From: Rhodococcus opacus
GTDB taxonomy: Bacteria; Actinomycetota; Actinomycetes; Mycobacteriales; Mycobacteriaceae
Length of the DNA stretch: 64,000 nucleotides
Assembly (NCBI RefSeq): GCF_012396235.1
Contig: NZ_JAAXPA010000010.1
Coordinates: forward strand, 62,001 to 126,000
Direction: 5' to 3'
Position numbers and translations under genes: made by a program. This document shows positions 1 through 64,000 of the stretch, in pieces. The notes beneath the pieces are model-generated. The model saw only the letters and a list, made by a program, of their open reading frames with translations. It did no database searches and was not told where the DNA came from. Position 1 is the stretch's first letter, and every line of letters begins with the position of its first letter.

Positions 1-89
1 CAAGACGGTCGTGACACTAGGGATGCCGTGCACCGCTGTCAACCCGCACTATGGGCGGCCCCACACCCCTTGTGGGGAAGACGCCAGCG

Positions 90-127
90 CGCCCGTGCGC
101 CCCGATCATGAACGGGGCGAACGGGCG
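90..127 (-). terminator. Hairpin terminator after the tct operon
   Basis: Two 15-nt arms (90-104 and 113-127) pair at 14 of 15 positions around an 8-nt loop. It lies 35 bp past the tctA stop codon. A second smaller hairpin (59-65 with 71-77) follows. There is no clear T-run, as is common in actinobacteria. Confidence 0.6.
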
Positions 128-161
128 TCACATGCTGGAGAGCGGTGTCGGGGGTGCGGGG

Positions 162-1670
162 TCAACGAACTTTCTGCGCACGGTGCCGGAGATGCTGAAC
201 ACCACTGACCGCGAGGGCGGTAGCCAACACCAGATACAGAGTGATGGTGATGGGACTGTCGACGAGGATGCCGAGGCTGCCTTCGGACACCGCCAGCGCG
301 CGCCGCAACTCCGTTTCTGCCATCGGCCCGAGGATCACCGCGATCAGGACCGGCGCCAGGGGAATGTTGTAGCGGCGCATGATGACACCGATCAGTCCGA
401 TGCCCACCAGCAACCACAGGTCGATGACGGACGAGCTGATGGCATAGATCCCGAGCATGGAGAACACGGTGATGCCGGCATAGAGGTAGTGCCGGGGGAT
501 CGTCAACAGTTTCGCCCAGACCCCGGCGAACGGCATATTGATCATGACCAGAATGACCAGACCGATGAAGAGGGACGCCAGCAGGGTCCAGACGAGGTCG
601 CCGCTGCGCTCGAACAGCAGCGGGCCGGGCTGCATGCCGTATTGCTGGAAGGCGGCGAGCATGATGGCCGCCGTCGCCGAGGTCGGCAATCCCAGTGCCA
701 GCAGGGCGCCCATTGCAGTACCCGCGGTCGCGTTCGCGGCGGCCTCCGGAGCCGCCAGGCCCCGGATGGAACCGGTGGTGCCGAACTCGGTGTCGTTGCT
801 CCGCTTGGCCAGGTGCTTTTCGGTCCCGTAGGCCATGAAGGTAGGCACCTCGGAGCCGCCGGCAGGAATGAGACCGAAGGGCGCCCCGAACGCCGTGCCG
901 CGCAGCCAGGCGGGCAGTGCCCGGCGGAAGTCGGCGAGGGTGAGCCGAGCCCTGCCGCCAGACGGTGTCCTGGTTGCCACGGGGTCCCGGTGAATTCGGG
1001 TGCAGACGTAGAAGACCTCGCCGAGAGCGAGCAGGCCGACGGTGATGACGACAACCGAGATTCCGTCGAACAGTTGCGGCATACCGAGTGTGAAGCGGGC
1101 GGTACCACTCGGTCCGTCGATGCCGACCAGGGCGAGGGCGAGACCGATTCCGAGGGCGGCCAGACCGCGGATGACCGATTCGGACACCACGGCTGAGATG
1201 GCGAGGAACGCGAAGATCGCCAGCGCGAAGTACTCGGCCGGTCCGAAGACCGTGGCGAGGCGGACCAAGGTCGGGGCGAAGAACACCACCATCGTGGTGG
1301 CGATCATGCCGCCGATGAAAGCCCCGATGGCGGCGGTCGCCAGCGCCTTGGCGGCCCGGCCACTGCGAGCCATGCGATGTCCTTCGAAGGTGGAGGCGAT
1401 CGCCGAGGAATTGCCGGGGGTGTTGAGAAGGATCCCGGACGTGGAGTCCCCGAAGAGGCCGCCGAAGTAGATGCCGGCGAACATGATGAACGCAGCGGTC
1501 GGTTCCAGGGAAAAGGTCACCGGCAACAGCAAGGCGACGGCCATCGACGAGCCGAGGCCGGGCAGGACGCCCACGGCCGTGCCCAGAAGCGCTCCGATCA
1601 ACACCCACAGCAGATTCATCGGAGTCAGGGCCTGCGCGAAGCCCTCGAACAGCAACGGAAGCTGATCCAT
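162..1670 (-). CDS. tctA: Tripartite tricarboxylate transporter large membrane subunit TctA
   Basis: This 502-residue, very hydrophobic protein matches the TctA family (about 500 residues, roughly 12 membrane segments), the channel subunit of binding-protein-dependent secondary transporters for citrate and other carboxylates. The N-terminal stretch with VLPGLG and the segment [21 protein letters not shown] match the family's repeated glycine/proline-rich motif. The start was set at the ATG at 1670 rather than a longer frame to 1925, because the extra 85 residues are arginine-rich and overlap tctB. The ATG overlaps the tctB stop (ATGA), which implies translational coupling. The substrate cannot be read from sequence. 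Confidence 0.93.
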
Positions 1671-2293
1671 CAGAACATCCCTCCCACGAACCCGGACGGC
1701 AGCGGTAATCCCAGGCCGGCGCTGAATGCGAGCTGGATGACGGACGAGAACAACAGCGCGACACCGACGTCGAACACCGGGCGCGTACTGCCCAGGGCCC
1801 GGGCAACCACCCAGAACAGCAAGGCGGCGCAGAGGATCCAGCCCACCGGGTTGAGCAGGACGATGAACACGATGGCGGCAGCGAGCACCTGCGCGAGGGT
1901 GCGCCAGTCCGAGTACGTCTTCCAACGCGGCGACTTCGGTGCGGGGCGGGCGTCGGTGCGCTCGTCGCCGACGTCACCGAGGTCGCGGAGCATCTCGGCG
2001 GAGAAGTCGCCGTGTCCGGGATGCGGTTCGGTATCGGGCACGCGGGGGTGCCGCAGGATATCGATGGCCAGCGCGGTCGCTGTCCCGTACAGCACGGCGC
2101 AGACGATGATCGGGAAGAACTGCGGGCCCGGGACGGCGGTGCCGAGGACGTGCATGGAGACGGTGCCGATGGTGAAGCAGACGGCCAGCACGTAGAGCAG
2201 TGCGGCGACCACGAATTCGCTGCGACCGGTCCAGAATCGTCGTCGCTGCGAAGCGCTGGTCGACGGGACGGCGTGGCTGTGGATGATACTCAT
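1670..2293 (-). CDS. tctB: Tripartite tricarboxylate transporter small membrane subunit TctB
   Basis: This is a 207-residue protein with about four predicted membrane segments: one near residues 25-45, one near 55-75 and two in the C-terminal third. They are split by a charged cytosolic loop. This layout and the position between tctC and tctA identify TctB, the poorly conserved small subunit. The ATG at 2293 overlaps the end of tctC, and the stop overlaps the tctA start, so tctC, tctB and tctA form one tightly coupled unit. A longer frame to 2413 was rejected because it only adds out-of-character histidine/arginine sequence inside tctC. Confidence 0.88.
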   Translation of the reverse strand: MSIIHSHAVPSTSASQRRRFWTGRSEFVVAALLYVLAVCFTIGTVSMHVLGTAVPGPQFFPIIVCAVLYGTATALAIDILRHPRVPDTEPHPGHGDFSAEMLRDLGDVGDERTDARPAPKSPRWKTYSDWRTLAQVLAAAIVFIVLLNPVGWILCAALLFWVVARALGSTRPVFDVGVALLFSSVIQLAFSAGLGLPLPSGFVGGMF

Positions 2294-3267
2294 CGTCCGA
2301 GTTCCTCGATGATGTCTTGGGCTCGTGCGACCTCGAGTTCGATGAACTGCGCGAACTCGGTGTCGGTCGAGAAGGTGTCGGTCCAGTTGTTGCGGTCGAT
2401 GGCCTCTTGCCACTGCGGTGAGTCCCGCATCTCGGTGACGATGTCGACGAGTTCTCGTTTGGCCTCATCGGTGACGCCGGGGGCTGCAACGACGCCCAAC
2501 CAGTTCGACATGGCCACATCCACGCCCTGTTCGCGGAACGTCGGCAGATCGATTCCGTCGATGCGCTCGGGTGCGGAGATGGCCAGGGCCCGCAGGGTGC
2601 CGGCTTCGATCTGGTCACTGACTTCGTTGTAGCCGGACACTCCGGCCGTGGTGACGTGGGAGAGCAGGGCGGACAATGCTTCTCCTCCTCCGGAATAGGG
2701 GATGTAGTTGACCTCTCGCGGATCGATGCCGGTCTGTTTGGCGAGCAGACCGCTCAGGAGATGGTCGATTGAGCCGAGGGAGCCACCACTGACCGAGGTT
2801 CCGCCGGGGTCGCGCCGCCACGCGGCGATGAAGTCGTCGAGGGTCTGAATCGGAGAGTCCGCGGGGACGACCAATGCCGCGTAATAGTCGGCCATGCGGG
2901 CGATCGGCACGACGTCGGCGAGGGACTCGGGATTGTCCGACAGTTCCACCGCGCCGACCATCACCCCGCCGGTGACCATCAGGGCATCCTCGCGTCCCGG
3001 GTTCTGGACGAATTGGCTCAATCCGATGGTGCCGCCCGCACCGGGAACATTGACGACCTGGGGATTGTTCACCGTTCCCTGACTGCGCAGTGCTTGCTGA
3101 GCCTCCCGTGCGAAGCCGTCCCACCCGCCGCCGGGAGCCGCGGGGGCAACCAGGGTGAGTTTGCTGCGTGCGGTGGCCGTTCCTCCCGAGGAGGCGGCGT
3201 TGACGAAAGCCAGCACGGTGACTGCGGCGACCAGGAGGCCGAACAGAACGGTAGGGAGCGGCTTCAT
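2290..3267 (-). CDS. tctC: Tripartite tricarboxylate transporter substrate-binding protein TctC
   Basis: This 325-residue exported protein begins with Met-Lys and a hydrophobic stretch (about residues 6-25) that reads as a signal peptide or membrane anchor. The mature part has the Bug/TctC family features: a VAPAAPGGGWD segment near the N terminus, VNVPGAGGTIG, and a C-terminal NWLGVVAAPGV. In this family the bound carboxylate is held by two main-chain loops, so specificity cannot be predicted. The ATG at 3267 has a GGGAGAGGA site 7 nt upstream, which decides the start. It lies 77 bp after the hydrolase gene in the same operon. Confidence 0.92.
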   Translation of the reverse strand: MKPLPTVLFGLLVAAVTVLAFVNAASSGGTATARSKLTLVAPAAPGGGWDGFAREAQQALRSQGTVNNPQVVNVPGAGGTIGLSQFVQNPGREDALMVTGGVMVGAVELSDNPESLADVVPIARMADYYAALVVPADSPIQTLDDFIAAWRRDPGGTSVSGGSLGSIDHLLSGLLAKQTGIDPREVNYIPYSGGGEALSALLSHVTTAGVSGYNEVSDQIEAGTLRALAISAPERIDGIDLPTFREQGVDVAMSNWLGVVAAPGVTDEAKRELVDIVTEMRDSPQWQEAIDRNNWTDTFSTDTEFAQFIELEVARAQDIIEELGR

Positions 3268-3344
3268 GGCGGGTCCTCTCCCCGGACGCGTTCGAGGTCG
3301 GCGGTGCTCATCGGTCGGCGACGTGCGTGCAGCGCGCGGCATGG

Positions 3345-4238
3345 CTAGCGACCGGTGAAGTACAGGCGGCGGGCGAAGTCGGCGACCGCTTCGCTCATCG
3401 CGGCGGGCTGCTCGGGCGCCAGTGCATGCCCGGCGTCAGGGATGACGGACACGGTGACGCGCTCGCCGAGCATCGGCTTGAAGATGTCGGGCACGACGAC
3501 CGCGTCGAACTGGGCTTGCAGGTCGAGCATAGGGGCCGTGCCACCGGCGAAGTAGGCGTCGACCGGGGTCACGTTGCGCGCGTGTGCCTGTGCGCGGTGG
3601 GTCTCGGGGAACCACCCGGTCAGCCACGGACGGGGGTCGTGGCCGGGGGCGAAGAACGCTTGCTGAAGGTAGCGGAGGCGCTGTGCTTCCGGCAGCGACA
3701 GATCGCCGGCCCCGTCGATGGCCTCACGCAACCTGCCGTAGGGCTTCTCGGTGGACTCGGGAGGCAGCTTGCCGGCCGACGCCGCGGCCATGACCAGCCC
3801 GCGCACCAGCTCCGGCCGGTCCTGAGCCAACATTCGCGCCGGCTGGCTGCCCCAGGCGTGCCCGACCACGACCGCGGGCCCGGCCTGCTCGTGGTCGAGA
3901 ACAGCCGCCACATCCGCCGCGAAGGCGTGCATATCGAGGTGGTCCATCGGCCCCTTGCTCGCACCGATCCCGCGTGGCTGGGGGCGCAGAACCCGGAAAC
4001 CGGCAGCGGTGAGGCGGGGAGCGACGTCGTCGTAGTCCTCGGCTGCGCGACCGAGGGACGGCAGGATGACGATCACGGGACCGCGGCCCTGGCTCAGGGT
4101 TTCGATCTGAACATCGTTGTAGGCGAAGATCGTTCGTTCCACCTCCGCCGAGGTGCCGGGGGCCGGGGCAGGTGATGCCGTCGAGGGCGCGGTCGCTGCG
4201 CCACGCAGCGGGCCGGGGGGTAGGTCACTCGGGTTCAC
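3345..4238 (-). CDS. Alpha/beta hydrolase-fold protein lacking the nucleophile serine
   Basis: This is a 297-residue alpha/beta-hydrolase fold protein, first gene of the leftward tct operon. The fold is clear: LPSLGRAAEDY near residue 60, RPQPRGIGAS, and a C-terminal DAGHAL that supplies the histidine. The nucleophile elbow reads GHAWGSQ, so the residue expected to be Ser, Asp or Cys is alanine (codon GCC). It may be inactive, act by a cofactor-free route, or bind rather than cleave its ligand. The start is the GTG at 4238, preceded by GAAGGGA; a longer frame to 4310 has no such site. Its place beside tctCBA suggests it acts on the imported acid or an ester of it. Confidence 0.85.
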   Translation of the reverse strand: MNPSDLPPGPLRGAATAPSTASPAPAPGTSAEVERTIFAYNDVQIETLSQGRGPVIVILPSLGRAAEDYDDVAPRLTAAGFRVLRPQPRGIGASKGPMDHLDMHAFAADVAAVLDHEQAGPAVVVGHAWGSQPARMLAQDRPELVRGLVMAAASAGKLPPESTEKPYGRLREAIDGAGDLSLPEAQRLRYLQQAFFAPGHDPRPWLTGWFPETHRAQAHARNVTPVDAYFAGGTAPMLDLQAQFDAVVVPDIFKPMLGERVTVSVIPDAGHALAPEQPAAMSEAVADFARRLYFTGR

Positions 4239-4352
4239 AGGGTTCCCTTCATGCCGAATCGGCAGGTATCGAGTTCTGAGGTGGGGAGGGGAGAGATGTC
4301 CGGAACCCACACGCCAGACGAGGGCGAAGCGGGCTCACCGCCCGCTGAAATG

Positions 4353-4384
4353 TTCGACAGACGTACATCCGTACGGCTGTCGAA
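4353..4384. promoter_or_regulatory. Candidate operator A (CGTAC-N4-GTACG palindrome)
   Basis: This is a nested inverted repeat: outer arms TTCGACAG (4353-4360) and CTGTCGAA (4377-4384) enclose CGTAC-ATCC-GTACG. It lies in the 337-bp space between the divergent hydrolase-tct operon and the symporter operon. The same core recurs at 4537-4550 and, with a longer spacer, before the iclR gene. It is probably a binding site for the IclR regulator of this locus (inference). Confidence 0.5.
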
Positions 4385-4535
4385 TACGCTAAACGTGCTC
4401 CACGACACTGTCAACACCTCACCGTGACTGCCATCACTGTACGTTGACCTGCTCCATTCGACCTTGAGTGCTGTGGTCGACGCCCGAGCGGGTGTTGACA
4501 GAGATTCACGCCACTCCGTATCGTCGTGAACGTCT

Positions 4536-4551
4536 TACGTACAAATGTACG
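4536..4551. promoter_or_regulatory. Candidate operator B (CGTAC-N4-GTACG palindrome)
   Basis: ACGTACA and TGTACGT are separated by 2 nt, giving the same CGTAC-N4-GTACG core as site A. It lies 25 bp upstream of the symporter start, so a bound protein would block or recruit polymerase for the rightward operon. The rest of 4239-4575 holds no gene. Confidence 0.5.
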
Positions 4552-4575
4552 TCCTGCGAACAAATGGACTTCGAT

Positions 4576-5937
4576 ATGTCTGACTCGACCCCCGCGGCAC
4601 CCGCGAAACGCCCGTCGCTCTTGCGCAAGGCCTTCATCACCCACCTGTACGTCACCGTCCTGGTCTCGATCGTCCTGGGCGCGGTGGTCGGGCTGATCTG
4701 GCCGAACGTGGGTACCGCCCTGCAACCGCTCGGTGACGGCTGGATCTCGTTGATCCGCATGCTCATCGGCCCGGTGGTCTTCTGCGCGATCGTGACCGGC
4801 ATCGCCTCGGCCGGCCAGCTCGCCGGAGTCGGTCGCATCGGCCTCAAGGCACTCGTCTACTTCGAGGTCGTCACGACGATCGCGCTGATCGTCGGCCTCG
4901 TCGTGGTGGACGTGATCAAACCCGGCGCCGGCGTCAACGCCGACCCGGACGACCTGGCGATCACCGGATCGGCGGAGAAATACATCTCCACCGCCGAGAA
5001 CACGCACTGGTACTCGTTCCTGATCAACATCATTCCCGACACCGTGGTCAGCGCCTTCACCGGACACAGCATCCTGCAGGTGCTGCTCGTCGCACTGCTG
5101 TTCGCGATCTCCCTGCGTGCGGTCGGCACCCCCGCGGCACCGGTGGTCAAGGGAATCAATATCGTCGGCGACATCTTCTTCGACATGGTCCGGCTGGTGC
5201 TGTACTTGGCACCGATCGGCGCCTTCGGTGCAATGGCCTACGCCACCGGTGCCTACGGCTGGTCCACCCTGCAGAGCCTGGCCTCGCTGGTCGTGACGTT
5301 CTGGGTCACCGGAATCCTGTTCTGCCTGACCGTCTTCGGCATCATCTGCCGGATGGCCGGCATCCGGGTGCTGCGCCTGTACGGCTACTTCAAGCCCGAG
5401 ATCCTGGTGACCCTGGGAACGTCGAACTACGAGGCCGTCATGCCGCAGCTGATGGAAAAACTCATCAAGATCGGCTGCCCGCCCCGCATCGTCAACCTGG
5501 TAGTTCCCGCCGGATACGCCTTCAACTCCGACGGCGTCTGCCTCTACCTCGGGTTCTCCTCCCTGTTCCTGGCCCAGGCCTTCGGCATCGACATGAGCTT
5601 GACCCAGCAACTCGCCCTGCTCGCCGTTTTCCTCATCACCTCCAAGGGCGCGGCCGGGGTGGCCGGCGCAGGATTCGTCATCCTCGCCGCGACCTTGCCC
5701 ACCACCGGGGTCATTCCGGTCGCCGGCATCATGCTCATCCTCGGCGTCGACCGGTTCATGTCCACCATGCGCGGCCTGGTCAGCCTGTCCGGGCAGATGC
5801 TCGGCAGCATCGTCGTCAGCCGCTGGGAAAAGCAGTTCGATCCCACCTACGCCACCGAGGTCATGAAAGGGCACACCACCCCGACCGTGATCGACGCCGA
5901 ACCGACTGTCGCCCCCAAAGAATTCGCCGCGAAATAA
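4576..5937 (+). CDS. Dicarboxylate/amino acid:cation symporter (DctA/GltP family)
   Basis: This 453-residue membrane protein belongs to the DAACS family that imports C4-dicarboxylates or acidic amino acids with Na+ or H+. Family marks are LGTSNYEAVMPQL in hairpin 1 (near residue 278), VVPAGYAFNSDG in TM7, and LITSKGAAGVAGAGF in hairpin 2. Two motif positions differ from textbook DctA: the TM7 motif NMDGT is NSDGV, and the serine-rich SSS of hairpin 1 is SNY, so specificity may differ. An ATG at 4576 was preferred; another at 4564 is possible. It opens the rightward operon, giving the locus a second transporter for organic acids. Confidence 0.9.
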   Translation: MSDSTPAAPAKRPSLLRKAFITHLYVTVLVSIVLGAVVGLIWPNVGTALQPLGDGWISLIRMLIGPVVFCAIVTGIASAGQLAGVGRIGLKALVYFEVVTTIALIVGLVVVDVIKPGAGVNADPDDLAITGSAEKYISTAENTHWYSFLINIIPDTVVSAFTGHSILQVLLVALLFAISLRAVGTPAAPVVKGINIVGDIFFDMVRLVLYLAPIGAFGAMAYATGAYGWSTLQSLASLVVTFWVTGILFCLTVFGIICRMAGIRVLRLYGYFKPEILVTLGTSNYEAVMPQLMEKLIKIGCPPRIVNLVVPAGYAFNSDGVCLYLGFSSLFLAQAFGIDMSLTQQLALLAVFLITSKGAAGVAGAGFVILAATLPTTGVIPVAGIMLILGVDRFMSTMRGLVSLSGQMLGSIVVSRWEKQFDPTYATEVMKGHTTPTVIDAEPTVAPKEFAAK

Positions 5938-5982
5938 CGCGCCGACCCGCCAGAACACCGATCGACCAAAGGACGAATAATC

Positions 5983-6519
5983 GTGGCAAGAGTCGTACCC
6001 GCGACGGGTACCGGAGAAGTCGCCGACCGAGTGCGCGCTCGCCGCGGCGGCCACCTCACCCCGCTCGACGAGGCGCTGCTGCACAGCGAGCCCTTCGCCG
6101 ACGGCTGGAACACCCTGCTCGGCGCGGTCCGCAGCAACATGGACCTGCCGGGCGAGTTGCGGGAGCTGGCGATCTGCCGGGTTGCCGACCTCAACAGCGC
6201 CGAGTACGAGTGGCGCGCCCACGCCCCGCTGGCACTGCGTGAGGGCATGTCCGCAGAACAGGTCGCAGCCCTACGGGACGGCGCCGACTCCACGCCGCTC
6301 ACCCCGCGGCAGCTGCTGGTCCGCGACTACACCGATGCGATGACTCGGACGGTGTCGGTTGACGACGAACTGAGCAACCGACTGCACTCGGAACTGGGCA
6401 CCCAGCAGTTCGTCGAACTCACCGGAACCATCGCCGCTTACAACATGGTGTCGAGGTTCCTCGTCGCCCTCCACGTCGGACAGCAACGACAGACCGAAGA
6501 AAGTGAAGTAACAGCATGA
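5983..6519 (+). CDS. Carboxymuconolactone decarboxylase-like (AhpD-fold) protein
   Basis: This 178-residue protein has the all-helical CMD fold. The diagnostic segment is ELRELAICRVADLNSAEYEW followed by a histidine, like 4-carboxymuconolactone decarboxylases. It lacks the CxxC pair of AhpD peroxidase-type members, so a decarboxylase or lactonase role is more likely than a redox one. The GTG at 5983 follows an AAGGACGA site. It is 45 bp after the symporter gene, and its stop overlaps the next start (ATGA), so it is co-translated with the dehydrogenase. In this setting it probably handles a carboxylated lactone intermediate (inference). Confidence 0.85.
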   Translation: MARVVPATGTGEVADRVRARRGGHLTPLDEALLHSEPFADGWNTLLGAVRSNMDLPGELRELAICRVADLNSAEYEWRAHAPLALREGMSAEQVAALRDGADSTPLTPRQLLVRDYTDAMTRTVSVDDELSNRLHSELGTQQFVELTGTIAAYNMVSRFLVALHVGQQRQTEESEVTA

Positions 6520-7316
6520 GTGCACGCCTGCAGGGCAAGGTCGCGATCGTCACCGGAGCCGGAAGCGTCGGCCCGGGCTGGGGCAACGGCCGGGCAGCGG
6601 CCGTCCGCTTCGCCGAAGAGGGCGCACGCGTCTTCGCCGTCGACCTCAACCGCGACGCCCTCGACGAAACCGTCGCCCGCTTCGACGGGCCCGACGGTGC
6701 CATCGTCCCGTTCCAGTGCGACGTCACCGACACCGACGCGGTGCGCACAATGGTCGACGAATGCCGTGGCACGCTCGGAGCCATCGACGTCCTGGTCAAC
6801 AACGTCGGCGGATCCCGCGCCGGGGGACCGGTGGAGATGAGCGAGGAGGACTGGAACCGTCAGCTCGAATTCAACCTCACCACCACCTTTCTGACCTGTA
6901 AGCATGTGCTCCCGCACATGAAGGAGGCCGGGTCGGGCGCCATCGTCAACACCGCCTCCACCTCCGGTATCCGCTGGACCGGCGCCGCCCAGTCCGCCTA
7001 CGCGGCCTCGAAGGCCGGCATCATCGCCTTCACCCGTTCGATCGCCGTGCAGCACGCCCCGCTCGGCATCCGCGCGAACACCGTCGTTCCCGGCCAGCTG
7101 CACACCCCGATGGTCGAGGTCCGGCTCGCGGGCCAGCGGACCGGGGGAGACGTCGACAAATTGCTCGAGCAGCGCGTGGCCCGGATCCCGCTCGGTTTCA
7201 TGGGTGACGGCCGCGACACCGCGAACGTCGCGCTGTTCCTCGCCTCCGACGAGGCACGGTTCATCACCGCCACCGAGATCGTCGTCGACGGCGGCATGTC
7301 CGCCCGCTGCGACTGA
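6516..7316 (+). CDS. Short-chain dehydrogenase/reductase
   Basis: This is a 266-residue classical SDR. The nucleotide-binding glycine motif TGAGSVGPGWGNG sits at residues 13-25 and is longer than the usual TGxxxGxG. NNVGG follows at 95-99, then Asn120, a catalytic serine near 148-150, and YAASK with Tyr162 and Lys166. Asp43 at the end of beta-2 favours NAD(H). It overlaps the upstream gene by 4 nt. It should oxidise or reduce a hydroxyl or carbonyl group of the pathway intermediate; the substrate is not visible from sequence. Confidence 0.92.
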   Translation: MSARLQGKVAIVTGAGSVGPGWGNGRAAAVRFAEEGARVFAVDLNRDALDETVARFDGPDGAIVPFQCDVTDTDAVRTMVDECRGTLGAIDVLVNNVGGSRAGGPVEMSEEDWNRQLEFNLTTTFLTCKHVLPHMKEAGSGAIVNTASTSGIRWTGAAQSAYAASKAGIIAFTRSIAVQHAPLGIRANTVVPGQLHTPMVEVRLAGQRTGGDVDKLLEQRVARIPLGFMGDGRDTANVALFLASDEARFITATEIVVDGGMSARCD

Positions 7317-7346
7317 CGACCCGCCCGTCGCCCGACAGGAGATCCC

Positions 7347-8228
7347 ATGACCCTCGGACCCGAACCCACCATCCCTGGACCACTCGTACACCCCACACCG
7401 CCGTCCTTCCGGCCCCCGCCGGGATCGTGTGACAGCCACTGCCACGTCTTCGGCCCGGCCGCGACGTTCCCCTTCGCCCCGGACCGCACCTTCACCCCAC
7501 CCGACGTCCCCGAAGCCGCACTGGCACGGTTGCACCGGACGCTCGGGATAGACCGTGCGGTCATCGTCCAATCCGCCTCGCACGGACGAGATCAGGCGGT
7601 TCTGATCGATGCGCTGCGTACCGGCGGCGGCCGCTACCGCGGTGTCGCCCTGATCGGACTCGACACCCCGCGCAGCGAACTCGACCGACTACACGCCGAG
7701 GGTGTGCGCGGGATCCGGCTGCAGTTCATGCCGCACCTCGGGGCGGCACCGACGGACGAGGAGATTCTGCGGTACGCCGACCTGGTCGAGCCGCTCGGCT
7801 GGCACGTCGAGATTCACGTCGCGGGCACCGGAGCCGTCGACCGCTTCGGTGTCATCACCAAGATCCCCACCCGCGTGGTGATCGACCACCTCGGCCGGGT
7901 GGACTTGAACGACGGCCTCGACAGCCCGCCCGTGCAGGCACTGCGACGACTGCTCGACACCGGCACCGTCTGGCTGAAACTGAGCGGCACCTACCGAGTC
8001 ACCCTCACCGGCGCGCCCTATGACGACGCCAACGCGCTCGCCGCATCCCTGGCGGCGCACGCCCCCGAGCGCGTCGTGTGGGGGACCGACTTCCCCCACC
8101 CCAACCTCTACGGCCCGATGCCCGACGACGGGATCCTCCTCGACGGCATCCCGGACATCGTTCCCGACGAGAGAAACCGACACAAACTCCTGGTCGCCAA
8201 CCCGACGGAATTGTTCGACTTCTCCTGA
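7347..8228 (+). CDS. Amidohydrolase-2 family hydrolase, LigI (2-pyrone-4,6-dicarboxylate lactonase)-like
   Basis: This 293-residue TIM-barrel metal hydrolase carries the amidohydrolase motif CDSHCHVFGP (His31, His33), an internal VIDHLGRVD with a histidine ligand, and a C-terminal VWGTDFPHPN holding the catalytic aspartate. The spacing and the WGTDFPHPN block resemble LigI, which opens the PDC lactone in protocatechuate and gallate breakdown. It is the last gene of the rightward operon, 30 bp after the dehydrogenase and ahead of a strong terminator. With a CMD-like protein and carboxylate transporters nearby, hydrolysis of a lactone or pyrone carboxylate is the likely role, though the exact substrate is unproven. 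Confidence 0.85.
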   Translation: MTLGPEPTIPGPLVHPTPPSFRPPPGSCDSHCHVFGPAATFPFAPDRTFTPPDVPEAALARLHRTLGIDRAVIVQSASHGRDQAVLIDALRTGGGRYRGVALIGLDTPRSELDRLHAEGVRGIRLQFMPHLGAAPTDEEILRYADLVEPLGWHVEIHVAGTGAVDRFGVITKIPTRVVIDHLGRVDLNDGLDSPPVQALRRLLDTGTVWLKLSGTYRVTLTGAPYDDANALAASLAAHAPERVVWGTDFPHPNLYGPMPDDGILLDGIPDIVPDERNRHKLLVANPTELFDFS

Positions 8229-8250
8229 CCGCCAGCACCGTCTGAAATAG

Positions 8251-8288
8251 ATACGGGCGCAGATCCTTTGCCGGGTCTGCGCCCGTAT
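8251..8288. terminator. Bidirectional terminator between convergent genes
   Basis: A perfect 13-bp inverted repeat (8251-8263 and 8276-8288) with a 12-nt loop sits between the rightward amidohydrolase and the leftward iclR gene. The arms end in ATAC/GTAT, giving short A/T tracts on both strands. Confidence 0.8.
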
Positions 8289-8295
8289 TGATGTG

Positions 8296-9087
8296 TCAGC
8301 CCGAGGCGGTGTGATGCCGCGAAAAGCGGCTGTGACTCGAGATGGTCTCCGCAGTACGGAGCAACTGCGGAACCACCTCCTCTTCCAGAGACTGCACCGT
8401 CACCCGTGCCGCATTGGCAGAGACGTTCAGCGCCATGATCGGGCGGCCCTGATGATCGTGCACGGGCACGGCCGCCGACCGCACCCCTTCCTCCCGCTCG
8501 CCGTCGATGATCGCGAAACCTTGCTTGCGGACCCGGGCCAATTCCTCACGCAGCTCGTCCGGATCGCAAATCGTTGTGGGCGTCAATCGTCGGAGTTCGG
8601 TGCTCGCGAGATACTCGTCCAGCGCCTGCGGCGACAACGAGGCCAACAGCACCCGGCCCAACGACGTGGGATACGCCGGCAGCCGGGCTCCCACGGTCAA
8701 CGTGATCGTCATCGACCGGGCCGCCGGAACGCGGGCCACGTACACGATATCGGGAGCGTCCAGGACCGCCAAAGACACCGACTCCCGCACCGAATCGGCA
8801 AGATCGCGCATGTAGGGCATCGCGTGATCCCACACCGGCGTCGACGACAGGTAGGCGTACCCGAGTCGCATCATTTGCGGCGTCAGCACGAAGGTCTTGT
8901 TCTCCGCGGGTGATGCGAAGCCCAGTCGCACCAACGTGAGTAGGATCCGCCGCACCGTGGGGCGGGTCAGCCCGGTCAGCGCGGACGCCTCCGAAATGGT
9001 CAGGGCGGGATGCTCGGCGCTGAACGCCTCGATCACTTGAAACGCCTTGCTGACCGACTCGATGTAGTCCGGATCGTCTCTCGGCAT
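8296..9087 (-). CDS. IclR-family transcriptional regulator
   Basis: This 263-residue regulator has an N-terminal winged helix (about residues 8-70, with ISEASALTGLTRPTVRRIL as the HTH) and a C-terminal IclR ligand domain containing YPTSLGRVLLASL, EREEGVRSAAVPVHD and a closing LNVSA segment. IclR proteins usually sense a pathway acid and control catabolic operons nearby. The start is the ATG at 9087 with GGAGGAG about 9 nt upstream; a frame reaching 9372 runs through a terminator and was rejected. It is likely the regulator of the tct and symporter operons. Confidence 0.92.
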   Translation of the reverse strand: MPRDDPDYIESVSKAFQVIEAFSAEHPALTISEASALTGLTRPTVRRILLTLVRLGFASPAENKTFVLTPQMMRLGYAYLSSTPVWDHAMPYMRDLADSVRESVSLAVLDAPDIVYVARVPAARSMTITLTVGARLPAYPTSLGRVLLASLSPQALDEYLASTELRRLTPTTICDPDELREELARVRKQGFAIIDGEREEGVRSAAVPVHDHQGRPIMALNVSANAARVTVQSLEEEVVPQLLRTAETISSHSRFSRHHTASG

Positions 9088-9105
9088 CTGCCTGTGCTCC
9101 TCCTC

Positions 9106-9127
9106 GCGTACGCACCCGGTCGTACGC
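9106..9127. promoter_or_regulatory. Candidate IclR autoregulatory operator
   Basis: GCGTACG (9106-9112) and CGTACGC (9121-9127) are perfect inverted 7-mers with an 8-nt spacer, about 20 bp upstream of the iclR start. They share the CGTAC/GTACG half-sites of operators A and B but are spaced further apart. Confidence 0.4.
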
Positions 9128-9203
9128 CGCTGCAGTCTCTGAGCACGCTGGGCACGGCCGAAACCCATCCTAACGTCCTCTCGGCCAGTACCCCCGACGC
9201 AAC

Positions 9204-9246
9204 GCTGCCACCTGCCCGATCCCCTGGGGATCGGGCAGGTGGCAGC
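9204..9246 (-). terminator. Very strong hairpin terminator after the acyl-CoA synthetase gene
   Basis: A perfect 21-bp inverted repeat (9204-9224 and 9226-9246) is separated by a single base, so it folds into a long stem with a loop formed by opening the last pairs. It begins 17 bp past the synthetase stop and separates that gene from iclR on the same strand. Confidence 0.8.
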
Positions 9247-9262
9247 TGGCAGGGGAAGTTCG

Positions 9263-11410
9263 TCAGCTCCGTGCAGGCACCGCCACGGACTCGGTGGCCG
9301 CGGACGCGCCCGCGGCCACCGGGATCCGCCGAACGAGAGCGTCGAGCGCAACCACGCCCGTGCCTGCGGCACCGATCGACAGCGGGTTCACCTCCGCCTC
9401 GAGGACGTCGGGATCGTCGATCGCCAGCCGGGACAGGCCGACGATGGTCTCCGTCAGGGCCGCGACGTCACCCTCGGGCAGACCCCGGTATCCGGTGACG
9501 ACCGAGAGTCCCTTGACCTCGTCGATCATCTCCCGCGCCGTCGCGGCATCCACCGGCGCGAGCCGCACCGCCGAATCGGCGAAGATCTCGGCGAGCACGC
9601 CACCGGTCGACAGCACCACCATCGGCCCGACATCGGGCGAGACCCGGTATCCCACGAGAGCGTCGGCCAGACCCTTCGGCGCCATCTTCTGGACGAGCAC
9701 TCGGTCGACCACCACGCCCGGGTCGTAGCCGGCGACGTTGGCCACGATCTCCCGGGCCGCGCGCCGCACTCCCTCGTCATCGGTGACCCCGAGGACCACG
9801 CCGCCGGCATCGCTCTTGTGCGGCACCTTGTCCGAGAGCACCTTCACGACCACCGGATAGGCGAACGGAAGCCCGAGGTCGCAGTCGAGTTCGTCGACCG
9901 ACACCGCCACCGACGGCGCGAAGGCCACACCCTGGCGCGTCAGCAGATCCGCCGACACCTTTTCGTCGAGGACTTCGGTGTTCGCGGCCGCATCGACGGC
10001 GAAGCGAGCACCCTCACCGATGGTCGCCGACACGCGCGTGAACGCCGCCGCCACCACATCGGCGCACGACTCAGGAGTCCGGAACGCCGGGACTCCTGAA
10101 CGATTGAGGAGTTCGGCGGCCTCGGGCGCCTCGGGCAACGCGAACGCCACCACCGGGACCTCGTGCCCCCCGCTCTCGGAAATCGCCTGCACGGCCAGTT
10201 CCGGGTTCAAACGGGCGGACGAACCGATGACGAAGACGATCAGGTCGAACTCACCGCTGTCCTGGAGCAACCGCAGCGCCGTGGTCACCACGTCGTGCCG
10301 GGCCCCGGCCAGGCCCAGGTCCGCAATCAAGCTGTGGGGGATGGGAGCCCCTGCCGCGTTCATGTCGGCGACCAGCTGCTCGCTCGGACCGGCGATCGTC
10401 ATTCCCCGAATAGCCAACTGGTCCACCATGATCGCCGCACCGCCGCCTGTGGTGGTGACTACACCGATCCGGGGTGTCCGCGGCTGGTCGGCCGTCCCGA
10501 CCCGCTTCAGCAGAGCCGGCGCCTCGACCAGCGACTCGAAGTTGTTCACGCGGGCGAAACCGCAGGCCCGGAAGAAGGCCTCCGACTCGCTGTCCTCACC
10601 CGCAAGCGCGCCGGTGTGTGACACCGAGAGTGCGGCAGCCTCTTCCGAGCGTCCCAGCTTATACACCGCAACCGGCTTACCGGCCTTCTGGGCGGCATGT
10701 GCGAACGACGCCAGGTCCTCGGAATGGCGCAGCGATTCGAGGAACAACGCATACGAGGTCACCCCAGGATCGTCGAGGGTGGCCTCGCAGATCGAACCCA
10801 ACGACAGATCGGCCTCGCCACCGGTCGACACCAGGCCGGCGAACCCGATTCCCCGACCGCGAGCCCGGCTGACCAGAGACCCGATCACGCTGCCGGACTG
10901 CGATGCCACGAAGATGCCGCCCTGGGGGATGTCCGGTTCGCCGAACGCGGCGTTACCCGTGAGCATCACACCGTTGCGGGGATTGACCACGCCCAGGCTG
11001 CTCGGACCCACCACCCGCACGATGCCTTCCGCCGCCGCGGCACGCAGGCGATCTTCCCGTTCCTGCCCCTCCGAGCCTTCCTCGGCGAAACCGGACGAGA
11101 GCACCGTCGCCACAGCGACGCCGAGGCGGGCGCACTCGCGGACCGCCTCGATCGCGGCCTCCGCACCGGTCATGATGTACACGTGCTCGGGAACCTCCGG
11201 CAGCGAAGACAAACTCGGCCACGCCTTCACTCCCTGCACCGTCTCCCGCCGCGGATTGACGAAATAGGCCTGCCCCTCATATCCGGCCTGCGCCAGGAAC
11301 TGTTGCGGTCGGGCCGTCGTCTTCGTCGGATCATCCGAGGCGCCCACAATGGCCACACTCTTGGGCGCGAGCAGCGGTCGCGCGATAGCCGTATCTGACT
11401 GCTTCTGCAT
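9263..11410 (-). CDS. ADP-forming acyl-CoA synthetase (fused alpha-beta, acetyl-CoA synthetase-like)
   Basis: This 715-residue enzyme is of the NDP-forming acyl-CoA synthetase type. Its order is an N-terminal CoA-binding Rossmann domain (SVAIVGASDDPTK near residue 20), a succinyl-CoA-ligase-like domain with SVSHTGALAGED carrying the phosphohistidine, and a C-terminal ATP-grasp domain (PVVVKVLSDKVPHKSDAGGV and EVNPL). It would activate a carboxylic acid with ATP and CoA, releasing ADP. The ATG at 11410 has AGGAG 9 nt upstream; an alternative ATG at 11452 lacks one. It sits between iclR and the thioesterase, so it probably feeds the product of the catabolic locus into CoA metabolism. Confidence 0.9.
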   Translation of the reverse strand: MQKQSDTAIARPLLAPKSVAIVGASDDPTKTTARPQQFLAQAGYEGQAYFVNPRRETVQGVKAWPSLSSLPEVPEHVYIMTGAEAAIEAVRECARLGVAVATVLSSGFAEEGSEGQEREDRLRAAAAEGIVRVVGPSSLGVVNPRNGVMLTGNAAFGEPDIPQGGIFVASQSGSVIGSLVSRARGRGIGFAGLVSTGGEADLSLGSICEATLDDPGVTSYALFLESLRHSEDLASFAHAAQKAGKPVAVYKLGRSEEAAALSVSHTGALAGEDSESEAFFRACGFARVNNFESLVEAPALLKRVGTADQPRTPRIGVVTTTGGGAAIMVDQLAIRGMTIAGPSEQLVADMNAAGAPIPHSLIADLGLAGARHDVVTTALRLLQDSGEFDLIVFVIGSSARLNPELAVQAISESGGHEVPVVAFALPEAPEAAELLNRSGVPAFRTPESCADVVAAAFTRVSATIGEGARFAVDAAANTEVLDEKVSADLLTRQGVAFAPSVAVSVDELDCDLGLPFAYPVVVKVLSDKVPHKSDAGGVVLGVTDDEGVRRAAREIVANVAGYDPGVVVDRVLVQKMAPKGLADALVGYRVSPDVGPMVVLSTGGVLAEIFADSAVRLAPVDAATAREMIDEVKGLSVVTGYRGLPEGDVAALTETIVGLSRLAIDDPDVLEAEVNPLSIGAAGTGVVALDALVRRIPVAAGASAATESVAVPARS

Positions 11411-11541
11411 ATCTGTCAACTCCTGTGCAGCGAATAGTGCGAAAGGGGTCATGCACCCCAGGCCCGAAGCGGCTCAGCGACCGGATTCGGATTCGAAGTG
11501 CGCCGAATCACCGGCCTCCATGCCTTGTGACCATAGTTACA

Positions 11542-11555
11542 TACTCTATAGAGTA
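11542..11555. promoter_or_regulatory. Perfect 14-bp palindrome before the thioesterase
   Basis: TACTCTATAGAGTA is a perfect palindrome 6 bp upstream of the proposed thioesterase ATG and about 130 bp from the divergent synthetase start. It is probably a repressor operator or sits over a promoter; the regulator is unknown. Confidence 0.45.
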
Positions 11556-11561
11556 CTGTCT

Positions 11562-12503
11562 ATGGAGACAAAAAGCAGCGTTCGACGAGCCGATGAGAAG
11601 CTGACGGGACCCACCGATTGCGTAGATGGCGACGACTCATCTATCCGCGGCATGGTGAATACGACCTCACTCGCCGCCCGACTGGCGCTGACTGCGGTCG
11701 CTGCGGATCGCTTCGTCGGACATCCACCAGACGGCTTCGATCAACGAGTATTCGGCGGGCATCTCCTGGCCCAGGCGCTTCTCGCGGCTACCGGCACGGT
11801 GGACGACAGCCGAATAACGAACTCGCTGCATGCATACTTCCTGCGTCCCGGACGGCCGGGGGAGTCCATCAACTATTCCGTCACCCGTATCAGGGACGGA
11901 AGATCTTTCTCGACCCGATCGGTCACCGCACACCAGGGAGCTCGGGAACTGATGACCTTCCAAGCATCCTTTACCGAGGCTCGCCCGCTGCAAGATGTGG
12001 TCTCCAAGTCCCCACCGCCGTCGCCCGATCCCGAATCGTTGTTGCCACTTCATCAGCGTCACCGGGACCCCTCGGTACCTCCGGACGGGATAAATTGGCC
12101 GACCCGCACCCGGTGGCGCACCGCATCCAGGCCGTTGGATGTGAGGTACATAGACGACGGTGACGATCCGGCGCTTCGGCGCTTCTGGTTCCGTGCCGAA
12201 GCGCTCAGGTCTACGGCATCACAAAATCTGCACCGGGCGATTGTGGCGTTTGCTTCCGATCGGTCGTTACTTCCTGTAATCGCAAATACACGTGGCGACC
12301 TTCGCCGTTCCGGCGAACAGAAGGTGGCAAGTGTGGACCACGCCTTGTGGTTTCACCAAGACGTGCACATAGGTGAATGGTTGTTGTACGTTCAGGACAG
12401 TCCACACAGCACCGCACACGGGCTAGGTACCGCACGCGGTCTGATCTACTCCGCCTCAGGGGATCTCGTCGCCACAGTCACCCAACAGGGATTTCGGCAG
12501 TGA
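11562..12503 (+). CDS. tesB: Acyl-CoA thioesterase II (TesB-like)
   Basis: This 313-residue double-hotdog thioesterase hydrolyses acyl-CoA to free acid and CoA. Family marks are VFGGHLLAQAL in the first hotdog, the SLHAYFLRPG segment, DGRSFSTRSVTAHQ, and the VDHALWFHQ segment containing the active-site aspartate in the second hotdog. The start is uncertain: the ATG at 11562 follows closely after a palindrome and gives a 30-residue N-terminal extension, while the ATG at 11652 (MVNTTS) is nearer the usual start, with no visible ribosome site. It is divergent from the acyl-CoA synthetase. Confidence 0.85.
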   Translation: METKSSVRRADEKLTGPTDCVDGDDSSIRGMVNTTSLAARLALTAVAADRFVGHPPDGFDQRVFGGHLLAQALLAATGTVDDSRITNSLHAYFLRPGRPGESINYSVTRIRDGRSFSTRSVTAHQGARELMTFQASFTEARPLQDVVSKSPPPSPDPESLLPLHQRHRDPSVPPDGINWPTRTRWRTASRPLDVRYIDDGDDPALRRFWFRAEALRSTASQNLHRAIVAFASDRSLLPVIANTRGDLRRSGEQKVASVDHALWFHQDVHIGEWLLYVQDSPHSTAHGLGTARGLIYSASGDLVATVTQQGFRQ

Positions 12504-13119
12504 GATGTCAATTCCAAACCGTCGTTGACAGGCCCTCGTCGACTATCGAATTCGAGGCCTCCCAATCGCACCGGTCCTCTGAAAATGATCTGTCCGATTC
12601 TCCTCGGAGACCGGATCTGCAGTCCGATCAGTACAGAATCGTCATCGAAGTGGCCCTCTTTTCGGGGCTATCGCGGTGAAGCCGGGGTCTGGTCGGTGTT
12701 CATCAGCCGATTGTTGGCGGCGCTTCTTGAAGCGGTGGCCGAAGATCTCGATATTGCGTTGATTCAGAATCTCGCTCGACCCACTGGCGATCATCACGTT
12801 GCGTGTGCGGGCTATGCAGGCGTACATCGATCCTGATCACACCCGAATGTCTGTGCCAACTGGATTCGCTTCACCGTTGGATCGGTGACGTCCTTGGCGG
12901 TCGATTGTCGGCGTGGGTGGTTGGGGATCTCGCTCTGTCGGAGGGCTGATAGCCGATTCTGCGGAACCTTGCGTCCGTTGGGGGTTCAGGCATGGCCTTG
13001 CGCGTGGTGTAGTGCACCCGCGACGTGGCCGAGTGCGAAACCTCTCTTGCCGACTGTGTTCGGTCGGATCCCGTGCTCGAACGCGCATACGCGCTGGTAC
13101 ACGGCCTTGTCGGAGCACC
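12504..13119. other. Intergenic stretch, no confident gene
   Basis: No complete gene is supported. A 61-codon minus-strand frame at 12642-12827 has partly coding-like composition but no recognisable family. The stretch may be the remains of a lost gene. Confidence 0.4.
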
Positions 13120-13356
13120 TCATACGAGTCCGTACCGTCGTCGAGTGCAATCGCTCGCCGGGTCGCCGACCCACACCACCAGGCACGGCTTGTCGTAGTT
13201 CCCGGACCGATACCACTGAATGAGGTCCTGTTTCATCGCATCCATCTCGCGGTAGTAGTCCTCGGAGGCCTCACGGAACTCCCACGAACCGAAACGCCCG
13301 CACATTGAGCGACCGGTACGGCGGAACGGGTTGCCGACCCTGGTGCGTGAGACCAT
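13120..13356 (-). CDS. Small hypothetical protein
   Basis: This 78-residue frame has strongly coding-like third positions (mostly G/C) and a sensible acidic/aromatic composition, including SWEFREASEDYYREMDAM and a hydrophobic end LVVWVGDPAS. I do not recognise a family. The start may be the ATG at 13356 or the ATG at 13305 (MCGRFGSW). It stands alone between tesB and nadE, and could be a real small gene or the 5' part of a truncated one. Confidence 0.4.
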   Translation of the reverse strand: MVSRTRVGNPFRRTGRSMCGRFGSWEFREASEDYYREMDAMKQDLIQWYRSGNYDKPCLVVWVGDPASDCTRRRYGLV

Positions 13357-13573
13357 CGTCGATGGAACCTTCCCTCCGAGATCGCGGCTGTCCGAACCAG
13401 AAATATGCTCTGCTGTGGGGGTTTACCGAAATACTCTGCGCGAGTCCTTCCATCTGAGCATCTGTCGATAACTCGATGTGCGGGACAGAGCGGGATCTTC
13501 GGGTTGGAGGCTTGGTCGTCGGGCTGGTCCTCGTGCCGCACGAGGCCCGCGCTCCCAGAGCGCAGCTGGGCGA

Positions 13574-15625
13574 TCATTCCCAGTGTGTGGGGACATTGCG
13601 CTCGAGTTCGTCGAGCCAGATGCGGGCGGAGGCGTCCGAGGGCGCGCGCCAGTCTCCCCGGGGGGACAGTGATCCTCCCAGGCTGACCTTGGGACCGTTC
13701 GGCATCGCCGATCGCTTGAATTGGCTGAACCCGAAGAAACGTTCGACGAACACCGTCAGCCACTGCCGGATGTCGGGAAGTTGGTAGGCGACTCGGGTAG
13801 AGGGCGGGTATCCGGGTGGCCAGTCGCCGCCGGCTGGGTCGTGCCAGGCGTGCCAGGCGATGAAGGCAGTCTTCGAGGGGGTGAATCCGTAACGGAGTGC
13901 GTGGAAGAGGAAGAAGTCGTGGAGGTCGTAGGGTCCGATCGTGGTTTGGGTGCTTTGGGGCGGCTCACCGGGTGCGGCGGGAATCAGCTCGGGGCTGATC
14001 ACGGTGTTCAGTACTCGCGCGAGGGTGTGTGACACGTCATCGGAGAATTGGTTGGTCGTCATGACCCATCGGATGAGGTGTTGTATCAGGGTCTTCGGGA
14101 TTCCCGAGTTGACGTTGTAATGAGACATGTGATCGCCCACCCCGTAGGTCGACCAGCCGAGTGCGATCTCGGAGAGGTCGCCCGTGCCGAGGACGAGTCC
14201 GCCGCGTTGATTGGCGGCGCGGAACAGGTAGTCGGTGCGCAGACCCGCCTGAACGTTCTCGAAGGTGATGTCGTACAGCGGAATTCCACGGGCAAAGGGA
14301 TGGCCCAGTTCGCTGAGCATGAGCCGTGCCGTCGGCGTGATGTCGATCTCGGTGAGGTCGACGCCGAGTGCCGCGCTGAGCCGGCTCGCGTTGGTGCGTG
14401 TTCGGTCGCTGGTGGCGAAGCCGGGCAGGGCGTAGGCGAGGATGTCTCGTCGTGGCCGGCCGAGGCGGTCCATCACCTTGGCGGCCACGATCAGCGCTTG
14501 GGTGGAGTCCAGGCCGCCGGAGACCCCGATCACGACCTTCGATCCCGGTCGCGCCCGCAGTCGTTGTTCGAGCCCTGCGACCTGAATGTTGTACGCCTCG
14601 TAGCAGTCTTGTTCGAGCCGGGCGGGGTCGGCGGGGACGAAGGGATATCGGCTGATTCGGCGGTGCAGGCCGATGTCCTCGGAGGGGGGATGCAACTCGA
14701 AGGTGATGCGGCGCAACGACTCGCCTCGTGCGCTGTGTTGCCGCCGGTTGTCGTCGAACGTCCCCATGCGGGTCCGCTCACTGCGCAGAAGCTGCAGGTC
14801 GATGTCGGCGACGGCGCGTTGGCGCCCCCGCGAGAACCGTTCTGCCTCTGCGAGCGGCACCCCGTTCTCGTAGATCAGGGTCTGTCCGTCCCAGGACAGG
14901 TCCGTGGTCGACTCGCCCGGACCTGCGGCGCAATAGATGTACGCGGCCAGGCAGCGGGCGGACGCTGACCGAACCAGCAGTCGGCGTTCTTCGGCCCGTC
15001 CGATTGTGACGGGACTTCCGGAGAGGTTGGCCAGCACGGTGGCACCGGCCAACGACGCCTCGGCGCTCGGTGGAATGGGAACCCACATGTCCTCGCACAC
15101 CTCGACATGAAACGTGAATCCGGGAACGTCGCCGGCTTCGAACAGCAGGTCGGGGCCGAACGGCACCTCCGTTCCGCCGAGCCGGGTCGTGCGACCGCGC
15201 AGGTCGTCCCCGGGCGCGAGCTGCCGTCGCTCGTAAAATTCACGGTAGGTGGGCAGATACGACTTCGGGACCGCACCCAGTAGGCGTCCGCGATGAATCA
15301 CGGCGACAACGTTGTACACCCGATGCCCGTGGCGTGCGGGCAGGCCGACCAGGAGGACGGGCAACAACTCCGCCGAGCCGGTTACTACCTCACCCAACGC
15401 CTGCTCGGCGGCGTCGAGCACGGTGTCCTGCATCAGAAGGTCGTCCACCGAGTAACCCGAGAGTGTCAGTTCCGGGAATACCGCCAACCCGACGCCCTCG
15501 TCATGGCAGGCGCGTGCGGCACGCAGAACGGACACCGCGTTCACCCCGGGTTGGACAATTGCCGTGGGAATGGTGCAGGCTGCCGCGCGGAGGAAACCGT
15601 GCCGATAGCTGGAGCGGAAGTTCAT
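13574..15625 (-). CDS. nadE: Glutamine-dependent NAD+ synthetase
   Basis: This 683-residue two-domain enzyme makes NAD+ from nicotinic acid adenine dinucleotide, ATP and glutamine. The N-terminal nitrilase-type glutaminase domain carries the Glu-Lys-Cys triad (FPELTLSGYS, PKSYLPTYREFYE, and VEVCEDMW with the nucleophile cysteine). The C-terminal synthetase has the PP-loop SGGLDST near residue 370, and the later GTGDLSEIALGWSTYGVGD. Length and domain order match the mycobacterial NadE. The ATG at 15625 follows an AAGGGTGG site and overlaps the stop of an upstream frame by 4 nt. Confidence 0.95.
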   Translation of the reverse strand: MNFRSSYRHGFLRAAACTIPTAIVQPGVNAVSVLRAARACHDEGVGLAVFPELTLSGYSVDDLLMQDTVLDAAEQALGEVVTGSAELLPVLLVGLPARHGHRVYNVVAVIHRGRLLGAVPKSYLPTYREFYERRQLAPGDDLRGRTTRLGGTEVPFGPDLLFEAGDVPGFTFHVEVCEDMWVPIPPSAEASLAGATVLANLSGSPVTIGRAEERRLLVRSASARCLAAYIYCAAGPGESTTDLSWDGQTLIYENGVPLAEAERFSRGRQRAVADIDLQLLRSERTRMGTFDDNRRQHSARGESLRRITFELHPPSEDIGLHRRISRYPFVPADPARLEQDCYEAYNIQVAGLEQRLRARPGSKVVIGVSGGLDSTQALIVAAKVMDRLGRPRRDILAYALPGFATSDRTRTNASRLSAALGVDLTEIDITPTARLMLSELGHPFARGIPLYDITFENVQAGLRTDYLFRAANQRGGLVLGTGDLSEIALGWSTYGVGDHMSHYNVNSGIPKTLIQHLIRWVMTTNQFSDDVSHTLARVLNTVISPELIPAAPGEPPQSTQTTIGPYDLHDFFLFHALRYGFTPSKTAFIAWHAWHDPAGGDWPPGYPPSTRVAYQLPDIRQWLTVFVERFFGFSQFKRSAMPNGPKVSLGGSLSPRGDWRAPSDASARIWLDELERNVPTHWE

Positions 15626-16038
15626 CGATCACCACCCTTGTCCCGCCGTGTGCGGCCGTGCACCTGCACGTATCCACGATAGGACGTGCGGACCGGATTG
15701 GAGACGATCCCGCATCGCGCAGGTGCGCGGCAGCGAGACCGAAAGCGCCGAGACCACGCTGGGGTCACCAGCACCACCCACTCGTCCACCACGACCTTGC
15801 TGGTCGTCAGTTCCTCTGCGGCCGCGATGAATGCACCTGACTTCCGATACGTGTCGCCGACGAAGTTGTGTGCGCTGTCGAATTTTTCTCCCGGAGCGTG
15901 TGCAATCGGCCTCCGAAACCGACAGTCGGCGAGTGCGCACAATTCATGAATGACACAGGCGGGTAGCGGGGAGCGTCCCGGCTCCCAAGCTTTCGTGTCG
16001 GTTCCGTACTCGTGTCGGTCGGGCAAGAGCTGAGCCAT
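15622..16038 (-). CDS. Possible hypothetical protein coupled to nadE
   Basis: This 138-residue frame ends in an ATGA overlap with nadE, which would suit translational coupling. The middle part (KFDSAHNFVGDTYRKSGAF to KVVVDEWVVLVTPAW) has plausible protein composition and coding-like third positions. The frame stays open upstream to 16509, but that part is Ser/Arg-rich and looks non-coding. No family is recognised. It may equally be a chance open frame in GC-rich DNA. Confidence 0.3.
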   Translation of the reverse strand: MAQLLPDRHEYGTDTKAWEPGRSPLPACVIHELCALADCRFRRPIAHAPGEKFDSAHNFVGDTYRKSGAFIAAAEELTTSKVVVDEWVVLVTPAWSRRFRSRCRAPARCGIVSNPVRTSYRGYVQVHGRTRRDKGGDR

Positions 16039-16261
16039 GACGTGGGCCGACGGGTCGAGGTCAGGAACGTGCGATGGAGAGCAGTGGCTCTGGTCCGGCA
16101 GCGTAGGCGAACGATCCGAGACGCTTCCCCATACTCCCCTTACACCGCGACGGGACTGAATGACGGCGAATTGCTCTTCGTGTTTCCGCCGGCGGCGCGG
16201 CCGAGCGAGATTGTGCGGTCCCTGGTCGGCGTATCGATATGAACGTCTGACAAGTGCGGTA

Positions 16262-16471
16262 TCAGCGTTGCCGTGACTGCAGGACGCATCGTGCCGATGC
16301 CCCCGGCTCCGTTGCGAGCCAGATGAAAAGGCTGATGGCAATTGCTGCGACGATTGCGCCGACGAGAACACCACCGGGTAGGTGGCGAATCCACGTATAC
16401 GAGGGATCGGTGCACCGTCGCCGTCGGTATGCAGTGTCGGCGACAGGGTGTGGGTACTGTCTTTCGGGCAT
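16262..16471 (-). CDS. Small single-span membrane protein
   Basis: This 69-residue frame has a basic N-terminal half and one clear membrane segment (VLVGAIVAAIAISLFIWL, about residues 36-53). The ATG at 16471 has a GGAAGCGGA stretch about 9 nt upstream. A weak dormancy-type operator look-alike (ATGAC-CTAG-GACTC on the minus strand, near 16557-16570) lies about 90 bp upstream, the same distance as for other genes of the island. Function unknown. Confidence 0.4.
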   Translation of the reverse strand: MPERQYPHPVADTAYRRRRCTDPSYTWIRHLPGGVLVGAIVAAIAISLFIWLATEPGASARCVLQSRQR

Positions 16472-16922
16472 GACTGTCGGTCCGCTTCCGCTTCCATCGA
16501 GCTCCGCAATTGGCGTTAGTAGTACAACTGTGCGGTTGTTCGTCCTCCCGCCGGAAGAGTCCTAGGTCATCTCCATGCCGGATCGTACTGCCCCGCCCCT
16601 TTCATCGCATCAGATGTTTTCTCTGGTTCTGGTTTGAACCCAGCCCACGGACGGGGAACCGGTGGACCGCACATCCGATAATCTGCTATCAGCGCATGCG
16701 AGCGCATGTGTCTTTGCTCAACTCCGCGAGGGCCTCGGCTTGCCCCGGCCCGCAACAGCGTTCGGCGAGGACGATCGACTTCGCAGGAGCGCCGTCGGCG
16801 TTCGCGTCTGCGATGTTCAGTGCCGGCCCGCCATGGCTTCCGTTCGGCGACCGCAGTGACAATGTCATTCGGCCTAACTGTGTTGTTGTTCGAGAGCGGG
16901 CATGACGGTGAAGTGTTGCCGA
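16472..16922. other. Intergenic stretch, no confident gene
   Basis: No supported gene. The only notable feature is the weak operator-like sequence near 16557-16570 noted for the small membrane protein. Confidence 0.4.
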
Positions 16923-17794
16923 TTAGTGGACGACGATGAGCGGACAACTGACCCAGTGGGTAAGCGTTCTGCTGGTCGATCCCAGCAACATGCCCGGGAA
17001 TCCACCGCGACCACGGCGACCCACGACGAGCAGTTGCGCGGTTTCTGCGTGCTTGCGCAGATTGTGTGCCGGGCGGTCCGCGACGACCACCGGTCGAACC
17101 TTCACGTCCGGGTAATCCTGTACATGCCCTGCCAAGCTCTCGGAGAGTGCGGCGGTTTCACGCGTGCGAACGGTGTCCCATGCGAAATCGCGACTGCCGC
17201 GGACTTTGTGCAGGTCAATGTCTGACCATGCGTGTACGGCTACAAGGTCGACATTTCGGAGTGCTGCTTCTTCGAACGCGAGGTCGATCGCGGGTATGCT
17301 GCTTGCCGTCCCGTCGACCCCGACCACGACTGGACCGGGTATCTGGTGTGGCTGTACATGCGGGAGTTCGCGTACGACCGCCACGGGACAGTGGGCGTGC
17401 GCGACAGCGGCGGCGCTGACCGACCCGAGAATCAGCCGCTCGACGGGCCCATGCCGGTGAGTTCCCACAACCAGCATCTGAGCTGATTCCGACCGCGCGA
17501 GAGCAGTTCGGGTACGGGTGATCCGATGCTATGCACCGAAGTGATCTCGAGTGAGCGCCCTTGTACGACTGTCATCGCGATCGCCTTGGCTCGCGCCAGA
17601 AGCGTTTCCGCGTCCTCGTCGGCGCCCTCGAAGACCCCGGCGGGCGCCTCGATCGGGACACCGGCGGAACCGGGGCGGGCCGTGACGGACACCAGCGTCA
17701 GGGACGCGCCTCGCAGAACCGCTTCCCGCGCGGCCCATGTGACTGCAGAGAGGGCGGAATGTTCGTCGACTCCGACAACGATCGGATCGGCCAT
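16923..17794 (-). pseudogene. Tandem universal stress protein, frameshifted
   Basis: Two UspA domains are encoded in different frames. The first begins at the ATG at 17794 (strong GGAGGA site) with ADPIVVGVDEHSALSAV and runs to about 17485. The second resumes as MLVVGTHRHGPVERL (the G-2x-G-9x-G(S/T) type ATP motif) and runs through a complete second domain ending LIVVH at 16923. Joining them needs removal of 2 nt, most simply a TC in the CTCTC tract near 17485. The total span is 3n+2, which fits. Intact, it would be a 290-residue tandem Usp like Rv2623 of the mycobacterial DosR regulon. It could be real decay or a sequencing error. Confidence 0.8.
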
Positions 17795-17894
17795 GGTGTC
17801 CTCCTCCGTGAGCGTGCGCTGGTCGCCTGATCGTGTGATCTCCCGGTGCAGCCCGACTTCACCAAGCATCCCGCAGACGATTTGGGGATGTCAG

Positions 17895-17908
17895 GAGTCG
17901 AAGGTCCT
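17895..17908 (-). promoter_or_regulatory. Candidate DosR-type box (universal stress gene)
   Basis: The minus strand reads AGGAC-CTTC-GACTC, about 100 bp upstream of the Usp start. The first half fits the shared pattern well, the second half weakly. Confidence 0.3.
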
Positions 17909-18501
17909 CGCCTGCCGGGCGGCGGGGGCGCTTCGTTCGCGCCCGGGTGGGCGGGCCTTTGCGGGGCACGCGTTGCCGGAGCAGGTGTACACGGCCACCG
18001 CGATCGGCGGTGGCCGCATACGCTCGGCGCTTTGGACGGAACCGAGCGCGGTGCCGAAGCGGTGTGGTGCGCGTTCGAGTACCCCGTCTCGTCGGTGCCC
18101 CGGTGGTCGCGGTGCGGGTCGATCACGTGGTGCCCGCGCGCTACTGTGCTCGACCGCCCTGCGACTGTCGAGCACAGCGCCTGCCAGGTCATGATCTGTC
18201 CCGCCCTCCCTCCCTCACCTCTGATGCGCACCGCGCCCACCGAATCCGGGGAGTGCGCGATGCCGGTGACAGCGGGTAGGGCCTGCGACGAGCCGGCAGG
18301 TGATGGCCGGCGATCAAGTCGTTCTGCGAGCGGTCACGAGTCCAGGGTCGATCGGTAGCGCTCCGGATGCGCCGGATGCAGCCTCGCCGCGGAGCCAGGT
18401 GGCTGCTCAGGGTAGCGGCCTGCGCTCGCGAGGTCGGCCGGGGCGAAAATTCCCGTCCGCGAATGCGGTGCCGCCGACCGGTGACCCTGTGGGCGACGGT
18501 A
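17909..18501. other. Intergenic stretch, no confident gene
   Basis: Several overlapping open frames exist on both strands but all are Arg/Pro/Ser-rich and none resembles a known family. The stretch holds the upstream region of the DUF4193 gene. Confidence 0.4.
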
Positions 18502-18515
18502 GTGACCTATGGCCT
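18502..18515 (+). promoter_or_regulatory. Candidate DosR-type box (DUF4193 gene)
   Basis: GTGAC-CTAT-GGCCT lies 80 bp upstream of the DUF4193 start. It differs from the nrdZ site by one base in the spacer. Confidence 0.5.
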
Positions 18516-18594
18516 CTGTCGGTGTGCTGTTGCGGGATCTAGCGTCGATGTCACCGTGTCGGGTGTTGGCGCGGTGGAAGTTGTGGAGGTCGTC

Positions 18595-18906
18595 ATGGTC
18601 ACTGATTACGACGCACCGCGGCGTACTCGCGTCGAGGATGTCGATACCGACGATGCGGTGGAGGAGCCGCCTGGTCGCCGGCAGTCCCCGATGCCGGTGA
18701 TCGATGAGGATGCCGACGACGTCGCGGTCGAGGAGGCGTTCGAGTTGCCGGGGGCGGACCTGTCGGGGGAGGGGGAGTTGACGGTGCGAGTTCGGCCTCG
18801 GCAGGCGGACGAGTTCGTGTGTTCGGGTTGTTTTCTGGTACATCATCGTTCGCGGCTGGCGGCGACGAAGGATGGAATGAAGTTCTGCCGGGACTGCGCA
18901 ACCTGA
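18595..18906 (+). CDS. DUF4193 family protein
   Basis: This is a 103-residue acidic actinobacterial protein. It starts with MVTDYDAPR, has a central FELPGADLSGE block, and ends with a small zinc-ribbon-like module, CSGCFLVHHRSRL then CRDC. The four cysteines in two CxxC pairs suggest metal binding. The ATG at 18595 has GGAGG 5 nt upstream. A second copy lies at 45322-45615. The molecular role of the family is not established. A candidate dormancy-type box upstream suggests induction with the neighbouring stress genes. Confidence 0.85.
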   Translation: MVTDYDAPRRTRVEDVDTDDAVEEPPGRRQSPMPVIDEDADDVAVEEAFELPGADLSGEGELTVRVRPRQADEFVCSGCFLVHHRSRLAATKDGMKFCRDCAT

Positions 18907-18984
18907 GCCGGCTTGTCGGATCGATCAGCCGGTGCGCCTTCGGGGTCAGCGGCGGTCACCGCCGGGGCGGGGCAGGGTGAGGTG

Positions 18985-19240
18985 GTGCCCGCGTCATTCG
19001 ATGACCGGCAGGTGCCGACATCATGCCCGAGCCCATTCGGTGGCGGTCACCGTCTCGGTCGACGACGACCTGACGATCGACGTCGCCGATGACGGTGTCG
19101 GTCTTCCTCGGGCGGTGGCGCGGAGCGGGCTGCACAATCTGACTGTTCGGGCCGAGCAGGCCGGAGGTACCTGCACCGTGGCACCCCACGAACCCACTGG
19201 CACCCGTCTGACCTGGACTGCTCCGCTGCCGGAACCGTGA
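18985..19240 (+). pseudogene. C-terminal remnant of a DosS/DevS-type sensor histidine kinase
   Basis: Only the end of the ATP-binding domain remains: HARAHSVAVTVSVDDDLTID, the G1-type VADDGVGLP, then SGLHNLTVRAEQAGGTCTV and a closing LTWTAPLP. This order and wording closely resemble the C terminus of the mycobacterial hypoxia sensors DosS/DosT (recalled, not searched). No heme GAF domains, H-box or intact start are present upstream, where sequence homology stops abruptly. It shows that a DosS-type gene once stood in this stress island and was truncated. Confidence 0.7.
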
Positions 19241-19290
19241 CTGCGCACCGCCCGGACGGTGGTCCCCTCCGTGTCGGTCCTTGGAGGTGA

Positions 19291-19700
19291 CAGAAGTCCG
19301 CCGGTGCCATCGGTACGGCAACGTACACCCGCCTGACCGACCAGGCGCACCAGGCTGCTACCAGCGGGCAACAGGTGCCCGCTGTGTTGCTCGACGATCC
19401 CCGCCCACCGATGGGGGCCCGACCGGACAGGACCAGGTCCGCGCCCGGTGGGTGGTCGACGGAGCCGAGCACACCGGCATCGTGGACAGCGGCGTCGGGG
19501 CCCGGGCCGGCCAGACGGTCACCGTCTGGGTCGACGAGGACGGCAACTACATGCAAGCCCCGAACACCGGCACCGACAACGCGATCGGGGCCCTTGGTGG
19601 TGCGGCACTCGGGTTCCTGGTACTCGGAACGGTCGGCTGCGGCCTGCTCCTGATCGGATTTCATTGGCTGCTCGACAAACGCCACCGCGCGCAGTGGTAG
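19291..19700 (+). pseudogene. Rv1733c-like membrane protein remnant, frameshifted
   Basis: Two frames together give the end of an Rv1733c-type protein. The first (from about 19291) reads GAIGTATYTRLTDQAHQAA and QVPAVLLDDP. The second continues with VRARWVVDGAEHTGIVDSG, AGQTVTVWVDEDG, a membrane span (ALGFLVLGTVGCGLLLIGF) and LDKRHRAQW. A frameshift near 19400 and loss of the first membrane segment break the gene. A stop codon at 19288 closes the first frame upstream. Rv1733c is a DosR-regulon membrane antigen in mycobacteria, so this fits the island. Confidence 0.65.
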
Positions 19701-20308
19701 CGGGAATGGCAGAGCCTCGGACACACACCGGGATGGTCGATCAGCTGACGGTCGACGCATACAACTGCGCAACACTCGGCGCCCGTGGGTGGTCCTTGAC
19801 AGTGGCTGCCATCAGGTGTTCACGGAGACCGTGAGATTGGAAGGGTACCGAACCGCGCAGGTTCCGATGGGATTCGACGATCGCACCGATGCCGACCACC
19901 GCTACCGCCTCGACCGACAGGTCGGATGGGTGCGACGCCTCGCGACGGCGGTACACGAGACCGAGCAGGGGCTTGGATTCTCGCAGCTGCTTCGAGTTCG
20001 GAGCCCGCGGCATGCCGTGTGCAATAGCGCTGATCAGCTTGATGATCCGACAGTAGGGGTGCCTCGAAATGGGGAGGGATCTCGCCGGTGGTCGAGGACG
20101 AACGTTGCTTGGTCCGCACATCGAGTTCTCCGCGGATGTTGCGCCAGTGTGTTGTCCCATATGCCTCCGGTGGGAGCAGTCGGACGCGTTCCGGACCCGG
20201 TCGAGGGAGCCGGAGCCTTTCCCCACAGATCGACTCCCGCAGAAACCGACCCGCTCCAGGGCGTTGAGTTGGTATTCAGCGGGTGAAGCGGGCGGGTAGC
20301 GTTGGCGC
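19701..20308. other. Intergenic stretch, no confident gene
   Basis: Long open frames exist on both strands (for example 19741-20310 on the minus strand), but their composition and lack of any motif argue against coding. Nothing else is visible. Confidence 0.4.
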
Positions 20309-21511
20309 ATGCCCAGACAGGCGGCGGGCGGTCCCCACGGAGCAGGTCGGACGGCGCTGGTCGTCGCGGGGGCAGGGGCGCGCGGCGCCTACCAGGCGGG
20401 TGCAATCACGACCCTGCTTCCTCGGATGGCCCCGCACAGCGCGACTCCGACGATCTTTGTCGGCACGAGCGCCGGTGCGCTCAACGTGGTGGGGCTCGCC
20501 GCATTCGCCGACGACGGACTATCCGTTGCCGCGGAGCGGATCGTCGAATTGTGGACCGACGTCGAGTCGTCCGATGTGTACTCGTTGGTCTCCAGTGTCC
20601 TCGGGACGGGTGCGGCATTCTTCGGGCAGGCAATCGGTGTGCCCCGGGTACGGCTGGTCAGCCTGCTCGACACGTCCCCGATCCGCCAGACGCTGCAGCG
20701 GCTCGTCCCGTGGGGCCGGATGCATGCGAACATCCGCCATGGACTGGTGGACGCGGTCGCCGTCACCACGACGTCCGTCGAAACGGGCGGAACAGTGGTG
20801 TTCGTGGAGAAGAATGACTCGGTCGCCCTGCCCGAGTACGACGCACGGCGAAATATCAGTTATGTTGCGACGACACTGACCGTTGACCATCTCCTCGCGT
20901 CCGCGGCCGTCCCAATCCTGTTCCGGCCCATCTACATCAGCGACGGGTGTGCGCCTGAACGCTCGGGCTGGCACATCGACGGCGGTTTGCTGCTCAATAC
21001 CCCGATCAAACCGTCGCTGGTGCTGGGTGCGAACCACGTGGGTATCGTCGCAACGCAGCCGAGGGTGTGGCCACCGGCCGTCGCGGAAGGTAGTCGGCGG
21101 CGCCGGCCCGTATCTCCTGACGTGGCGGGTGTAGCCGCGCTGGCACTGCGGGCGATGCTCGGATATCGCATGATCGAGGATCTGCATGAACTCGAGTTTC
21201 GTAACGCGTTGGTCGCGCAGGGCCTGGCGGTCTCGCCCGCCGACCGTCCCATCGGCATCGATTTCGCCGGCCCACCGCTCGAACAGGCAGGACGCATCGG
21301 CGAGATCGCGGAGGAGGTGACGGGTGGCCGTTCCGCGTTGCGCAGGTTCCTGCGCAACCCGGCACCATCCGTGATCGCGCGGCTGGTCGGTGGGGATCAC
21401 GAGGACCGCGGCGACTTACTGAGCTTCTTACTGTTCGATCCGGAGTTCACTGGTCAGATCGCCGAGTTGGGTCGCAAGCATGGCACAGACCCTGGCGGAA
21501 GAACGGTGTAG
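20309..21511 (+). CDS. Patatin-like phospholipase
   Basis: This 400-residue serine hydrolase is of the patatin family. The oxyanion motif GAGARGAYQAG is at residues 21-31, the nucleophile elbow GTSAG puts Ser54 in place, and IDGGLL near residue 218 supplies the catalytic Asp of the Ser-Asp dyad. No signal peptide is seen, so it should act on membrane or storage lipids from the cytosol. The ATG at 20309 lacks a strong ribosome site. It neighbours the lipid-activating FAAL-acyltransferase gene, which suggests a shared role in lipid remodelling under stress (inference). Confidence 0.9.
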   Translation: MPRQAAGGPHGAGRTALVVAGAGARGAYQAGAITTLLPRMAPHSATPTIFVGTSAGALNVVGLAAFADDGLSVAAERIVELWTDVESSDVYSLVSSVLGTGAAFFGQAIGVPRVRLVSLLDTSPIRQTLQRLVPWGRMHANIRHGLVDAVAVTTTSVETGGTVVFVEKNDSVALPEYDARRNISYVATTLTVDHLLASAAVPILFRPIYISDGCAPERSGWHIDGGLLLNTPIKPSLVLGANHVGIVATQPRVWPPAVAEGSRRRRPVSPDVAGVAALALRAMLGYRMIEDLHELEFRNALVAQGLAVSPADRPIGIDFAGPPLEQAGRIGEIAEEVTGGRSALRRFLRNPAPSVIARLVGGDHEDRGDLLSFLLFDPEFTGQIAELGRKHGTDPGGRTV

Positions 21512-21869
21512 TCCGTATACGAAGCTCCGCGTTGTCGACCGCACACAGAGAACGCAAACCACGCGAACGTGAAGTTTCGTTACCGCCAGCCTGCCTATCG
21601 TGACGAAGAGTAGTGGTCAGAGCCCTTGGCCCACCCACACCGTCACCGCCTCGGACCTCGTCCTCACCCACCTGATCCCCGCCGGCGCACCACGAAACGC
21701 GAGCGCCGCCGACTCCGCGCCCGAGACGCTGTATCGGGTCCGTTCCGGCGGCGTCGCCGCAAGATCTTCCTGGGCTCGCTGTCGACCCTCGTCGCCGAGA
21801 CGCAGCACCTGCCGAGAAGACCGACGCGGAGACGGCGATGCCAGAGGTTGTGCCTGGGCCGTACAGGGA
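21512..21869. other. Intergenic stretch, no confident gene
   Basis: It lies between convergent genes. A plus-strand frame from 21600 is Arg/Ser-rich and has no recognisable content. Nothing further is seen. Confidence 0.4.
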
Positions 21870-22094
21870 TCACTCGTCGAGCCAGAGTCGGCGTCGGCAT
21901 ACTCGCAGCATCTCCGAAGCCTCGGACTGGGTGATGGTGTCGGGTGGGTCGGTTTCGAGAAGGTCCTCGAGGCGCCGGAAGAACGTGGTCGCGGGCAGCC
22001 CGAACTCGGTTCGGATGCCGTCGGCGGGCCCACCGCCGTGGCGATACCATCGCCGTTCGAAGTCGACCATCTGCACCGCTTCGGTACTGGGCAT
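21870..22094 (-). CDS. DUF3263 family small protein
   Basis: This 74-residue protein matches the DUF3263 pattern: MVDFERRWYRHGGGPADGIR, then GLPATTFFRRLEDLLETD. The family is a small helical domain common in actinobacteria with a helix-turn-helix look, and its role is unknown. The ATG at 22094 has AAAGG about 8 nt upstream. The acidic C-terminal tail (EMLRVCRRRLWLDE) is longer than in minimal family members. It lies between the patatin gene and the FAAL fusion gene. Confidence 0.7.
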   Translation of the reverse strand: MPSTEAVQMVDFERRWYRHGGGPADGIRTEFGLPATTFFRRLEDLLETDPPDTITQSEASEMLRVCRRRLWLDE

Positions 22095-22280
22095 GATCGT
22101 CGCCTTTCACCGTTCAGTCCGGTGCGCCGACATGAGGAGGTGCTGGCGCAAGTTGTGCTCAGTTGCGCACACCGGGGCCGGGCCGTGCTTGCAGTCAACG
22201 TATGGCGATCATCGGGGCTCGCTCTAGAGTCCGAAGTCCTCGCCCGGGAAGGTCGGAGGGCTTGCCGTCGCGGTGGCGGG

Positions 22281-25082
22281 TCACCGGCGGATGTCGGGTT
22301 CCCCACAGTGTGCGGCTATCGCGGCGTGTGCCTTTCGTTCGAGCACTGTGGCGGCGGTCCAATCGTTCCCGACAGGGAGGATCGGCTCGGCAACAGCGAG
22401 GTGGATGGCTCCACGGTGGATGATCGTGCCTCGGTCGGGCCACATCATCGCGCGGGTGCCCGAGATCGCGACCGGCACGACGGGAAGACCGGCTCGAGCG
22501 GCGATCACGAAGGCCCCCATGTGGAAGGGGCGCAGGCCCGGCACCGGAGAGAGGCTGCCTTCGGGGAATACCACCAGAGGTTCGCCACCAGCGGCCGCTT
22601 CCTCGAGGTGACCGGTGTCGGCCACGCTCTGTTCGCGCTCGGTCCGCTCGACGAATCGAGTGCCGATCCGCCTCAGCAGGAAGCCGACCAGCGGTTTGTG
22701 CTCGAAGACTTCACCTGCCACGAAGGTGAAGTGGTGGGGAAGGATAGTGGACATCGCAATGCCGTCGAGGAAGCTGGCGTGGTTGGCGACCACGACACAA
22801 GACGTCACCTGCGCGAGCCGGTCGACTCCGTTCGCGGTCACCGGGGTGCCGGTGAGCCGGGCGAGGCTGCGGGCGGCCGCGTGCACGACAACCCTGCGGG
22901 CGCCGAGGCCGGGAACGAGAGCCACGGCGATCAGGGTCGGCAGGCCCACCGCGACGACCACCGACCAGCACCACAGGGCGTACGCCCCGGTCAAGGTGAT
23001 CGCACCGGCGCGCCGTAGGCGAGGGAGCACACCCCGTGCCCCGAATCTGGCCAGCTGCCACCACACCGGGCGGGGACGAGCCCGCACGTCTCCCTGCTCG
23101 TAGTGGTGACGGGTGGCGGCGCGCCGGAGTTTGCCGCTGGAGGTCTTCGGCACGGTACCGGGTGGTGCGAGCACGATGTCGTCCGGTGGTGTGCCGAGCA
23201 GGTCGATGCTGATCCCGATGATGCGTTCTCGCAGTCCGGTGAGCGTGGCATCCGCGGTCTGCCGCGTTTCGGCGAGCACCACCAGGCGTTCGGTGCCGCC
23301 GGGGTGCCCGGATGTCGCGAAGACGACGACGCACCCCTTCCTGATACCAGGGATATCGCCCACCGCCCGCTCGAGCTCTTCCGGGTGCAGGTTCCGGCCT
23401 GCCCGGATGATGAGGTCTTTGATCCGGCCGGTCACGTAGAGTTCTCCACCGTCGAGATAGCCGAGATCGCCGGTGTCGAGCCATCCGTGCCGCAGCAGCG
23501 CCTTGGTGGCCCGCGGGTTGCGGAAGTATCCCGTGGTGGCCGAGGGTCCGCGGAACTCGATCCTGCCCTCGCGCCGGTCGCCGAGCACATTTCCCGCCGA
23601 GTCGACGACGCGGATCTGATGATTGGGAATCGCCTGGCCGCAGCCGACGAATCGGAGCGGATCCAGGTCGGCATCGGCGGCCCGTATCGCCCGTCCGGTG
23701 CGCAGGAAACGCTCGCGGTCGACACGGTCCACGACCGGACCGCGCCCCACCGGGGGGAGAGTGAGGCCGACGCACGCCTCCGCCAGTCCGTAGACCGGGG
23801 CCTGGGCCTGGCGGCGTAAGCCGTAGGCGGCGAATCGCTCGGCGAACCTGGTCACGGTATCCGCGCTCACCGGTTCGGCGCCGTTGAACACCATCCGCAA
23901 CGAGCTGAGGTCGAGCCCGCCGAGCTCCGCGTCGGTGATTTTGCGCATGCACAGCTCGAAGGCGAAGTTCGGGGCCGCGGACAGCGTGCCGAGGTGGGCA
24001 TCGATGGCCCATAGCCACCGCGCGGGCCGGGCCAGGAACTCCAGCGGCGACATCACCGCCAGCGGCACACCGAAGTACAGGCTGGACAGCCACGCACCGA
24101 TCAGGCCCATATCGTGGTACAGCGGCAGCCAGCTGACGAAGACGTCCGAAGTGGAGACTCCCGTCGCCGTGCCCATCGCCCGGATGTTGGACAGGAGGTT
24201 CGCGTGGGTCAGGGTCACCCCCTTGGGGTCGCCGGTGCTGCCCGAGGTGTACTGCAGCAGAGCGATGTCATCGGCGCCCCGGACCGCGCCGGCCGCTTCC
24301 CCGTAGCCGGTCAGTTCGTTCGGGGTGAGGACGTGGCGCACTGACTCCACCTGGCCGCGTACCAGCCGGGCCAGGCGCGCGGCTTCCGGATCGGTGACCA
24401 GCATGCGGGCCTGCGCGTTGCCGAGGATGTGGACCTGGCGGCGCAGGTGCTCGGCGAGTTGCGACGGACGGGCAGGCGGGTAGACCGGTACCGGGACGCC
24501 GCCGGCCAGAAGCACGCCGAGGAAGGTGGTGAAGTAGTCCCGGCCTGTGGGCAGCATGATGGCTGCCCGGTCGCCGGGCCGGAGGTCGCGCGCGAGTAGG
24601 GCGGCGGACACGGTGGCGGCGGCGGACTGCAGCTCGCCGTAGCAGACCTCGTCCTGTGTTCCCTCGTCTTCCGTCCCGCCGGAAAGGATGCGCAGGTGTA
24701 CGCGATCGGGGTGGGTGCGGGCATGCCACGACAGCGCCTCGGTGAGGGTGGCGGTCGCGTCCGGAGTCCGCGCGATCGGCGGTGGCGCGGGGTGCCGCAC
24801 GGGTATCGACGGCAGACGGCTCCGCGACGGGGCGCGGCGCACGGCGGTCATAAGATCACGGGGCGTCTCTACGGTGGCGAGGACGCCGCGGTCCAGGCTC
24901 ACCCCGAACGCATCTTCGGTACGGGCGAGCAATTCGGTGACACCGAGGCTGTCCAGCCCGAGGTCATGGCCGAACTCGCTGTCGAGCGTCGCGGGCGCCG
25001 CACGATCGACGGTGCGCCGTTCGGCCACGAGATCCCGGACAACCGCGAGCAGCAGGTCCTCGTCCTGCCCGGAGGTCGTCAC
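22281..25082 (-). CDS. Trimodular ACP - fatty acyl-AMP ligase - PlsC acyltransferase
   Basis: This 933-residue fusion has three parts. Residues 1-90 form an acyl carrier domain with GLDSLGVTEL, whose serine (about 44) would carry phosphopantetheine. Residues about 105-640 form an adenylating ligase with YTSGSTGDPKGV (about 279-290), the FAAL-like LPLYHDMGLIG, and the closing KTSSGKLRR. Residues about 680-930 form a membrane-linked PlsC acyltransferase, with hydrophobic segments near 690-730, NHASFLDG (HX4D-like, about 769) and FPEGSLS. It could activate a free fatty acid, hold it on its own carrier and transfer it to a lysolipid. The start is GTG at 25082. It probably follows the phosphoribosyltransferase gene in one operon. 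Confidence 0.88.
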   Translation of the reverse strand: MTTSGQDEDLLLAVVRDLVAERRTVDRAAPATLDSEFGHDLGLDSLGVTELLARTEDAFGVSLDRGVLATVETPRDLMTAVRRAPSRSRLPSIPVRHPAPPPIARTPDATATLTEALSWHARTHPDRVHLRILSGGTEDEGTQDEVCYGELQSAAATVSAALLARDLRPGDRAAIMLPTGRDYFTTFLGVLLAGGVPVPVYPPARPSQLAEHLRRQVHILGNAQARMLVTDPEAARLARLVRGQVESVRHVLTPNELTGYGEAAGAVRGADDIALLQYTSGSTGDPKGVTLTHANLLSNIRAMGTATGVSTSDVFVSWLPLYHDMGLIGAWLSSLYFGVPLAVMSPLEFLARPARWLWAIDAHLGTLSAAPNFAFELCMRKITDAELGGLDLSSLRMVFNGAEPVSADTVTRFAERFAAYGLRRQAQAPVYGLAEACVGLTLPPVGRGPVVDRVDRERFLRTGRAIRAADADLDPLRFVGCGQAIPNHQIRVVDSAGNVLGDRREGRIEFRGPSATTGYFRNPRATKALLRHGWLDTGDLGYLDGGELYVTGRIKDLIIRAGRNLHPEELERAVGDIPGIRKGCVVVFATSGHPGGTERLVVLAETRQTADATLTGLRERIIGISIDLLGTPPDDIVLAPPGTVPKTSSGKLRRAATRHHYEQGDVRARPRPVWWQLARFGARGVLPRLRRAGAITLTGAYALWCWSVVVAVGLPTLIAVALVPGLGARRVVVHAAARSLARLTGTPVTANGVDRLAQVTSCVVVANHASFLDGIAMSTILPHHFTFVAGEVFEHKPLVGFLLRRIGTRFVERTEREQSVADTGHLEEAAAGGEPLVVFPEGSLSPVPGLRPFHMGAFVIAARAGLPVVPVAISGTRAMMWPDRGTIIHRGAIHLAVAEPILPVGNDWTAATVLERKAHAAIAAHCGEPDIRR

Positions 25083-25108
25083 CGGTCATCCATCATGGGA
25101 CCACCTCG

Positions 25109-25255
25109 TCACGTGCGGTGGAGGAGGTTGTCCCGCTGCCCGTCACTGTGCAGGCGGGCGATTGCCTCGGCCGGCAGAGGCGCGAGTGAACACATTTGCC
25201 GCGGCGACGCAGTGTCCCGTTGCGCCACGATGTCGGTGGCCGGAACGTGGCGCAT
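25109..25255 (-). CDS. Possible 48-residue small protein
   Basis: This short frame starts at an ATG with CGAGGGC 6 nt upstream and has strongly coding-like codon choice. It reads MRHVPATDIVAQ and ends in HSDGQRDNLLHRT. It fills the gap between the phosphoribosyltransferase-hydrolase gene and the FAAL fusion gene on the same strand. An overlapping 76-residue frame (25093-25323), joined to the upstream stop by ATGA, is the alternative but has poorer composition. No family is recognised. Confidence 0.4.
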   Translation of the reverse strand: MRHVPATDIVAQRDTASPRQMCSLAPLPAEAIARLHSDGQRDNLLHRT

Positions 25256-25319
25256 GTCCAGCCCTCGAGCGCGACGTCCGCGAGCGGGCGGTTGGCCGTA
25301 CCGGAGTCAATGTGAAGAG

Positions 25320-26666
25320 TCATCGGGTCCCGGACCCGGTTTGCTCGTCCGATCGGGTCGGCGCCAGGTGCTCGGCGAACCAGTCGCGGGCGAGGACGGC
25401 GACCTGTTCGAGGGTGCCCGGCTCCTCGAACAGGTGGGTGGCGCCGGGCACCACCGCAAGCGCGCTCTCGCATGTCAGGGCCGCCTGCGCCCGCCGGTTG
25501 AGTTCCAGCACGACGTCGTCACTTCCGCCCACGATGAGCAGTGTCGGTGCGCGCACGGCGGCCAGCTCGTCGCCGGCGAGGTCGGGCCTGCCGCCGCGGG
25601 AGACGACGGCGGCGACGTCGACCTGTGGGTCGGTCGCGGCCCGGAGTGCCGCGCCGGCGCCGGTGCTCGCCCCGAAGTAGCCGATCCGGAGATCGTTCAC
25701 TTCCGCTTGGGTGCCCAACCACCGGGTCACCGCGACCAGCCGCTGCGCGAGCAGCTCGATGTCGAAGACCCTGGCCCGGTGGGTTTCCTCTTCCGCGGTG
25801 AGCAGGTCGAACAGCAGGGTACCCAGCCCGGCCCGGTTGAGCACCGAGGCGACGTAGCGGTTGCGCGGGCTGTGTCGGCTACTACCGCTGCCGTGTGCGA
25901 ACACGACGATGCCGACCGGATTCTCGGGGACGGTGAGGTGCCCGGTCAGCGACACTTGCCCGGCCCGAACCGTTACCTCCTCGTCTCGCAGCAGGGGGTC
26001 GGCTGCCGGTGGCGGAACCGGTTCCGGGATGCGTTCGGCGGCGCGGCGTAACAGGTCGCAGACCTCGTCGTCGGAGGTTTGCCCGAAATGGACGTACCAC
26101 TGCCCGACGGCGTCGAACCACGTCGGAGCCTCCAGCGAGATCACCTCGTCGGCTTCTCCGGCCAGGTCGTGGATCGCCTCGCGAGATCCCACCGGAACGG
26201 CCAGCACCACCCGCGCCGCGCCGTGTGCCCGGGCCACCTGGCATCCCGCGCGGGCGGTGGCGCCGGTCGCCATCCCGTCGTCGATGATGACCGCGGTCCG
26301 CCCGGTCAGCGGAACCCGTGGGCGCGCGCGCCTAAATCGTGCGCTTCTGCGTTGCAGCTCGGCCCGCTGGGTTCGCTCCACCATCGTGAGCTCCTCGGCG
26401 GTGACGTGCGCCATGCGAACAACGTCGTCGTTGAGCACGCGCACCCCGTCCTCGCCGATCGCGCCGAAGGCGAACTCCGGCTGGTAGGGAACGCCGAGCT
26501 TGCGTACGACGATCACGTCGAGCGGGGCTTCCAGCGCGCGGGCCACTTCGTAGGCAACGGGAACACCACCTCGCGGCAAACCGAGAACCACGGTGTTCTC
26601 GTCGCGAAAGGCCTGTAGTCGTCCGGCCAACCGACGTCCTGCGTCGCGGCGATCGAGAAACGGCAT
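25320..26666 (-). CDS. Phosphoribosyltransferase - dienelactone-hydrolase-like fusion (Rv0571c-like)
   Basis: This 448-residue fusion has an N-terminal type I phosphoribosyltransferase (residues about 1-215) with the PRPP loop VIIDDGMATGATARA near 127, and VLGLPRGGVPVAYEVA near 30. The C-terminal alpha/beta hydrolase (about 230-440) has VFAHGSGSSRHSPRN, the nucleophile elbow GASTGAGAA (Ser about 332) and a late GATHLFEEPG histidine. The layout is that of mycobacterial Rv0571c, a DosR-regulon member. The start is the ATG at 26666 behind GGAGGTGG. A dormancy-type box lies about 90 bp upstream. Substrates are unknown. Confidence 0.88.
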   Translation of the reverse strand: MPFLDRRDAGRRLAGRLQAFRDENTVVLGLPRGGVPVAYEVARALEAPLDVIVVRKLGVPYQPEFAFGAIGEDGVRVLNDDVVRMAHVTAEELTMVERTQRAELQRRSARFRRARPRVPLTGRTAVIIDDGMATGATARAGCQVARAHGAARVVLAVPVGSREAIHDLAGEADEVISLEAPTWFDAVGQWYVHFGQTSDDEVCDLLRRAAERIPEPVPPPAADPLLRDEEVTVRAGQVSLTGHLTVPENPVGIVVFAHGSGSSRHSPRNRYVASVLNRAGLGTLLFDLLTAEEETHRARVFDIELLAQRLVAVTRWLGTQAEVNDLRIGYFGASTGAGAALRAATDPQVDVAAVVSRGGRPDLAGDELAAVRAPTLLIVGGSDDVVLELNRRAQAALTCESALAVVPGATHLFEEPGTLEQVAVLARDWFAEHLAPTRSDEQTGSGTR

Positions 26667-26748
26667 CGGGAGCCACCTCCTACCCAGGTTGTTCACCACC
26701 CTGCGCCCGATCCCTCTCCCTCGACAGGGCCAGCCGTTACCAACCGGT

Positions 26749-26762
26749 GGGACCTTGGTCCT
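26749..26762 (-). promoter_or_regulatory. Candidate DosR-type box (phosphoribosyltransferase-hydrolase gene)
   Basis: The minus strand reads AGGAC-CAAG-GTCCC; on the plus strand it is GGGAC-CTTG-GTCCT, near-perfect dyad symmetry. It is about 90 bp upstream of the gene. The 26667-27108 space between the two divergent genes holds no other gene. Confidence 0.55.
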
Positions 26763-27028
26763 TCACGAGAACGCATCACCTCACCGGTAGGCAGGACTCG
26801 ACGGGCATCCACGTCCGGCCGTGAAGTCCGGAACGCAACCCAAAGTCCCGATTCCGGGAGCGTGAAGTCAGCATCGCAGGGTCCGGTCGCACGACGGGCT
26901 GAATGTGCCGGACGCCCGGACCGCCAGGCGTGGCCGGATATCGAATCAAGTTCGGAGCGCGAGGTGCCCTCTGCGCACCGCGGGTGATGGCGGCCAGGCA
27001 GTGCCGTGCCGAAGATCGTCCGCTGTTG

Positions 27029-27042
27029 GTGACGATGGACCC
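27029..27042 (+). promoter_or_regulatory. Candidate DosR-type box (stomatin gene)
   Basis: GTGAC-GATG-GACCC lies 67 bp upstream of the stomatin-like gene, one mismatch from GTGAC-N4-GGCCC. Confidence 0.4.
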
Positions 27043-27108
27043 TGATGTCCCCGGCCACTGACGGGTTCACTGGAAGACAGCATCGTTCCAGGAGAGGTTG
27101 GAGTCGTC

Positions 27109-27987
27109 GTGACAGCCACCATCGTCATTGTCGCCATCGTCGTCGTTGTGGCCTTACTGCTGTCGGCTTCGATACGTGTGGTGAAGCAGTATGAGAAAGG
27201 GGTGCACTTCCGGCTCGGGAAGATCATTGCCGTCCACGATCCCGGCTTGAGGCTGATCATCCCGGTCGTCGACAACCTCACGAAGGTCTCGATGCGGATC
27301 GTGACCATGCCGATTCAGTCCCAGGGCATCATTACCCGGGACAATGTCAGTGTCGACATCGCTGCGGTCGCGTACTTCCGGGTCGTCGACGCGAGGAAAT
27401 CGGTGGTCGTGATCGAGAACGTCGACAGCGCCATCAACCAGATCGCCCAGACCACGCTGCGGAACGTCGTCGGGCAGCATTCTCTCGACGAGGCACTGTC
27501 CGACACCGCGGTCATCAACGGGAGCATCCGGCAGATCCTCGATACCACCACCCTCGAGTGGGGCGTCGAAGTCACTCTTGTCGAGCTCAAGGACATTCAG
27601 TTGCCCGACACCATGAAACGGGCGATGGCCCGCGAGGCCGAGGCCGAACGGGAGAAGAGAGCGAAGATCATTGCCGCCGAAGGGGAAGCGCGGGCGGCAG
27701 CGGCGCTCGGCGAAGCATCGGACACGATGATGGCCCACCCCCTCGCCCTGCAGTTGCGCAATCTGCAGACCCTTCTCGAGCTCGGGGTCGAGAAGAACAC
27801 CACGGTGGTGTTCCCTGCCCCGCTGATGAGTGCGATCGGCGAAGTAGCGGCGTTCCTGTCCCGCGAAACGGCCGCCGCCGCACCCCTCACCCAACCGGTC
27901 ATGGGGCAGTCGAACATCGACACGAGGGACGGCAACCCGTCGACGACTTCGCCCTACCCGGCCACAGCCGCACCCACCGTCAACTAG
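27109..27987 (+). CDS. Stomatin/prohibitin-like SPFH membrane protein
   Basis: This 292-residue protein has one N-terminal membrane anchor (residues 3-21), then the SPFH domain: [44 protein letters not shown], and [18 protein letters not shown] coiled helix rich in Ala and Glu ([20 protein letters not shown]) follows, then a disordered Thr/Pro/Ala tail. SPFH proteins form membrane rings or scaffolds, often with proteases or in stress adaptation. The start is GTG 27109 with GGAGAGG upstream. It is divergent from the phosphoribosyltransferase fusion and has its own candidate dormancy-type box. Confidence 0.92.
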
Positions 27988-28341
27988 AAGAGACATTGCG
28001 AACATCGCGTGTGGTCGCTGCGAATGCCGACAGACACCTCGCCGTAGAGGGGGAGTACCCGGCATTCCTGCCGCAAGGCGGCCAATCCCTTCGGCGATAA
28101 CGCCTGTGTGGACCGCGGTTCGGGTCTTGGCGCCTGCTCGGCACGAGCGAATGAACGGGGTATCCGTCCTGTTCGGTTTGAGGGTGTCCTGTGCATGGTG
28201 AGTGGAGGAGTTCACTTGTGGGCCATCGCAGTCTGGAAGCAGGCGGTGTTCCCAGTCCTCGCTGCGTGTACCGTCGCGATCGCTCGCCAACTTCCGGCGA
28301 CCGGTGTCGACGGTCACCCGTGGCTCCTCGCGCACCTCGGA
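27988..28341. other. Intergenic stretch between convergent genes
   Basis: No supported gene or strong hairpin. It separates the stomatin gene from the small minus-strand gene at 28342-28614. Confidence 0.4.
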
Positions 28342-28614
28342 TCAGCGGGGGCTATCGGGAGAACGGCTGCCCGGCGCGGGTTCGGCGAGGGTGTGGGCTG
28401 ACCAATGGCCGGTGACCCAATCCGCGTCCGGGGCCCGGTGGTATCCCAACGTGAGCAATGCCGACTCCAATGCGGCGAAATCGATGGATCCTTCCGGCAG
28501 CAGACCCCATCGCGGCGGCTTCTCGATGCGGTGCACCACCTCCCCGGAGGAGTCACGGACGATGAGGACGGTGTGTGTGGGGTCGATGTTGGCGCACACT
28601 TCGAACAAGCCCAT
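28342..28614 (-). CDS. Small hypothetical protein divergent from hsp20
   Basis: This 90-residue protein is of unknown family. Its middle, DPTHTVLIVRDSSGEVVHRIE followed by PPRWGLLPEGSIDFAALES, reads as a compact folded domain, and codon choice is coding-like. The ATG at 28614 has AGGA about 7 nt upstream; a longer frame to 28860 was rejected because it runs into hsp20. The dormancy-type box at 28727 lies between this gene and hsp20, so both may be induced together. Confidence 0.55.
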   Translation of the reverse strand: MGLFEVCANIDPTHTVLIVRDSSGEVVHRIEKPPRWGLLPEGSIDFAALESALLTLGYHRAPDADWVTGHWSAHTLAEPAPGSRSPDSPR

Positions 28615-28726
28615 GAGTTGATCCTGCGCGCTCGCGCTGCGGATCGGTAGACCTCGACAACCCCGGCCCGCCGTCGAGCATGCCCCGGGCCAGGATGGTC
28701 GCCGTCCCGGGGAAGTTCTCGAGGTA

Positions 28727-28740
28727 AGGACCGTTGGCCC
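28727..28740 (+). promoter_or_regulatory. Candidate DosR-type box (hsp20 gene)
   Basis: AGGAC-CGTT-GGCCC, flanked by A and TAC, lies 72 bp upstream of hsp20. It is close to the GGGAC-N4-GGCCC type sites bound by DosR in mycobacteria. Confidence 0.6.
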
Positions 28741-28811
28741 TACTGCCAGATCCCGAGGGGGAGTGGACTCGGAAAGGTCAAACAACCACCTCCCAGTTTC
28801 TGGAGTCAGCC

Positions 28812-29270
28812 ATGAGTATTTTGTCCCCCCGCCGTCCCAGCCAGTCGTCGTGGCCGGCATTGCCGGATTGGTCGGATCTGATGGCCCGATTCGAGTCGAT
28901 GCCCCCGTGGACGTCCCTCGAGGGTCACATGATCCGCGTCGAGGAACACCTCGACGAAGGCCGGTACACGTTGCGCGCCGAACTGCCCGGGATCGACCCC
29001 GCCAAGGACGTCGACATCAGCGTCCGGGACGGGCAGTTGACGATCAAGGCCGAACGCACCGAACAACACAAGGAAGGCACCCGGTCGGAATTCCACTACG
29101 GCAGCTTCTACCGGTCGATGCCGTTGCCGGCCGGGGCGAAGGAAGACGACATCGACGCGTCCTACACCGACGGCATCCTCACCGTGACGATGCCGGTCAC
29201 CGAATCCCCGACCCCGGAAAAGCACATCGAAATCACGAAGACGGCCGCCGCCGGTAACGGCCGCAACTGA
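28812..29270 (+). CDS. Hsp20/alpha-crystallin small heat shock protein (HspX-like)
   Basis: This 152-residue small heat shock protein has the alpha-crystallin domain at about residues 45-135 (IRVEEHLDEGRYTLRAELPG, VDISVRDGQLTIKAERTEQ, and the A-x-x-x-DGILTVTMP signature). A short C-terminal tail includes the family's HIEI anchoring motif. It should act as an ATP-independent holdase that forms oligomers. It resembles mycobacterial HspX/Acr, the best known DosR target. The ATG at 28812 has GGAG 6 nt upstream, and a candidate DosR box precedes it. Confidence 0.93.
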   Translation: MSILSPRRPSQSSWPALPDWSDLMARFESMPPWTSLEGHMIRVEEHLDEGRYTLRAELPGIDPAKDVDISVRDGQLTIKAERTEQHKEGTRSEFHYGSFYRSMPLPAGAKEDDIDASYTDGILTVTMPVTESPTPEKHIEITKTAAAGNGRN

Positions 29271-29354
29271 CGCGCGGTCGGCAACTCGGGACCAGGCTGA
29301 TCACCACCACCATCGCCCCGGTCCCGGTGGGTGACCCCGCATATCGAGGACAGC

Positions 29355-29519
29355 ATGCCCAAGACGATCATCCCGATCGTCGCGGCCCTGTGGCTCGTGC
29401 TTGCCGCGCTCGCGGCCTGGAGCACCATCGCGTTCGCGTTCGCGGTCGCCTCGCTGGCCACCGTCGTGCTGGGCTGCTACCTGCTGTCGAGCGCGGTCAC
29501 CGGGCCCCGACACCGCTGA
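29355..29519 (+). CDS. Small two-span membrane protein
   Basis: This 54-residue protein consists almost entirely of two membrane segments (IIPIVAALWLVLAALAAW and FAVASLATVVLGCYLLSSA) with a short basic tail. The ATG at 29355 has GAGGA 4 nt upstream; a GTG at 29331 would add 8 residues. It lies between hsp20 and hrp1 on the same strand and is probably in their operon. Function unknown. Confidence 0.65.
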   Translation: MPKTIIPIVAALWLVLAALAAWSTIAFAFAVASLATVVLGCYLLSSAVTGPRHR

Positions 29520-29581
29520 CAGAATCAGGCTTCCTCGGATGAATTCCATTCTTTGACAACGACTTTTGGAGATCACCACTC

Positions 29582-30016
29582 ATGACCACAGCACGTGACA
29601 TCATGCACACCGGTGCAACCTGCATCGGCGAACACGACACCCTCACCACCGCCGCGCAACGCATGCGGGAGTTGGACGTCGGGGCGCTGCCGATCTGCGG
29701 TGACGACGACCGCCTCCACGGCATCATCACCGACCGGGACATCGTCCTCAAATGCGTTGCCGCCGGCACAGATCCCAACACGATGACCGCGGGTGATCTC
29801 GCACAGGGCAGCACCTACCACGTCGATTCCAGCGCGAGCGTCGAACAGGTCGTCACCGTGATGGAAGAACACCAGATCCGCCGCCTGCCCGTCCTCGACG
29901 AGCACCGGCTCGTCGGCATGATCAGTGAAGCCGACATCGCCCGGCACCTGCCCGAACACGCCGTCGGCGCATTCGTCGAAGCCATCTGCGCCCCGAAAGC
30001 CCTCCCGAGTCAATGA
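29582..30016 (+). CDS. hrp1: CBS-pair hypoxic response protein 1 (Rv2626c-like)
   Basis: This 144-residue protein consists of two CBS domains: MTTARDIMHTGATCIGEHDT to TDRDIVLKCVAAG, and GDLAQGSTYHVDSSASVEQV to VGMISEADIARHLPEHA. From memory it is close to Hrp1 of Mycobacterium tuberculosis along its whole length, including ICGDDDRLHGIITDRDIV and the MEEHQIRRLPV stretch. Hrp1 is a dimer strongly induced by hypoxia through DosR; its ligand and role are not settled. The ATG at 29582 has TTGGAG upstream. It lies in the hsp20 operon and is followed by a strong hairpin. Confidence 0.92.
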   Translation: MTTARDIMHTGATCIGEHDTLTTAAQRMRELDVGALPICGDDDRLHGIITDRDIVLKCVAAGTDPNTMTAGDLAQGSTYHVDSSASVEQVVTVMEEHQIRRLPVLDEHRLVGMISEADIARHLPEHAVGAFVEAICAPKALPSQ

Positions 30017-30022
30017 ACCCGT

Positions 30023-30053
30023 GGCGGGGAGGCCCGTGCGGGCCCTCCCCGCC
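30023..30053 (+). terminator. GC-rich hairpin after hrp1
   Basis: Arms 30023-30032 and 30044-30053 pair perfectly (10 bp), with further inner pairing. It sits between hrp1 and the SPW gene, so it could end, attenuate or stabilise the operon transcript. Confidence 0.55.
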
Positions 30054-30074
30054 GCCCAGTAGGAGTTGAGAACA

Positions 30075-30512
30075 ATGTCGTCCTCGACACACATCCCGAT
30101 CCACACCCATCCGGACATCGTCGCGTTGCGCCAACGCTACGACCAGGCGGCCGAACAGCCCACCGCCCAGGTCGCCGACGGGCTGATGTTGCTGTCCGGA
30201 CTGTACGGCGCGGCGTCCGCCTGGATCATCGGCTTCGCCGACCAGAGTTCGATCACCATGTCGAACCTGATCGCCGGTCTCGCGGTCGCGCTGTTGGCGG
30301 CCGCGTTCGGGTCGGCCTACGGCCGCACCCACGGCATGACCTTTGTCGCGCCGGTGCTCGGGATCTGGTTGGTCGTATCCCCCTGGCTCGTCACCGGTGT
30401 GACCACCGGCACCGCGATGATCTGGTCCAACGTTGTCGTCGGGGCGGTGGTGTGTGTACTGGGCCTGGCCGCCATCGCGGTGGGAACCGACCTTTTGCGG
30501 CGATCATCATGA
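30075..30512 (+). CDS. SPW-repeat integral membrane protein
   Basis: This 145-residue protein has four membrane spans arranged as two SPW-type repeats. The first contains [16 protein letters not shown], the second [12 protein letters not shown], with the Ser-Pro-Trp signature intact only in the second. The cytosolic N terminus is His-rich. The ATG at 30075 has AGGAG 9 nt upstream. Its stop overlaps the ATG of the cold-shock-like gene (ATGA at 30509). Small SPW proteins have no firm function but often sit in stress operons. Confidence 0.8.
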
Positions 30513-30774
30513 CCAGCGGCCCTGCGCGGTCGTTCCCCCGACGCGCGAACACGGAGTCGTCCACTGGTTCAACCCTGAGCAGGGGTTCGGTCTCATCACC
30601 CCCGATGACGGCGGCGCGGCCGTCTTCGTGCACTTCTCGGCGATCGCCGGAAACGGCTTCGGCACCCTCCACGACGGTGAGGTGGTGGCCTACGAGATCG
30701 ACGGAATCACGACGAACCAACCGCAAGCCCGCAACGTGCACGCCCTCGGGGTGCAGTCCCGCCACACTGCTTGA
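30509..30774 (+). CDS. Cold-shock-domain protein with disrupted or unusual start
   Basis: The cold-shock fold is clear from about 30545: [16 protein letters not shown] (RNP1-like GFGLI), VFVHFSAI (RNP2), then a basic end at 30774. No ATG, GTG or TTG lies in this frame after the SPW gene. The well-placed ATG at 30509, coupled to the SPW stop by ATGA, is in another frame, so the span is 3n+2. A single-base deletion near the CCCCC run at about 30536 would explain this. It may be a pseudogene, a sequencing error or a programmed shift. Binding to single-stranded nucleic acid is the expected role. Confidence 0.7.
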
Positions 30775-30878
30775 TCAACGAGGTTGAAGTCGAGCACGGC
30801 ACCGCCCATCGCGCACATGCGTGGCGGCGGAGACGATGACGGGGGACGTCGCAGCCGGCCGAATCGTGAGGAAGACTC

Positions 30879-32378
30879 ATGCTTGCACACGAACAGGCCC
30901 CGATCGTGGTCACCGTGGACCAACCACCCATCGGGCGCGACGCCGCGCTGTGGTCCGCCGCCCTGGCCGAACGCCTGCACTGCCCGCTGCGGATCGTCCA
31001 CATCGTTCAGGCCACCGACCACAGGTGGGCGGACATCGCCCACCACCCGGATGCGGGCCCACCGTATACGAGCGCTGTCGGGGTCGTCGACGATGCGATC
31101 GCGGTCGTGCACCGCCGATTCCCCGATCTCGACGTCAGCGGTGCGCTGATCGAGGAAGTCACCAGCACACCGATCGACCCGTCCACCACGCGAGCACTGG
31201 CCACCGCAGGACAGGGTGCGCGGATGGTGGTACTCGGGCACCCCGACGCCGGAAACACCGACGTCCTGGCAGCAACCTCGCGGGCCGCCAACGTCACCGA
31301 ACACACCCCGTGCCCGATCACCATCTGGCGGGGGCAACCGGGACAGCTTCCCGACCAGCGGCCCGTGGTCCTCGGAGTCGACACCGACACCGACAGCGCC
31401 GAAGCCGCCCTGATGGCGTTCGAATACGCGGACGTGTTCGGCGCCCCACTGATCGCCGTACACTCCCAGCCCACCGCGCCGGCACCCGAGCAGGCCACAG
31501 GTCTGGACACCCTCGAGGGCATCCTGTCCGCGGCACGGGCGGCGTTCCCGGGCGTCGCCGTCACCGCATCCGTCGTGCCCGGCCCGCCCCGGGAGGCGTT
31601 GAGCGAACGCGCAGCGGGTGCACAACTGGTGGTCATCGGAACCCACGGGCGACGACCCACCGCAGCGGCTGGGACAGGTGACTCGGTGAGCCCGTACCTG
31701 TTCCACCACAGCCGGTGCCCGACGATGGTCTGCCCACCCCGGCCGCCACCGGATGAACCCGGCCGGGCGCGCCGGCCGACCGCGCAAGCCAGGGCGGTGC
31801 CCGCGTCCGCGACCGACACCGCGATCCCCGGTGTCACCACCCGCGCGCTCGGCCCAGACGATTGTGACGCGGTCGTGCACCTGCACGAGCAGCTGTCCGA
31901 CGAGGATGCCTATCTGCGTTTCTTCGCGCCGCGCCCGAAACACCTCGGCGAGTTCGCTTCCCAGATCTGCCGGCAGGACTACGCGCACCTGTCCCTCGGC
32001 GCCTTCGAAGACGATCACCTTGTCGGCGTCGCCAACTACGTCGTCACCGACACCACCCCCGGACACATCGGCGCCGAGATCGCACTCGCCGTCACCGGCC
32101 ACGAACAACGGCACGGCATCGGCACACAGCTGGTGCGGCAATTGGGAACAGCCGCCTACCTCCACGGTGTGGCACACCTGACCGCGGAAATCCTCGCGGA
32201 GAACACCCTCATGCTCGCGATCATCACCGAACAGGGCTGGACCGACGCACTGCACCACGACGGAGCAACGGTGCACTTCGACCTCGAACTGATCTCACAC
32301 CGGGAGTTGCACCCGCAGATCCCCGAAATGCCGCAGGACGGAAACGCAGGTCGAGTCATCCGGAAACGAAGCCTCTGA
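30879..32378 (+). CDS. Usp-Usp-GNAT fusion: tandem universal stress domains with an acetyltransferase
   Basis: This is a 499-residue three-domain protein. Residues about 8-150 and 160-290 are UspA domains (the second has VVLGVDTDTDSAEA and LVVIGTHGRRP). Both lack the full ATP motif G-2x-G-9x-G(S/T). Residues about 315-470 form a GNAT acetyltransferase of the Pat type: VTTRALGPDDCDAVVHLHEQ, LSDEDAYLRFF, and the acetyl-CoA loop HEQRHGIGTQLV. In mycobacteria the Pat acetyltransferase is fused to a cAMP domain and a universal stress protein is its substrate; here stress and acetylation domains share one chain. Start at the ATG 30879. Confidence 0.88.
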   Translation: MLAHEQAPIVVTVDQPPIGRDAALWSAALAERLHCPLRIVHIVQATDHRWADIAHHPDAGPPYTSAVGVVDDAIAVVHRRFPDLDVSGALIEEVTSTPIDPSTTRALATAGQGARMVVLGHPDAGNTDVLAATSRAANVTEHTPCPITIWRGQPGQLPDQRPVVLGVDTDTDSAEAALMAFEYADVFGAPLIAVHSQPTAPAPEQATGLDTLEGILSAARAAFPGVAVTASVVPGPPREALSERAAGAQLVVIGTHGRRPTAAAGTGDSVSPYLFHHSRCPTMVCPPRPPPDEPGRARRPTAQARAVPASATDTAIPGVTTRALGPDDCDAVVHLHEQLSDEDAYLRFFAPRPKHLGEFASQICRQDYAHLSLGAFEDDHLVGVANYVVTDTTPGHIGAEIALAVTGHEQRHGIGTQLVRQLGTAAYLHGVAHLTAEILAENTLMLAIITEQGWTDALHHDGATVHFDLELISHRELHPQIPEMPQDGNAGRVIRKRSL

Positions 32379-32470
32379 ACGCGGAACCCGAATCGCAGTG
32401 GGCGACGGAGGTCAATTCCAAGGGCGAAGAGGCCGTCGGGTAGCCGCGGCTCTCTCACCGGCGTGACCGG

Positions 32471-35215
32471 CTAGGCCACCGGCCGAGCACCGACGGCCTT
32501 ACGACGCTGCCGCACTCGCTTGTGGGTGTAGTCGGCGAGGAGCACTGCCGGAATGGCCAGGACCGCGACGACGAACCCTTCTGTGGGCGGCACCGTGTGC
32601 CCCAGAAGGTCCGCGACGGGAGTGACGAGCAGGAAGAACGCCAGTGCGCCGAGCTCGGCGAGGACCGCCCACAGCAGCAGTCGATTGGTCGTCCACCCCA
32701 TCGCCCACGGCGGTCGGCTGGTGCTCCGGCACGCGAACGCGGTCCCGATCTGACCCAGCACCACTGCTGTGAACGCGGCCCCCGACGCGGCCAGTAATGC
32801 AGGGCCGGTGGGGAACTCGCCGCCCGGCCGCCACCCTGCCACCATGAGGGCAACGAGAAACGCCGTCATCTCCACCAACGCCTCGGTGGGACCGAGAACA
32901 CCGAAGACCCTGGTGAACAACGACGTGTCCACCAGATGCCGGCGTTCCGGTGGCCGTTCGAGGACCCCCTTACTGGGCGCCTCGCCGCCTAATGCAAGGG
33001 CGGGTAGAAGGTCGGTTCCGATGTCGATGCACAGGATCTGCAGCACGCTCAATGCCAGCGGGAACAGGCCACCGGACAACCCCCACAAGGCGAATGGCGT
33101 CAACTCCGCCACGTTGTCGGTCAGATGGTAGGTGAGGAACCGGCGGATGTTGGCGTATGTGGCACGTCCCTGTTCGACTGCGGTCATGATGGTGGCGAAA
33201 TCATCGTCGAGTAGCACGAGATCCGCGGCTTCGCGGGCGACGTCGGTTCCGCCCCGGCCCATCGCCACCCCGATGTCGGCCTGACGTAATGCCGGACCGT
33301 CGTTGACTCCGTCCCCGGTCATCGCCACGATGTGTCCACGGGCCTGCAGAGCCTTGGCGACGCGAAGTTTCTGTTCCGGGGACACCCGGCTGACGACTAT
33401 CCCGTCGCGATCGAGGAGGGCGCCGAGGATCTGATCGTCCGCGGGCAGGTCCGCGCCCTGGACAACCATGTCGTCGGGGCCGAGCAGGCCGATCTCGCGG
33501 GCGATGGCGTGCGCCGTCGACGGATGATCGCCGGTCAGCATCGCGACTCGGATGCCGGCGCTGCGCGCCGCCGCAAGTGCCCGGGGCACGGTCGTGCGCG
33601 GCGGATCTTCCAAACCGAGCAACCCCAGCAACTCCAGATCGCGCTCGATGAGGTCGGGCGAGGCGTCGGGGCCGGGGTCGTCGAGTTCACGGCGGGCCAC
33701 CGCAAGCACCCGTAGGCCTCGGGAGGCCATGTCCTCGACCGCGGAGTGGGCCTGGACGAGCAACGCCCTTCCGGCGGCGCAGCGGGGAAGCACAGCGTCG
33801 GGCGCTCCTTTGAGGAACAGCTGCCCGCGCACGATCACCGATTCACGCCGTCGTCGCGGGTCGAAACCGAAACGTCTGACCACCTCCTCTGCCGGCACCG
33901 GTGAATCCGGCGATAAGAGACGCGCCGCGAAGGCCGCGATCGCCGCCTCCATCGGATCACCGACCGGTTGCCACTCGCCGTCCTTGTGGACGACCCGTCC
34001 TTTCGAGGCCGCGACTCCGGCCCTCCCGGCTTCCGCGGCCCGAGCGATGGCCGACGGCGCGCCCGCCACCGAACCTGTCGGTTCGTATCCCTCGCCGTGG
34101 ACCGACACGGACCCGTCCGCAGTCCACACTTCGACGACGTTCATCTGGTTCTGGGTGAGAGTCCCTGTCTTGTCGGTGCAGATGAAGGTGGTGGCGCCGA
34201 GTGTCTCGACGGCCTCGAGGTTCCGGACGAGTGCGTCACTGCGTGCCATGCGCTGGGCCCCCATCGCGAGGGACAGCGTCACGGTCGGGAGCAGGCCCTC
34301 CGGCACCAGCGCGACCGTGATGCCCACGGCGAAGAGGAAGGCATTCGTCCAGGAGATGCCCACGAGCAACGACACCGCGAAGAAGACGGCACCGACACCG
34401 ACGGAGACGAACGCGAGCGTGCGTACGATTCGCTGGATCTCCTTGTCGAGCTGGCCGGGCGGACGACGGACGGAGGTGGTCAGCGCGGCGATCCCGGCGA
34501 GACGGGTACGGGCCCCGGTCGCCGTCACGACGCCCTCGGCCTCGCCCTCGACCACGAACGTGCCCGCGAGGACTGGGGTGCCCGTCGCCCGGAACACCGG
34601 CTCGCTCTCACCCGTGAGTGTCGACTCGTCGAACGAGCACCGCTCCGACACGACCAGGGTGAGATCCGCCGGGACCCGGTCCCCGCCACCGAGCGCGACC
34701 ACGTCACCGACCACGAGATCGCGGGTGTGCACGGGGCTCAGTTCACCGTCGCGGCGCACGACGATCGAGGTCGGGAGCAGCTCCCCGAGCTTGTCGGCGG
34801 CTTTTTCGGCCCGCTCCTGCTGAGCGAAGGCGAACAGTCCGTTGACGACGATCACCACGACGATGGCGATGCCGAGTTCGGGCATTCCCGCTACGAGGGC
34901 GAGAACGGCCGCGAACCACAACAACAGCGCGAAGAAATGTGTCAACTGCGCGAACAGCCTTCGCCACCAGGGCACTCGGCTCGGTGCGGGGAGCTGATTC
35001 GGGCCGTCCCGGCGCAGGCGCGCGGCCGCTTCGGAACTACTCAGGCCACTGCGGGTGGCCGTCTGTGCTGTGCGGTCGCCGTCCACGCCGCCTCCTCGGC
35101 TCGGTTGGTCGTGTTCTCCCGAAACTGCTCCGTGGTGCGAAGGGTCAAGCGCCTGCCCAGGCAAACTGCTTGCCGATCGCCCCCACGGCAGGAGGTCCCG
35201 GATTACGCGGATCAT
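32471..35215 (-). CDS. P-type cation ATPase (CtpF / calcium-type family)
   Basis: This 914-residue P2-type ATPase has the actuator motif TLTGES near residue 203, the phosphorylation site DKTGTLT near 347, MLTGDHPSTAHAIA, and the hinge MTGDGVNDGPALRQADIG. The intramembrane PEGLLP motif resembles the PEGLP of calcium- and manganese-type pumps. About ten membrane spans fit the family. It resembles CtpF, a DosR-regulated pump in mycobacteria. The ATG at 35215 has GGTGGGGA upstream, and a candidate dormancy-type box lies about 50 bp before it. The transported cation is not certain. Confidence 0.92.
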   Translation of the reverse strand: MIRVIRDLLPWGRSASSLPGQALDPSHHGAVSGEHDQPSRGGGVDGDRTAQTATRSGLSSSEAAARLRRDGPNQLPAPSRVPWWRRLFAQLTHFFALLLWFAAVLALVAGMPELGIAIVVVIVVNGLFAFAQQERAEKAADKLGELLPTSIVVRRDGELSPVHTRDLVVGDVVALGGGDRVPADLTLVVSERCSFDESTLTGESEPVFRATGTPVLAGTFVVEGEAEGVVTATGARTRLAGIAALTTSVRRPPGQLDKEIQRIVRTLAFVSVGVGAVFFAVSLLVGISWTNAFLFAVGITVALVPEGLLPTVTLSLAMGAQRMARSDALVRNLEAVETLGATTFICTDKTGTLTQNQMNVVEVWTADGSVSVHGEGYEPTGSVAGAPSAIARAAEAGRAGVAASKGRVVHKDGEWQPVGDPMEAAIAAFAARLLSPDSPVPAEEVVRRFGFDPRRRRESVIVRGQLFLKGAPDAVLPRCAAGRALLVQAHSAVEDMASRGLRVLAVARRELDDPGPDASPDLIERDLELLGLLGLEDPPRTTVPRALAAARSAGIRVAMLTGDHPSTAHAIAREIGLLGPDDMVVQGADLPADDQILGALLDRDGIVVSRVSPEQKLRVAKALQARGHIVAMTGDGVNDGPALRQADIGVAMGRGGTDVAREAADLVLLDDDFATIMTAVEQGRATYANIRRFLTYHLTDNVAELTPFALWGLSGGLFPLALSVLQILCIDIGTDLLPALALGGEAPSKGVLERPPERRHLVDTSLFTRVFGVLGPTEALVEMTAFLVALMVAGWRPGGEFPTGPALLAASGAAFTAVVLGQIGTAFACRSTSRPPWAMGWTTNRLLLWAVLAELGALAFFLLVTPVADLLGHTVPPTEGFVVAVLAIPAVLLADYTHKRVRQRRKAVGARPVA

Positions 35216-35256
35216 CGAGTCCCCACCATCGTCGCCGCTGCTGTGATGGCGCCGTA

Positions 35257-35270
35257 GGGGAGAAGGTCCT
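35257..35270 (-). promoter_or_regulatory. Candidate DosR-type box (P-type ATPase gene)
   Basis: The minus strand reads AGGAC-CTTC-TCCCC, 42-55 bp upstream of the ATPase start. The first half is good, the second half has two mismatches. Confidence 0.35.
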
Positions 35271-35400
35271 CACCTTGGCGGGCTGCTCGAGGAGTGAGGG
35301 CGGGGACGCGGACCGGCGGAGCGTAGTGCCGTCATGTGTCGGTGGTGAACCGTCCGTTGGTCTGTTCCGGGGCGAGGTGATGATCTGCTGCCCGCCACGT

Positions 35401-36579
35401 TCAGTCGAGTCCGCCGCCGTTGCCGGGGGTCGTCGGGTGGTGGCGGAGGGGAAGTCCGAGCGCGGTCCGGTCGCACACCCGCACGAGGTCGGTGGCCGTG
35501 ACGATACCCGTCAGGCGCTGCCCACCGTCGACGACTGCGATCAGATCCAGACCCGGTCGGAGCAGTACCGCCGTGGCCACGTCCGCCAGCAGGGCATCAC
35601 TCGTCACGATGTCGGCGTCGGGCAGGGGCCGGGCGAGTGATCCGATGGTTGTCCGGCTTCGCGCCGCCGGGGCTGTCCGGGCCAGGTCACTCAGGGTGAT
35701 CACTCCGATGGGGTGTATGTTCGGGTCGACGACCGGGAAGAGCCGGTGGTGGGACGACGATGCCGCGGTGGCGAGGAATCCTTCGACGGTGTCGCCCGCG
35801 GCCGCGGCGAGGGGAGTGGGTGTCATCGCGTCGGCTACGTGAAGGTCCCCGAGTCGGTGCCGTGCCGATGCGGTCATCAGTTCCACATTCGCCGCCGTGC
35901 GGAGAAACCACCCGAGCAGCATCAACCACAGCCCGCCCACGCTTCCGAGCAGTATTGCCTGTGCTCCGCCGAGCAGGATCAGCGCCAGTCCGAGGGTCCG
36001 TCCGCTCCGGGCCGCGGACGTGGTGGCAGCCAGTCGGTCGCCGCTGCGACGCCACAGGACGGCACGGAGCACCCGGCCGCCGTCCAAGGGTGCGCCGGGC
36101 AGCAGATTGAATATCGCGAGGATCAGGTTCGCCGTCCCGAGCCAGATGAGGCCAGCGGTCACGAGCGGACCGGTGAACTGTTCGACCGAGAAGGCCACGA
36201 CGAGGGACGTCACACCGATGAGCAGGCTGGTGATCGGTCCGGCGAGGGCTATGTGGAGATCTGCCTGCGGATCGGGTGGTTCGTCGCGCAACTCGGACAT
36301 CCCGCCGAGCAACCACAGGGTCACCCGGTCGACGGAGACGCCGTGGCGGCGTGCGACCACGGAGTGAGCGAATTCGTGTGCGACGAGAGTCAGGATGAAC
36401 AGTGCCGCGGTCACCGTGCCGATGATCCAGTAATGCGACGTGGGCCGCCCGGCGAGCTGCATGGGCAATACCGACAGCGACAGCAGCGAAGCCAGCAGCG
36501 CCAGTGTCGCGATGAGCGACCAGTGCACCGAGATCCGGATGCCGGCTATCCGGCCGACGGGAATCGCTCCGCGCAACAT
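35401..36579 (-). CDS. Site-2-protease-like membrane metallopeptidase with CBS domains (Rv2625c-like)
   Basis: This 392-residue intramembrane zinc protease of the M50 family has the zinc motif HEFAH near residue 69 and the third-ligand motif NLLPGAPLDGG. About six membrane spans are followed by two C-terminal CBS domains (VADAMTPTPLAAA onward). CBS-bearing S2P homologues are often regulated by nucleotides. The layout matches Rv2625c, a DosR-regulon neighbour of Hrp1. The start is the ATG at 36579 behind AGGAGGT; a frame to 36873 was rejected. A good dormancy-type box lies about 85 bp upstream. Confidence 0.92.
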   Translation of the reverse strand: MLRGAIPVGRIAGIRISVHWSLIATLALLASLLSLSVLPMQLAGRPTSHYWIIGTVTAALFILTLVAHEFAHSVVARRHGVSVDRVTLWLLGGMSELRDEPPDPQADLHIALAGPITSLLIGVTSLVVAFSVEQFTGPLVTAGLIWLGTANLILAIFNLLPGAPLDGGRVLRAVLWRRSGDRLAATTSAARSGRTLGLALILLGGAQAILLGSVGGLWLMLLGWFLRTAANVELMTASARHRLGDLHVADAMTPTPLAAAAGDTVEGFLATAASSSHHRLFPVVDPNIHPIGVITLSDLARTAPAARSRTTIGSLARPLPDADIVTSDALLADVATAVLLRPGLDLIAVVDGGQRLTGIVTATDLVRVCDRTALGLPLRHHPTTPGNGGGLD

Positions 36580-36661
36580 CGGGGGACCTCCTGCTGGAAG
36601 CCGTGGTCGCCGGACGCGACCCGAACCGTTCCATTCCACCCCGGACCGGATCCGCACGGCA

Positions 36662-36675
36662 GGGCCATTGGTCAC
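36662..36675 (-). promoter_or_regulatory. Candidate DosR-type box (site-2 protease gene)
   Basis: The minus strand reads GTGAC-CAAT-GGCCC, 83-96 bp upstream of the protease start. It is one of the best matches to the shared pattern. Confidence 0.55.
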
Positions 36676-36841
36676 GTTCGCCGGGACTGCAACCGGCGCG
36701 CGGTCGATTCGGTCTCCGCACCGAGTTCGGTCAGCAGTAGGTCGCCCGAACGTTACTTCAGCGTGTCGTGTGTGTAGAAGGGATATCGGCCCGTCTAGCT
36801 GATTCCCGACAGAAGACGTCGCGGAATCTGGGCCGCACATC

Positions 36842-38575
36842 TCACGGTGGTGCGCCGTGACGTTGTTTCGCAAGAAACGGGTTCAGCTCATCGAGTGGGT
36901 AGGCATTGATGATTTCGGTGGGGGAGGCCCAGCCTCGTTGTGCTGTCGCCACGCCGAACCGCATGTTGTCCAGGTGCGGGACCGCATGGGCGTCGGTGGA
37001 GACCGCGAATCGCACGCGGAAGTGGCGCGCTCGCCGAACCAGATCACCGCTGAGATCGAGGCGGTCGGGAGACGCATTGATCTCCAACGCCGTGCCGGTG
37101 CGGGCTGCCGCGCAGAATATCGCATCCAGGTCGATATCGATGGGTGCCCGGGTCCCGATGAGGCGGGCGGTGGGATGGCCGATCACATTGACGCACGGAT
37201 GTTCGATGGCGCGCAGTACTCGGGCGGTCATCTCGTCGCGCGACTGGCGGAACTGGGAATGCACCGAGGCCACGACGATGTCGAATGTGGACAGAAACTC
37301 GTCGTCCCAGTCGAGGGACCCGTCGGGCTGAATGTTCAGTTCGGTGCCGTGCAGCAGCTGGATCCCCGTGCGGCGTTCCAGTTCCCGGATCCGTTGCCGC
37401 TGCGCCAAGGCCTTCGCGGTGGTCATGCGCTGCATGTAGAGCAGCGGTGCGTGGTCGGTGATTGCGTAGTATTCGTACCCGCGGGCCTTTGCCGCCGCCA
37501 CCATATCCTCGAGCGTGGCCACCCCATCGGTCAGATCGGTGTGGGTGTGCAGGTCGCCACGAATGTCGTTCAGCTCCAACACTTCCGGCAGTCTTTCGTT
37601 GCAGGCGGCCTCCACCTCGCCGGCGCCTTCCCGTAGAGTCGGCGGAATCCACGGCATCCCCAGCTCGGCATAGACCACTTCTTCGGTCTCGGCCGCGACG
37701 AGCCTTCCGGTTTCGATGTCGAACAACCCGTACTCGGACAGCTTCATCCCACGCCGTCCGGCCAGCTCACGGACCTGGATGTTGTGCGCCTTGGAACCGG
37801 TGAAGTACATCAGTGCGGCACCCCATACCGAGGGATCGACGACGCGGACGTCGACCTGCATCCCGGTCGTGGTGATCACCGATGTTCTGGTCGGGCCGTG
37901 AACGAGCACCCGGGCGACCAGCGGCAGTCCGACGACAGCTGTCATGATCGGCTCCGAGTCCTGCGCGGCTACCAGTAGATCGATATCCCCGACGGTGTCT
38001 CGCATCCGCCGCAGCGATCCGGCGTACGCGGCGCGGCGCACCTGTGGTATCCGCGAAATGCTGTCCAGCAGCTGCGTTGCGAGTCCCAGCGCGAAGGCCA
38101 GCTGTACCCGGCCGCCCGCCGAATGTGCGGCGCGCAGAGATTCGGCGAGGTTCTCCTCACTCTTGGCACCCCAGCCGCGAAGCTCACGCAAAACGTGGCC
38201 GTGCAGGGCCTGCAGCAGCCCCTCGATAGAGGTGATGCCAAGTTCTTCGTAGACTTGATGCGCCCGCTTCGGACCCAGCCCAGGAACTGTGAGCAGTGTG
38301 CGCAGCCCTTCCGGCACCCGGGATCGCAGGTCCACCAATTCCGTGACCGAGCCGGTGTCGAGAAATTCGCGGACCTTGCGGGCGATGTGACTGCCCACGT
38401 TCGGAATCTTCTCGAGCGCCTTCGCATCCATCGCCGCGATCTCGGCCGGATGCCCAGCGACTGTGCGCGCGGCCTTCTCGTAGGCCCGAACCTTGAACGG
38501 TGCTCTGCCGGAGATCGCGAGTAGCTCGGAGTACTCCTGCAGCATTCCCGCGACTGCGTCGTTGGATCGCGGCAT
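36842..38575 (-). CDS. polX: DNA polymerase X family protein with PHP domain
   Basis: This 576-residue protein has the bacterial PolX layout. An N-terminal helix-hairpin-helix region (residues about 1-150, including IPNVGSHIARKV and VPGLGPKRAHQVYEEL) is followed by a nucleotidyltransferase palm with GSLRRMRDTVGDIDLLV. The C-terminal PHP nuclease domain (about 335-560) has GDLHTHTDLTDG, ITDHAPLL, HSQF and STDAHA metal ligands. It probably works in gap filling and base excision repair. The ATG at 38575 has GGAGGT 7 nt upstream. It is divergent from nrdZ with a dormancy-type box between them, so repair and dNTP supply may be co-induced. Confidence 0.93.
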   Translation of the reverse strand: MPRSNDAVAGMLQEYSELLAISGRAPFKVRAYEKAARTVAGHPAEIAAMDAKALEKIPNVGSHIARKVREFLDTGSVTELVDLRSRVPEGLRTLLTVPGLGPKRAHQVYEELGITSIEGLLQALHGHVLRELRGWGAKSEENLAESLRAAHSAGGRVQLAFALGLATQLLDSISRIPQVRRAAYAGSLRRMRDTVGDIDLLVAAQDSEPIMTAVVGLPLVARVLVHGPTRTSVITTTGMQVDVRVVDPSVWGAALMYFTGSKAHNIQVRELAGRRGMKLSEYGLFDIETGRLVAAETEEVVYAELGMPWIPPTLREGAGEVEAACNERLPEVLELNDIRGDLHTHTDLTDGVATLEDMVAAAKARGYEYYAITDHAPLLYMQRMTTAKALAQRQRIRELERRTGIQLLHGTELNIQPDGSLDWDDEFLSTFDIVVASVHSQFRQSRDEMTARVLRAIEHPCVNVIGHPTARLIGTRAPIDIDLDAIFCAAARTGTALEINASPDRLDLSGDLVRRARHFRVRFAVSTDAHAVPHLDNMRFGVATAQRGWASPTEIINAYPLDELNPFLAKQRHGAPP

Positions 38576-38632
38576 CTGCGCACCTCCCTTGCCCTCCATG
38601 CCCACCATCGGCCAGGTGGATGCTGGCTTCAA

Positions 38633-38646
38633 GTGACTTATGGCCT
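38633..38646 (+). promoter_or_regulatory. Candidate DosR-type box (nrdZ/polX)
   Basis: GTGAC-TTAT-GGCCT lies 58-71 bp upstream of nrdZ and about the same distance from the divergent polX start. Confidence 0.5.
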
Positions 38647-38703
38647 CGATCCGGACGCCGTACGGCCCCTGTATCGCACACGCGTCCGCGCGAGACTGAG
38701 GCA

Positions 38704-40512
38704 ATGAGCGAGCCCCGTCCCGGGGGCCGCCGCGACCGGGTGACCGATCTCGGACAGCGGCAGTTCAGCCCGGCCGCAGCAGCAGTGCTGAGCGAGCGGT
38801 ACCTTCGCCGCGACGAGCACGGCAGGATCGTGGAGTCACCCGAAGAGATGTTCGATCGAGTCGCGACCTTCGTTGCGGGCGTCGAAGATGGTTTCCAACC
38901 CGGGTCCTCCACGCAGTGGGCGCCGCAGTTCTCCTCTCTGCTGCGTAGCCTCGAATTCCTGCCGAATTCACCCACACTGATGAACGCCGGCACCAGGCTC
39001 GGCGTTCTCTCGGGTTGTTTCGTGCTCCCCCTCGAGGATTCGCTGCCCTCGATTTTCCGAACGCTCGGACAGACCGCCCTCTTGCATCAGGCTGGCGCCG
39101 GTACGGGCTACACCTTCGGCCATTTACGTCCCGCGGGCGACCTTGTCGCGAGCACCGGCGGCACAGCCAGCGGCCCGTTGTCGTTCCTCCGCCTGTTCGA
39201 CACCGCGGCGGACGTCATTCAGCAGGGTGGCCGTAGACGGGGCGCATCCATCGCGGTACTGGACGTCTCCCATCCCGATGTCTTCGACTTCGCCGCCGCC
39301 AAGGAGGCGACCACCGGCGATCTGCGTCACTTCAATCTCTCGGTCGCCGTCACCGACGCCTTCCTGCGAGCAGTCACGCACAACCGGACGCACCGGTTGG
39401 TCAATCCGCGCACGGAGCGAACTGTCGCGGAGGTGCCGGCCGCCGACCTCTTCGACACGATCTGCACAGCGGCCCACCGCAGCGGCGATCCCGGCTTGCT
39501 GTTCCTCGACACGGTCAACCGTGCCAATCCGCTGCGAGAGCGCATCGAAGCGACCAACCCGTGCGGGGAGGTCCCATTGCTGCCGTATGAATCGTGCAAC
39601 CTCGGTTCGGTGAATCTCGCCCTGCTTACCCGGGACGGTGAGGTCGACTGGGACCGGTTGGCTGAAGTCGTGCGGTTGGCGGTGCGGTTCCTCGACGATG
39701 TCATCGACGTCAGCCGCTATCCGTTCCCCGAACTCGCCGACGCAGCGCAGGCAACCCGCAAGATCGGGCTCGGCGTGATGGGCCTCGCGGATCTGCTCGC
39801 CGACCTCGGCATTCCCTACGACAGCGAACCGGGTGTACGCCTCGCGGGGCGGATCGCGCAACACATCCAGCACATCGCGCATGCTGAGTCGGCCGCCCTT
39901 GCCGTCACGCGCGGACGGTATCCGCGGGCCGCCGACAGCAGGTTTGCCAGTACCCGCCACCTACGCAACGCGCAGGTCACCTCGGTCGCTCCGACCGGCA
40001 CCCTTTCACTGATCGCCGGAACGTCCTCCGGAATCGAGCCGTTGTTCGCCCTCGCCTACGAGCGCAGAGTTCTCGGTCGTCGCGTTCTGGAGATCAACCG
40101 GGGTTTCGAGCGCCTCGCCCGTGAACGCGGCTGCTACAGCGATGAACTGATTGCCGACATCGCACACAGGGGAGGCGTGCGCGGCAATCGCCACGTTCCC
40201 GAGGACCTGCGGGCCGCCTTCCCCACGGCGCTCGAGATCGCACCTGAATGGCACTTGCGGGTGCAGGCGGCGGTTCAGCGCCACGTGGACGCCGCCGTGT
40301 CGAAAACGGTGAACCTGCCCGAGTCTGCCACGGCCACTGACATCCGCGACCTCTACTTGACCGCATGGCGATATTCGCTGAAAGGCATCACCGTCTACCG
40401 CTACGGCAGCAAAGAGGACCAGGCCCTGTCATTCGCCACGCACGAACCAGGGCTCTCGCGGACGGACATCGGCTCCACCGGAGGTTGCGCCGGCTGTGCC
40501 TGCGAGTTCTGA
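38704..40512 (+). CDS. nrdZ: Class II (B12-dependent) ribonucleotide reductase NrdZ
   Basis: This 602-residue reductase makes deoxyribonucleotides without oxygen using adenosylcobalamin. Visible are LPNSPTLMNAGT, SGCFVLPLEDS (first active-site cysteine), GAGTGYTFGHLRP, NPCGEVPLLPYESCNLGS (radical cysteine region), APTGTLSLIAG, and the C-terminal redox tail GGCAGCACEF. It is shorter than NrdJ and matches NrdZ (Rv0570), a DosR-regulated enzyme thought to supply dNTPs at low oxygen. The ATG at 38704 has GAGG very close upstream. A candidate dormancy-type box precedes it. Confidence 0.93.
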   Translation: MSEPRPGGRRDRVTDLGQRQFSPAAAAVLSERYLRRDEHGRIVESPEEMFDRVATFVAGVEDGFQPGSSTQWAPQFSSLLRSLEFLPNSPTLMNAGTRLGVLSGCFVLPLEDSLPSIFRTLGQTALLHQAGAGTGYTFGHLRPAGDLVASTGGTASGPLSFLRLFDTAADVIQQGGRRRGASIAVLDVSHPDVFDFAAAKEATTGDLRHFNLSVAVTDAFLRAVTHNRTHRLVNPRTERTVAEVPAADLFDTICTAAHRSGDPGLLFLDTVNRANPLRERIEATNPCGEVPLLPYESCNLGSVNLALLTRDGEVDWDRLAEVVRLAVRFLDDVIDVSRYPFPELADAAQATRKIGLGVMGLADLLADLGIPYDSEPGVRLAGRIAQHIQHIAHAESAALAVTRGRYPRAADSRFASTRHLRNAQVTSVAPTGTLSLIAGTSSGIEPLFALAYERRVLGRRVLEINRGFERLARERGCYSDELIADIAHRGGVRGNRHVPEDLRAAFPTALEIAPEWHLRVQAAVQRHVDAAVSKTVNLPESATATDIRDLYLTAWRYSLKGITVYRYGSKEDQALSFATHEPGLSRTDIGSTGGCAGCACEF

Positions 40513-40513
40513 A

Positions 40514-40599
40514 CAGTGCCCTCCAGAAACACAGTGCCTCCAGAAACACAGTGCCTCCAGAAACACAGTGCCTCCAGAAACACAGTGCCTCCAGAAACC
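40514..40599. repeat. Five tandem copies of a 17-bp unit
   Basis: The unit CAGTGCCTCCAGAAACA begins at 40514, 40532, 40549, 40566 and 40583. The first copy has one extra C and the last ends in C. It starts 2 bp after the nrdZ stop. The unit is not a multiple of 3 and shows no spacer structure, so it is a minisatellite rather than a CRISPR. Confidence 0.95.
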
Positions 40600-40676
40600 G
40601 GACACTATGAGACGGACGATCCCACCGGATTGAGGCCGAGCGGCGAATCTGCCACTCGCGCACCTCCGAGGCGGGG

Positions 40677-42740
40677 TCAGAGGGCGAAGGGGTAGGTCTC
40701 GGGCCGCTCGCCCTCGACCCACAGACTCGTGTACTCGAGGGGTTCGAGAGCGTGGGTGGTGTCGATGTGGATCACCGCATCGAACTGGTCGGACAGCCTG
40801 GTGTGGAAGTAGTGACTCTGTCTCTCGGTCTCGGGCAGGTAGATCACGCCGATCGCCCGTTCCAGGCGTGCGGCCCGCAGGGTGTCGGCGACCGACCCGT
40901 CCTGAGTCCGGATGAGGAATGACGACTTGCCGACCTCATGGAACAGTTCCTCGACGCTGCTGGGCAAGGCGGCGCGGACCACCTTGCGTGCGGCCGGCCC
41001 ACCCCACTCGCCGGCGGCGGTGACAGTCCCCGAGTAGGTGCTGAAGCCGATCAGTCGGCAGGCGTCGCGGTAGCGTTCGCGGACCAGCTGTCCGACCGTG
41101 AGCTCGCCCTGGGTGCCGACCTCGGTGGCACGGGCATCGCCGACGTGCGAGTTGTGGGCCCACACCACGACGCGGGCGGGGCTCTTCGATCCTCGGTCGA
41201 GGTGCGCGATCAGCGCGTCGAGGGTGTCGGCCATGTGACGGTCACGGAGGTTCCACGACGCGACCCGGCCCCGGAACATGGTGCGGTAGTACTCCTCGGC
41301 ATCGCGCACGCTCCAGGCGTTGCGTTCGGCGTAGAACTGGTCGTCCTCCGCTGTCGCGCCGTCGCCACGTAGATAGTCGACCGCGTGGCGTTGAAGGTCC
41401 ATCAACTGCTCGACCACCTCGGTCTCGCAGGATTCGCCGGCACCGAATGCCGCGGCGTAACCGTAGGCCTGACCGTCCTCCCCGGAGACGTGGTCGAAGC
41501 AGGAATACCGCGCCCGAGCGCGGCGTGCCGCCTCCGGATCGACACGATCGAGGTAGTCGACGACCTCATGCATGGACCGGTGCAGGCTGTAGAGGTCGAG
41601 TCCGTAAAACCCCGCCTGACGGTCCCGACCCGGCGCGCAGCCGTCGTTGTGTTCGCGTAGCCAGGCCACGAAATCGCGGACCTCGGTGTTGCGCCACATC
41701 CAGGCGGGGAACCGTTCGAATCCGCGTAGTGATTCCTCCGCCGATGTGTCCGGGCCCTGCCCGCGCACGTACCGGTTGACCCGGTAGGCATCGGGCCAGT
41801 CGGCTTCTGCGGCGACGGCGGTGAATCCCTTGTCTTCGATCAGGATTCGGGTCATCTCGGCACGGGCGGCGTAGAACTCCCGAGTACCGTGGGAACTCTC
41901 CCCGATCAGGACTACACGTGCATCACCGACGAGGTCGAGCAGGTCGACGCGAGAGGGGATACCATTCGGTGCATCCCTGCATGCGAGCCGAACGATGCCT
42001 GCTGCGGAGGTGAATTCGAGTATCCGGGCATCTCGGGTTCCTTGTCGGCGAGTCGAGGTGGCCAGGAGTCTGCGGACTTCCTCGTCCGTCACCTGACTGA
42101 AGTTCCAGAACGAGACACCGACCGCCCGGAAGGGGAAAGGCATGGTTGCGCATACGACGTCGTCGACCATCGCTCCCAATGTGCGGCACGTCGATTCCGG
42201 CGCGGCGGGCACCGCGACGACGATCTGAGCCGGCTCTTGCTGCCGCAGCGATTCGATTGCGGCAAACATGCTGGCCCCGGTGGCCAGACCGTCGTCGACG
42301 AGTATCACGATCTTGCCCGTGACATCGAGCGGCGGCCGATTGCCGCGATATGCCGCTTCTCGCCGCACCAGCTCACGACCCTCCCGGTCCACGACCTCGC
42401 GCAGCTGCTGCGGGGTGATGGCGAGATCGCGCAGCAGATCGTCGTTGAGAACGACCGCCCCACCGCTCGCGATCGCCCCACCGCTCGCGAGCGCACCCAT
42501 GGCGAACTCGTCGTGGCCGGGCACCCCGAGCTTGCGGACGACGAAGGTGTCGAGCGGCGCATCGAGCGCGGCCGCGACCTCCCAGGCGACGGGGACCCCT
42601 CCGCGGGCGAGGCCGAGCACGACGACGCGAGGGTTCGACCGGTACGCCTCGAGCAGCTCACCCAGTACCCGCCCTGCTTCGCGGCGGTCCTGGAACACGT
42701 GTTCGGGCCTGCCTTCAGGAGTTTCCGTGGAACTGCTCAT
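40677..42740 (-). CDS. Phosphoribosyltransferase - erythromycin-esterase-like fusion (Rv2030c-like)
   Basis: This 687-residue fusion has an N-terminal phosphoribosyltransferase (about 1-225) with [16 protein letters not shown] and the PRPP loop [13 protein letters not shown] near 150. The C-terminal EreA/ChaN-like domain (about 250-685) has [15 protein letters not shown] and [11 protein letters not shown] histidine motifs. Rv2030c of M. tuberculosis, beside hspX in the DosR regulon, has the same layout. Erythromycin esterase activity is not implied; function is unknown. The ATG at 42740 has GAGGA upstream, while the frame upstream starts only with TTG. The 8-residue stretch [10 protein letters not shown] reflects a short DNA duplication near 42470. 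Confidence 0.9.
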
Positions 42741-42824
42741 CGGGTCCTCACTCCTCAATACTTCGTCTGAGTCTTGAACATGGGTGACTCTTCGATCGTG
42801 GCTTTCACGGCTTCGGCGGCGACA

Positions 42825-42838
42825 GGGCCGAAGGGCAC
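42825..42838 (-). promoter_or_regulatory. Candidate DosR-type box (phosphoribosyltransferase-esterase gene)
   Basis: The minus strand reads GTGCC-CTTC-GGCCC, 85-98 bp upstream of the gene. The rest of the 374-bp space up to 43114 holds no gene; the insertion sequence scar begins at about 43044. Confidence 0.4.
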
Positions 42839-43579
42839 CAGCGGTAGCACGGGATCACCGAGCCGGGCCCCGGCGAACTACACCAGTCACTGGCGTCGTG
42901 GGGCCCGCCGATCATCCCAACTCCGGAAGACTTGTTCACCAGCCACAAGTGCTGCACTCCTCGAATCATGGCGGCTTCGCCGGTCGTTTTCGCCCCTGGC
43001 GCGCGGAGCCCTCGCGTAGTCGCGGTGGGAGTCGACCAGACGGGGGACTGTCAGGAAATCGGTTGAACTGGATCTGGCCGACACGCCGAGCTAGCTTGGC
43101 GAGAAGGGAAGGCGATGACCGAAACACTCGATCCCATGGATCAGCTGAAGATTGACCATCAGCAATTGGCTCAGCAACTGCTCGCGCAGGCAAAAGCCGA
43201 AGGTGGGGAGCTGGTTGGCCCGAACGGACTGCTCAACCAGCTCACAGCGAACGTTCTGGAACCCGCGCTCGACGCCGAGATGGATGAACACCTCGGATAC
43301 GAGAAACACCATGTCAAGGGGAGAAATGCAGGGAACTCCCGCAACGGGCGACGAGCGAAAACGGTGCTCACGGAGATCGGCCCGGTCGAGATCGAGGTCC
43401 CGCGAGACACCGACGCCTCCTTCGATCCCCAGATCGTCAAGAAGCGGCAGCGAGGCCTGACCGGCGTCGACGAAATCATTTCGTCCCCCCCTGCGAGAGG
43501 CCTGACCACAGGCGAATCGCAGCACACTTCGACGACGTCTACGGCGCATCGGTCGCGAAGGAGACGATCAGCAAGGTTC

Positions 43580-43615
43580 CCCCCGAGCACTGCGTGCAGG
43601 GAGGTGCCCCCACCG
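43580..43615. repeat. Copy 1 of a 36-bp inserted element
   Basis: A GC-rich 36-mer with C5 at the start, a GCAC-TGC-GTGC mini-hairpin and GGTGCCCCC near the end. It interrupts the IS256 reading between ISK and TDEV, exactly where the family has no extra sequence. It is identical to the copy at 43900. Confidence 0.8.
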
Positions 43616-43899
43616 ACGAGGTCCTCACGGAGATGACCGAATGGTCCGTCCGCCCCCTGGGCCCGGCGTATCCGGTGCCAAGTTCTGGATCGCCGTCCTG
43701 ACGGAAATCCTTGGGCCGCGGCGTCGCCGACGTGTGCATCGCCGTCTGGGACGGGCTCAAGGGGCTGCCCGAAGCGATCACGACCGAGTGGCCACTGACG
43801 GTGGTGCAGACCTGCCTTATTCATCTGCTGCGCAACGCCTTCCGGTACGCGTCCCGTCAGTACTGGGACGAGAAGTCACGCGACCTGCGGCCGATCTCT

Positions 43900-43935
43900 C
43901 CCCCGAGCACTGCGTGCAGGGAGGTGCCCCCACCG
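43900..43935. repeat. Copy 2 of the 36-bp inserted element
   Basis: It is identical to the copy at 43580. It interrupts the IS256 gene between the residues RPI and TAVNEPAAKEQF. Both copies are followed by ACCG. Two insertions into the same gene suggest a mobile or mobilised miniature element. Confidence 0.8.
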
Positions 43936-44251
43936 CAGTCAACGAACCAGCGGCCAAGGAACAGTTCACCGAGTTCGCCAGCAAGTGGGGACCGAGGTAT
44001 CCGGCGATCGTCCGACTGTGGGACAACGCGTGGAGCGAGAACGCGGCTGTTCCTCGACTGCGACCCCGAGATCCGCCGGGTCATCTGTTCGACGGATGTA
44101 ATCGTCAAGTCTCCACTCGTTCAGCAGGACCGTTCATTACCTCCTTTCCGCGGTCGGTTCAGAGCAGCTGTGTGGGCGGCCCCAGGTCCGTGGTCAGGGC
44201 TGGCCGCAGGCCACCGCGCAGCGGTGTGCCTTGACCTCGGAGTCAGCCACC

Positions 44252-45097
44252 CTATGATCCGTTGGATCGACCCCGGAAGGCTGCGGTCGCGTTGTGATTC
44301 GGCCGCCGCGGCTGCCATCCTGCGATAAGTGTTTCGTAGGCGCGTTCGGCAACCTCGATCACTTCTCGCTCGTGCCGGCGCAACTGTTTGTCGTTGTAGT
44401 CGTAGCCGGGACCCCGGCGGGCGTGCGCGCGGAGCGCCGGCGGTGAGGGCAAGCTTGCGCTCGACAAACCGACCACCGCATCGACTCCGGGGATGGTCAT
44501 CAAGTGGCGCACCACCGGATCGGCGAGCGCCTCGATCGCCAACTCGCGGTCTGCGGTGGCGAGTTCGCTGCCGAGAAAGTCCAGCTGCCGCAACAGCGCT
44601 CCGATTGCGTGATGCTCGTCCTCGGGCAGCTCCTGACGGAACAGCCACCGGCGCCCGGCGGCGCCGAACAGATCGCTGACCGGTGGGCGCGGCATCAGAT
44701 TGCGGTGCAAAATCGCCTGCAAGCCCGGCGGATGGTCGATGATCGCGTTCGCCCGATCGGTGGCCGTCGCGCAGGCCTCGCATACCGGGCGGAGTTTGCG
44801 GTCGCGGATCTGACGGGTCAGCGTGGGATACGACAACCGGTACCCGAGCTCTTCGAGCTCGTCGCACAGGGTGCGAGCCCACAGGTGCGGATCCTCGGCC
44901 AGCCGGCAGGTGACGTACTCGACGAACGGCCCGAACGGGTCCTCACGTGGGGGTTTGCGGACGCCGGGCGTGGTGACGCCGTCGATGTAGTTGCGGATGG
45001 TGCGACGGTTGCGTCCGGTGTGTCGGGCGATCGCCGAGATCGTCCAACCCTGCTTGTGCAGTGCGTGTACTTCCACGTCTTCCGCCCCTGTCAACAT
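44252..45097 (-). pseudogene. In-frame chimera of IS21 IstA (5') and an internally deleted IS110 transposase
   Basis: This 281-residue open frame joins two unrelated transposases. Residues 1 to about 128 are IS21-type IstA: an HTH (GWTISAIARHTGRNRRTIRNY), then PHLWARTLCDELEELGYRLS and KLRPVCEACATATDRANAI. From about 130 it becomes IS110-like: MPRPPVSDLFGAAGRRWL, LPEDEHHAIGALLRQLDFL, MTIPGVDAVVGL. This jumps to an IS110 C-terminal piece (YNDKQLRRHEREVIEVAERA). The IstA catalytic DDE part and most IS110 domains are absent, so neither enzyme is functional. It is the product of an IS insertion or deletion inside another IS. Confidence 0.75.
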
Positions 45098-45102
45098 GAG
45101 AT

Positions 45103-45164
45103 GCGGGTCTCCTTCGCGGGCGCTGGTGCGTGGTCCGAGACCACCAGCATCGAAGGAGACCCGC
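45103..45164 (-). promoter_or_regulatory. Hairpin over the istA ribosome binding site
   Basis: Perfect 14-bp arms (45103-45116 and 45151-45164) enclose a second 7-bp inverted repeat (45122-45128 and 45142-45148). On the minus-strand transcript the GAAGGAG before the istA start at 45097 lies in the downstream arm, so the stem would hide it. RBS hiding is a known way for insertion sequences to silence read-through transcripts. Confidence 0.55.
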
Positions 45165-45321
45165 CCTCATCGGCGGAGCCACACGGGTGAGCACTCTCGG
45201 TAAGCAGAACTGAGAATTTTCAGCGAGCGCCATCAAGCTCAGAATTTCGGGATGCGAGGTGCGCGTGCACCCAGCTTTGAGCACTCAGAAAGTGTCCGAG
45301 ACACGCGAAGTATCTCGGTTC

Positions 45322-45615
45322 TCAGGTGCAGTCTCGGCAGATCCGCTGCTCGCTGTCGACGAGGCGGCTGCGGTGGTGGACCAGGAAGCAAGTGGTGCAG
45401 GTGAATTCGTCCGTCTGCCTGGGGATGACGCGGACGGCTAGTTCTTCGCCGGACAGGTCGGCGCCGGGCAGTTCGAAGGACTCTGCGGTGTCGGTGTCCT
45501 CGACGTCCACCGCGGGGGACTGGGTGTCCTTCCGGCTGGCGGTCAGCTGTTCGAGGGACGTGTCCGTTGACTCGTCGGATTCGGTGACTCGTGGTGCGTC
45601 GTAGTCGGTGGCCAT
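45322..45615 (-). CDS. DUF4193 family protein (second copy)
   Basis: This 97-residue paralogue of the protein at 18595 has the same MATDYDAPR start, FELPGADLSGEELAVRV centre and two CxxC pairs (CTTCFLVHHRSRL and CRDC). The acidic N-terminal half differs freely. The ATG at 45615 has GAAGGT about 9 nt upstream. It lies downstream of the WhiB-like gene on the same strand with only 13 bp between, so the two probably form an operon. Confidence 0.85.
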   Translation of the reverse strand: MATDYDAPRVTESDESTDTSLEQLTASRKDTQSPAVDVEDTDTAESFELPGADLSGEELAVRVIPRQTDEFTCTTCFLVHHRSRLVDSEQRICRDCT

Positions 45616-45628
45616 GACTGTTCTACCT

Positions 45629-45967
45629 TCACGCTCTGGGTGTTCGGATCCGCCAGGTTAAAGGGTCCGGCGGCGCGCCACACTCGCGGGGTCGGGCCGG
45701 GAGGCGGGTGCGTCGGGTGAGGCGGGCACGTTCGTTCTCGGACAACCCACCCCAGATGCCATAAGCCTCGGTGGCGGTGAGGGCATGGGCGCGGCAGTCG
45801 GCGAGCACGGGGCAGTTGTGACAGACCTGTTTGGCGGCGTGCTCACGCTGGGCGCGGACGTTGCCGCGTTCACCGTCGGGGGAGAAGAACATTTCGGTGT
45901 CGGTGCCGCGGCAGGAGGCGCGGTGTTGCCAGTCCCGGTCGCGGGGGTGGTGGAAATGATGAGGCAC
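45629..45967 (-). CDS. WhiB-family iron-sulfur transcription factor (WhiB3-like)
   Basis: This 112-residue protein has the four conserved cysteines that bind a 4Fe-4S cluster: ASCRG, then CHNCP and DCRAH. The turn motif is GIWGG followed by LSENERARLTRR and a basic tail. The DGERGNVRAQREHAAKQVC segment resembles WhiB3, which senses redox state and nitric oxide and works with the sigma factor. The start is uncertain; the GTG at 45967 gives a normal length, but its ribosome site is weak. It probably forms an operon with the DUF4193 gene. Confidence 0.88.
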   Translation of the reverse strand: MPHHFHHPRDRDWQHRASCRGTDTEMFFSPDGERGNVRAQREHAAKQVCHNCPVLADCRAHALTATEAYGIWGGLSENERARLTRRTRLPARPRECGAPPDPLTWRIRTPRA

Positions 45968-46903
45968 AGCGGAATGGTCGCTTTCGGAGTGGAGCAGTGA
46001 GCCGATCCGTCGGCAAGGGCGGCGCGGCGCGTGGGTGTGGCCGGCGGGCCTGGGCTTGTTGCCGAGGGTGTGTGCAGGGCAGGCCGATGTGGCGGCGTGG
46101 GTGGGATGGACCTCCTTGGAAGCAACCGGGTCGGACCGGGCGCGTACTGCCGTGCAGTCTGAAAGTGTTGTGCGACATGACCCCTCGACACATCGCGGTT
46201 TCACTCCTGATGCCCGAGAGTCAGCAGTCGGGTAGCGGCAGCGACAGGCCGGGTTCCGGGACTGTAAACGGTGCGGCACCACGTCCACAGGGCGTGTCGG
46301 TGCGTTGATGCCTGGTCTCGACATCGGTGGGACCGGGACGAACCCGGAGGATCCACCCTTGCAGCCTCTCGAGAGGTGGTAAAGGGTGTGCTAACGATGG
46401 TAGCGACCCGGCGCTCGATGCTGAAGGGAATCGCTCGAAAGTAACTGGCATCACATCTGCAGTCTCGTCGCGAGCATCGAGGTGACCGGCTCGGTCGGCA
46501 GTTCGGCGCTTCTCCGACGTTGTCCGAGACGGCCACGACGCGGGCGGTGCCCGGGTCGCGGGACGGCAGAGCCTGACGGTACGTCCCTGCGGCCTTCCCG
46601 TAGCGGGGGATCGCGACGAGGGTGCCACCATCGCTGATGGACACACCGACCCGGTCTCGACCTGGGCGATGGGGGGAGGGTGAGCGCCGACGTCCCCAAC
46701 CCACAGGGTTCCTGGACAGGGGAGTGGCGGCCCCGTCGCCCAGGGGAGGTCCGGCGTGCGAGTGCGGTCGGTCGACGCGGGTGGCGGAGAACGTAACACT
46801 ATTGCGTGTGAATCAGATCACATGTGTGCGTGGTTGCTGACAACACCTACGCGGCCGCTCACGGCGGCGCCCCCCAAGAAACAGCGACGAAGGCAGACTT
46901 CTC
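45968..46903. other. Intergenic stretch with a possible gene fragment
   Basis: No whole gene is supported over 936 bp. On the minus strand near 46505-46650 one frame reads GGTLVAIPRYGKAAGTYRQA and ARVVAVSDNVGEAP with strongly coding-like third positions. It is flanked by low-quality sequence, so it is probably a remnant of a lost gene. Nothing else is recognised. Confidence 0.35.
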
Positions 46904-47050
46904 ATGGCAACACCCACGAACCCGACGATCTCCGTGTCCACGCCCCGCACGCTGCGGCGGCCCAGCACGATGAGCACCGCCGAAATCAAGGCGAGAATCG
47001 AAGCCATGTATGCCCAGGATCGCCGACCTGGCACTCGCACTGCTCGCTGA
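46904..47050 (+). CDS. Possible 48-residue small protein
   Basis: This short frame begins at an ATG with GAAGG about 10 nt upstream and has almost uniform G/C third positions. It reads MATPTNPTISVSTPRTLRRP, then a short helix MSTAEIKARIEAMYAQDRRP. No family is recognised. It lies 77 bp before the diguanylate cyclase gene on the same strand and may share its transcript. Confidence 0.45.
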   Translation: MATPTNPTISVSTPRTLRRPSTMSTAEIKARIEAMYAQDRRPGTRTAR

Positions 47051-47127
47051 CACACCGCTGGTGGGCCACGGAACTGAAACACCACCTCTACACCTCGACA
47101 CCTCGACACCTCGATGGGACAGCCAGG

Positions 47128-48525
47128 ATGGAATCGGCAGCGACGGACGCTCGCCTTTTGCTCATGGTGATCGAACGTGCCCAGAACCTGGTCGCCGTCT
47201 CCGACTACGACAGCGGTCGCCTGCGCTATCTCAACCCCGCTGGGAGGCACCTGATGGGGTTGGCCGACGAGGCCGCGGTCGGGGCGCGCAGGGCGCCGGA
47301 GTTCTTCACCGATGTCGGGGTGGTGCAGGCCCCGGAGATGGAAGCGGCCCTGCTCGAGCGGGGCCTGTGGGACGGCAGGTCGGAGTTCCGGCATTTTCTG
47401 ACCGGGGAACCGATCCCGGTGACCGTGTCGATCTTCGTGGTCGAGCACACCGACGACCATCGCCCGGCGGTGATCGCCTGCATCGCCCAGGACCTGAGGA
47501 CGGCGCAGGAGCACGAACAACGCCTGCACACGGCGATGGAGGCGGCGGCGTACCGGGCCCGCGAACAACAAGCTCTTGCCGAGCTGAGTCGGCTCGCCGT
47601 GGACGGTGACCTCGACGACGTACTCGCGGGCGCGGCGGACGCGGCGGCTGCGTTGATGGGTGTCAACTGCGCCGCGGTGGCCCGGGCAGGCGACCCGGGC
47701 GGCGTATTGCGGGTGCTCGCCTACCGGGGGCAACCACCCGCCCCGCAGACCTTCGCCGCCGATTCCCAACTGGGATATGCGGCCGCGGTCAACGAGACCA
47801 TCGTCTGCTCCGACCGGTACGGAGAGAACCGATTCTCCACCGCCGCCATGAAGACCGGCGGATTGCGGTCCGGGGTGTGCGTTCCCATCGGCCGCGCCGG
47901 GTCGGTGTGGGGTGTGTTGACCGCGTTGAGTGCTCGCCCCCGGGAGTATTCCGATCGGGAGGTGATGTTCCTGCGCTCGGTGGCCGCGGTGCTGGCGGCG
48001 GCGGTCCGGCGCATCGAGGCGGAGGAGGCGCTGCGGTATCAGAGCGTGCACGATGTGTTGACCGGGCTACCGAACCGGGCCCTGGCACATCGGCGGATCG
48101 ATGCGGCATTGGAGGCGGCGCGCGGCAGCGAGTTCAGGGTTGCGGTGTTGCTGGTCGACCTCGACGGGTTCAAGATTCTCAACGACCGGCTCGGCCATGC
48201 GGTGGGCGATGACGCCCTGATCCAGTGGGCCGAACGGCTGGAGTCGGTGGTGCGTCCCGCTGACACCGTGGCCCGGATCGGGGGCGACGAATTTCTCATC
48301 GTGTGCCCGGAGATCGCCTCGGCCGAGGACGCCATCACGGTCGCGACCCGGGTCACCGAATTGCAGGTCGGCCCCGGTTCGGGCGGGCGCGGTCTTCGGT
48401 TCACCGCCAGCGTCGGCATCGCACTCGCCGGTCCGGACGGAACCCGAGAGTCGCTGATCCGGCGCGCGGACGCGGCGATGTATCAGGCCAAGGCCGCCGG
48501 GAGCGGGTACGCCGTGGCCCCCTGA
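47128..48525 (+). CDS. Diguanylate cyclase with PAS and GAF sensor domains
   Basis: This 465-residue signalling protein begins with a PAS domain (about residues 10-125, SDYDSGRLRYLNPAG). A GAF domain follows (about 150-290, ending VAAVLAAAVRRIEAEEAL), then a GGDEF domain from about 300 (HDVLTGLPNRALAHRRI and DLDGFKILNDRLGHAVGD). The active-site loop is intact (IGGDEFL, near 384), so it should make cyclic di-GMP. No EAL domain follows and no membrane segment is seen. The start at ATG 47128 fits the PAS domain; an open frame upstream to 46756 was rejected. Confidence 0.9.
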   Translation: MESAATDARLLLMVIERAQNLVAVSDYDSGRLRYLNPAGRHLMGLADEAAVGARRAPEFFTDVGVVQAPEMEAALLERGLWDGRSEFRHFLTGEPIPVTVSIFVVEHTDDHRPAVIACIAQDLRTAQEHEQRLHTAMEAAAYRAREQQALAELSRLAVDGDLDDVLAGAADAAAALMGVNCAAVARAGDPGGVLRVLAYRGQPPAPQTFAADSQLGYAAAVNETIVCSDRYGENRFSTAAMKTGGLRSGVCVPIGRAGSVWGVLTALSARPREYSDREVMFLRSVAAVLAAAVRRIEAEEALRYQSVHDVLTGLPNRALAHRRIDAALEAARGSEFRVAVLLVDLDGFKILNDRLGHAVGDDALIQWAERLESVVRPADTVARIGGDEFLIVCPEIASAEDAITVATRVTELQVGPGSGGRGLRFTASVGIALAGPDGTRESLIRRADAAMYQAKAAGSGYAVAP

Positions 48526-48959
48526 CCTGAATCCCATTGCCTCTGAGTCGATTCTGCGCTGACATCGGGGTGCTGAAGGAGGGTCTTGTCGTCAGCGTGG
48601 CGGCCCGCCGTGGGAACGAGGTACCCGCACCTTGCCGTCCGCCCGGTCGGTGCGGTCCGGCGGACGATCGGACTTGCCGATGCTGTGAATGGATATGGTC
48701 GATGTCGTTCTGCGGCGCGAAGGTCCCGGACTGAACGGCGAAGACCGCCCCGAACCGACCATTGATGTCCGTCCGAGGGCGGTTTAACCTGGAGATGCGG
48801 GCCGTATCCCGTCGGGTCGAGATTAGGCAGTCCGGGATACGACTCGCCGCGGGCTTTTCGAGGAAACCGTCGGCTCAGGGAGCGGTTCCGGTCGAGTGCC
48901 CGACCGGCTGGACCGGTGCCCGACCGCGGTCGTGACTCGGTCGGGGTTCTGCGGGTTGG
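48526..48959. other. Intergenic stretch with an inverted repeat
   Basis: No gene is supported. A 9-bp perfect inverted repeat (48803-48811 and 48833-48841) could form a stem and may be a transcript end. Confidence 0.4.
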
Positions 48960-49242
48960 CCACCCAGCCCGGCGGGGATACCGGAGACCAGCATCGGAGC
49001 ACCCTCGGCCTGCTCGATCACCGCCCGTGATTGCGCGTCAGCTGACCGGTGTCGTCGTGCAGGCGGTCCAGGACTCGGGCGACGCGCGGGTGATCGTCGG
49101 GATGCTTGTGGGCCAGCAGCAGTTCGGTGGTCAGGGTCACCTTGCCGGGTTGGTAGCCGTGCATCCGGGCGACGGCGTCGGTCCATTCTTATCGCTGCCC
49201 GGTCAGGAAGAACCGGAAGCTGCCCACCCGTTGCGCGCGTCG
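48960..49242 (-). pseudogene. PAS-ANTAR protein remnant
   Basis: On the minus strand a PAS core is readable: VGSFRFFLTGQR, a stop codon (49189-49191) where the family has Trp, then EWTDAVARMHGYQPGKVTLT and HKHPDDHPRVARVLDRL. A frame change near 49020 leads into AVIEQAEGAPMLVSGI, the start of an RNA-binding ANTAR domain, after which homology ends. The nonsense codon, frameshift and truncation show a dead gene. Intact PAS-ANTAR proteins are abundant in this group. Confidence 0.65.
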
Positions 49243-49422
49243 AATGGACGGTCGATTTCGGGCTTGCCGGGCAGGGTCTGTTCTGGGTTCGACGACAATT
49301 GTGGGGCGAGCCGTTGACAGGTTCGACACGAATGGATGGAGGGAAGGCTAGTTTCGTCCCGTTCCGCCGTCGGGATCGAGTGTGCGGATCGTTCGTCCGG
49401 TGGTTGCTCTGGGGTGATGTCC

Positions 49423-49968
49423 TCAGATGGTGTAGCGCAGCAGAGATACGCCGTTCGGGAAGCCGCGGGCCTCCACCAGCTGCAGCGTCGGCAACTCGTA
49501 CCCGTCGGGGAACAGACGTCGTCCCCGACCCTGGACGGCGGGGTACACGAACAGCCGGTACTCGTCGACCAGGCCAGAGACGATCAGGGCGTGGGTCAGC
49601 GTGATGCTGCCGGTGACCACGATATCGCGGCCCTCCTTCCCCTTCAGATCCCGCACCTGGGTGATCCAGTCGCCCGTGAGCACGGTCGAGTTCCGCCATT
49701 GGGGGTCGGCCATGGTCGAGGAGACGACGTACTTGTGGATCTGGTTCAGCTCGTCGGTGATCCCCGTCTGGTCGTCGGTCTGTTGGGGCCAGTAGCCGCG
49801 GAAGTCCTCGAACGTCTGCCGACCCAACAGCATCGCATCCGCGTGCTCGGACTGCCGGCGGGTCGCCTCGCGCAGTTGCGGATCCTGGTCCGCGGGATCG
49901 AACCAGTCGCCGAGCATCTCGATGGAGCCGTCGAGGGTGATGTTCTGGGTGATCGCGAGTGTCCTCAT
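49423..49968 (-). CDS. Dihydrofolate-reductase-like (RibD C-terminal domain) protein
   Basis: This 181-residue protein has the RibD-C/DHFR-like fold: MRTLAITQNITLDGSIEM at the start, a middle AMLLGRQTFEDFRGYWP, VVTGSITLTHALI and a C-terminal VQGRGRRLFPDG. Such stand-alone proteins are presumed NADPH reductases but most have no known substrate. The start is the ATG at 49968; a frame to 50139 was rejected. A broken paralogue lies at 56252-56548. Confidence 0.88.
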   Translation of the reverse strand: MRTLAITQNITLDGSIEMLGDWFDPADQDPQLREATRRQSEHADAMLLGRQTFEDFRGYWPQQTDDQTGITDELNQIHKYVVSSTMADPQWRNSTVLTGDWITQVRDLKGKEGRDIVVTGSITLTHALIVSGLVDEYRLFVYPAVQGRGRRLFPDGYELPTLQLVEARGFPNGVSLLRYTI

Positions 49969-51152
49969 ATCAAGTACTGACCCCGCTTCGGCCGGAAAAT
50001 CATCGCCAGCAGAAAACAGCCCCACCCGTGCCGTTGCGATCCAAGCACTGACGGCCCTCGACTTCATCGCGGCGCGAGGGGCGTGTCTGGGCTTCAGGTC
50101 GACCGGCATTCTGTGATCGGCCATCCATCGGGTCGTCATCTGGATCGGGTGAACTGGGCCTTGGACGGTTCTTCCACCCGTGCCCCGGGCGATATCTGTC
50201 TGCGCGAAAGGCTCCCGGGCGGTGGATGGTTACTGACTCAGCCCGCCTGAGTCTGAATCAGGTCGGTGAGGACAAACACGTGTCAACCCCGATCGCTGCC
50301 CCGGCCAGTAGCAGTATCCACCACATCAGGTCTGTGTCGGAGAGCGCGGCGTCCGACGTCGTCGAAGTCGGATTCAAGAGCTAGCCACGAAGGGCGAGAC
50401 AGCGGTCTACGCGTCCACACTCGACCACGTGATTGCTCCCGTTCGGCGAGATCGGTCGGTGGCAGATTCTCGATCCCGGACTCGCATCGGAGAAGGCAGT
50501 CCGCTTCCGTCAAGAACCTCCAAGCCCACTGCACCAGCCTACAAAGCAACTCTGGGAAGAATTCGTTGGTGTCCGGGGCGTGGGGATGTCATGGTGCTCG
50601 GTGAGGAGGTTGTCACGCCGTTGAGCGGGCGGGTTTGCGCTTCGAGCAGATGGCGTAGATCGTATTCAGCAACGGCCACCAGGAAGCGGCCTCTCGAGAA
50701 ATATCAGAGAAATATCAGGAGTTGGCCGATTTCCCGAACGGCTGAAACGAAAGCCGGATTTCCTGGCCCACAATTGGATGGCTGTCTGGTTCAGGCCTCG
50801 TTCCGGAAACACGCAGATACGCGTTCCGCCCCGAGAGATGCGGCTCGATATCGCTGATCCGGATCGGAGTGACTCGGCCTGATGGATACCGCCGGACCTG
50901 AAGTGCAATTCTAAAGTCTGTCGTCGCTGCGGCCAACCAATGTTGTTAATTGCCAAGGTAAGCCGCGCTCGTTCTGCCTGAAGCTTGGGGCGTCGTGAGT
51001 GTGGAGCTTCAAGAGGACCGTGACTTCCTGCCCAGATCGGCGATGAGCTGGGGACGGTGAATTGTCAGTTCGGGTGAGCTTCCTGATTACCGGGAGAAGC
51101 CGCCTGCCGTTACTGTGTGCGTTCGACGGTTGCCCGGCGAAGAAGGAGACAC
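49969..51152. other. Long stretch without a confident gene
   Basis: About 1.2 kb. Open frames at 50283-50549 and 50666-50956 (minus) and 50429-50857 (plus) have no motif. The part around 50930-50960 is locally A/T-rich. GTGAC-TTCC-TGCCC at 51020-51033 is one mismatch from the island's box pattern, but lies 120 bp before the next gene. Confidence 0.4.
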
Positions 51153-52382
51153 ATGGCGGTATCACCGAGGGGTTCAGAAGGTTCGGCGAGGAAGACAACA
51201 AGGGAGATTCGTGAGTGGGCGATCGGGGCGGGGCGCGAGGTGTCATCCCGGGGCCGGATCTCGGCCGAGCTCGAGCAAGCCTTCCATGACGCTCAGGCGA
51301 AGAAGGTTCAGACAAGAACGCCGCCGGTAAAGAAGACGGCCGTGAAGAAGCGGGTCGCGCCGAAGGCGCCGGTCACGAGGACGGCCGTGAACAAGGCTCC
51401 GGCGAAGAAGTCGTCCAGGGAGATTCGTGAGTGGGCTATCGGGGCGGGGCGCGAGGTGTCTTCTCGCGGCCGGATTCCGGCCGAGCTCGAGCAAGCCTTC
51501 CATGACGCGCAGGCGAAGAAGGTTCAGACGAAATCGGCGCCGGTAAAGAAGACAGTTGCGAAGAAGACAGTTGCGACGAAGGCGGCTGCGGAGAAAACGG
51601 TCGTGAAGAAGCCAGCCGCGGCGAAGGCGCCGGTCACGAGGACGGCCGTGAACAAGGCTCCGGCGAAGAAGTCGTCCAGGGAGATTCGTGAGTGGGCGAT
51701 CGGGGCGGGTCGCGAGGTGTCTTCTCGCGGCCGGATTCCGGCCGAGCTCGAGCAAGCCTTCCATGACGCGCAGGCGAAGAAGGTTCAAGCGAAAACGGCG
51801 CCGGCGAAAAAGGCCGCTGTGAAGAAGATCGTCGCGAAGAACGCTCCGGCGCGGAAGACGGTCGTGAAGAAGGCAGCCGTGACGAAGGCGCCGGTCACGA
51901 GGACGGCCGTGAACAAGGCTCCGGCGAAGAAGTCGTCCAGGGAGATTCGTGAGTGGGCGATCGGCGCGGGTCACGAGGTGTCTTCTCGCGGCCGGATTCC
52001 GGCCGAGCTCGAGCAAGCCTTCCATGACGCTCAGGCGAAGAAGGTTCAAGCGAAAACGGCGCCGGCGAAAAAGGCCGCTGTGAAGAAGATCGTCGCGAAG
52101 AACGCTCCGGCGCGGAAGACGGCCGTGAAGAAGGCAGCCGTGACGAAGGTCCCTGCGAAGACGACGACACCCGGGAAGACACCCGCGAGGAGGGTGGCCG
52201 CGAAGACGACGGCTGCGGAGAAGACAGTGGTGAAGATGGCTTCGGCGAAGAAGTCGTCCAGGGAGATTCGTGAGTGGGCGATCGGGGAGGGGCGCGAAGT
52301 GTCCCCTCGTGGCCGGATTTCGGCCGAAATCGAGCAGGCCTTCCGCGACGCTCAGGCGCAGATGCCGGTCGCGGTCGGCTGA
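51153..52382 (+). CDS. Five-repeat Lsr2-type DNA-binding protein with histone-like linkers
   Basis: This 409-residue, strongly basic protein consists of five copies of an Lsr2 C-terminal-like motif at about residues 17-48, 89-120, 176-207, 263-294 and 370-401. Each reads like REIREWAIGAGREVSSRGRI then PAELEQAFHDA. The RGR core is the AT-hook-like minor-groove clamp of Lsr2, and IREWA and RGRIPAE match that family. The linkers (41-75 residues) are Lys/Ala/Pro-rich, like histone H1 or HupB tails, with repeated PAKK, VKK and KAP. The Lsr2 oligomerisation domain is absent. It should coat or bridge AT-rich DNA at several sites. The ATG at 51153 has AAGGAG 5 nt upstream. Confidence 0.85.
   Translation: MAVSPRGSEGSARKTTREIREWAIGAGREVSSRGRISAELEQAFHDAQAKKVQTRTPPVKKTAVKKRVAPKAPVTRTAVNKAPAKKSSREIREWAIGAGREVSSRGRIPAELEQAFHDAQAKKVQTKSAPVKKTVAKKTVATKAAAEKTVVKKPAAAKAPVTRTAVNKAPAKKSSREIREWAIGAGREVSSRGRIPAELEQAFHDAQAKKVQAKTAPAKKAAVKKIVAKNAPARKTVVKKAAVTKAPVTRTAVNKAPAKKSSREIREWAIGAGHEVSSRGRIPAELEQAFHDAQAKKVQAKTAPAKKAAVKKIVAKNAPARKTAVKKAAVTKVPAKTTTPGKTPARRVAAKTTAAEKTVVKMASAKKSSREIREWAIGEGREVSPRGRISAEIEQAFRDAQAQMPVAVG
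51371..52040 (+). repeat. 261-bp tandem coding repeats
   Basis: The string GGTCACGAGGACGGCCGTGA occurs at 51371, 51632 and 51893, exactly 261 bp (87 codons) apart. It is followed each time by a nearly identical linker end plus DNA-binding module. Such near-identity at DNA level implies recent duplication, and copy number may vary between strains. Confidence 0.85.
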
Positions 52383-52710
52383 AACGGGTGGTGTCCACTA
52401 TTAGGGATTCATCGGCGCCTGTTCGTCGCGGTTGGTGTGGGCACCGCGCTCGGCCGAGCAGACCGCGACTATGGCACCTGCGTTGCCTGTGTGGCTAGGC
52501 ACGGGTCCGCGTGCACCGATCGAATTGTCTCCGATGGCTCAGCTTCCGAAGACGGTCCCACCCCACCCGGTTGCCGGGTGTGGTGGGTGTGGTGGTTGGC
52601 GGGTCGGTGGGCGTAGTTGTGTTGGAAGCGACCGAGACGGTGTCGTATTGCCGTGATGTACGCGTCGACGCTGGTGGGCGTGGCGGCGATGAGTTGCCCG
52701 GTGCTCGGTA

Positions 52711-52823
52711 ATCCGGACCGTCGCGATGATCGCGTGGGTGGCGGTGTCGATGACGCTGACCGCGTTGGTGGGGGTGCTGTGGGCGACGTAAGCGGTGTGT
52801 TCGTCGGGTGCGATTACGTCAAT
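52711..52823 (-). pseudogene. YVTN beta-propeller repeat fragment
   Basis: A single repeat blade is readable: IDVIAPDEHTAYVAHSTPTN then AVSVIDTATHAIIATVRI, the pattern of YVTN/YncE-type surface or periplasmic propellers. No further blades or start are seen on either side in any frame. It is most likely a leftover of a larger gene. The rest of 52383-53037 holds no other supported feature. Confidence 0.45.
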
Positions 52824-53037
52824 ACCGCCTGCGTCAGCCCAACGGGAATGGTTGCGGTGACGAAAAACCTGTTGGCGGATCACGGCGACCACTGCTACTT
52901 TTCCGGAGGCCGTGCCAGAGAACGAGGAGGTGGTACCCGTGAACGCAGTATCGACATGGGTGCTCCCCTCTGGGGTCACGGTCGGGCGATAGGTCGTCCG
53001 GGAGCGCCGTTCAAGTGCACTCTCGAAAGGCACGACA

Positions 53038-53769
53038 ATGCAATTCACCTCCGAACAGCGCCTCGACGACGGCGTCCTCGAACGCGAATTCACTCTCGGC
53101 GAGATCCCCGGCATCCTGTGGACGCCCAAATCTGCATCCGCACCGGCACCGCTGATCCTGGTCGGCCACCCCGGCGGACTCCACATGATGTACCCCCGGT
53201 TGGCGGCCCGAGCCCGGCACGCCGCGGCGGAGGGCTTCGCCGCGGCCACCATCGAGCTCCCTGGGAGCGGTGACCGCCCCCGTTCCGCCGCCGCCGAGCA
53301 GGCCCGCGCCGACCTGCGCCGGGCGCTGGATGCCGGCGAGCCGGTCGACGACGAGATCGTCGACCGGCTCGTCCTCCCGCTGGTCGAAAAGGCGGTCCCG
53401 GAATGGCGGGCCGCCCTGAACGCCCTCCTTTCGCTGCCCGAGATCGACGGCCCGGTCGGGTACTCGGGAGGGGTGATCGCCATCGGCATCCGCCTGGCGG
53501 TGGTCGAATCGCGCATCTCGGCCGCCCTTCTGTTCGCCGGGAGTTTCGTGCCCCGCACCATGTTCGAGGAGGCCCGGCAGGTCACCATTCCACTGCAGGT
53601 CCTGCTGCAGTGGGACGACGAAGGTAACGACCGGCAACTGGCCCTGGACCTGTTCGACGCCTTCGGCTCCAAGGAGAAGACGCTGCACGCCAATATGGGC
53701 GGGCACACCGGCGTCCCGCAGTTCGAGGGGGACGACGGGAACCGGTTCTTCGCCCGGCGCCTGCAGTGA
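53038..53769 (+). CDS. Alpha/beta hydrolase (dienelactone-hydrolase-like)
   Basis: This 243-residue alpha/beta hydrolase has an early LILVGHPGGLHMMYPRL (oxyanion region), a nucleophile elbow GYSGG (Ser near residue 143) and a late MGGHTGVP histidine. A charged helical insertion lies between residues 80 and 120. The acid is probably Asp in WDDEGND. No signal peptide is present. The ATG at 53038 has GAAAGG 7 nt upstream. It stands alone; the substrate is unknown. Confidence 0.88.
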   Translation: MQFTSEQRLDDGVLEREFTLGEIPGILWTPKSASAPAPLILVGHPGGLHMMYPRLAARARHAAAEGFAAATIELPGSGDRPRSAAAEQARADLRRALDAGEPVDDEIVDRLVLPLVEKAVPEWRAALNALLSLPEIDGPVGYSGGVIAIGIRLAVVESRISAALLFAGSFVPRTMFEEARQVTIPLQVLLQWDDEGNDRQLALDLFDAFGSKEKTLHANMGGHTGVPQFEGDDGNRFFARRLQ

Positions 53770-54235
53770 GGCCGGCCCGTCAGGTCGGCAGCAGAGGATA
53801 GGAGCTGTCGGGCCAGCAGATGTACAGCCCCCCGATCGCGTCGGTGCCGGCCATCGGCCGGTCGGGGCGGCGCGGGACCACCAGCGGCCAATCAGCTGGG
53901 CCTACGCCGTGATCTGCTCAGCGCCAATGGCTGTTACCGGTTCACGGCTCGGGTGCATAGTCCGGGCTGTGAACGAAACCCGTCCGGTCGGTCAGCGAAG
54001 GGGCGACCGACACCGGTGATGGATGATCGGCGGTACGAGCGGCCCGACCGCGCACTCGAACCGCGGCAGTACCTCCGCGGCGGTACCTCCGCGGTCGTTC
54101 ACAGATCCGACGTCGCCACACGTTGTCTCTCCGGCAGGCCGCTGAGCGATCCGCTTGCGGAACCACCGGTCCGGGGCGGGCTGTCGGCCAGACTGTCTCG
54201 CTGGTGGTCAATTCTGCGGGACGCCACGGGCGTGA
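53770..54235. other. Intergenic stretch, no confident gene
   Basis: It lies between convergent genes. Short open frames on both strands lack motifs. A direct repeat of CGGTACCTCCGCGG occurs near 54068-54094. Nothing more is seen. Confidence 0.4.
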
Positions 54236-54850
54236 TCACTCCAGCGCAGATATTCCGGGTCCTTCGAGGTCATCGAGCGCCGACTTGCGCCCTGATATTG
54301 CCATGAGCAGTGACAGTGCCGGGCCGCGGACTTCTGGGCCATCTCCGATCGACACGTCTGCGTCGGTGGCACGCAACTGGACCGAGGCAATGAGTTGCTT
54401 CGCACCGCCCAGGGATACCGGGGTGCGCGCCTGATACTGCAACGACCTGATGACCGCCTCCGATGGATATGTACGGGTGATGCCCAGCGGCCGTCGGATG
54501 TCTTCGCCGTGGACGACCTCTTCGACCAGCCTGCTGTCGAGCGGGGCCGGCGGCGTCGACGTTCGTGTTGCTACCTGCTCGAGCCGGGCGAGCGTTTGGC
54601 GGGGCGTGGCGCCGCGTTCGCGTTCGACGCCCTGGGCGTTCTGGCGATCGAAGTTGAAGCGCGCCCGGGCCATGTTGCGCACGATGCCGAGGCGGGTGGT
54701 CTTCGCGTTGTTGATCAAGTGTGCGGCGACGTCGTGCACGGTCCAGTCACCACAGAGTGAGGGGTGGGCCCACTGGGCGTCGGTGAGGTCGGTGAGGTCA
54801 TCGATCAGCGCCGCACGCTCCGCGTGCACGATCGGCCAGACATCATTCAT
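54236..54850 (-). CDS. Maleylpyruvate isomerase-like / DinB-fold metal enzyme
   Basis: This 204-residue protein is of the mycothiol-dependent maleylpyruvate isomerase (MDMPI) N-terminal family. It starts MNDVWPIVHAERAALIDDL and has SLCGDWTVHDVAAHLIN, which holds the first conserved histidine, and VVHGEDIRRPLG with another. The C-terminal part covers the usual MDMPI end. Members use mycothiol and a zinc site, but most have no assigned substrate. The ATG at 54850 was chosen; the frame to 54946 has no support. Confidence 0.85.
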   Translation of the reverse strand: MNDVWPIVHAERAALIDDLTDLTDAQWAHPSLCGDWTVHDVAAHLINNAKTTRLGIVRNMARARFNFDRQNAQGVERERGATPRQTLARLEQVATRTSTPPAPLDSRLVEEVVHGEDIRRPLGITRTYPSEAVIRSLQYQARTPVSLGGAKQLIASVQLRATDADVSIGDGPEVRGPALSLLMAISGRKSALDDLEGPGISALE

Positions 54851-55120
54851 GAAACCAGTGTGACAAATGCTGCCCGTCACCGATTGCATTGGGCCCGACG
54901 CCGTCCCGACCCAACGCCGAGGACGATCGAGGCCGTCGTGCCGCAAGCAGGATCGTCGTCTGGAACGCCGAGCGGAGCACCGGATGACGATTCACTTGCG
55001 GAACCAACCATCCGCCGGCTACTGACGGCCGAATTTTCCCCGCTGGTGGTTCCTCAATCGAATCCAACCTCCAGGAACTCGGCGATATGATCGGTCCGTG
55101 CTCAATCGTCTGATGGAGTC

Positions 55121-55267
55121 ATGACACAGCGTCTACTGACGGTGCCGATTGTGTTCAAGTCCGATGCGCTGCCCTACACCGCGCCGTTCCATCTGGGAGG
55201 CCAGATCGGGGTCCATCTGTCCTGGACGCCCACGCTGGGACGGTGGTGGCGCATTCTTGCGGAGTGA
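55121..55267 (+). CDS. Possible 48-residue small protein
   Basis: This is a short frame with mostly G/C third positions: MTQRLLTVPIVFKSDALPYT, then HLGGQIGVHLSWTPTLGRWW. No family is recognised, and the GGAG lies too close to the ATG to be convincing. It may be the end of a decayed gene. It lies 95 bp before the SRPBCC gene. The 270 bp upstream of it hold nothing visible. Confidence 0.3.
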   Translation: MTQRLLTVPIVFKSDALPYTAPFHLGGQIGVHLSWTPTLGRWWRILAE

Positions 55268-55362
55268 TGGCACCTCACCACCTTGTTGCCGATCTAACAT
55301 GTGCGGGATGAACCCCCTCCGGACCTCCCCGTCAGGATCCGCTTTCGACGGAAGGACTTGTG

Positions 55363-55869
55363 ATGATCGGTGACCGATGGGGCGTGACCGATGACGAGGT
55401 TGCCCGTCGTTACCCGTGCGACGAGCTGGTCCCAGTTCCCGTGCTGCAGGCTTGGCGAGGCGTCACCGTGCACAGCACGCCCGACGGACTGTGGCCGTGG
55501 GTCGCGCAGATCCGACTGGCGCCGTACTCCTACGACTGGATCGACAATCTCGGACGCCGATCGCCACGGCAGCTGCGCGCATTGCCGGAACCCACGGCTG
55601 GTCAGCACTTCACGGCCTCGGGGAATCGTCCCCTCGGGCGCATCCTCTCCGTCTCCACGGCGGAACAGCTCACCGGCGGGATCATGGGTGCGGTGATGTC
55701 GTACGTGCTCGTTCCGAACGGCGACTCGACGCGCCTGCTGCTGAAGATCGTCATGGTGAAGGGCCGCTGGCTCGCGCCACTGATCTCCGTCGGCGACCTC
55801 GTCATGGCCCGCCGTCAACTGCTCAATCTCAAGCGGCTGGCCGAGCAACCCACGGCCCCGTCGGCCTGA
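55363..55869 (+). CDS. SRPBCC (polyketide cyclase-like) family protein
   Basis: This 168-residue protein has a helix-grip look. The opening DEVARRYPCDELVPVP and RGVTVHSTPDGLWPWVAQIR match the START/SRPBCC segment where the first strands line a ligand pocket, and the C-terminal helix is MARRQLLNLKRLAEQ. Such proteins bind hydrophobic ligands. The ATG at 55363 has AAGGA 6 nt upstream, preferred over the adjacent GTG at 55360. Role unknown. Confidence 0.7.
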   Translation: MIGDRWGVTDDEVARRYPCDELVPVPVLQAWRGVTVHSTPDGLWPWVAQIRLAPYSYDWIDNLGRRSPRQLRALPEPTAGQHFTASGNRPLGRILSVSTAEQLTGGIMGAVMSYVLVPNGDSTRLLLKIVMVKGRWLAPLISVGDLVMARRQLLNLKRLAEQPTAPSA

Positions 55870-56251
55870 CGTGGAACTGAGGCACTGTCACCGTCAGGGA
55901 TCCGCTATCGGTGAGGGATCGCTGCCTGCGCTTCTGTTGTTCTGACCAGGGCCGCGTTCGCCATGCTGTTTCGTCGGGTACATGACCGTTGGTGGACCTA
56001 GTGCACCCCAGGCCGTCGCCCGGGCGGTCCGGGACGACGGCAAGATTATCGGATCATGTGAATCCGAACGGTTCGAAGTCACTGTGGGGACCGAAGCCAT
56101 GGGGACTACACCGCAACCGGTGACTACGAGTTGCGACCAGATGGTTCGCGAGCAACCGCCTATCTCTGCCGTGGACGCCTTTGACGGGAGCTCCATTAGA
56201 GGCTCGGAAACCTGCAGATTCCACAGCAGGCCGTGCCTCGAGGAGCACGAC
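55870..56251. other. Intergenic stretch, no confident gene
   Basis: A plus-strand frame from 55982 has partly normal composition but no motif. Nothing else is visible before the broken DHFR-like gene. Confidence 0.4.
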
Positions 56252-56548
56252 ATGACCGCGACCTACACCTTCGATGTCCTTTCCAGCCTCGACGGTTACG
56301 GCGGCATCAGCGGCGGCGACTGGGGCGGTTGCTGGGGCAAGCAAGGCCCCCGAGTTGCTCGACCACCGCCTTGCCTTGTACGAGACGGAGCTGCGGATGG
56401 TTCTCGGCGCCAACACCTATCGGGAGTTCGCGCAGATGCTGGCCTCGAGCACCGAGGAGTCCGAAGTGCGTGATCCGTGGGCCACCTGGATGAGGAGCCT
56501 GCCGGCAACGGTGGTGTCGACCACCCTGCGTGGACCTCTCGACTGGCG
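56252..56548 (+). pseudogene. DHFR-like (RibD-C) gene, frameshifted and truncated
   Basis: The ATG at 56252 follows an AGGAG site and reads MTATYTFDVLSSLDGYGGIS, ending in GGCWGKQG. One extra C in the CCCCC run near 56350 shifts the frame. The next frame continues correctly: PELLDHRLALYETELRMVLG, ANTYREFAQML and LPATVVSTTLRGPLDW. After about 56548 homology ends, so the C-terminal half is lost. It is a paralogue of the intact gene at 49423. Confidence 0.75.
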
Positions 56549-56587
56549 AGCTCGTGGTGGATCGTCGTGTCCCTGGATGGGTAGGGT

Positions 56588-57201
56588 GTGCCGGTGATTG
56601 TCGCTGTCGAAGGGCCCAGTGCCGCCGGGAAAACCACGTGGTGCCGCGCGGTCCCGGGACAGTTCGTCGTCGAATACATCCCGGCAGGGCAGGAACCGGA
56701 CGGATCCGATCCGGAGGAGCAGGCGGCCTGCTGGCCGCAGGTCAACGCCAGCGGTGGAGACGGGCGCTGACCTTGGAGGACGCCGGCGGTGTGGCGGTGT
56801 GTGACAGTGACCCGCTGAAACTGCATTACAGCTGGTGCCTGGCCGCAGTGGGTGCGGCACCGGTCACGCGGTTCGAGCACGAACTCGCCGCAGTCCGGCA
56901 GATGTTCACGGAGCGTCGTCTCGGATTCGCTGACGTGGTGTTGTTGTCGATCCCCGATCCGCAGCAACTGGCGACGCAACGCAATGGCGACCACACCCGC
57001 CGGCGCGGTCATTTCGACTTGCATGCCCGACTCTCCGAACCACTGGCCGAATGGTACGCAGTCCTGGACCGACTCGACCCGGGGCGCGTAGTCGACGGCT
57101 TCCCGTCTGAGCTCGGCGTAGCGATGCTGGCACCACCGCGCCCAGACCGCCACGACACGGAGCTGTTGGAAGTATTGGTCGACGAGCTGCCCACTCTGTG
57201 A
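56588..57201 (+). pseudogene. P-loop kinase-like gene, frameshifted
   Basis: The GTG at 56588 begins VPVIVAVEGPSAAGKTTW, a Walker A motif typical of small-molecule or nucleotide kinases. The frame ends early at 56770. A 1-nt deletion near 56750 is implied because the other frame continues RWRRALTLEDAGGVAVCDSD (Walker B-like), PLKLHYSWCLAAVGA and runs on to 57201. The span is 3n+2, which fits one lost base. It is a broken gene or a sequencing error; the substrate is unknown. Confidence 0.65.
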
Positions 57202-57652
57202 TGCATCAACACCTTCGCTGACTCTCTGAATCGATCGCCGATCCGCGAGCGGGTGAGTTCATCAGTGGACTCGCAGAGCGGCTGCTGCCGTTGATCGTGC
57301 AAACGTTGGCGGCCCGGCGCTCATGTCCTGCTCGCTTCTCCAGGAGCCATGCGTGCGTTTCATGGTGGAGGCATACCCGGCTGCTGAGGCACTGTCCGCC
57401 AAGGGTATTGACGCAACCGAGAGCACGTGTTGTCGCACTCCAGTGCGTGCACGCGCGCAATTAGGTTGGTAGTGAATGCATTTCACGTGCCGGCTGCACC
57501 ATCGGATGTGCGGAGGATTCGCACCTGTCAAGATCGGTGATCATTGTGCTCACCGTGCGACTATCGGCGTGTGGTGAGGAACAGTGGAGCGATTGACACC
57601 GCCGCTGGGCGACTCGCCCAGGCGTGGGAGGTCGATCCGCTATCGTCGACGG
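57202..57652. other. Intergenic stretch, no confident gene
   Basis: A plus-strand frame near 57235-57330 (DPRAGEFISGLAERLLPLIV) looks protein-like but has no start and soon ends; it may be a remnant. Otherwise this is the upstream region of the transporter gene. Confidence 0.4.
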
Positions 57653-59023
57653 ATGAGCGATGACGCGACTCCGTCCGGTCCAACCCGCGCTCCGACGAGC
57701 ACCCGGCGGGCGGTGCTCAACACGATGAAGGGCTCGGCAGGAAACCTCGTCGAGTGGTACGACGTGTACATTTACACGGTCTTTGCCACGTATTTCGAGG
57801 CGCAATTCTTCGACGAGAACGACGAAAACTCCACGCTGTACATCTATGGAATCTTCGCGGTCACTTTCGTCATGCGACCGGTGGGGTCCTGGTTCTTCGG
57901 CCGGTTCGCCGACCGTCGTGGCCGCAAGGCTGCCCTGATGCTCAGTATCACCATCATGTCGTCGTGCTCCTTCGTGGTGGCGGTCATGCCGACACGCGAA
58001 GTCATCGGGTATTGGGCGGCGGTGATTTTGGTCCTCGCTCGGCTTGTTCAGGGATTCGCGACGGGTGGGGAGTACGGCACCTCGGCGACGTACATGTCCG
58101 AAGCGGCGACCGCGAATCGGCGCGGCTTCTTGTCGTCCTTCCAGTACGTGACCCTCGTGGGTGGTCACGTCCTCGCGCAGTTCACGCTCCTGATCGCGCT
58201 CAGCGTTCTCGATGTCGAGGCGTTGAACGATTGGGGATGGCGGATCGGCTTCTTCATCGGCGGCATCGCCGCCCTGGTTGTGCTGTGGATTCGGCGTTCG
58301 ATGGACGAGTCGCTCAGCGAGTCGCATCTGAAGGCCATCCGTGCGGGTGAGGACCGGACGGCGGGGTCCTTGACGGCGTTGTTCACCGAACACTGGCGTC
58401 CGCTGCTGCTGGTGTTCCTCATTACCGCGGGTGGCACGGTCGCGTTCTACACCTACAGTGTCAACGCGCCGGCGATTGTGAAGTCCACCTTCGGGGCCGA
58501 CCAGGCGCTGACGGCGACGTGGATCAACCTGCTGGGGCTGATCTTTCTGTTGCTGCTGCAGCCGGTCGGCGGCCTCCTCAGCGACCGCGTCGGGCGCAAG
58601 CCGCTGCTGATCTTCTTCGGTGTGGGTGGTGTCCTCTACACCTATGTCCTGCTCACCTTCCTGCCGCAGACCACCTCGCCGCTCTTGGCGTTCGCGCTGG
58701 TTGCGGTCGGCTACGTCATCCTCACCGGGTACACCTCGATCAACGCGATCGTGAAGGCGGAACTGTTCCCCGCCGACATCCGTGCCCTGGGTGTGGGACT
58801 GGGCTATGCGCTGGCGAACTCCGTCTTCGGCGGTACGGCGCCGGTACTTTTCCAGGCGTCCACATCGGCCGGGCACGTCGGCTGGTTCATCTCCTACGTG
58901 ACGGTCGTGATCGGGGTCAGCTTGCTGGTCTACATCTTCGGGCTGAAGAACAAGGCGGTCACGGTGCTCGATCGCGAGCAAGGGAGCGCCTGGGGCGTGC
59001 GGGTGTCTTCGGGGCTCCGCTGA
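57653..59023 (+). CDS. MFS transporter, metabolite:H+ symporter family (KgtP/ShiA-like)
   Basis: This 456-residue transporter has 12 membrane spans. MHS-family marks are GNLVEWYDVYIYTVFATYF in TM1, the loop 2-3 motif GRFADRRGRKAALM, a second SDRVGRKPLL after TM8, and RLVQGFATGGEYGTSATYMSE in TM4-5. The family imports organic acids such as 2-oxoglutarate, shikimate, citrate or compatible solutes with protons. The start at ATG 57653 matches family length; its ribosome site is weak. It stands alone, and no linked pathway reveals its substrate. Confidence 0.92.
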   Translation: MSDDATPSGPTRAPTSTRRAVLNTMKGSAGNLVEWYDVYIYTVFATYFEAQFFDENDENSTLYIYGIFAVTFVMRPVGSWFFGRFADRRGRKAALMLSITIMSSCSFVVAVMPTREVIGYWAAVILVLARLVQGFATGGEYGTSATYMSEAATANRRGFLSSFQYVTLVGGHVLAQFTLLIALSVLDVEALNDWGWRIGFFIGGIAALVVLWIRRSMDESLSESHLKAIRAGEDRTAGSLTALFTEHWRPLLLVFLITAGGTVAFYTYSVNAPAIVKSTFGADQALTATWINLLGLIFLLLLQPVGGLLSDRVGRKPLLIFFGVGGVLYTYVLLTFLPQTTSPLLAFALVAVGYVILTGYTSINAIVKAELFPADIRALGVGLGYALANSVFGGTAPVLFQASTSAGHVGWFISYVTVVIGVSLLVYIFGLKNKAVTVLDREQGSAWGVRVSSGLR

Positions 59024-59211
59024 GTTGATGCCCGCGGTCCGGGTTCCGGGGGAGCGGTGCCGGCACCGTTGGCCTGTGTCGAGCCACTACCGGCCTGGAG
59101 TGCCTCGACCGAGGTCGACGTTTCAGCGAGGTGGGACGCGGAGACCCCGCTCCTGGTCCGCACGCCTACACCGTGCACGAGGGGGCTGTCGTCACCCCCT
59201 ACCATTCTTCG

Positions 59212-59874
59212 GTGACCGATTACGACGATCTCGACATGTTCGGTGGCCTCGACGCCTCCACCCTGCCATCGCGCCAGCAGCGGATTCTGGCAACGATCCG
59301 GGACTGGGTGGCTGCACACGGATGCACACCGAGCACCCGACAGATCGGGGACGCGGTGGGCCTGCGGTCGACATCGTCGGTGTCGAAGCATCTGAAGAGC
59401 CTCGAGGAAAAGGGCTTTCTGCGAAGGGGCACGGCTATGGCTCGGCAATTGGACGTGCGCCCGTTCCTCGCCGAGGCGACGCGAGGTCGCTCGTCCGAAA
59501 ACAATGTGACGGTCCCGGTCGTCGGCGACATCGCGGCAGGCGCACCGATCCTGGCGGAGGAGCACGCCGATGAGATCCTGACCCTCCCTCGCGAGCTCGT
59601 CGGTTCCGGCACCGTGTTCGGGCTGCGGGTCCGCGGTGAGTCGATGATCGACGCCGCGATCTGCGATGGCGATGTCGTCGTGGTTCGTCGCCAGGACGAA
59701 GCCCATTCCGGCGAGATCGTTGCCGCGATGATTGATGGCGAGGCCACCGTGAAGGTGCTCCGGCGCCGCGATGGCCACGTCTTTCTCGAGCCCCGTAATC
59801 CTGCTTATGCCGTGATTGACGGTGACGACGCAGTCGTGCTGGGCAAGGTGGTTTCGGTGATGCGCCGGATCTGA
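59212..59874 (+). CDS. LexA-family repressor/autopeptidase
   Basis: This 220-residue LexA homologue has an N-terminal winged helix (about 15-75: SRQQRILATIRDWVAAHGCT, PSTRQIGDAVGLRSTSSVSK) and a C-terminal S24 peptidase. The Ala-Gly cleavage bond (GDIAAGAPI), catalytic Ser in RGESMIDAA and Lys in TVKVL are all present, so it should self-cleave with RecA. The start is unclear: GTG 59212 gives normal length; an ATG at 59236 is possible. No SOS box was seen nearby. Housekeeping lexA normally sits elsewhere, so this may be a paralogue. Confidence 0.88.
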   Translation: MTDYDDLDMFGGLDASTLPSRQQRILATIRDWVAAHGCTPSTRQIGDAVGLRSTSSVSKHLKSLEEKGFLRRGTAMARQLDVRPFLAEATRGRSSENNVTVPVVGDIAAGAPILAEEHADEILTLPRELVGSGTVFGLRVRGESMIDAAICDGDVVVVRRQDEAHSGEIVAAMIDGEATVKVLRRRDGHVFLEPRNPAYAVIDGDDAVVLGKVVSVMRRI

Positions 59875-60572
59875 GGATCGGGCAACCTCAACGGTGCCAC
59901 GCGCCTCGGGGCTGGTTCTGCAATCGTGTCCACTTCCTCGACAGCTGCTGCCCGGCCACACAAGAATGGTCGGGCAGGAGTTCACCGGCTGACCGCAGTC
60001 ATCACGCGTCGTCGTCTCACCCGCCCTGATCGGCCGCCAGCGCAATGCCAACCGAGGCGGGCACGGGGGCAACCGGAGCCTCCTCCGACGACTTGTCCAC
60101 CATCACCGGCATTGCCTGCCTCCACCGGCTCGACGGGCTCGTTGTCAGGATCCACTGCGGCTCCCGCCCACCATCGGAGTGCGGGACTGCTGGTAGCCCG
60201 CGCAGCGCGTTGCGCGCGGAGGCGATCCTCAGGCCCGGGTTCTGCGTGACGCCAAGCGGCTCGCGAGGAAATCCTCGCGCAGGATTTCGCCTGGTGATCG
60301 GCCACGATTCCCCAGCACAACTGCGTGTTACTTGAATTCTCATGAAAATGCCGAGACATTCAACATCAATTCAGTGGATGCGGCGACCTGAGCGTCGAGT
60401 CGGTGGCGAGGTACGCTGCTGGTTCTGCGATTGCTTCCGTAACCGACTAATGTGCCGGGCGGAACACAGTTGAGGCAGAGCGCAAGGGTGAGTTCTGGCA
60501 CCCGGGATAAACACAATTGCTCTCTAATCGATTCGAGATTCGATTGGAACAGGATATAGGAGTAAAGAAAGG
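59875..60572. other. Long intergenic stretch, A/T-richer at its end
   Basis: About 700 bp without a supported gene. Open frames on both strands up to 60340 carry no motif. From about 60330 to 60572 the sequence becomes clearly richer in A/T than the rest of the window, ending in AGGAGTAAAGAAAGG before the diiron oxygenase. It probably holds that gene's promoter and may be foreign DNA. Confidence 0.45.
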
Positions 60573-61460
60573 ATGACGACATCCGGAAGCGATGCGATAT
60601 TCGATACTCTCTTGGAATCGGCTAAGCGCCTCTCATTCGATCCCCGGGACCCCGTGGTTTGCCAACCCGATGCAGATGGCACCGAATTTCACGGGATGAC
60701 ACCCGAGTGGTCGCCTCTCTTCGGCACCGCTACGTGGGACTCCATGACCGAGTCGGAACGCGTCCGGCTCACCAGAAGCGAGGTCGCGCAGTTCCTGGGC
60801 GTCGGAATCTGGCTGGAGGTGGGATTGCAGGTGGCATTGCTGCGGGCCAGCCACAGTGCGGACCCCGCCCGCTCGGACGTCAAGTTTCTGTTCAACGAAT
60901 GCGCCGACGAGAACCTGCACTCGTTGATGTTCGTCAACGTCATCGACAGCATCGGATCGCACTTCTATCGACGCGACCGCTCACTGGACTTTTTCGGATG
61001 GCTGTTCAGGACCATCGCATGGGACGAGGTGGCATACGGAATCGTTCTGGCTGGCGAAGAGATCTTCGACGTCATGCAACGCGACTGGATGGCGAGCGAA
61101 GACGTCGCCGCGCCCATCCGCAGGGCTTGCTATATCCATGTTGTCGAGGAATCCCGGCACATGGCGTACGCGCGTCAGAAAATCCGGACTCGGTTGATAA
61201 AGATTTCGCGCGTTCGACGGTTTATCAGCACCCTGATCATCGCGATGGGAACGCATCTCGTCGCGAAGAGCCTGATCAATCGTCGAATGTACGAGGACCT
61301 CGGCCTGGATTGGAAGGTAGTGGGGCCGGAAATCGACGCAAACGAACACCACCGGATAATGTTCCGCAGGGCCGCAGAACCGTTTATCGAATTCCTGAGC
61401 AGAGAAGGGCTGCTGAATTTCGGCGCGCGATGGATCTACCGAAAATCGAATCTTCTCTGA
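60573..61460 (+). CDS. AurF-type diiron oxygenase
   Basis: This 295-residue protein is of the AurF family (p-aminobenzoate N-oxygenase-like), with a helical ferritin-type diiron core. Iron ligands are supplied by NECADENLHSLMF (ExxH), by AGEEIFDVMQ, and by VVEESRHMAYAR (ExxxH). AurF enzymes turn amines into nitro groups or hydroxylate carbon. Codon use is less GC-biased than that of neighbours, especially at the N terminus (GATATTCGATACTCTCTTGG), suggesting acquisition. The ATG at 60573 has AAAGAAAGG upstream. The next gene, 16 bp on, encodes its likely electron donor. Confidence 0.85.
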   Translation: MTTSGSDAIFDTLLESAKRLSFDPRDPVVCQPDADGTEFHGMTPEWSPLFGTATWDSMTESERVRLTRSEVAQFLGVGIWLEVGLQVALLRASHSADPARSDVKFLFNECADENLHSLMFVNVIDSIGSHFYRRDRSLDFFGWLFRTIAWDEVAYGIVLAGEEIFDVMQRDWMASEDVAAPIRRACYIHVVEESRHMAYARQKIRTRLIKISRVRRFISTLIIAMGTHLVAKSLINRRMYEDLGLDWKVVGPEIDANEHHRIMFRRAAEPFIEFLSREGLLNFGARWIYRKSNLL

Positions 61461-61476
61461 GCAAGCAGGAGTCGTT

Positions 61477-62880
61477 GTGACCCACGTTGTCCTGGGGCAT
61501 TGTTGTAAGGATGCCTCGTGCGTGCGGGTGTGCCCGCAGAATTGCATTCACCCTGCTCCCGGCGAAGCGGGTTTCGAGTCGGCCGAGACGTTGTTCATCG
61601 ACCCGCGCTCGTGTATCGATTGCACCGCCTGCGTCGAGGCCTGCCCGGCGTCTGCCATCAAACCCGAGTGGACGTTGACCGTCACCGAACGGCCCTACGC
61701 GGCCCGCAACGCAGAGTTCTTCGAGCAGGCTCCCGCCAAGTCCCGGCCCCGGTCGCGACGGATCCGCTTCGAGCAACCGCTGGGCAAGCCCAGCGAGATG
61801 CGGAAGATCGCCGTCGTCGGATCCGGGCCGGCGGCGATGTACACGATTCGCGAACTCCTTCGGCGATCGACCTCGGTACGCATCACCATCTTCGAACAGC
61901 ACGGCGAGATCGGGGGCCTCCTGCGCCGGGGCGTCTCCCGGGACCACGTCGGCGTTCGCGACATGATGCGGCTCTTCGACGTGCCCTTCAACGACGATCG
62001 CGTCACGATCCTCCACAACACAGAAGTCGGTGTGGATGTCTCGGTCGAAGATCTCCGGACCAGATTCGACGCCATAGTGCTCGCGTGTGGCGCTTCGCAG
62101 CCGCGGCGACTCGGACCCACGACCGCGGATCGCGGCGAGGGTGTCTATGAGGCCATCGACATTCTGGTGGCCGAGAACTGTGAGGCGTCCGGTTTTCGCC
62201 CGCGCGGGCCACTGGGGCCGAGATCCCTCGTGATCGGGGCGGGCAACGTCGCCTTCGATGTCATCCGATGGATGGCCAGGGCACGCGACCGAGGTGCCGC
62301 GGCCCAAGCGGTGACGGAGGTGGTGGTGTTGTCGCGATCGGCCCCCGATCGCGCCTCCTTCACGCCGTCGGCGTTCTATGAGCTTCTGGACCTCGAGAAC
62401 GCCGAGGTGCTGATCGACCGCGCCGGCCGTCGGCCGGGCGCCGGTGCCGATGCCCCGCTGCTACGTGACATTTCCGCCCTGCCCGCTGCCGACATTTCCG
62501 CGGCAGATGGCCGGACCACCACGGACGTGGGCAGACTGCGCGTTGTGTTGTCCTTCGGACAGGAGGTGACCGATCTCGGGAAGACAGTGGCCGGCGGCGT
62601 CGCCGTCACCACGACGACCGGTCGGACCTTCCTCGCGGACTCCGCGATATGCGCCACCGGATTCACGACGAAGCCGCTCGACGGCATCCCCGTGAACGAG
62701 CGGGGGGTCGTGCCCAACCGCCGAGGTCGTGTGATCTCTCTCGAGACGGGCGAGCCGCTCGACGGACTGTACGTCGTCGGATGGGCGAAACGAGGCGCCG
62801 TCGGCGGCGTCGGCGACAACCGTAGCTGCGCCGCGGGAACCGTGACGCAACTCGCCGCAGACCTGCACTCGCGGGTGTGA
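61477..62880 (+). CDS. Ferredoxin fused to ferredoxin-NADP+ reductase (FprB-like)
   Basis: This is a 467-residue fusion. Residues 1-75 form a ferredoxin with SCVRVCPQNCI and SCIDCTACVEACPASAI; the first cluster follows the seven-iron layout. From about 108 a glutathione-reductase-fold FAD/NADP reductase begins with KIAVVGSGPAAMYTIREL, then SLVIGAGNVAFDVIRWMARA for NADP and a C-terminal YVVGWAKRGAVGGVGDNR for FAD. It resembles mycobacterial FprB. The start is GTG 61477 with AGGAG 6 nt upstream. Its tight linkage to the diiron gene suggests it delivers electrons from NADPH to that oxygenase. Confidence 0.92.
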   Translation: MTHVVLGHCCKDASCVRVCPQNCIHPAPGEAGFESAETLFIDPRSCIDCTACVEACPASAIKPEWTLTVTERPYAARNAEFFEQAPAKSRPRSRRIRFEQPLGKPSEMRKIAVVGSGPAAMYTIRELLRRSTSVRITIFEQHGEIGGLLRRGVSRDHVGVRDMMRLFDVPFNDDRVTILHNTEVGVDVSVEDLRTRFDAIVLACGASQPRRLGPTTADRGEGVYEAIDILVAENCEASGFRPRGPLGPRSLVIGAGNVAFDVIRWMARARDRGAAAQAVTEVVVLSRSAPDRASFTPSAFYELLDLENAEVLIDRAGRRPGAGADAPLLRDISALPAADISAADGRTTTDVGRLRVVLSFGQEVTDLGKTVAGGVAVTTTTGRTFLADSAICATGFTTKPLDGIPVNERGVVPNRRGRVISLETGEPLDGLYVVGWAKRGAVGGVGDNRSCAAGTVTQLAADLHSRV

Positions 62881-62889
62881 CCGGGCGCC

Positions 62890-62976
62890 CGATTCGACTT
62901 CGATGGCGCAGCCGCCGCAATGAGTCTGCTGGTCGAGGACGGCCGGATCACCCGCATCTACGCGATCAGCAACCCC
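62890..62976 (+). pseudogene. C-terminal remnant of an ECF41-type sigma factor
   Basis: The short reading FDFDGAAAAMSLLVEDGRIT then RIYAISNP matches the end of the SnoaL-like domain of SigJ/ECF41 sigma factors (typically VEDGRITRIYAVRNP). No upstream sigma domains are present, because the ferredoxin reductase gene ends immediately before. It is a scar of a deletion. The 200 bp that follow (62977-63179) hold no other supported gene. Confidence 0.4.
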
Positions 62977-63179
62977 GTACAAACTGGGGCGGTGACCGTC
63001 CTGCGGTGGGTGTTCGACTTGGAGTGCACGGCTCGTCTACGGCGACGAGCCGGACTGTGCGGGTCGGCTCACGTCATGGTCACGCTCCCGGTGACGAAGA
63101 ACGGCGCCATGTTGCCGAAGCAGAAGGACGGTCACGTTGGACCTCTTCGTGAGGCCGCCCAGTTTGCCGACGCCGGCGG

Positions 63180-63590
63180 TCACGGAGTGTCCGTGTGTGG
63201 CGTCCGAAGGGCGCCGAGATGTCGGATTGTCTTGTTCCTGAGCTGTCGGTTGTTCTTTGGTTCCCGTGCCGACTTCTGGTCTTCGATCTGCCGGATCAGC
63301 TCATGCTTCGCTGCGCCGAGAGCCTGAACCAGGTGGGGATCGGTGGCGGCCGCCACCAATGGCGGAAGGCCGGGGAGCGTCGTGCGTAACGTGACTCGCT
63401 GTTCTTTGCCGCCTCGGTCTTTCACCGAGATTTCCACGTCCACATCGCTCGGGTCCCAACGCCCGAGGTGCGGTGCGAGCGCCGACAACACCTCTCGCAC
63501 GTGCGCGCGGTCCTTCTCTTTGAAGCCCGCGCCCATGTGGAGCGTGTGCTCGTCGAGGACGTCTCGTCGCTTGTCATCCGTTGTACTCAC
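63180..63590 (-). CDS. HPF/RaiA-like ribosome-associated protein
   Basis: This 136-residue protein has the layout of the ribosome hibernation factor N-terminal domain: MGAGFKEKDRAHVREVLSAL, paired strands DVDVEISVKDR and QRVTLRTTLPGLPPL, then VQALGAAKHELIRQIEDQKS as the second helix. It lacks the long C-terminal HPF dimerisation domain, so it is of the short type, perhaps akin to the mycobacterial dormancy translation inhibitor Rv0079. The start is GTG 63590 with GAGG 5 nt upstream. Conservation is modest, so the family call is not certain. Confidence 0.6.
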   Translation of the reverse strand: MSTTDDKRRDVLDEHTLHMGAGFKEKDRAHVREVLSALAPHLGRWDPSDVDVEISVKDRGGKEQRVTLRTTLPGLPPLVAAATDPHLVQALGAAKHELIRQIEDQKSAREPKNNRQLRNKTIRHLGALRTPHTDTP

Positions 63591-64000
63591 CGTGGCCTCA
63601 TCTCTGGACTCTCACCTCGACGGTAGACCCTTTCCGTGGATAGTCGTGCGAGGTGTGAGTGCGACGTGCGACCGGAGCAACCGCAAATCGGTTTCGCCAG
63701 TGGCCGCTCCGAGCGATCCGGGCACATCCTCACCCACGCATTTCCCAAAAAGGTTAGCCACCGCATAGTTATGCATTGATCCGGCTCATCTCTCGTTCAG
63801 TCGATTCCGGGACACTGATCCGCGAGAGACCTCATGCAGGGGTTGACTTGCACTGCATCGCAATCCGGCGGCGGTGCGGATAGAGATCATTCATCCGACG
63901 GTTGGGCACTGTCCGGTAAACGTGTGTCGCCTACGGCTACGGGTACGGCGACCGTGCGGCGAGCCCCTGTGCGGCCGCCGCGGCGCGCACGGCGTCGATC
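63591..64000. other. Terminal stretch, no confident gene
   Basis: No supported gene, hairpin or operator was seen in the last 410 bp. A gene may begin beyond the window edge. Confidence 0.4.

Follow-up and report, generated by a model that had tools for sequence, protein, structure and literature searches.

The window, a 64,000-nucleotide stretch of the Rhodococcus opacus genome, carries on its plus strand a gene for a basic protein built from repeated Lsr2-type DNA-binding heads. The following features lie at and near this gene:

45322..45615, minus strand: DUF4193 gene with two Cys pairs, a recurrent neighbour (PF13834, 3.7e-39)
45632..46324, minus strand: WhiB-domain frame beside the DUF4193 gene (PF02467, 7.3e-25)
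51111..51128, plus strand: family-specific element TACTGTGTGCGTTCGACG, 18 bp, 24 bp before the start codon
51143..51148, plus strand: Shine-Dalgarno-like AAGGAG, at a position that suits a start at 51153
51153..52382, plus strand: multi-headed Lsr2-like protein (409 aa, 43.7 kDa, pI 11.2, zero cysteine)
51153..51185, plus strand: N-terminal tail MAVSPRGSEGS, alike across the multi-head family
51186..51293, plus strand: Lsr2 DNA-binding head 1 (PF23359, 48.5 bits; G000:C2:113186-113293)
51294..52244, plus strand: span of the four basic Lys/Ala/Pro linkers (51294-51401, 51510-51662, 51771-51923, 52032-52244), with heads 2-4 between them
51331..52149, plus strand: tandem array of 261-bp units (3.1 copies, 93% matches)
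51402..51509, plus strand: Lsr2 DNA-binding head 2 (PF23359, 49.4 bits)
51663..51770, plus strand: Lsr2 DNA-binding head 3, extra relative to four-headed relatives (PF23359, 49.4 bits; an insertion in the alignment)
51924..52031, plus strand: Lsr2 DNA-binding head 4 (PF23359, 53.0 bits)
52245..52352, plus strand: Lsr2 DNA-binding head 5, of the last-head type (PF23359, 47.7 bits)

The single intact 409-residue frame given in the preliminary description was confirmed, being open from ATG to TGA. The ATG at 51153 is supported by the Shine-Dalgarno-like sequence and by the relatives, which begin alike (mostly MAVSPR). GC content at the three codon positions was 0.60/0.54/0.80, and the third-position value resembles that of three other frames in the window. 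Five copies of a motif with IREWA and RGRIPAE had been described; IREWA was indeed present five times, but RGRIPAE was found only in heads 2, 3 and 4, heads 1 and 5 reading RGRISAE, and the RGR core is present in all five. The head starts, like the IREWA motifs, are 72, 87, 87 and 107 residues apart, in agreement with the spacing of 72-107 residues reported before.

The identity of the repeats as Lsr2 DNA-binding heads, proposed earlier from the motifs, was borne out by the Pfam profile PF23359 (Lsr2_DNA-bd), which matched five stretches of the protein with an E value of 3.1e-60 and 199.6 bits (cut-off 26.9). Moreover, each of the five heads exceeded this cut-off when the genome was searched with the family profile, and the Lsr2-like family of PHROGs matched the protein in five stretches (2.8e-43). 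A sequence comparison of one head, head 3, with solved structures retrieved the Lsr2 domains 2KNG (4.2e-6), 6QKQ (5.7e-6) and 6QKP (6.2e-6). A chance resemblance is excluded by the PF23359 score and by completed plasmids and genomes in which relatives have between three and six heads. A methyltransferase match from PADLOC (3e-8), at residues 242-298, falls on head 4 and a portion of its linker and was rejected as spurious; Rfam gave no match in the window at gathering scores.

The preliminary description had also stated that the N-terminal oligomerisation domain of Lsr2 is missing, and this held: Pfam PF11774 was not matched in the protein at E<=0.1. The same model matched all three single-head Lsr2 proteins found in the same genome (5e-28, 6e-21 and 2e-18), these being the single-head frames among 150 of 208 candidates scored in the PF23359 search. 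The linkers, 36-71 residues long and basic, would span about 12-25 nm if stretched (our own estimate, at 0.35 nm per residue). Counted as K+R minus D+E, the five heads together carry a charge of -2 and the remainder of the protein +64. Pfam HC2 matched the protein (7.3e-20, 72.3 bits against a cut-off of 40), a score to be read in light of the low-complexity composition, and it reached 79 bits on the paralogue L021; the NCBIfam HC2 and H1 models, subject to the same composition, stayed below their cut-offs (67.5 against 80 and 43.1 against 135). The NCBIfam family NF050153 of the H-NS-like Rv3852 was not reached either (40.5 bits against a cut-off of 100). Of the suggested mixture of Lsr2 with H1 and HupB features, the H1/HC2-like composition of the linkers was supported; an HU domain was not matched by Pfam at E<=0.1.

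The protein is not the lone five-headed oddity it had first appeared to be; its relatives form a gene family, usually with four heads. A second multi-head gene lies on another contig of the same genome (L021, 8483-9901; four heads in a 473-codon frame). Relatives were found by protein search (E<=1e-10) in 10 of 28 Rhodococcus genomes, nine measuring 8.0-10.3 Mb and the tenth 5.8 Mb; since the other 18 gave no match at this threshold, the family is not core. R. jostii RHA1 (G005) carries five multi-head genes, on the chromosome and two plasmids. At E<=1e-20 in a class sample of 296 genomes, none of the 295 others and only the window's own genome appeared among the matches listed, with six candidates scored per genome, a setting in which distant forms may be missed. 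A single Lsr2 head is nearly universal (248 of 249 genomes of the order sample), and Lsr2-type heads occur in all 28 Rhodococcus genomes. Two heads in one frame, as judged from coordinates and frame lengths, occurred in none of 22 non-Rhodococcus genomes picked for re-inspection because of many heads or long frames. Furthermore, relatives were present in 21 of 72,556 plasmid records, all from Rhodococcus, and in none of 50,697 phage records; viral contigs likewise held no relative of the protein.

The distribution of copies along the replicons was also evaluated. Twelve chromosomal copies, one of them frame-broken, lay nearer to contig ends than a uniform distribution predicts (KS p 0.0015), where contig ends were taken as replicon ends and accessory genes may gather at ends anyway; 17 plasmid copies showed no end bias (KS p 0.58). 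The test omits the plasmid records annotated as circular (L078 and L087), the L076 copy, hits H18 and H20, a record that was not listed and every copy from a fragmented genome.

Public labels for family members differ (Lsr2, hypothetical protein, shortened frames, opposite-strand frames). At L088 (3989-5332), L089 (3317-4480) and L077, for example, the annotated genes are short opposite-strand frames or a shortened multi-head frame. The family may therefore be under-counted in databases, and the plasmid gene table consulted is incomplete by its own note. Single-head-size Lsr2 genes were observed 1.5-2 kb downstream of the multi-head gene on RHA1 pRHL3 (L077, 9711-10055) and on PD630 plasmid 5 (L084, 6630-6977). 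A distinct two-head protein is encoded at L057 (5854-6552, minus strand), with a hydrophobic N-terminal stretch, an acidic spacer and two adjacent Lsr2 heads; judged by this layout, it could be a membrane-anchored Lsr2 head pair.

Head number was surveyed by profile count in 37 intact genes (sets of 25 and 12): two have three heads, 29 have four, five have five and one has six. RGR is present in 149 of the 153 profile-defined heads, RGQ and HGR in two each. Within the tandem array of the window gene, the 261-bp units are 90% (heads 2-3), 86% (heads 2-4) and 96% (heads 3-4) identical, and an alignment with seven four-headed relatives shows head 3 and its linker as inserted sequence. As judged from this alignment, the extra head is an internal duplication of 261 bp. 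The count of five heads carries the caveat that it comes from a 109-contig assembly and that two assemblies of R. opacus PD630 differ by one head in the same gene (four against five; L079 CP003957.1 and L081 NZ_CP080955.1), reflecting either repeat collapse in one assembly or a change in culture.

In the set of 25 genes, the nearest head by DNA identity was a last head of another protein for 22 of 25 last heads and a first head of another protein for 17 of 25 first heads (a head of the same protein for five), and 28 of 55 middle heads were nearest to a head of their own protein. Middle heads of one protein were 91.7% identical (36 pairs), against 80.0% for the 1449 pairs that compare different proteins. 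These patterns indicated that the end heads are fixed and that the middle ones are homogenised or amplified, as by unequal recombination. Pairwise dN/dS, calculated from head pairs that are not independent of one another, was 0.18 for first, 0.29 for middle and 0.35 for last heads, and 0.16 among the window's own heads. The heads are thus under purifying selection and conserved; the linkers vary in length and order. Frame-broken members were seen at L031 (5748-9837)/L040, L054 (5905-6843) and L076 (11896-13224), one of them split across two frames 2.5 kb apart; in the other two the frame breaks before including the last head.

Conservation extends upstream of the gene. The window contains an exact copy of the element TACTGTGTGCGTTCGACG, against 0.04 copies expected when up to 3 mismatches are allowed. 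Forms with 2 mismatches or fewer precede 34 of the 37 intact genes, 24-27 bases from the start codon and once 46; L025, L069 and L056 carry altered forms. When 25 upstream regions were aligned, a block around 51094-51128 had a mean pairwise identity of 0.86 (best 25 columns), and the other 25-column steps ending before column 206 gave 0.18-0.59. In addition, whole genomes were searched for a 19-mer holding the element. With at most one mismatch there were two sites in G000 (at 2 of 2 genes), four in G005 (4 of 5) and three in G008 (3 of 3), all at multi-head genes. With 2-3 mismatches there was one site elsewhere in each of G000 and G005, and three in each of G001 and G026, two genomes without the multi-head family at E<=1e-10. 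The reversed 19-mer, used as a control, gave 0-1 sites per genome, and no exact copy of the element was found in viral contigs. Because close sites in these three carrier genomes occur only at multi-head genes, the element is specific to the family and is not a shared regulon box. Reading frames across it shift between genes, indicating that it acts as DNA or RNA and not as a peptide. It possibly comprises a -10 region and the start of the leader; a promoter scan gave no sigma-70-type match at the gene start, so TACTGT as the -10 box is only a guess.

Similarity to other family loci covers the multi-head gene and about 390 bp upstream of it; the genes that flank it in the window have their matches elsewhere in the genomes that carry those loci. 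In 18 of 41 loci a DUF4193 gene, complete or in part, is found within 6 kb of the multi-head gene; it lies upstream or downstream, at 0.6-5.6 kb, and on the opposite strand every time, and a WhiB relative is found in 11 of the 41, once at 8.5 kb. Across whole genomes, the DUF4193 matches within 6 kb of a multi-head gene were three of nine in G005, two of five in G000 and none of four in G008, and genomes without the family also hold DUF4193 genes (three in G026, one in G001). DUF4193 is therefore a frequent companion and not a fixed partner, and the relation is one of association only. The other large groups of shared neighbours were discarded, being anti-sense frames of the DUF4193 gene or stretches upstream of close copies. 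Elsewhere in the window, a 693-residue frame (40680-42758) fuses a phosphoribosyltransferase domain with an erythromycin-esterase-family domain.

Silencing of adjacent IS scars, as suggested at the outset, found no support. A mutator-family transposase that occupies two frames (43115-44325), and whose match leaves the central part of the profile uncovered, lies about 7-8 kb upstream. GC content is 61-71% in every 2-kb step of the window, so this remnant is not an evident target.

The Lsr2 heads, the lack of a match to the dimerisation domain and the basic linkers led us to read the protein as a covalent multimer, and we consider it probable that it is a nucleoid-associated protein acting as a covalent string of Lsr2 heads. 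Lsr2 and H-NS are described as reading AT-rich minor grooves through Q/RGR, with oligomerisation as a key feature of silencers (PMC6936261, PMC7074111, PMC3374832), and the RGR of Lsr2 has been called AT-hook-like (PMC6936261). By analogy with Lsr2, the RGR loop of each head would enter the AT-rich minor groove, and the basic, probably disordered linkers would bind the DNA backbone non-specifically. Several weak heads would together provide avidity, so that one molecule could clamp distant AT-rich sites on one duplex or bridge two duplexes without the Lsr2 dimerisation domain. The outcome may be bridging or coating, and silencing or protection of DNA. The conserved RGR, the purifying selection on the heads and the family's own upstream element also favour this reading; the surroundings of the gene, which are not AT-rich, and the 18 of 28 Rhodococcus genomes with no match at E<=1e-10 count against it. 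Moreover, the N-terminal domain of Lsr2 is reported to bind the (P)AKKA tail of HU in M. tuberculosis (PMC6936261); as the linkers are of this type, they might attach to canonical Lsr2 through the same domain and join its filaments.

The opposite role, that of an antagonist of canonical Lsr2, was also considered. The heads would then fill AT-rich sites and break Lsr2 filaments, so that the genes of the carrying replicon are expressed. The unmatched dimerisation domain and the copies on 21 plasmid records agree with such a counter-silencer, possible targets exist in the three canonical Lsr2 proteins of this genome and in the Lsr2-type heads of all 28 genomes of the genus, and derepression of CgpS targets by a truncated CgpS, its N-terminal part, has been reported (PMC7074111). 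However, a single head would seem enough for antagonism, without three to six kept under selection, and multivalency should strengthen occupancy and bridging; on these arguments we regard this role as unlikely. Quite unlikely, in our judgement, is a general compaction or stress-protection protein of the H1/HC2 type, in which the linkers act and the heads add a weak AT preference. The Pfam HC2 scores of the protein and of its paralogue L021 and the net positive charge carried by the linkers favour it, but the NCBIfam HC2 and H1 models stayed below their cut-offs, matches of this kind can stem from composition, and it is the heads that are conserved and the linkers that vary.

A functionless product of assembly or slippage from a single-head gene, or a drifting repeat, could be imagined from the PD630 assemblies, a 15-bp repeat within a linker and the three frame-broken copies. 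This explanation is mostly refuted and very improbable. Genes with several heads are present in completed plasmids and genomes; the 261-bp units of the window differ by 4-14%, unlike an assembly duplication, and both purifying selection on the heads and conservation of the upstream element argue against drift.

Returning to the covalent string of heads, a wider picture is plausible, though still tentative. In rhodococci of the jostii/opacus group, a nucleoid protein may have evolved that builds Lsr2 multivalency into a single chain. Its end heads would stay fixed while recombination lengthens or shortens the array between them, a promoter element of its own would drive it, and a DUF4193 gene (and a WhiB gene) would often accompany it; head number would tune how strongly large accessory replicons are bridged, whatever the oligomerisation of Lsr2. 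Oligomerisation is described as a requirement of xenogeneic silencers, and natural proteins with three, four, five or six heads and no recognisable dimerisation domain offer a direct test of whether covalent multivalency suffices for AT-rich targeting, bridging and silencing. They also add an apparently undescribed gene family to soil-dwelling rhodococci with large plasmids and genomes. Titles and abstract openings in the literature on Lsr2 and on R. opacus nucleoid proteins contained no description of a multi-head Lsr2, and the authors of a 2020 article state that they are aware of no published data on the function of plasmid-borne Lsr2 (PMC7074111). The Lsr2 head is thus known, and the string of heads is apparently undescribed as far as this literature search reaches.

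Compared with canonical Lsr2 of M. tuberculosis (PF11774 and PF23359), the family shares the DNA-binding head, the RGR minor-groove motif and the IREWA stretch. It differs in having three to six heads instead of one, long basic linkers and no dimerisation domain found; canonical Lsr2 has about 110-130 residues, whereas the intact proteins of the 25-gene set have 329-579 residues from the start codon and the window protein 409. Lsr2 paralogues are known, such as LsrL of Streptomyces. Like MSMEG_1060 and CgpS, the multi-head proteins are accessory, partly plasmid-borne and present besides a core Lsr2; the plasmid and phage homologues, compared here by their published descriptions, are presented as full-length Lsr2, none with repeated heads. 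The Lys/Ala/Pro-rich basic stretches recall HC2 H1-like proteins and the AKKA tail of HupB, but by Pfam the window protein has no HU domain, and its basic stretches alternate with heads. Closest among the published descriptions consulted is the Ku-Lsr2 fusion of cluster J phages, which likewise uses the DNA-binding part of Lsr2 as a module in another protein (PMC8612146); as described, one head is joined to Ku there, whereas here the heads form a string.
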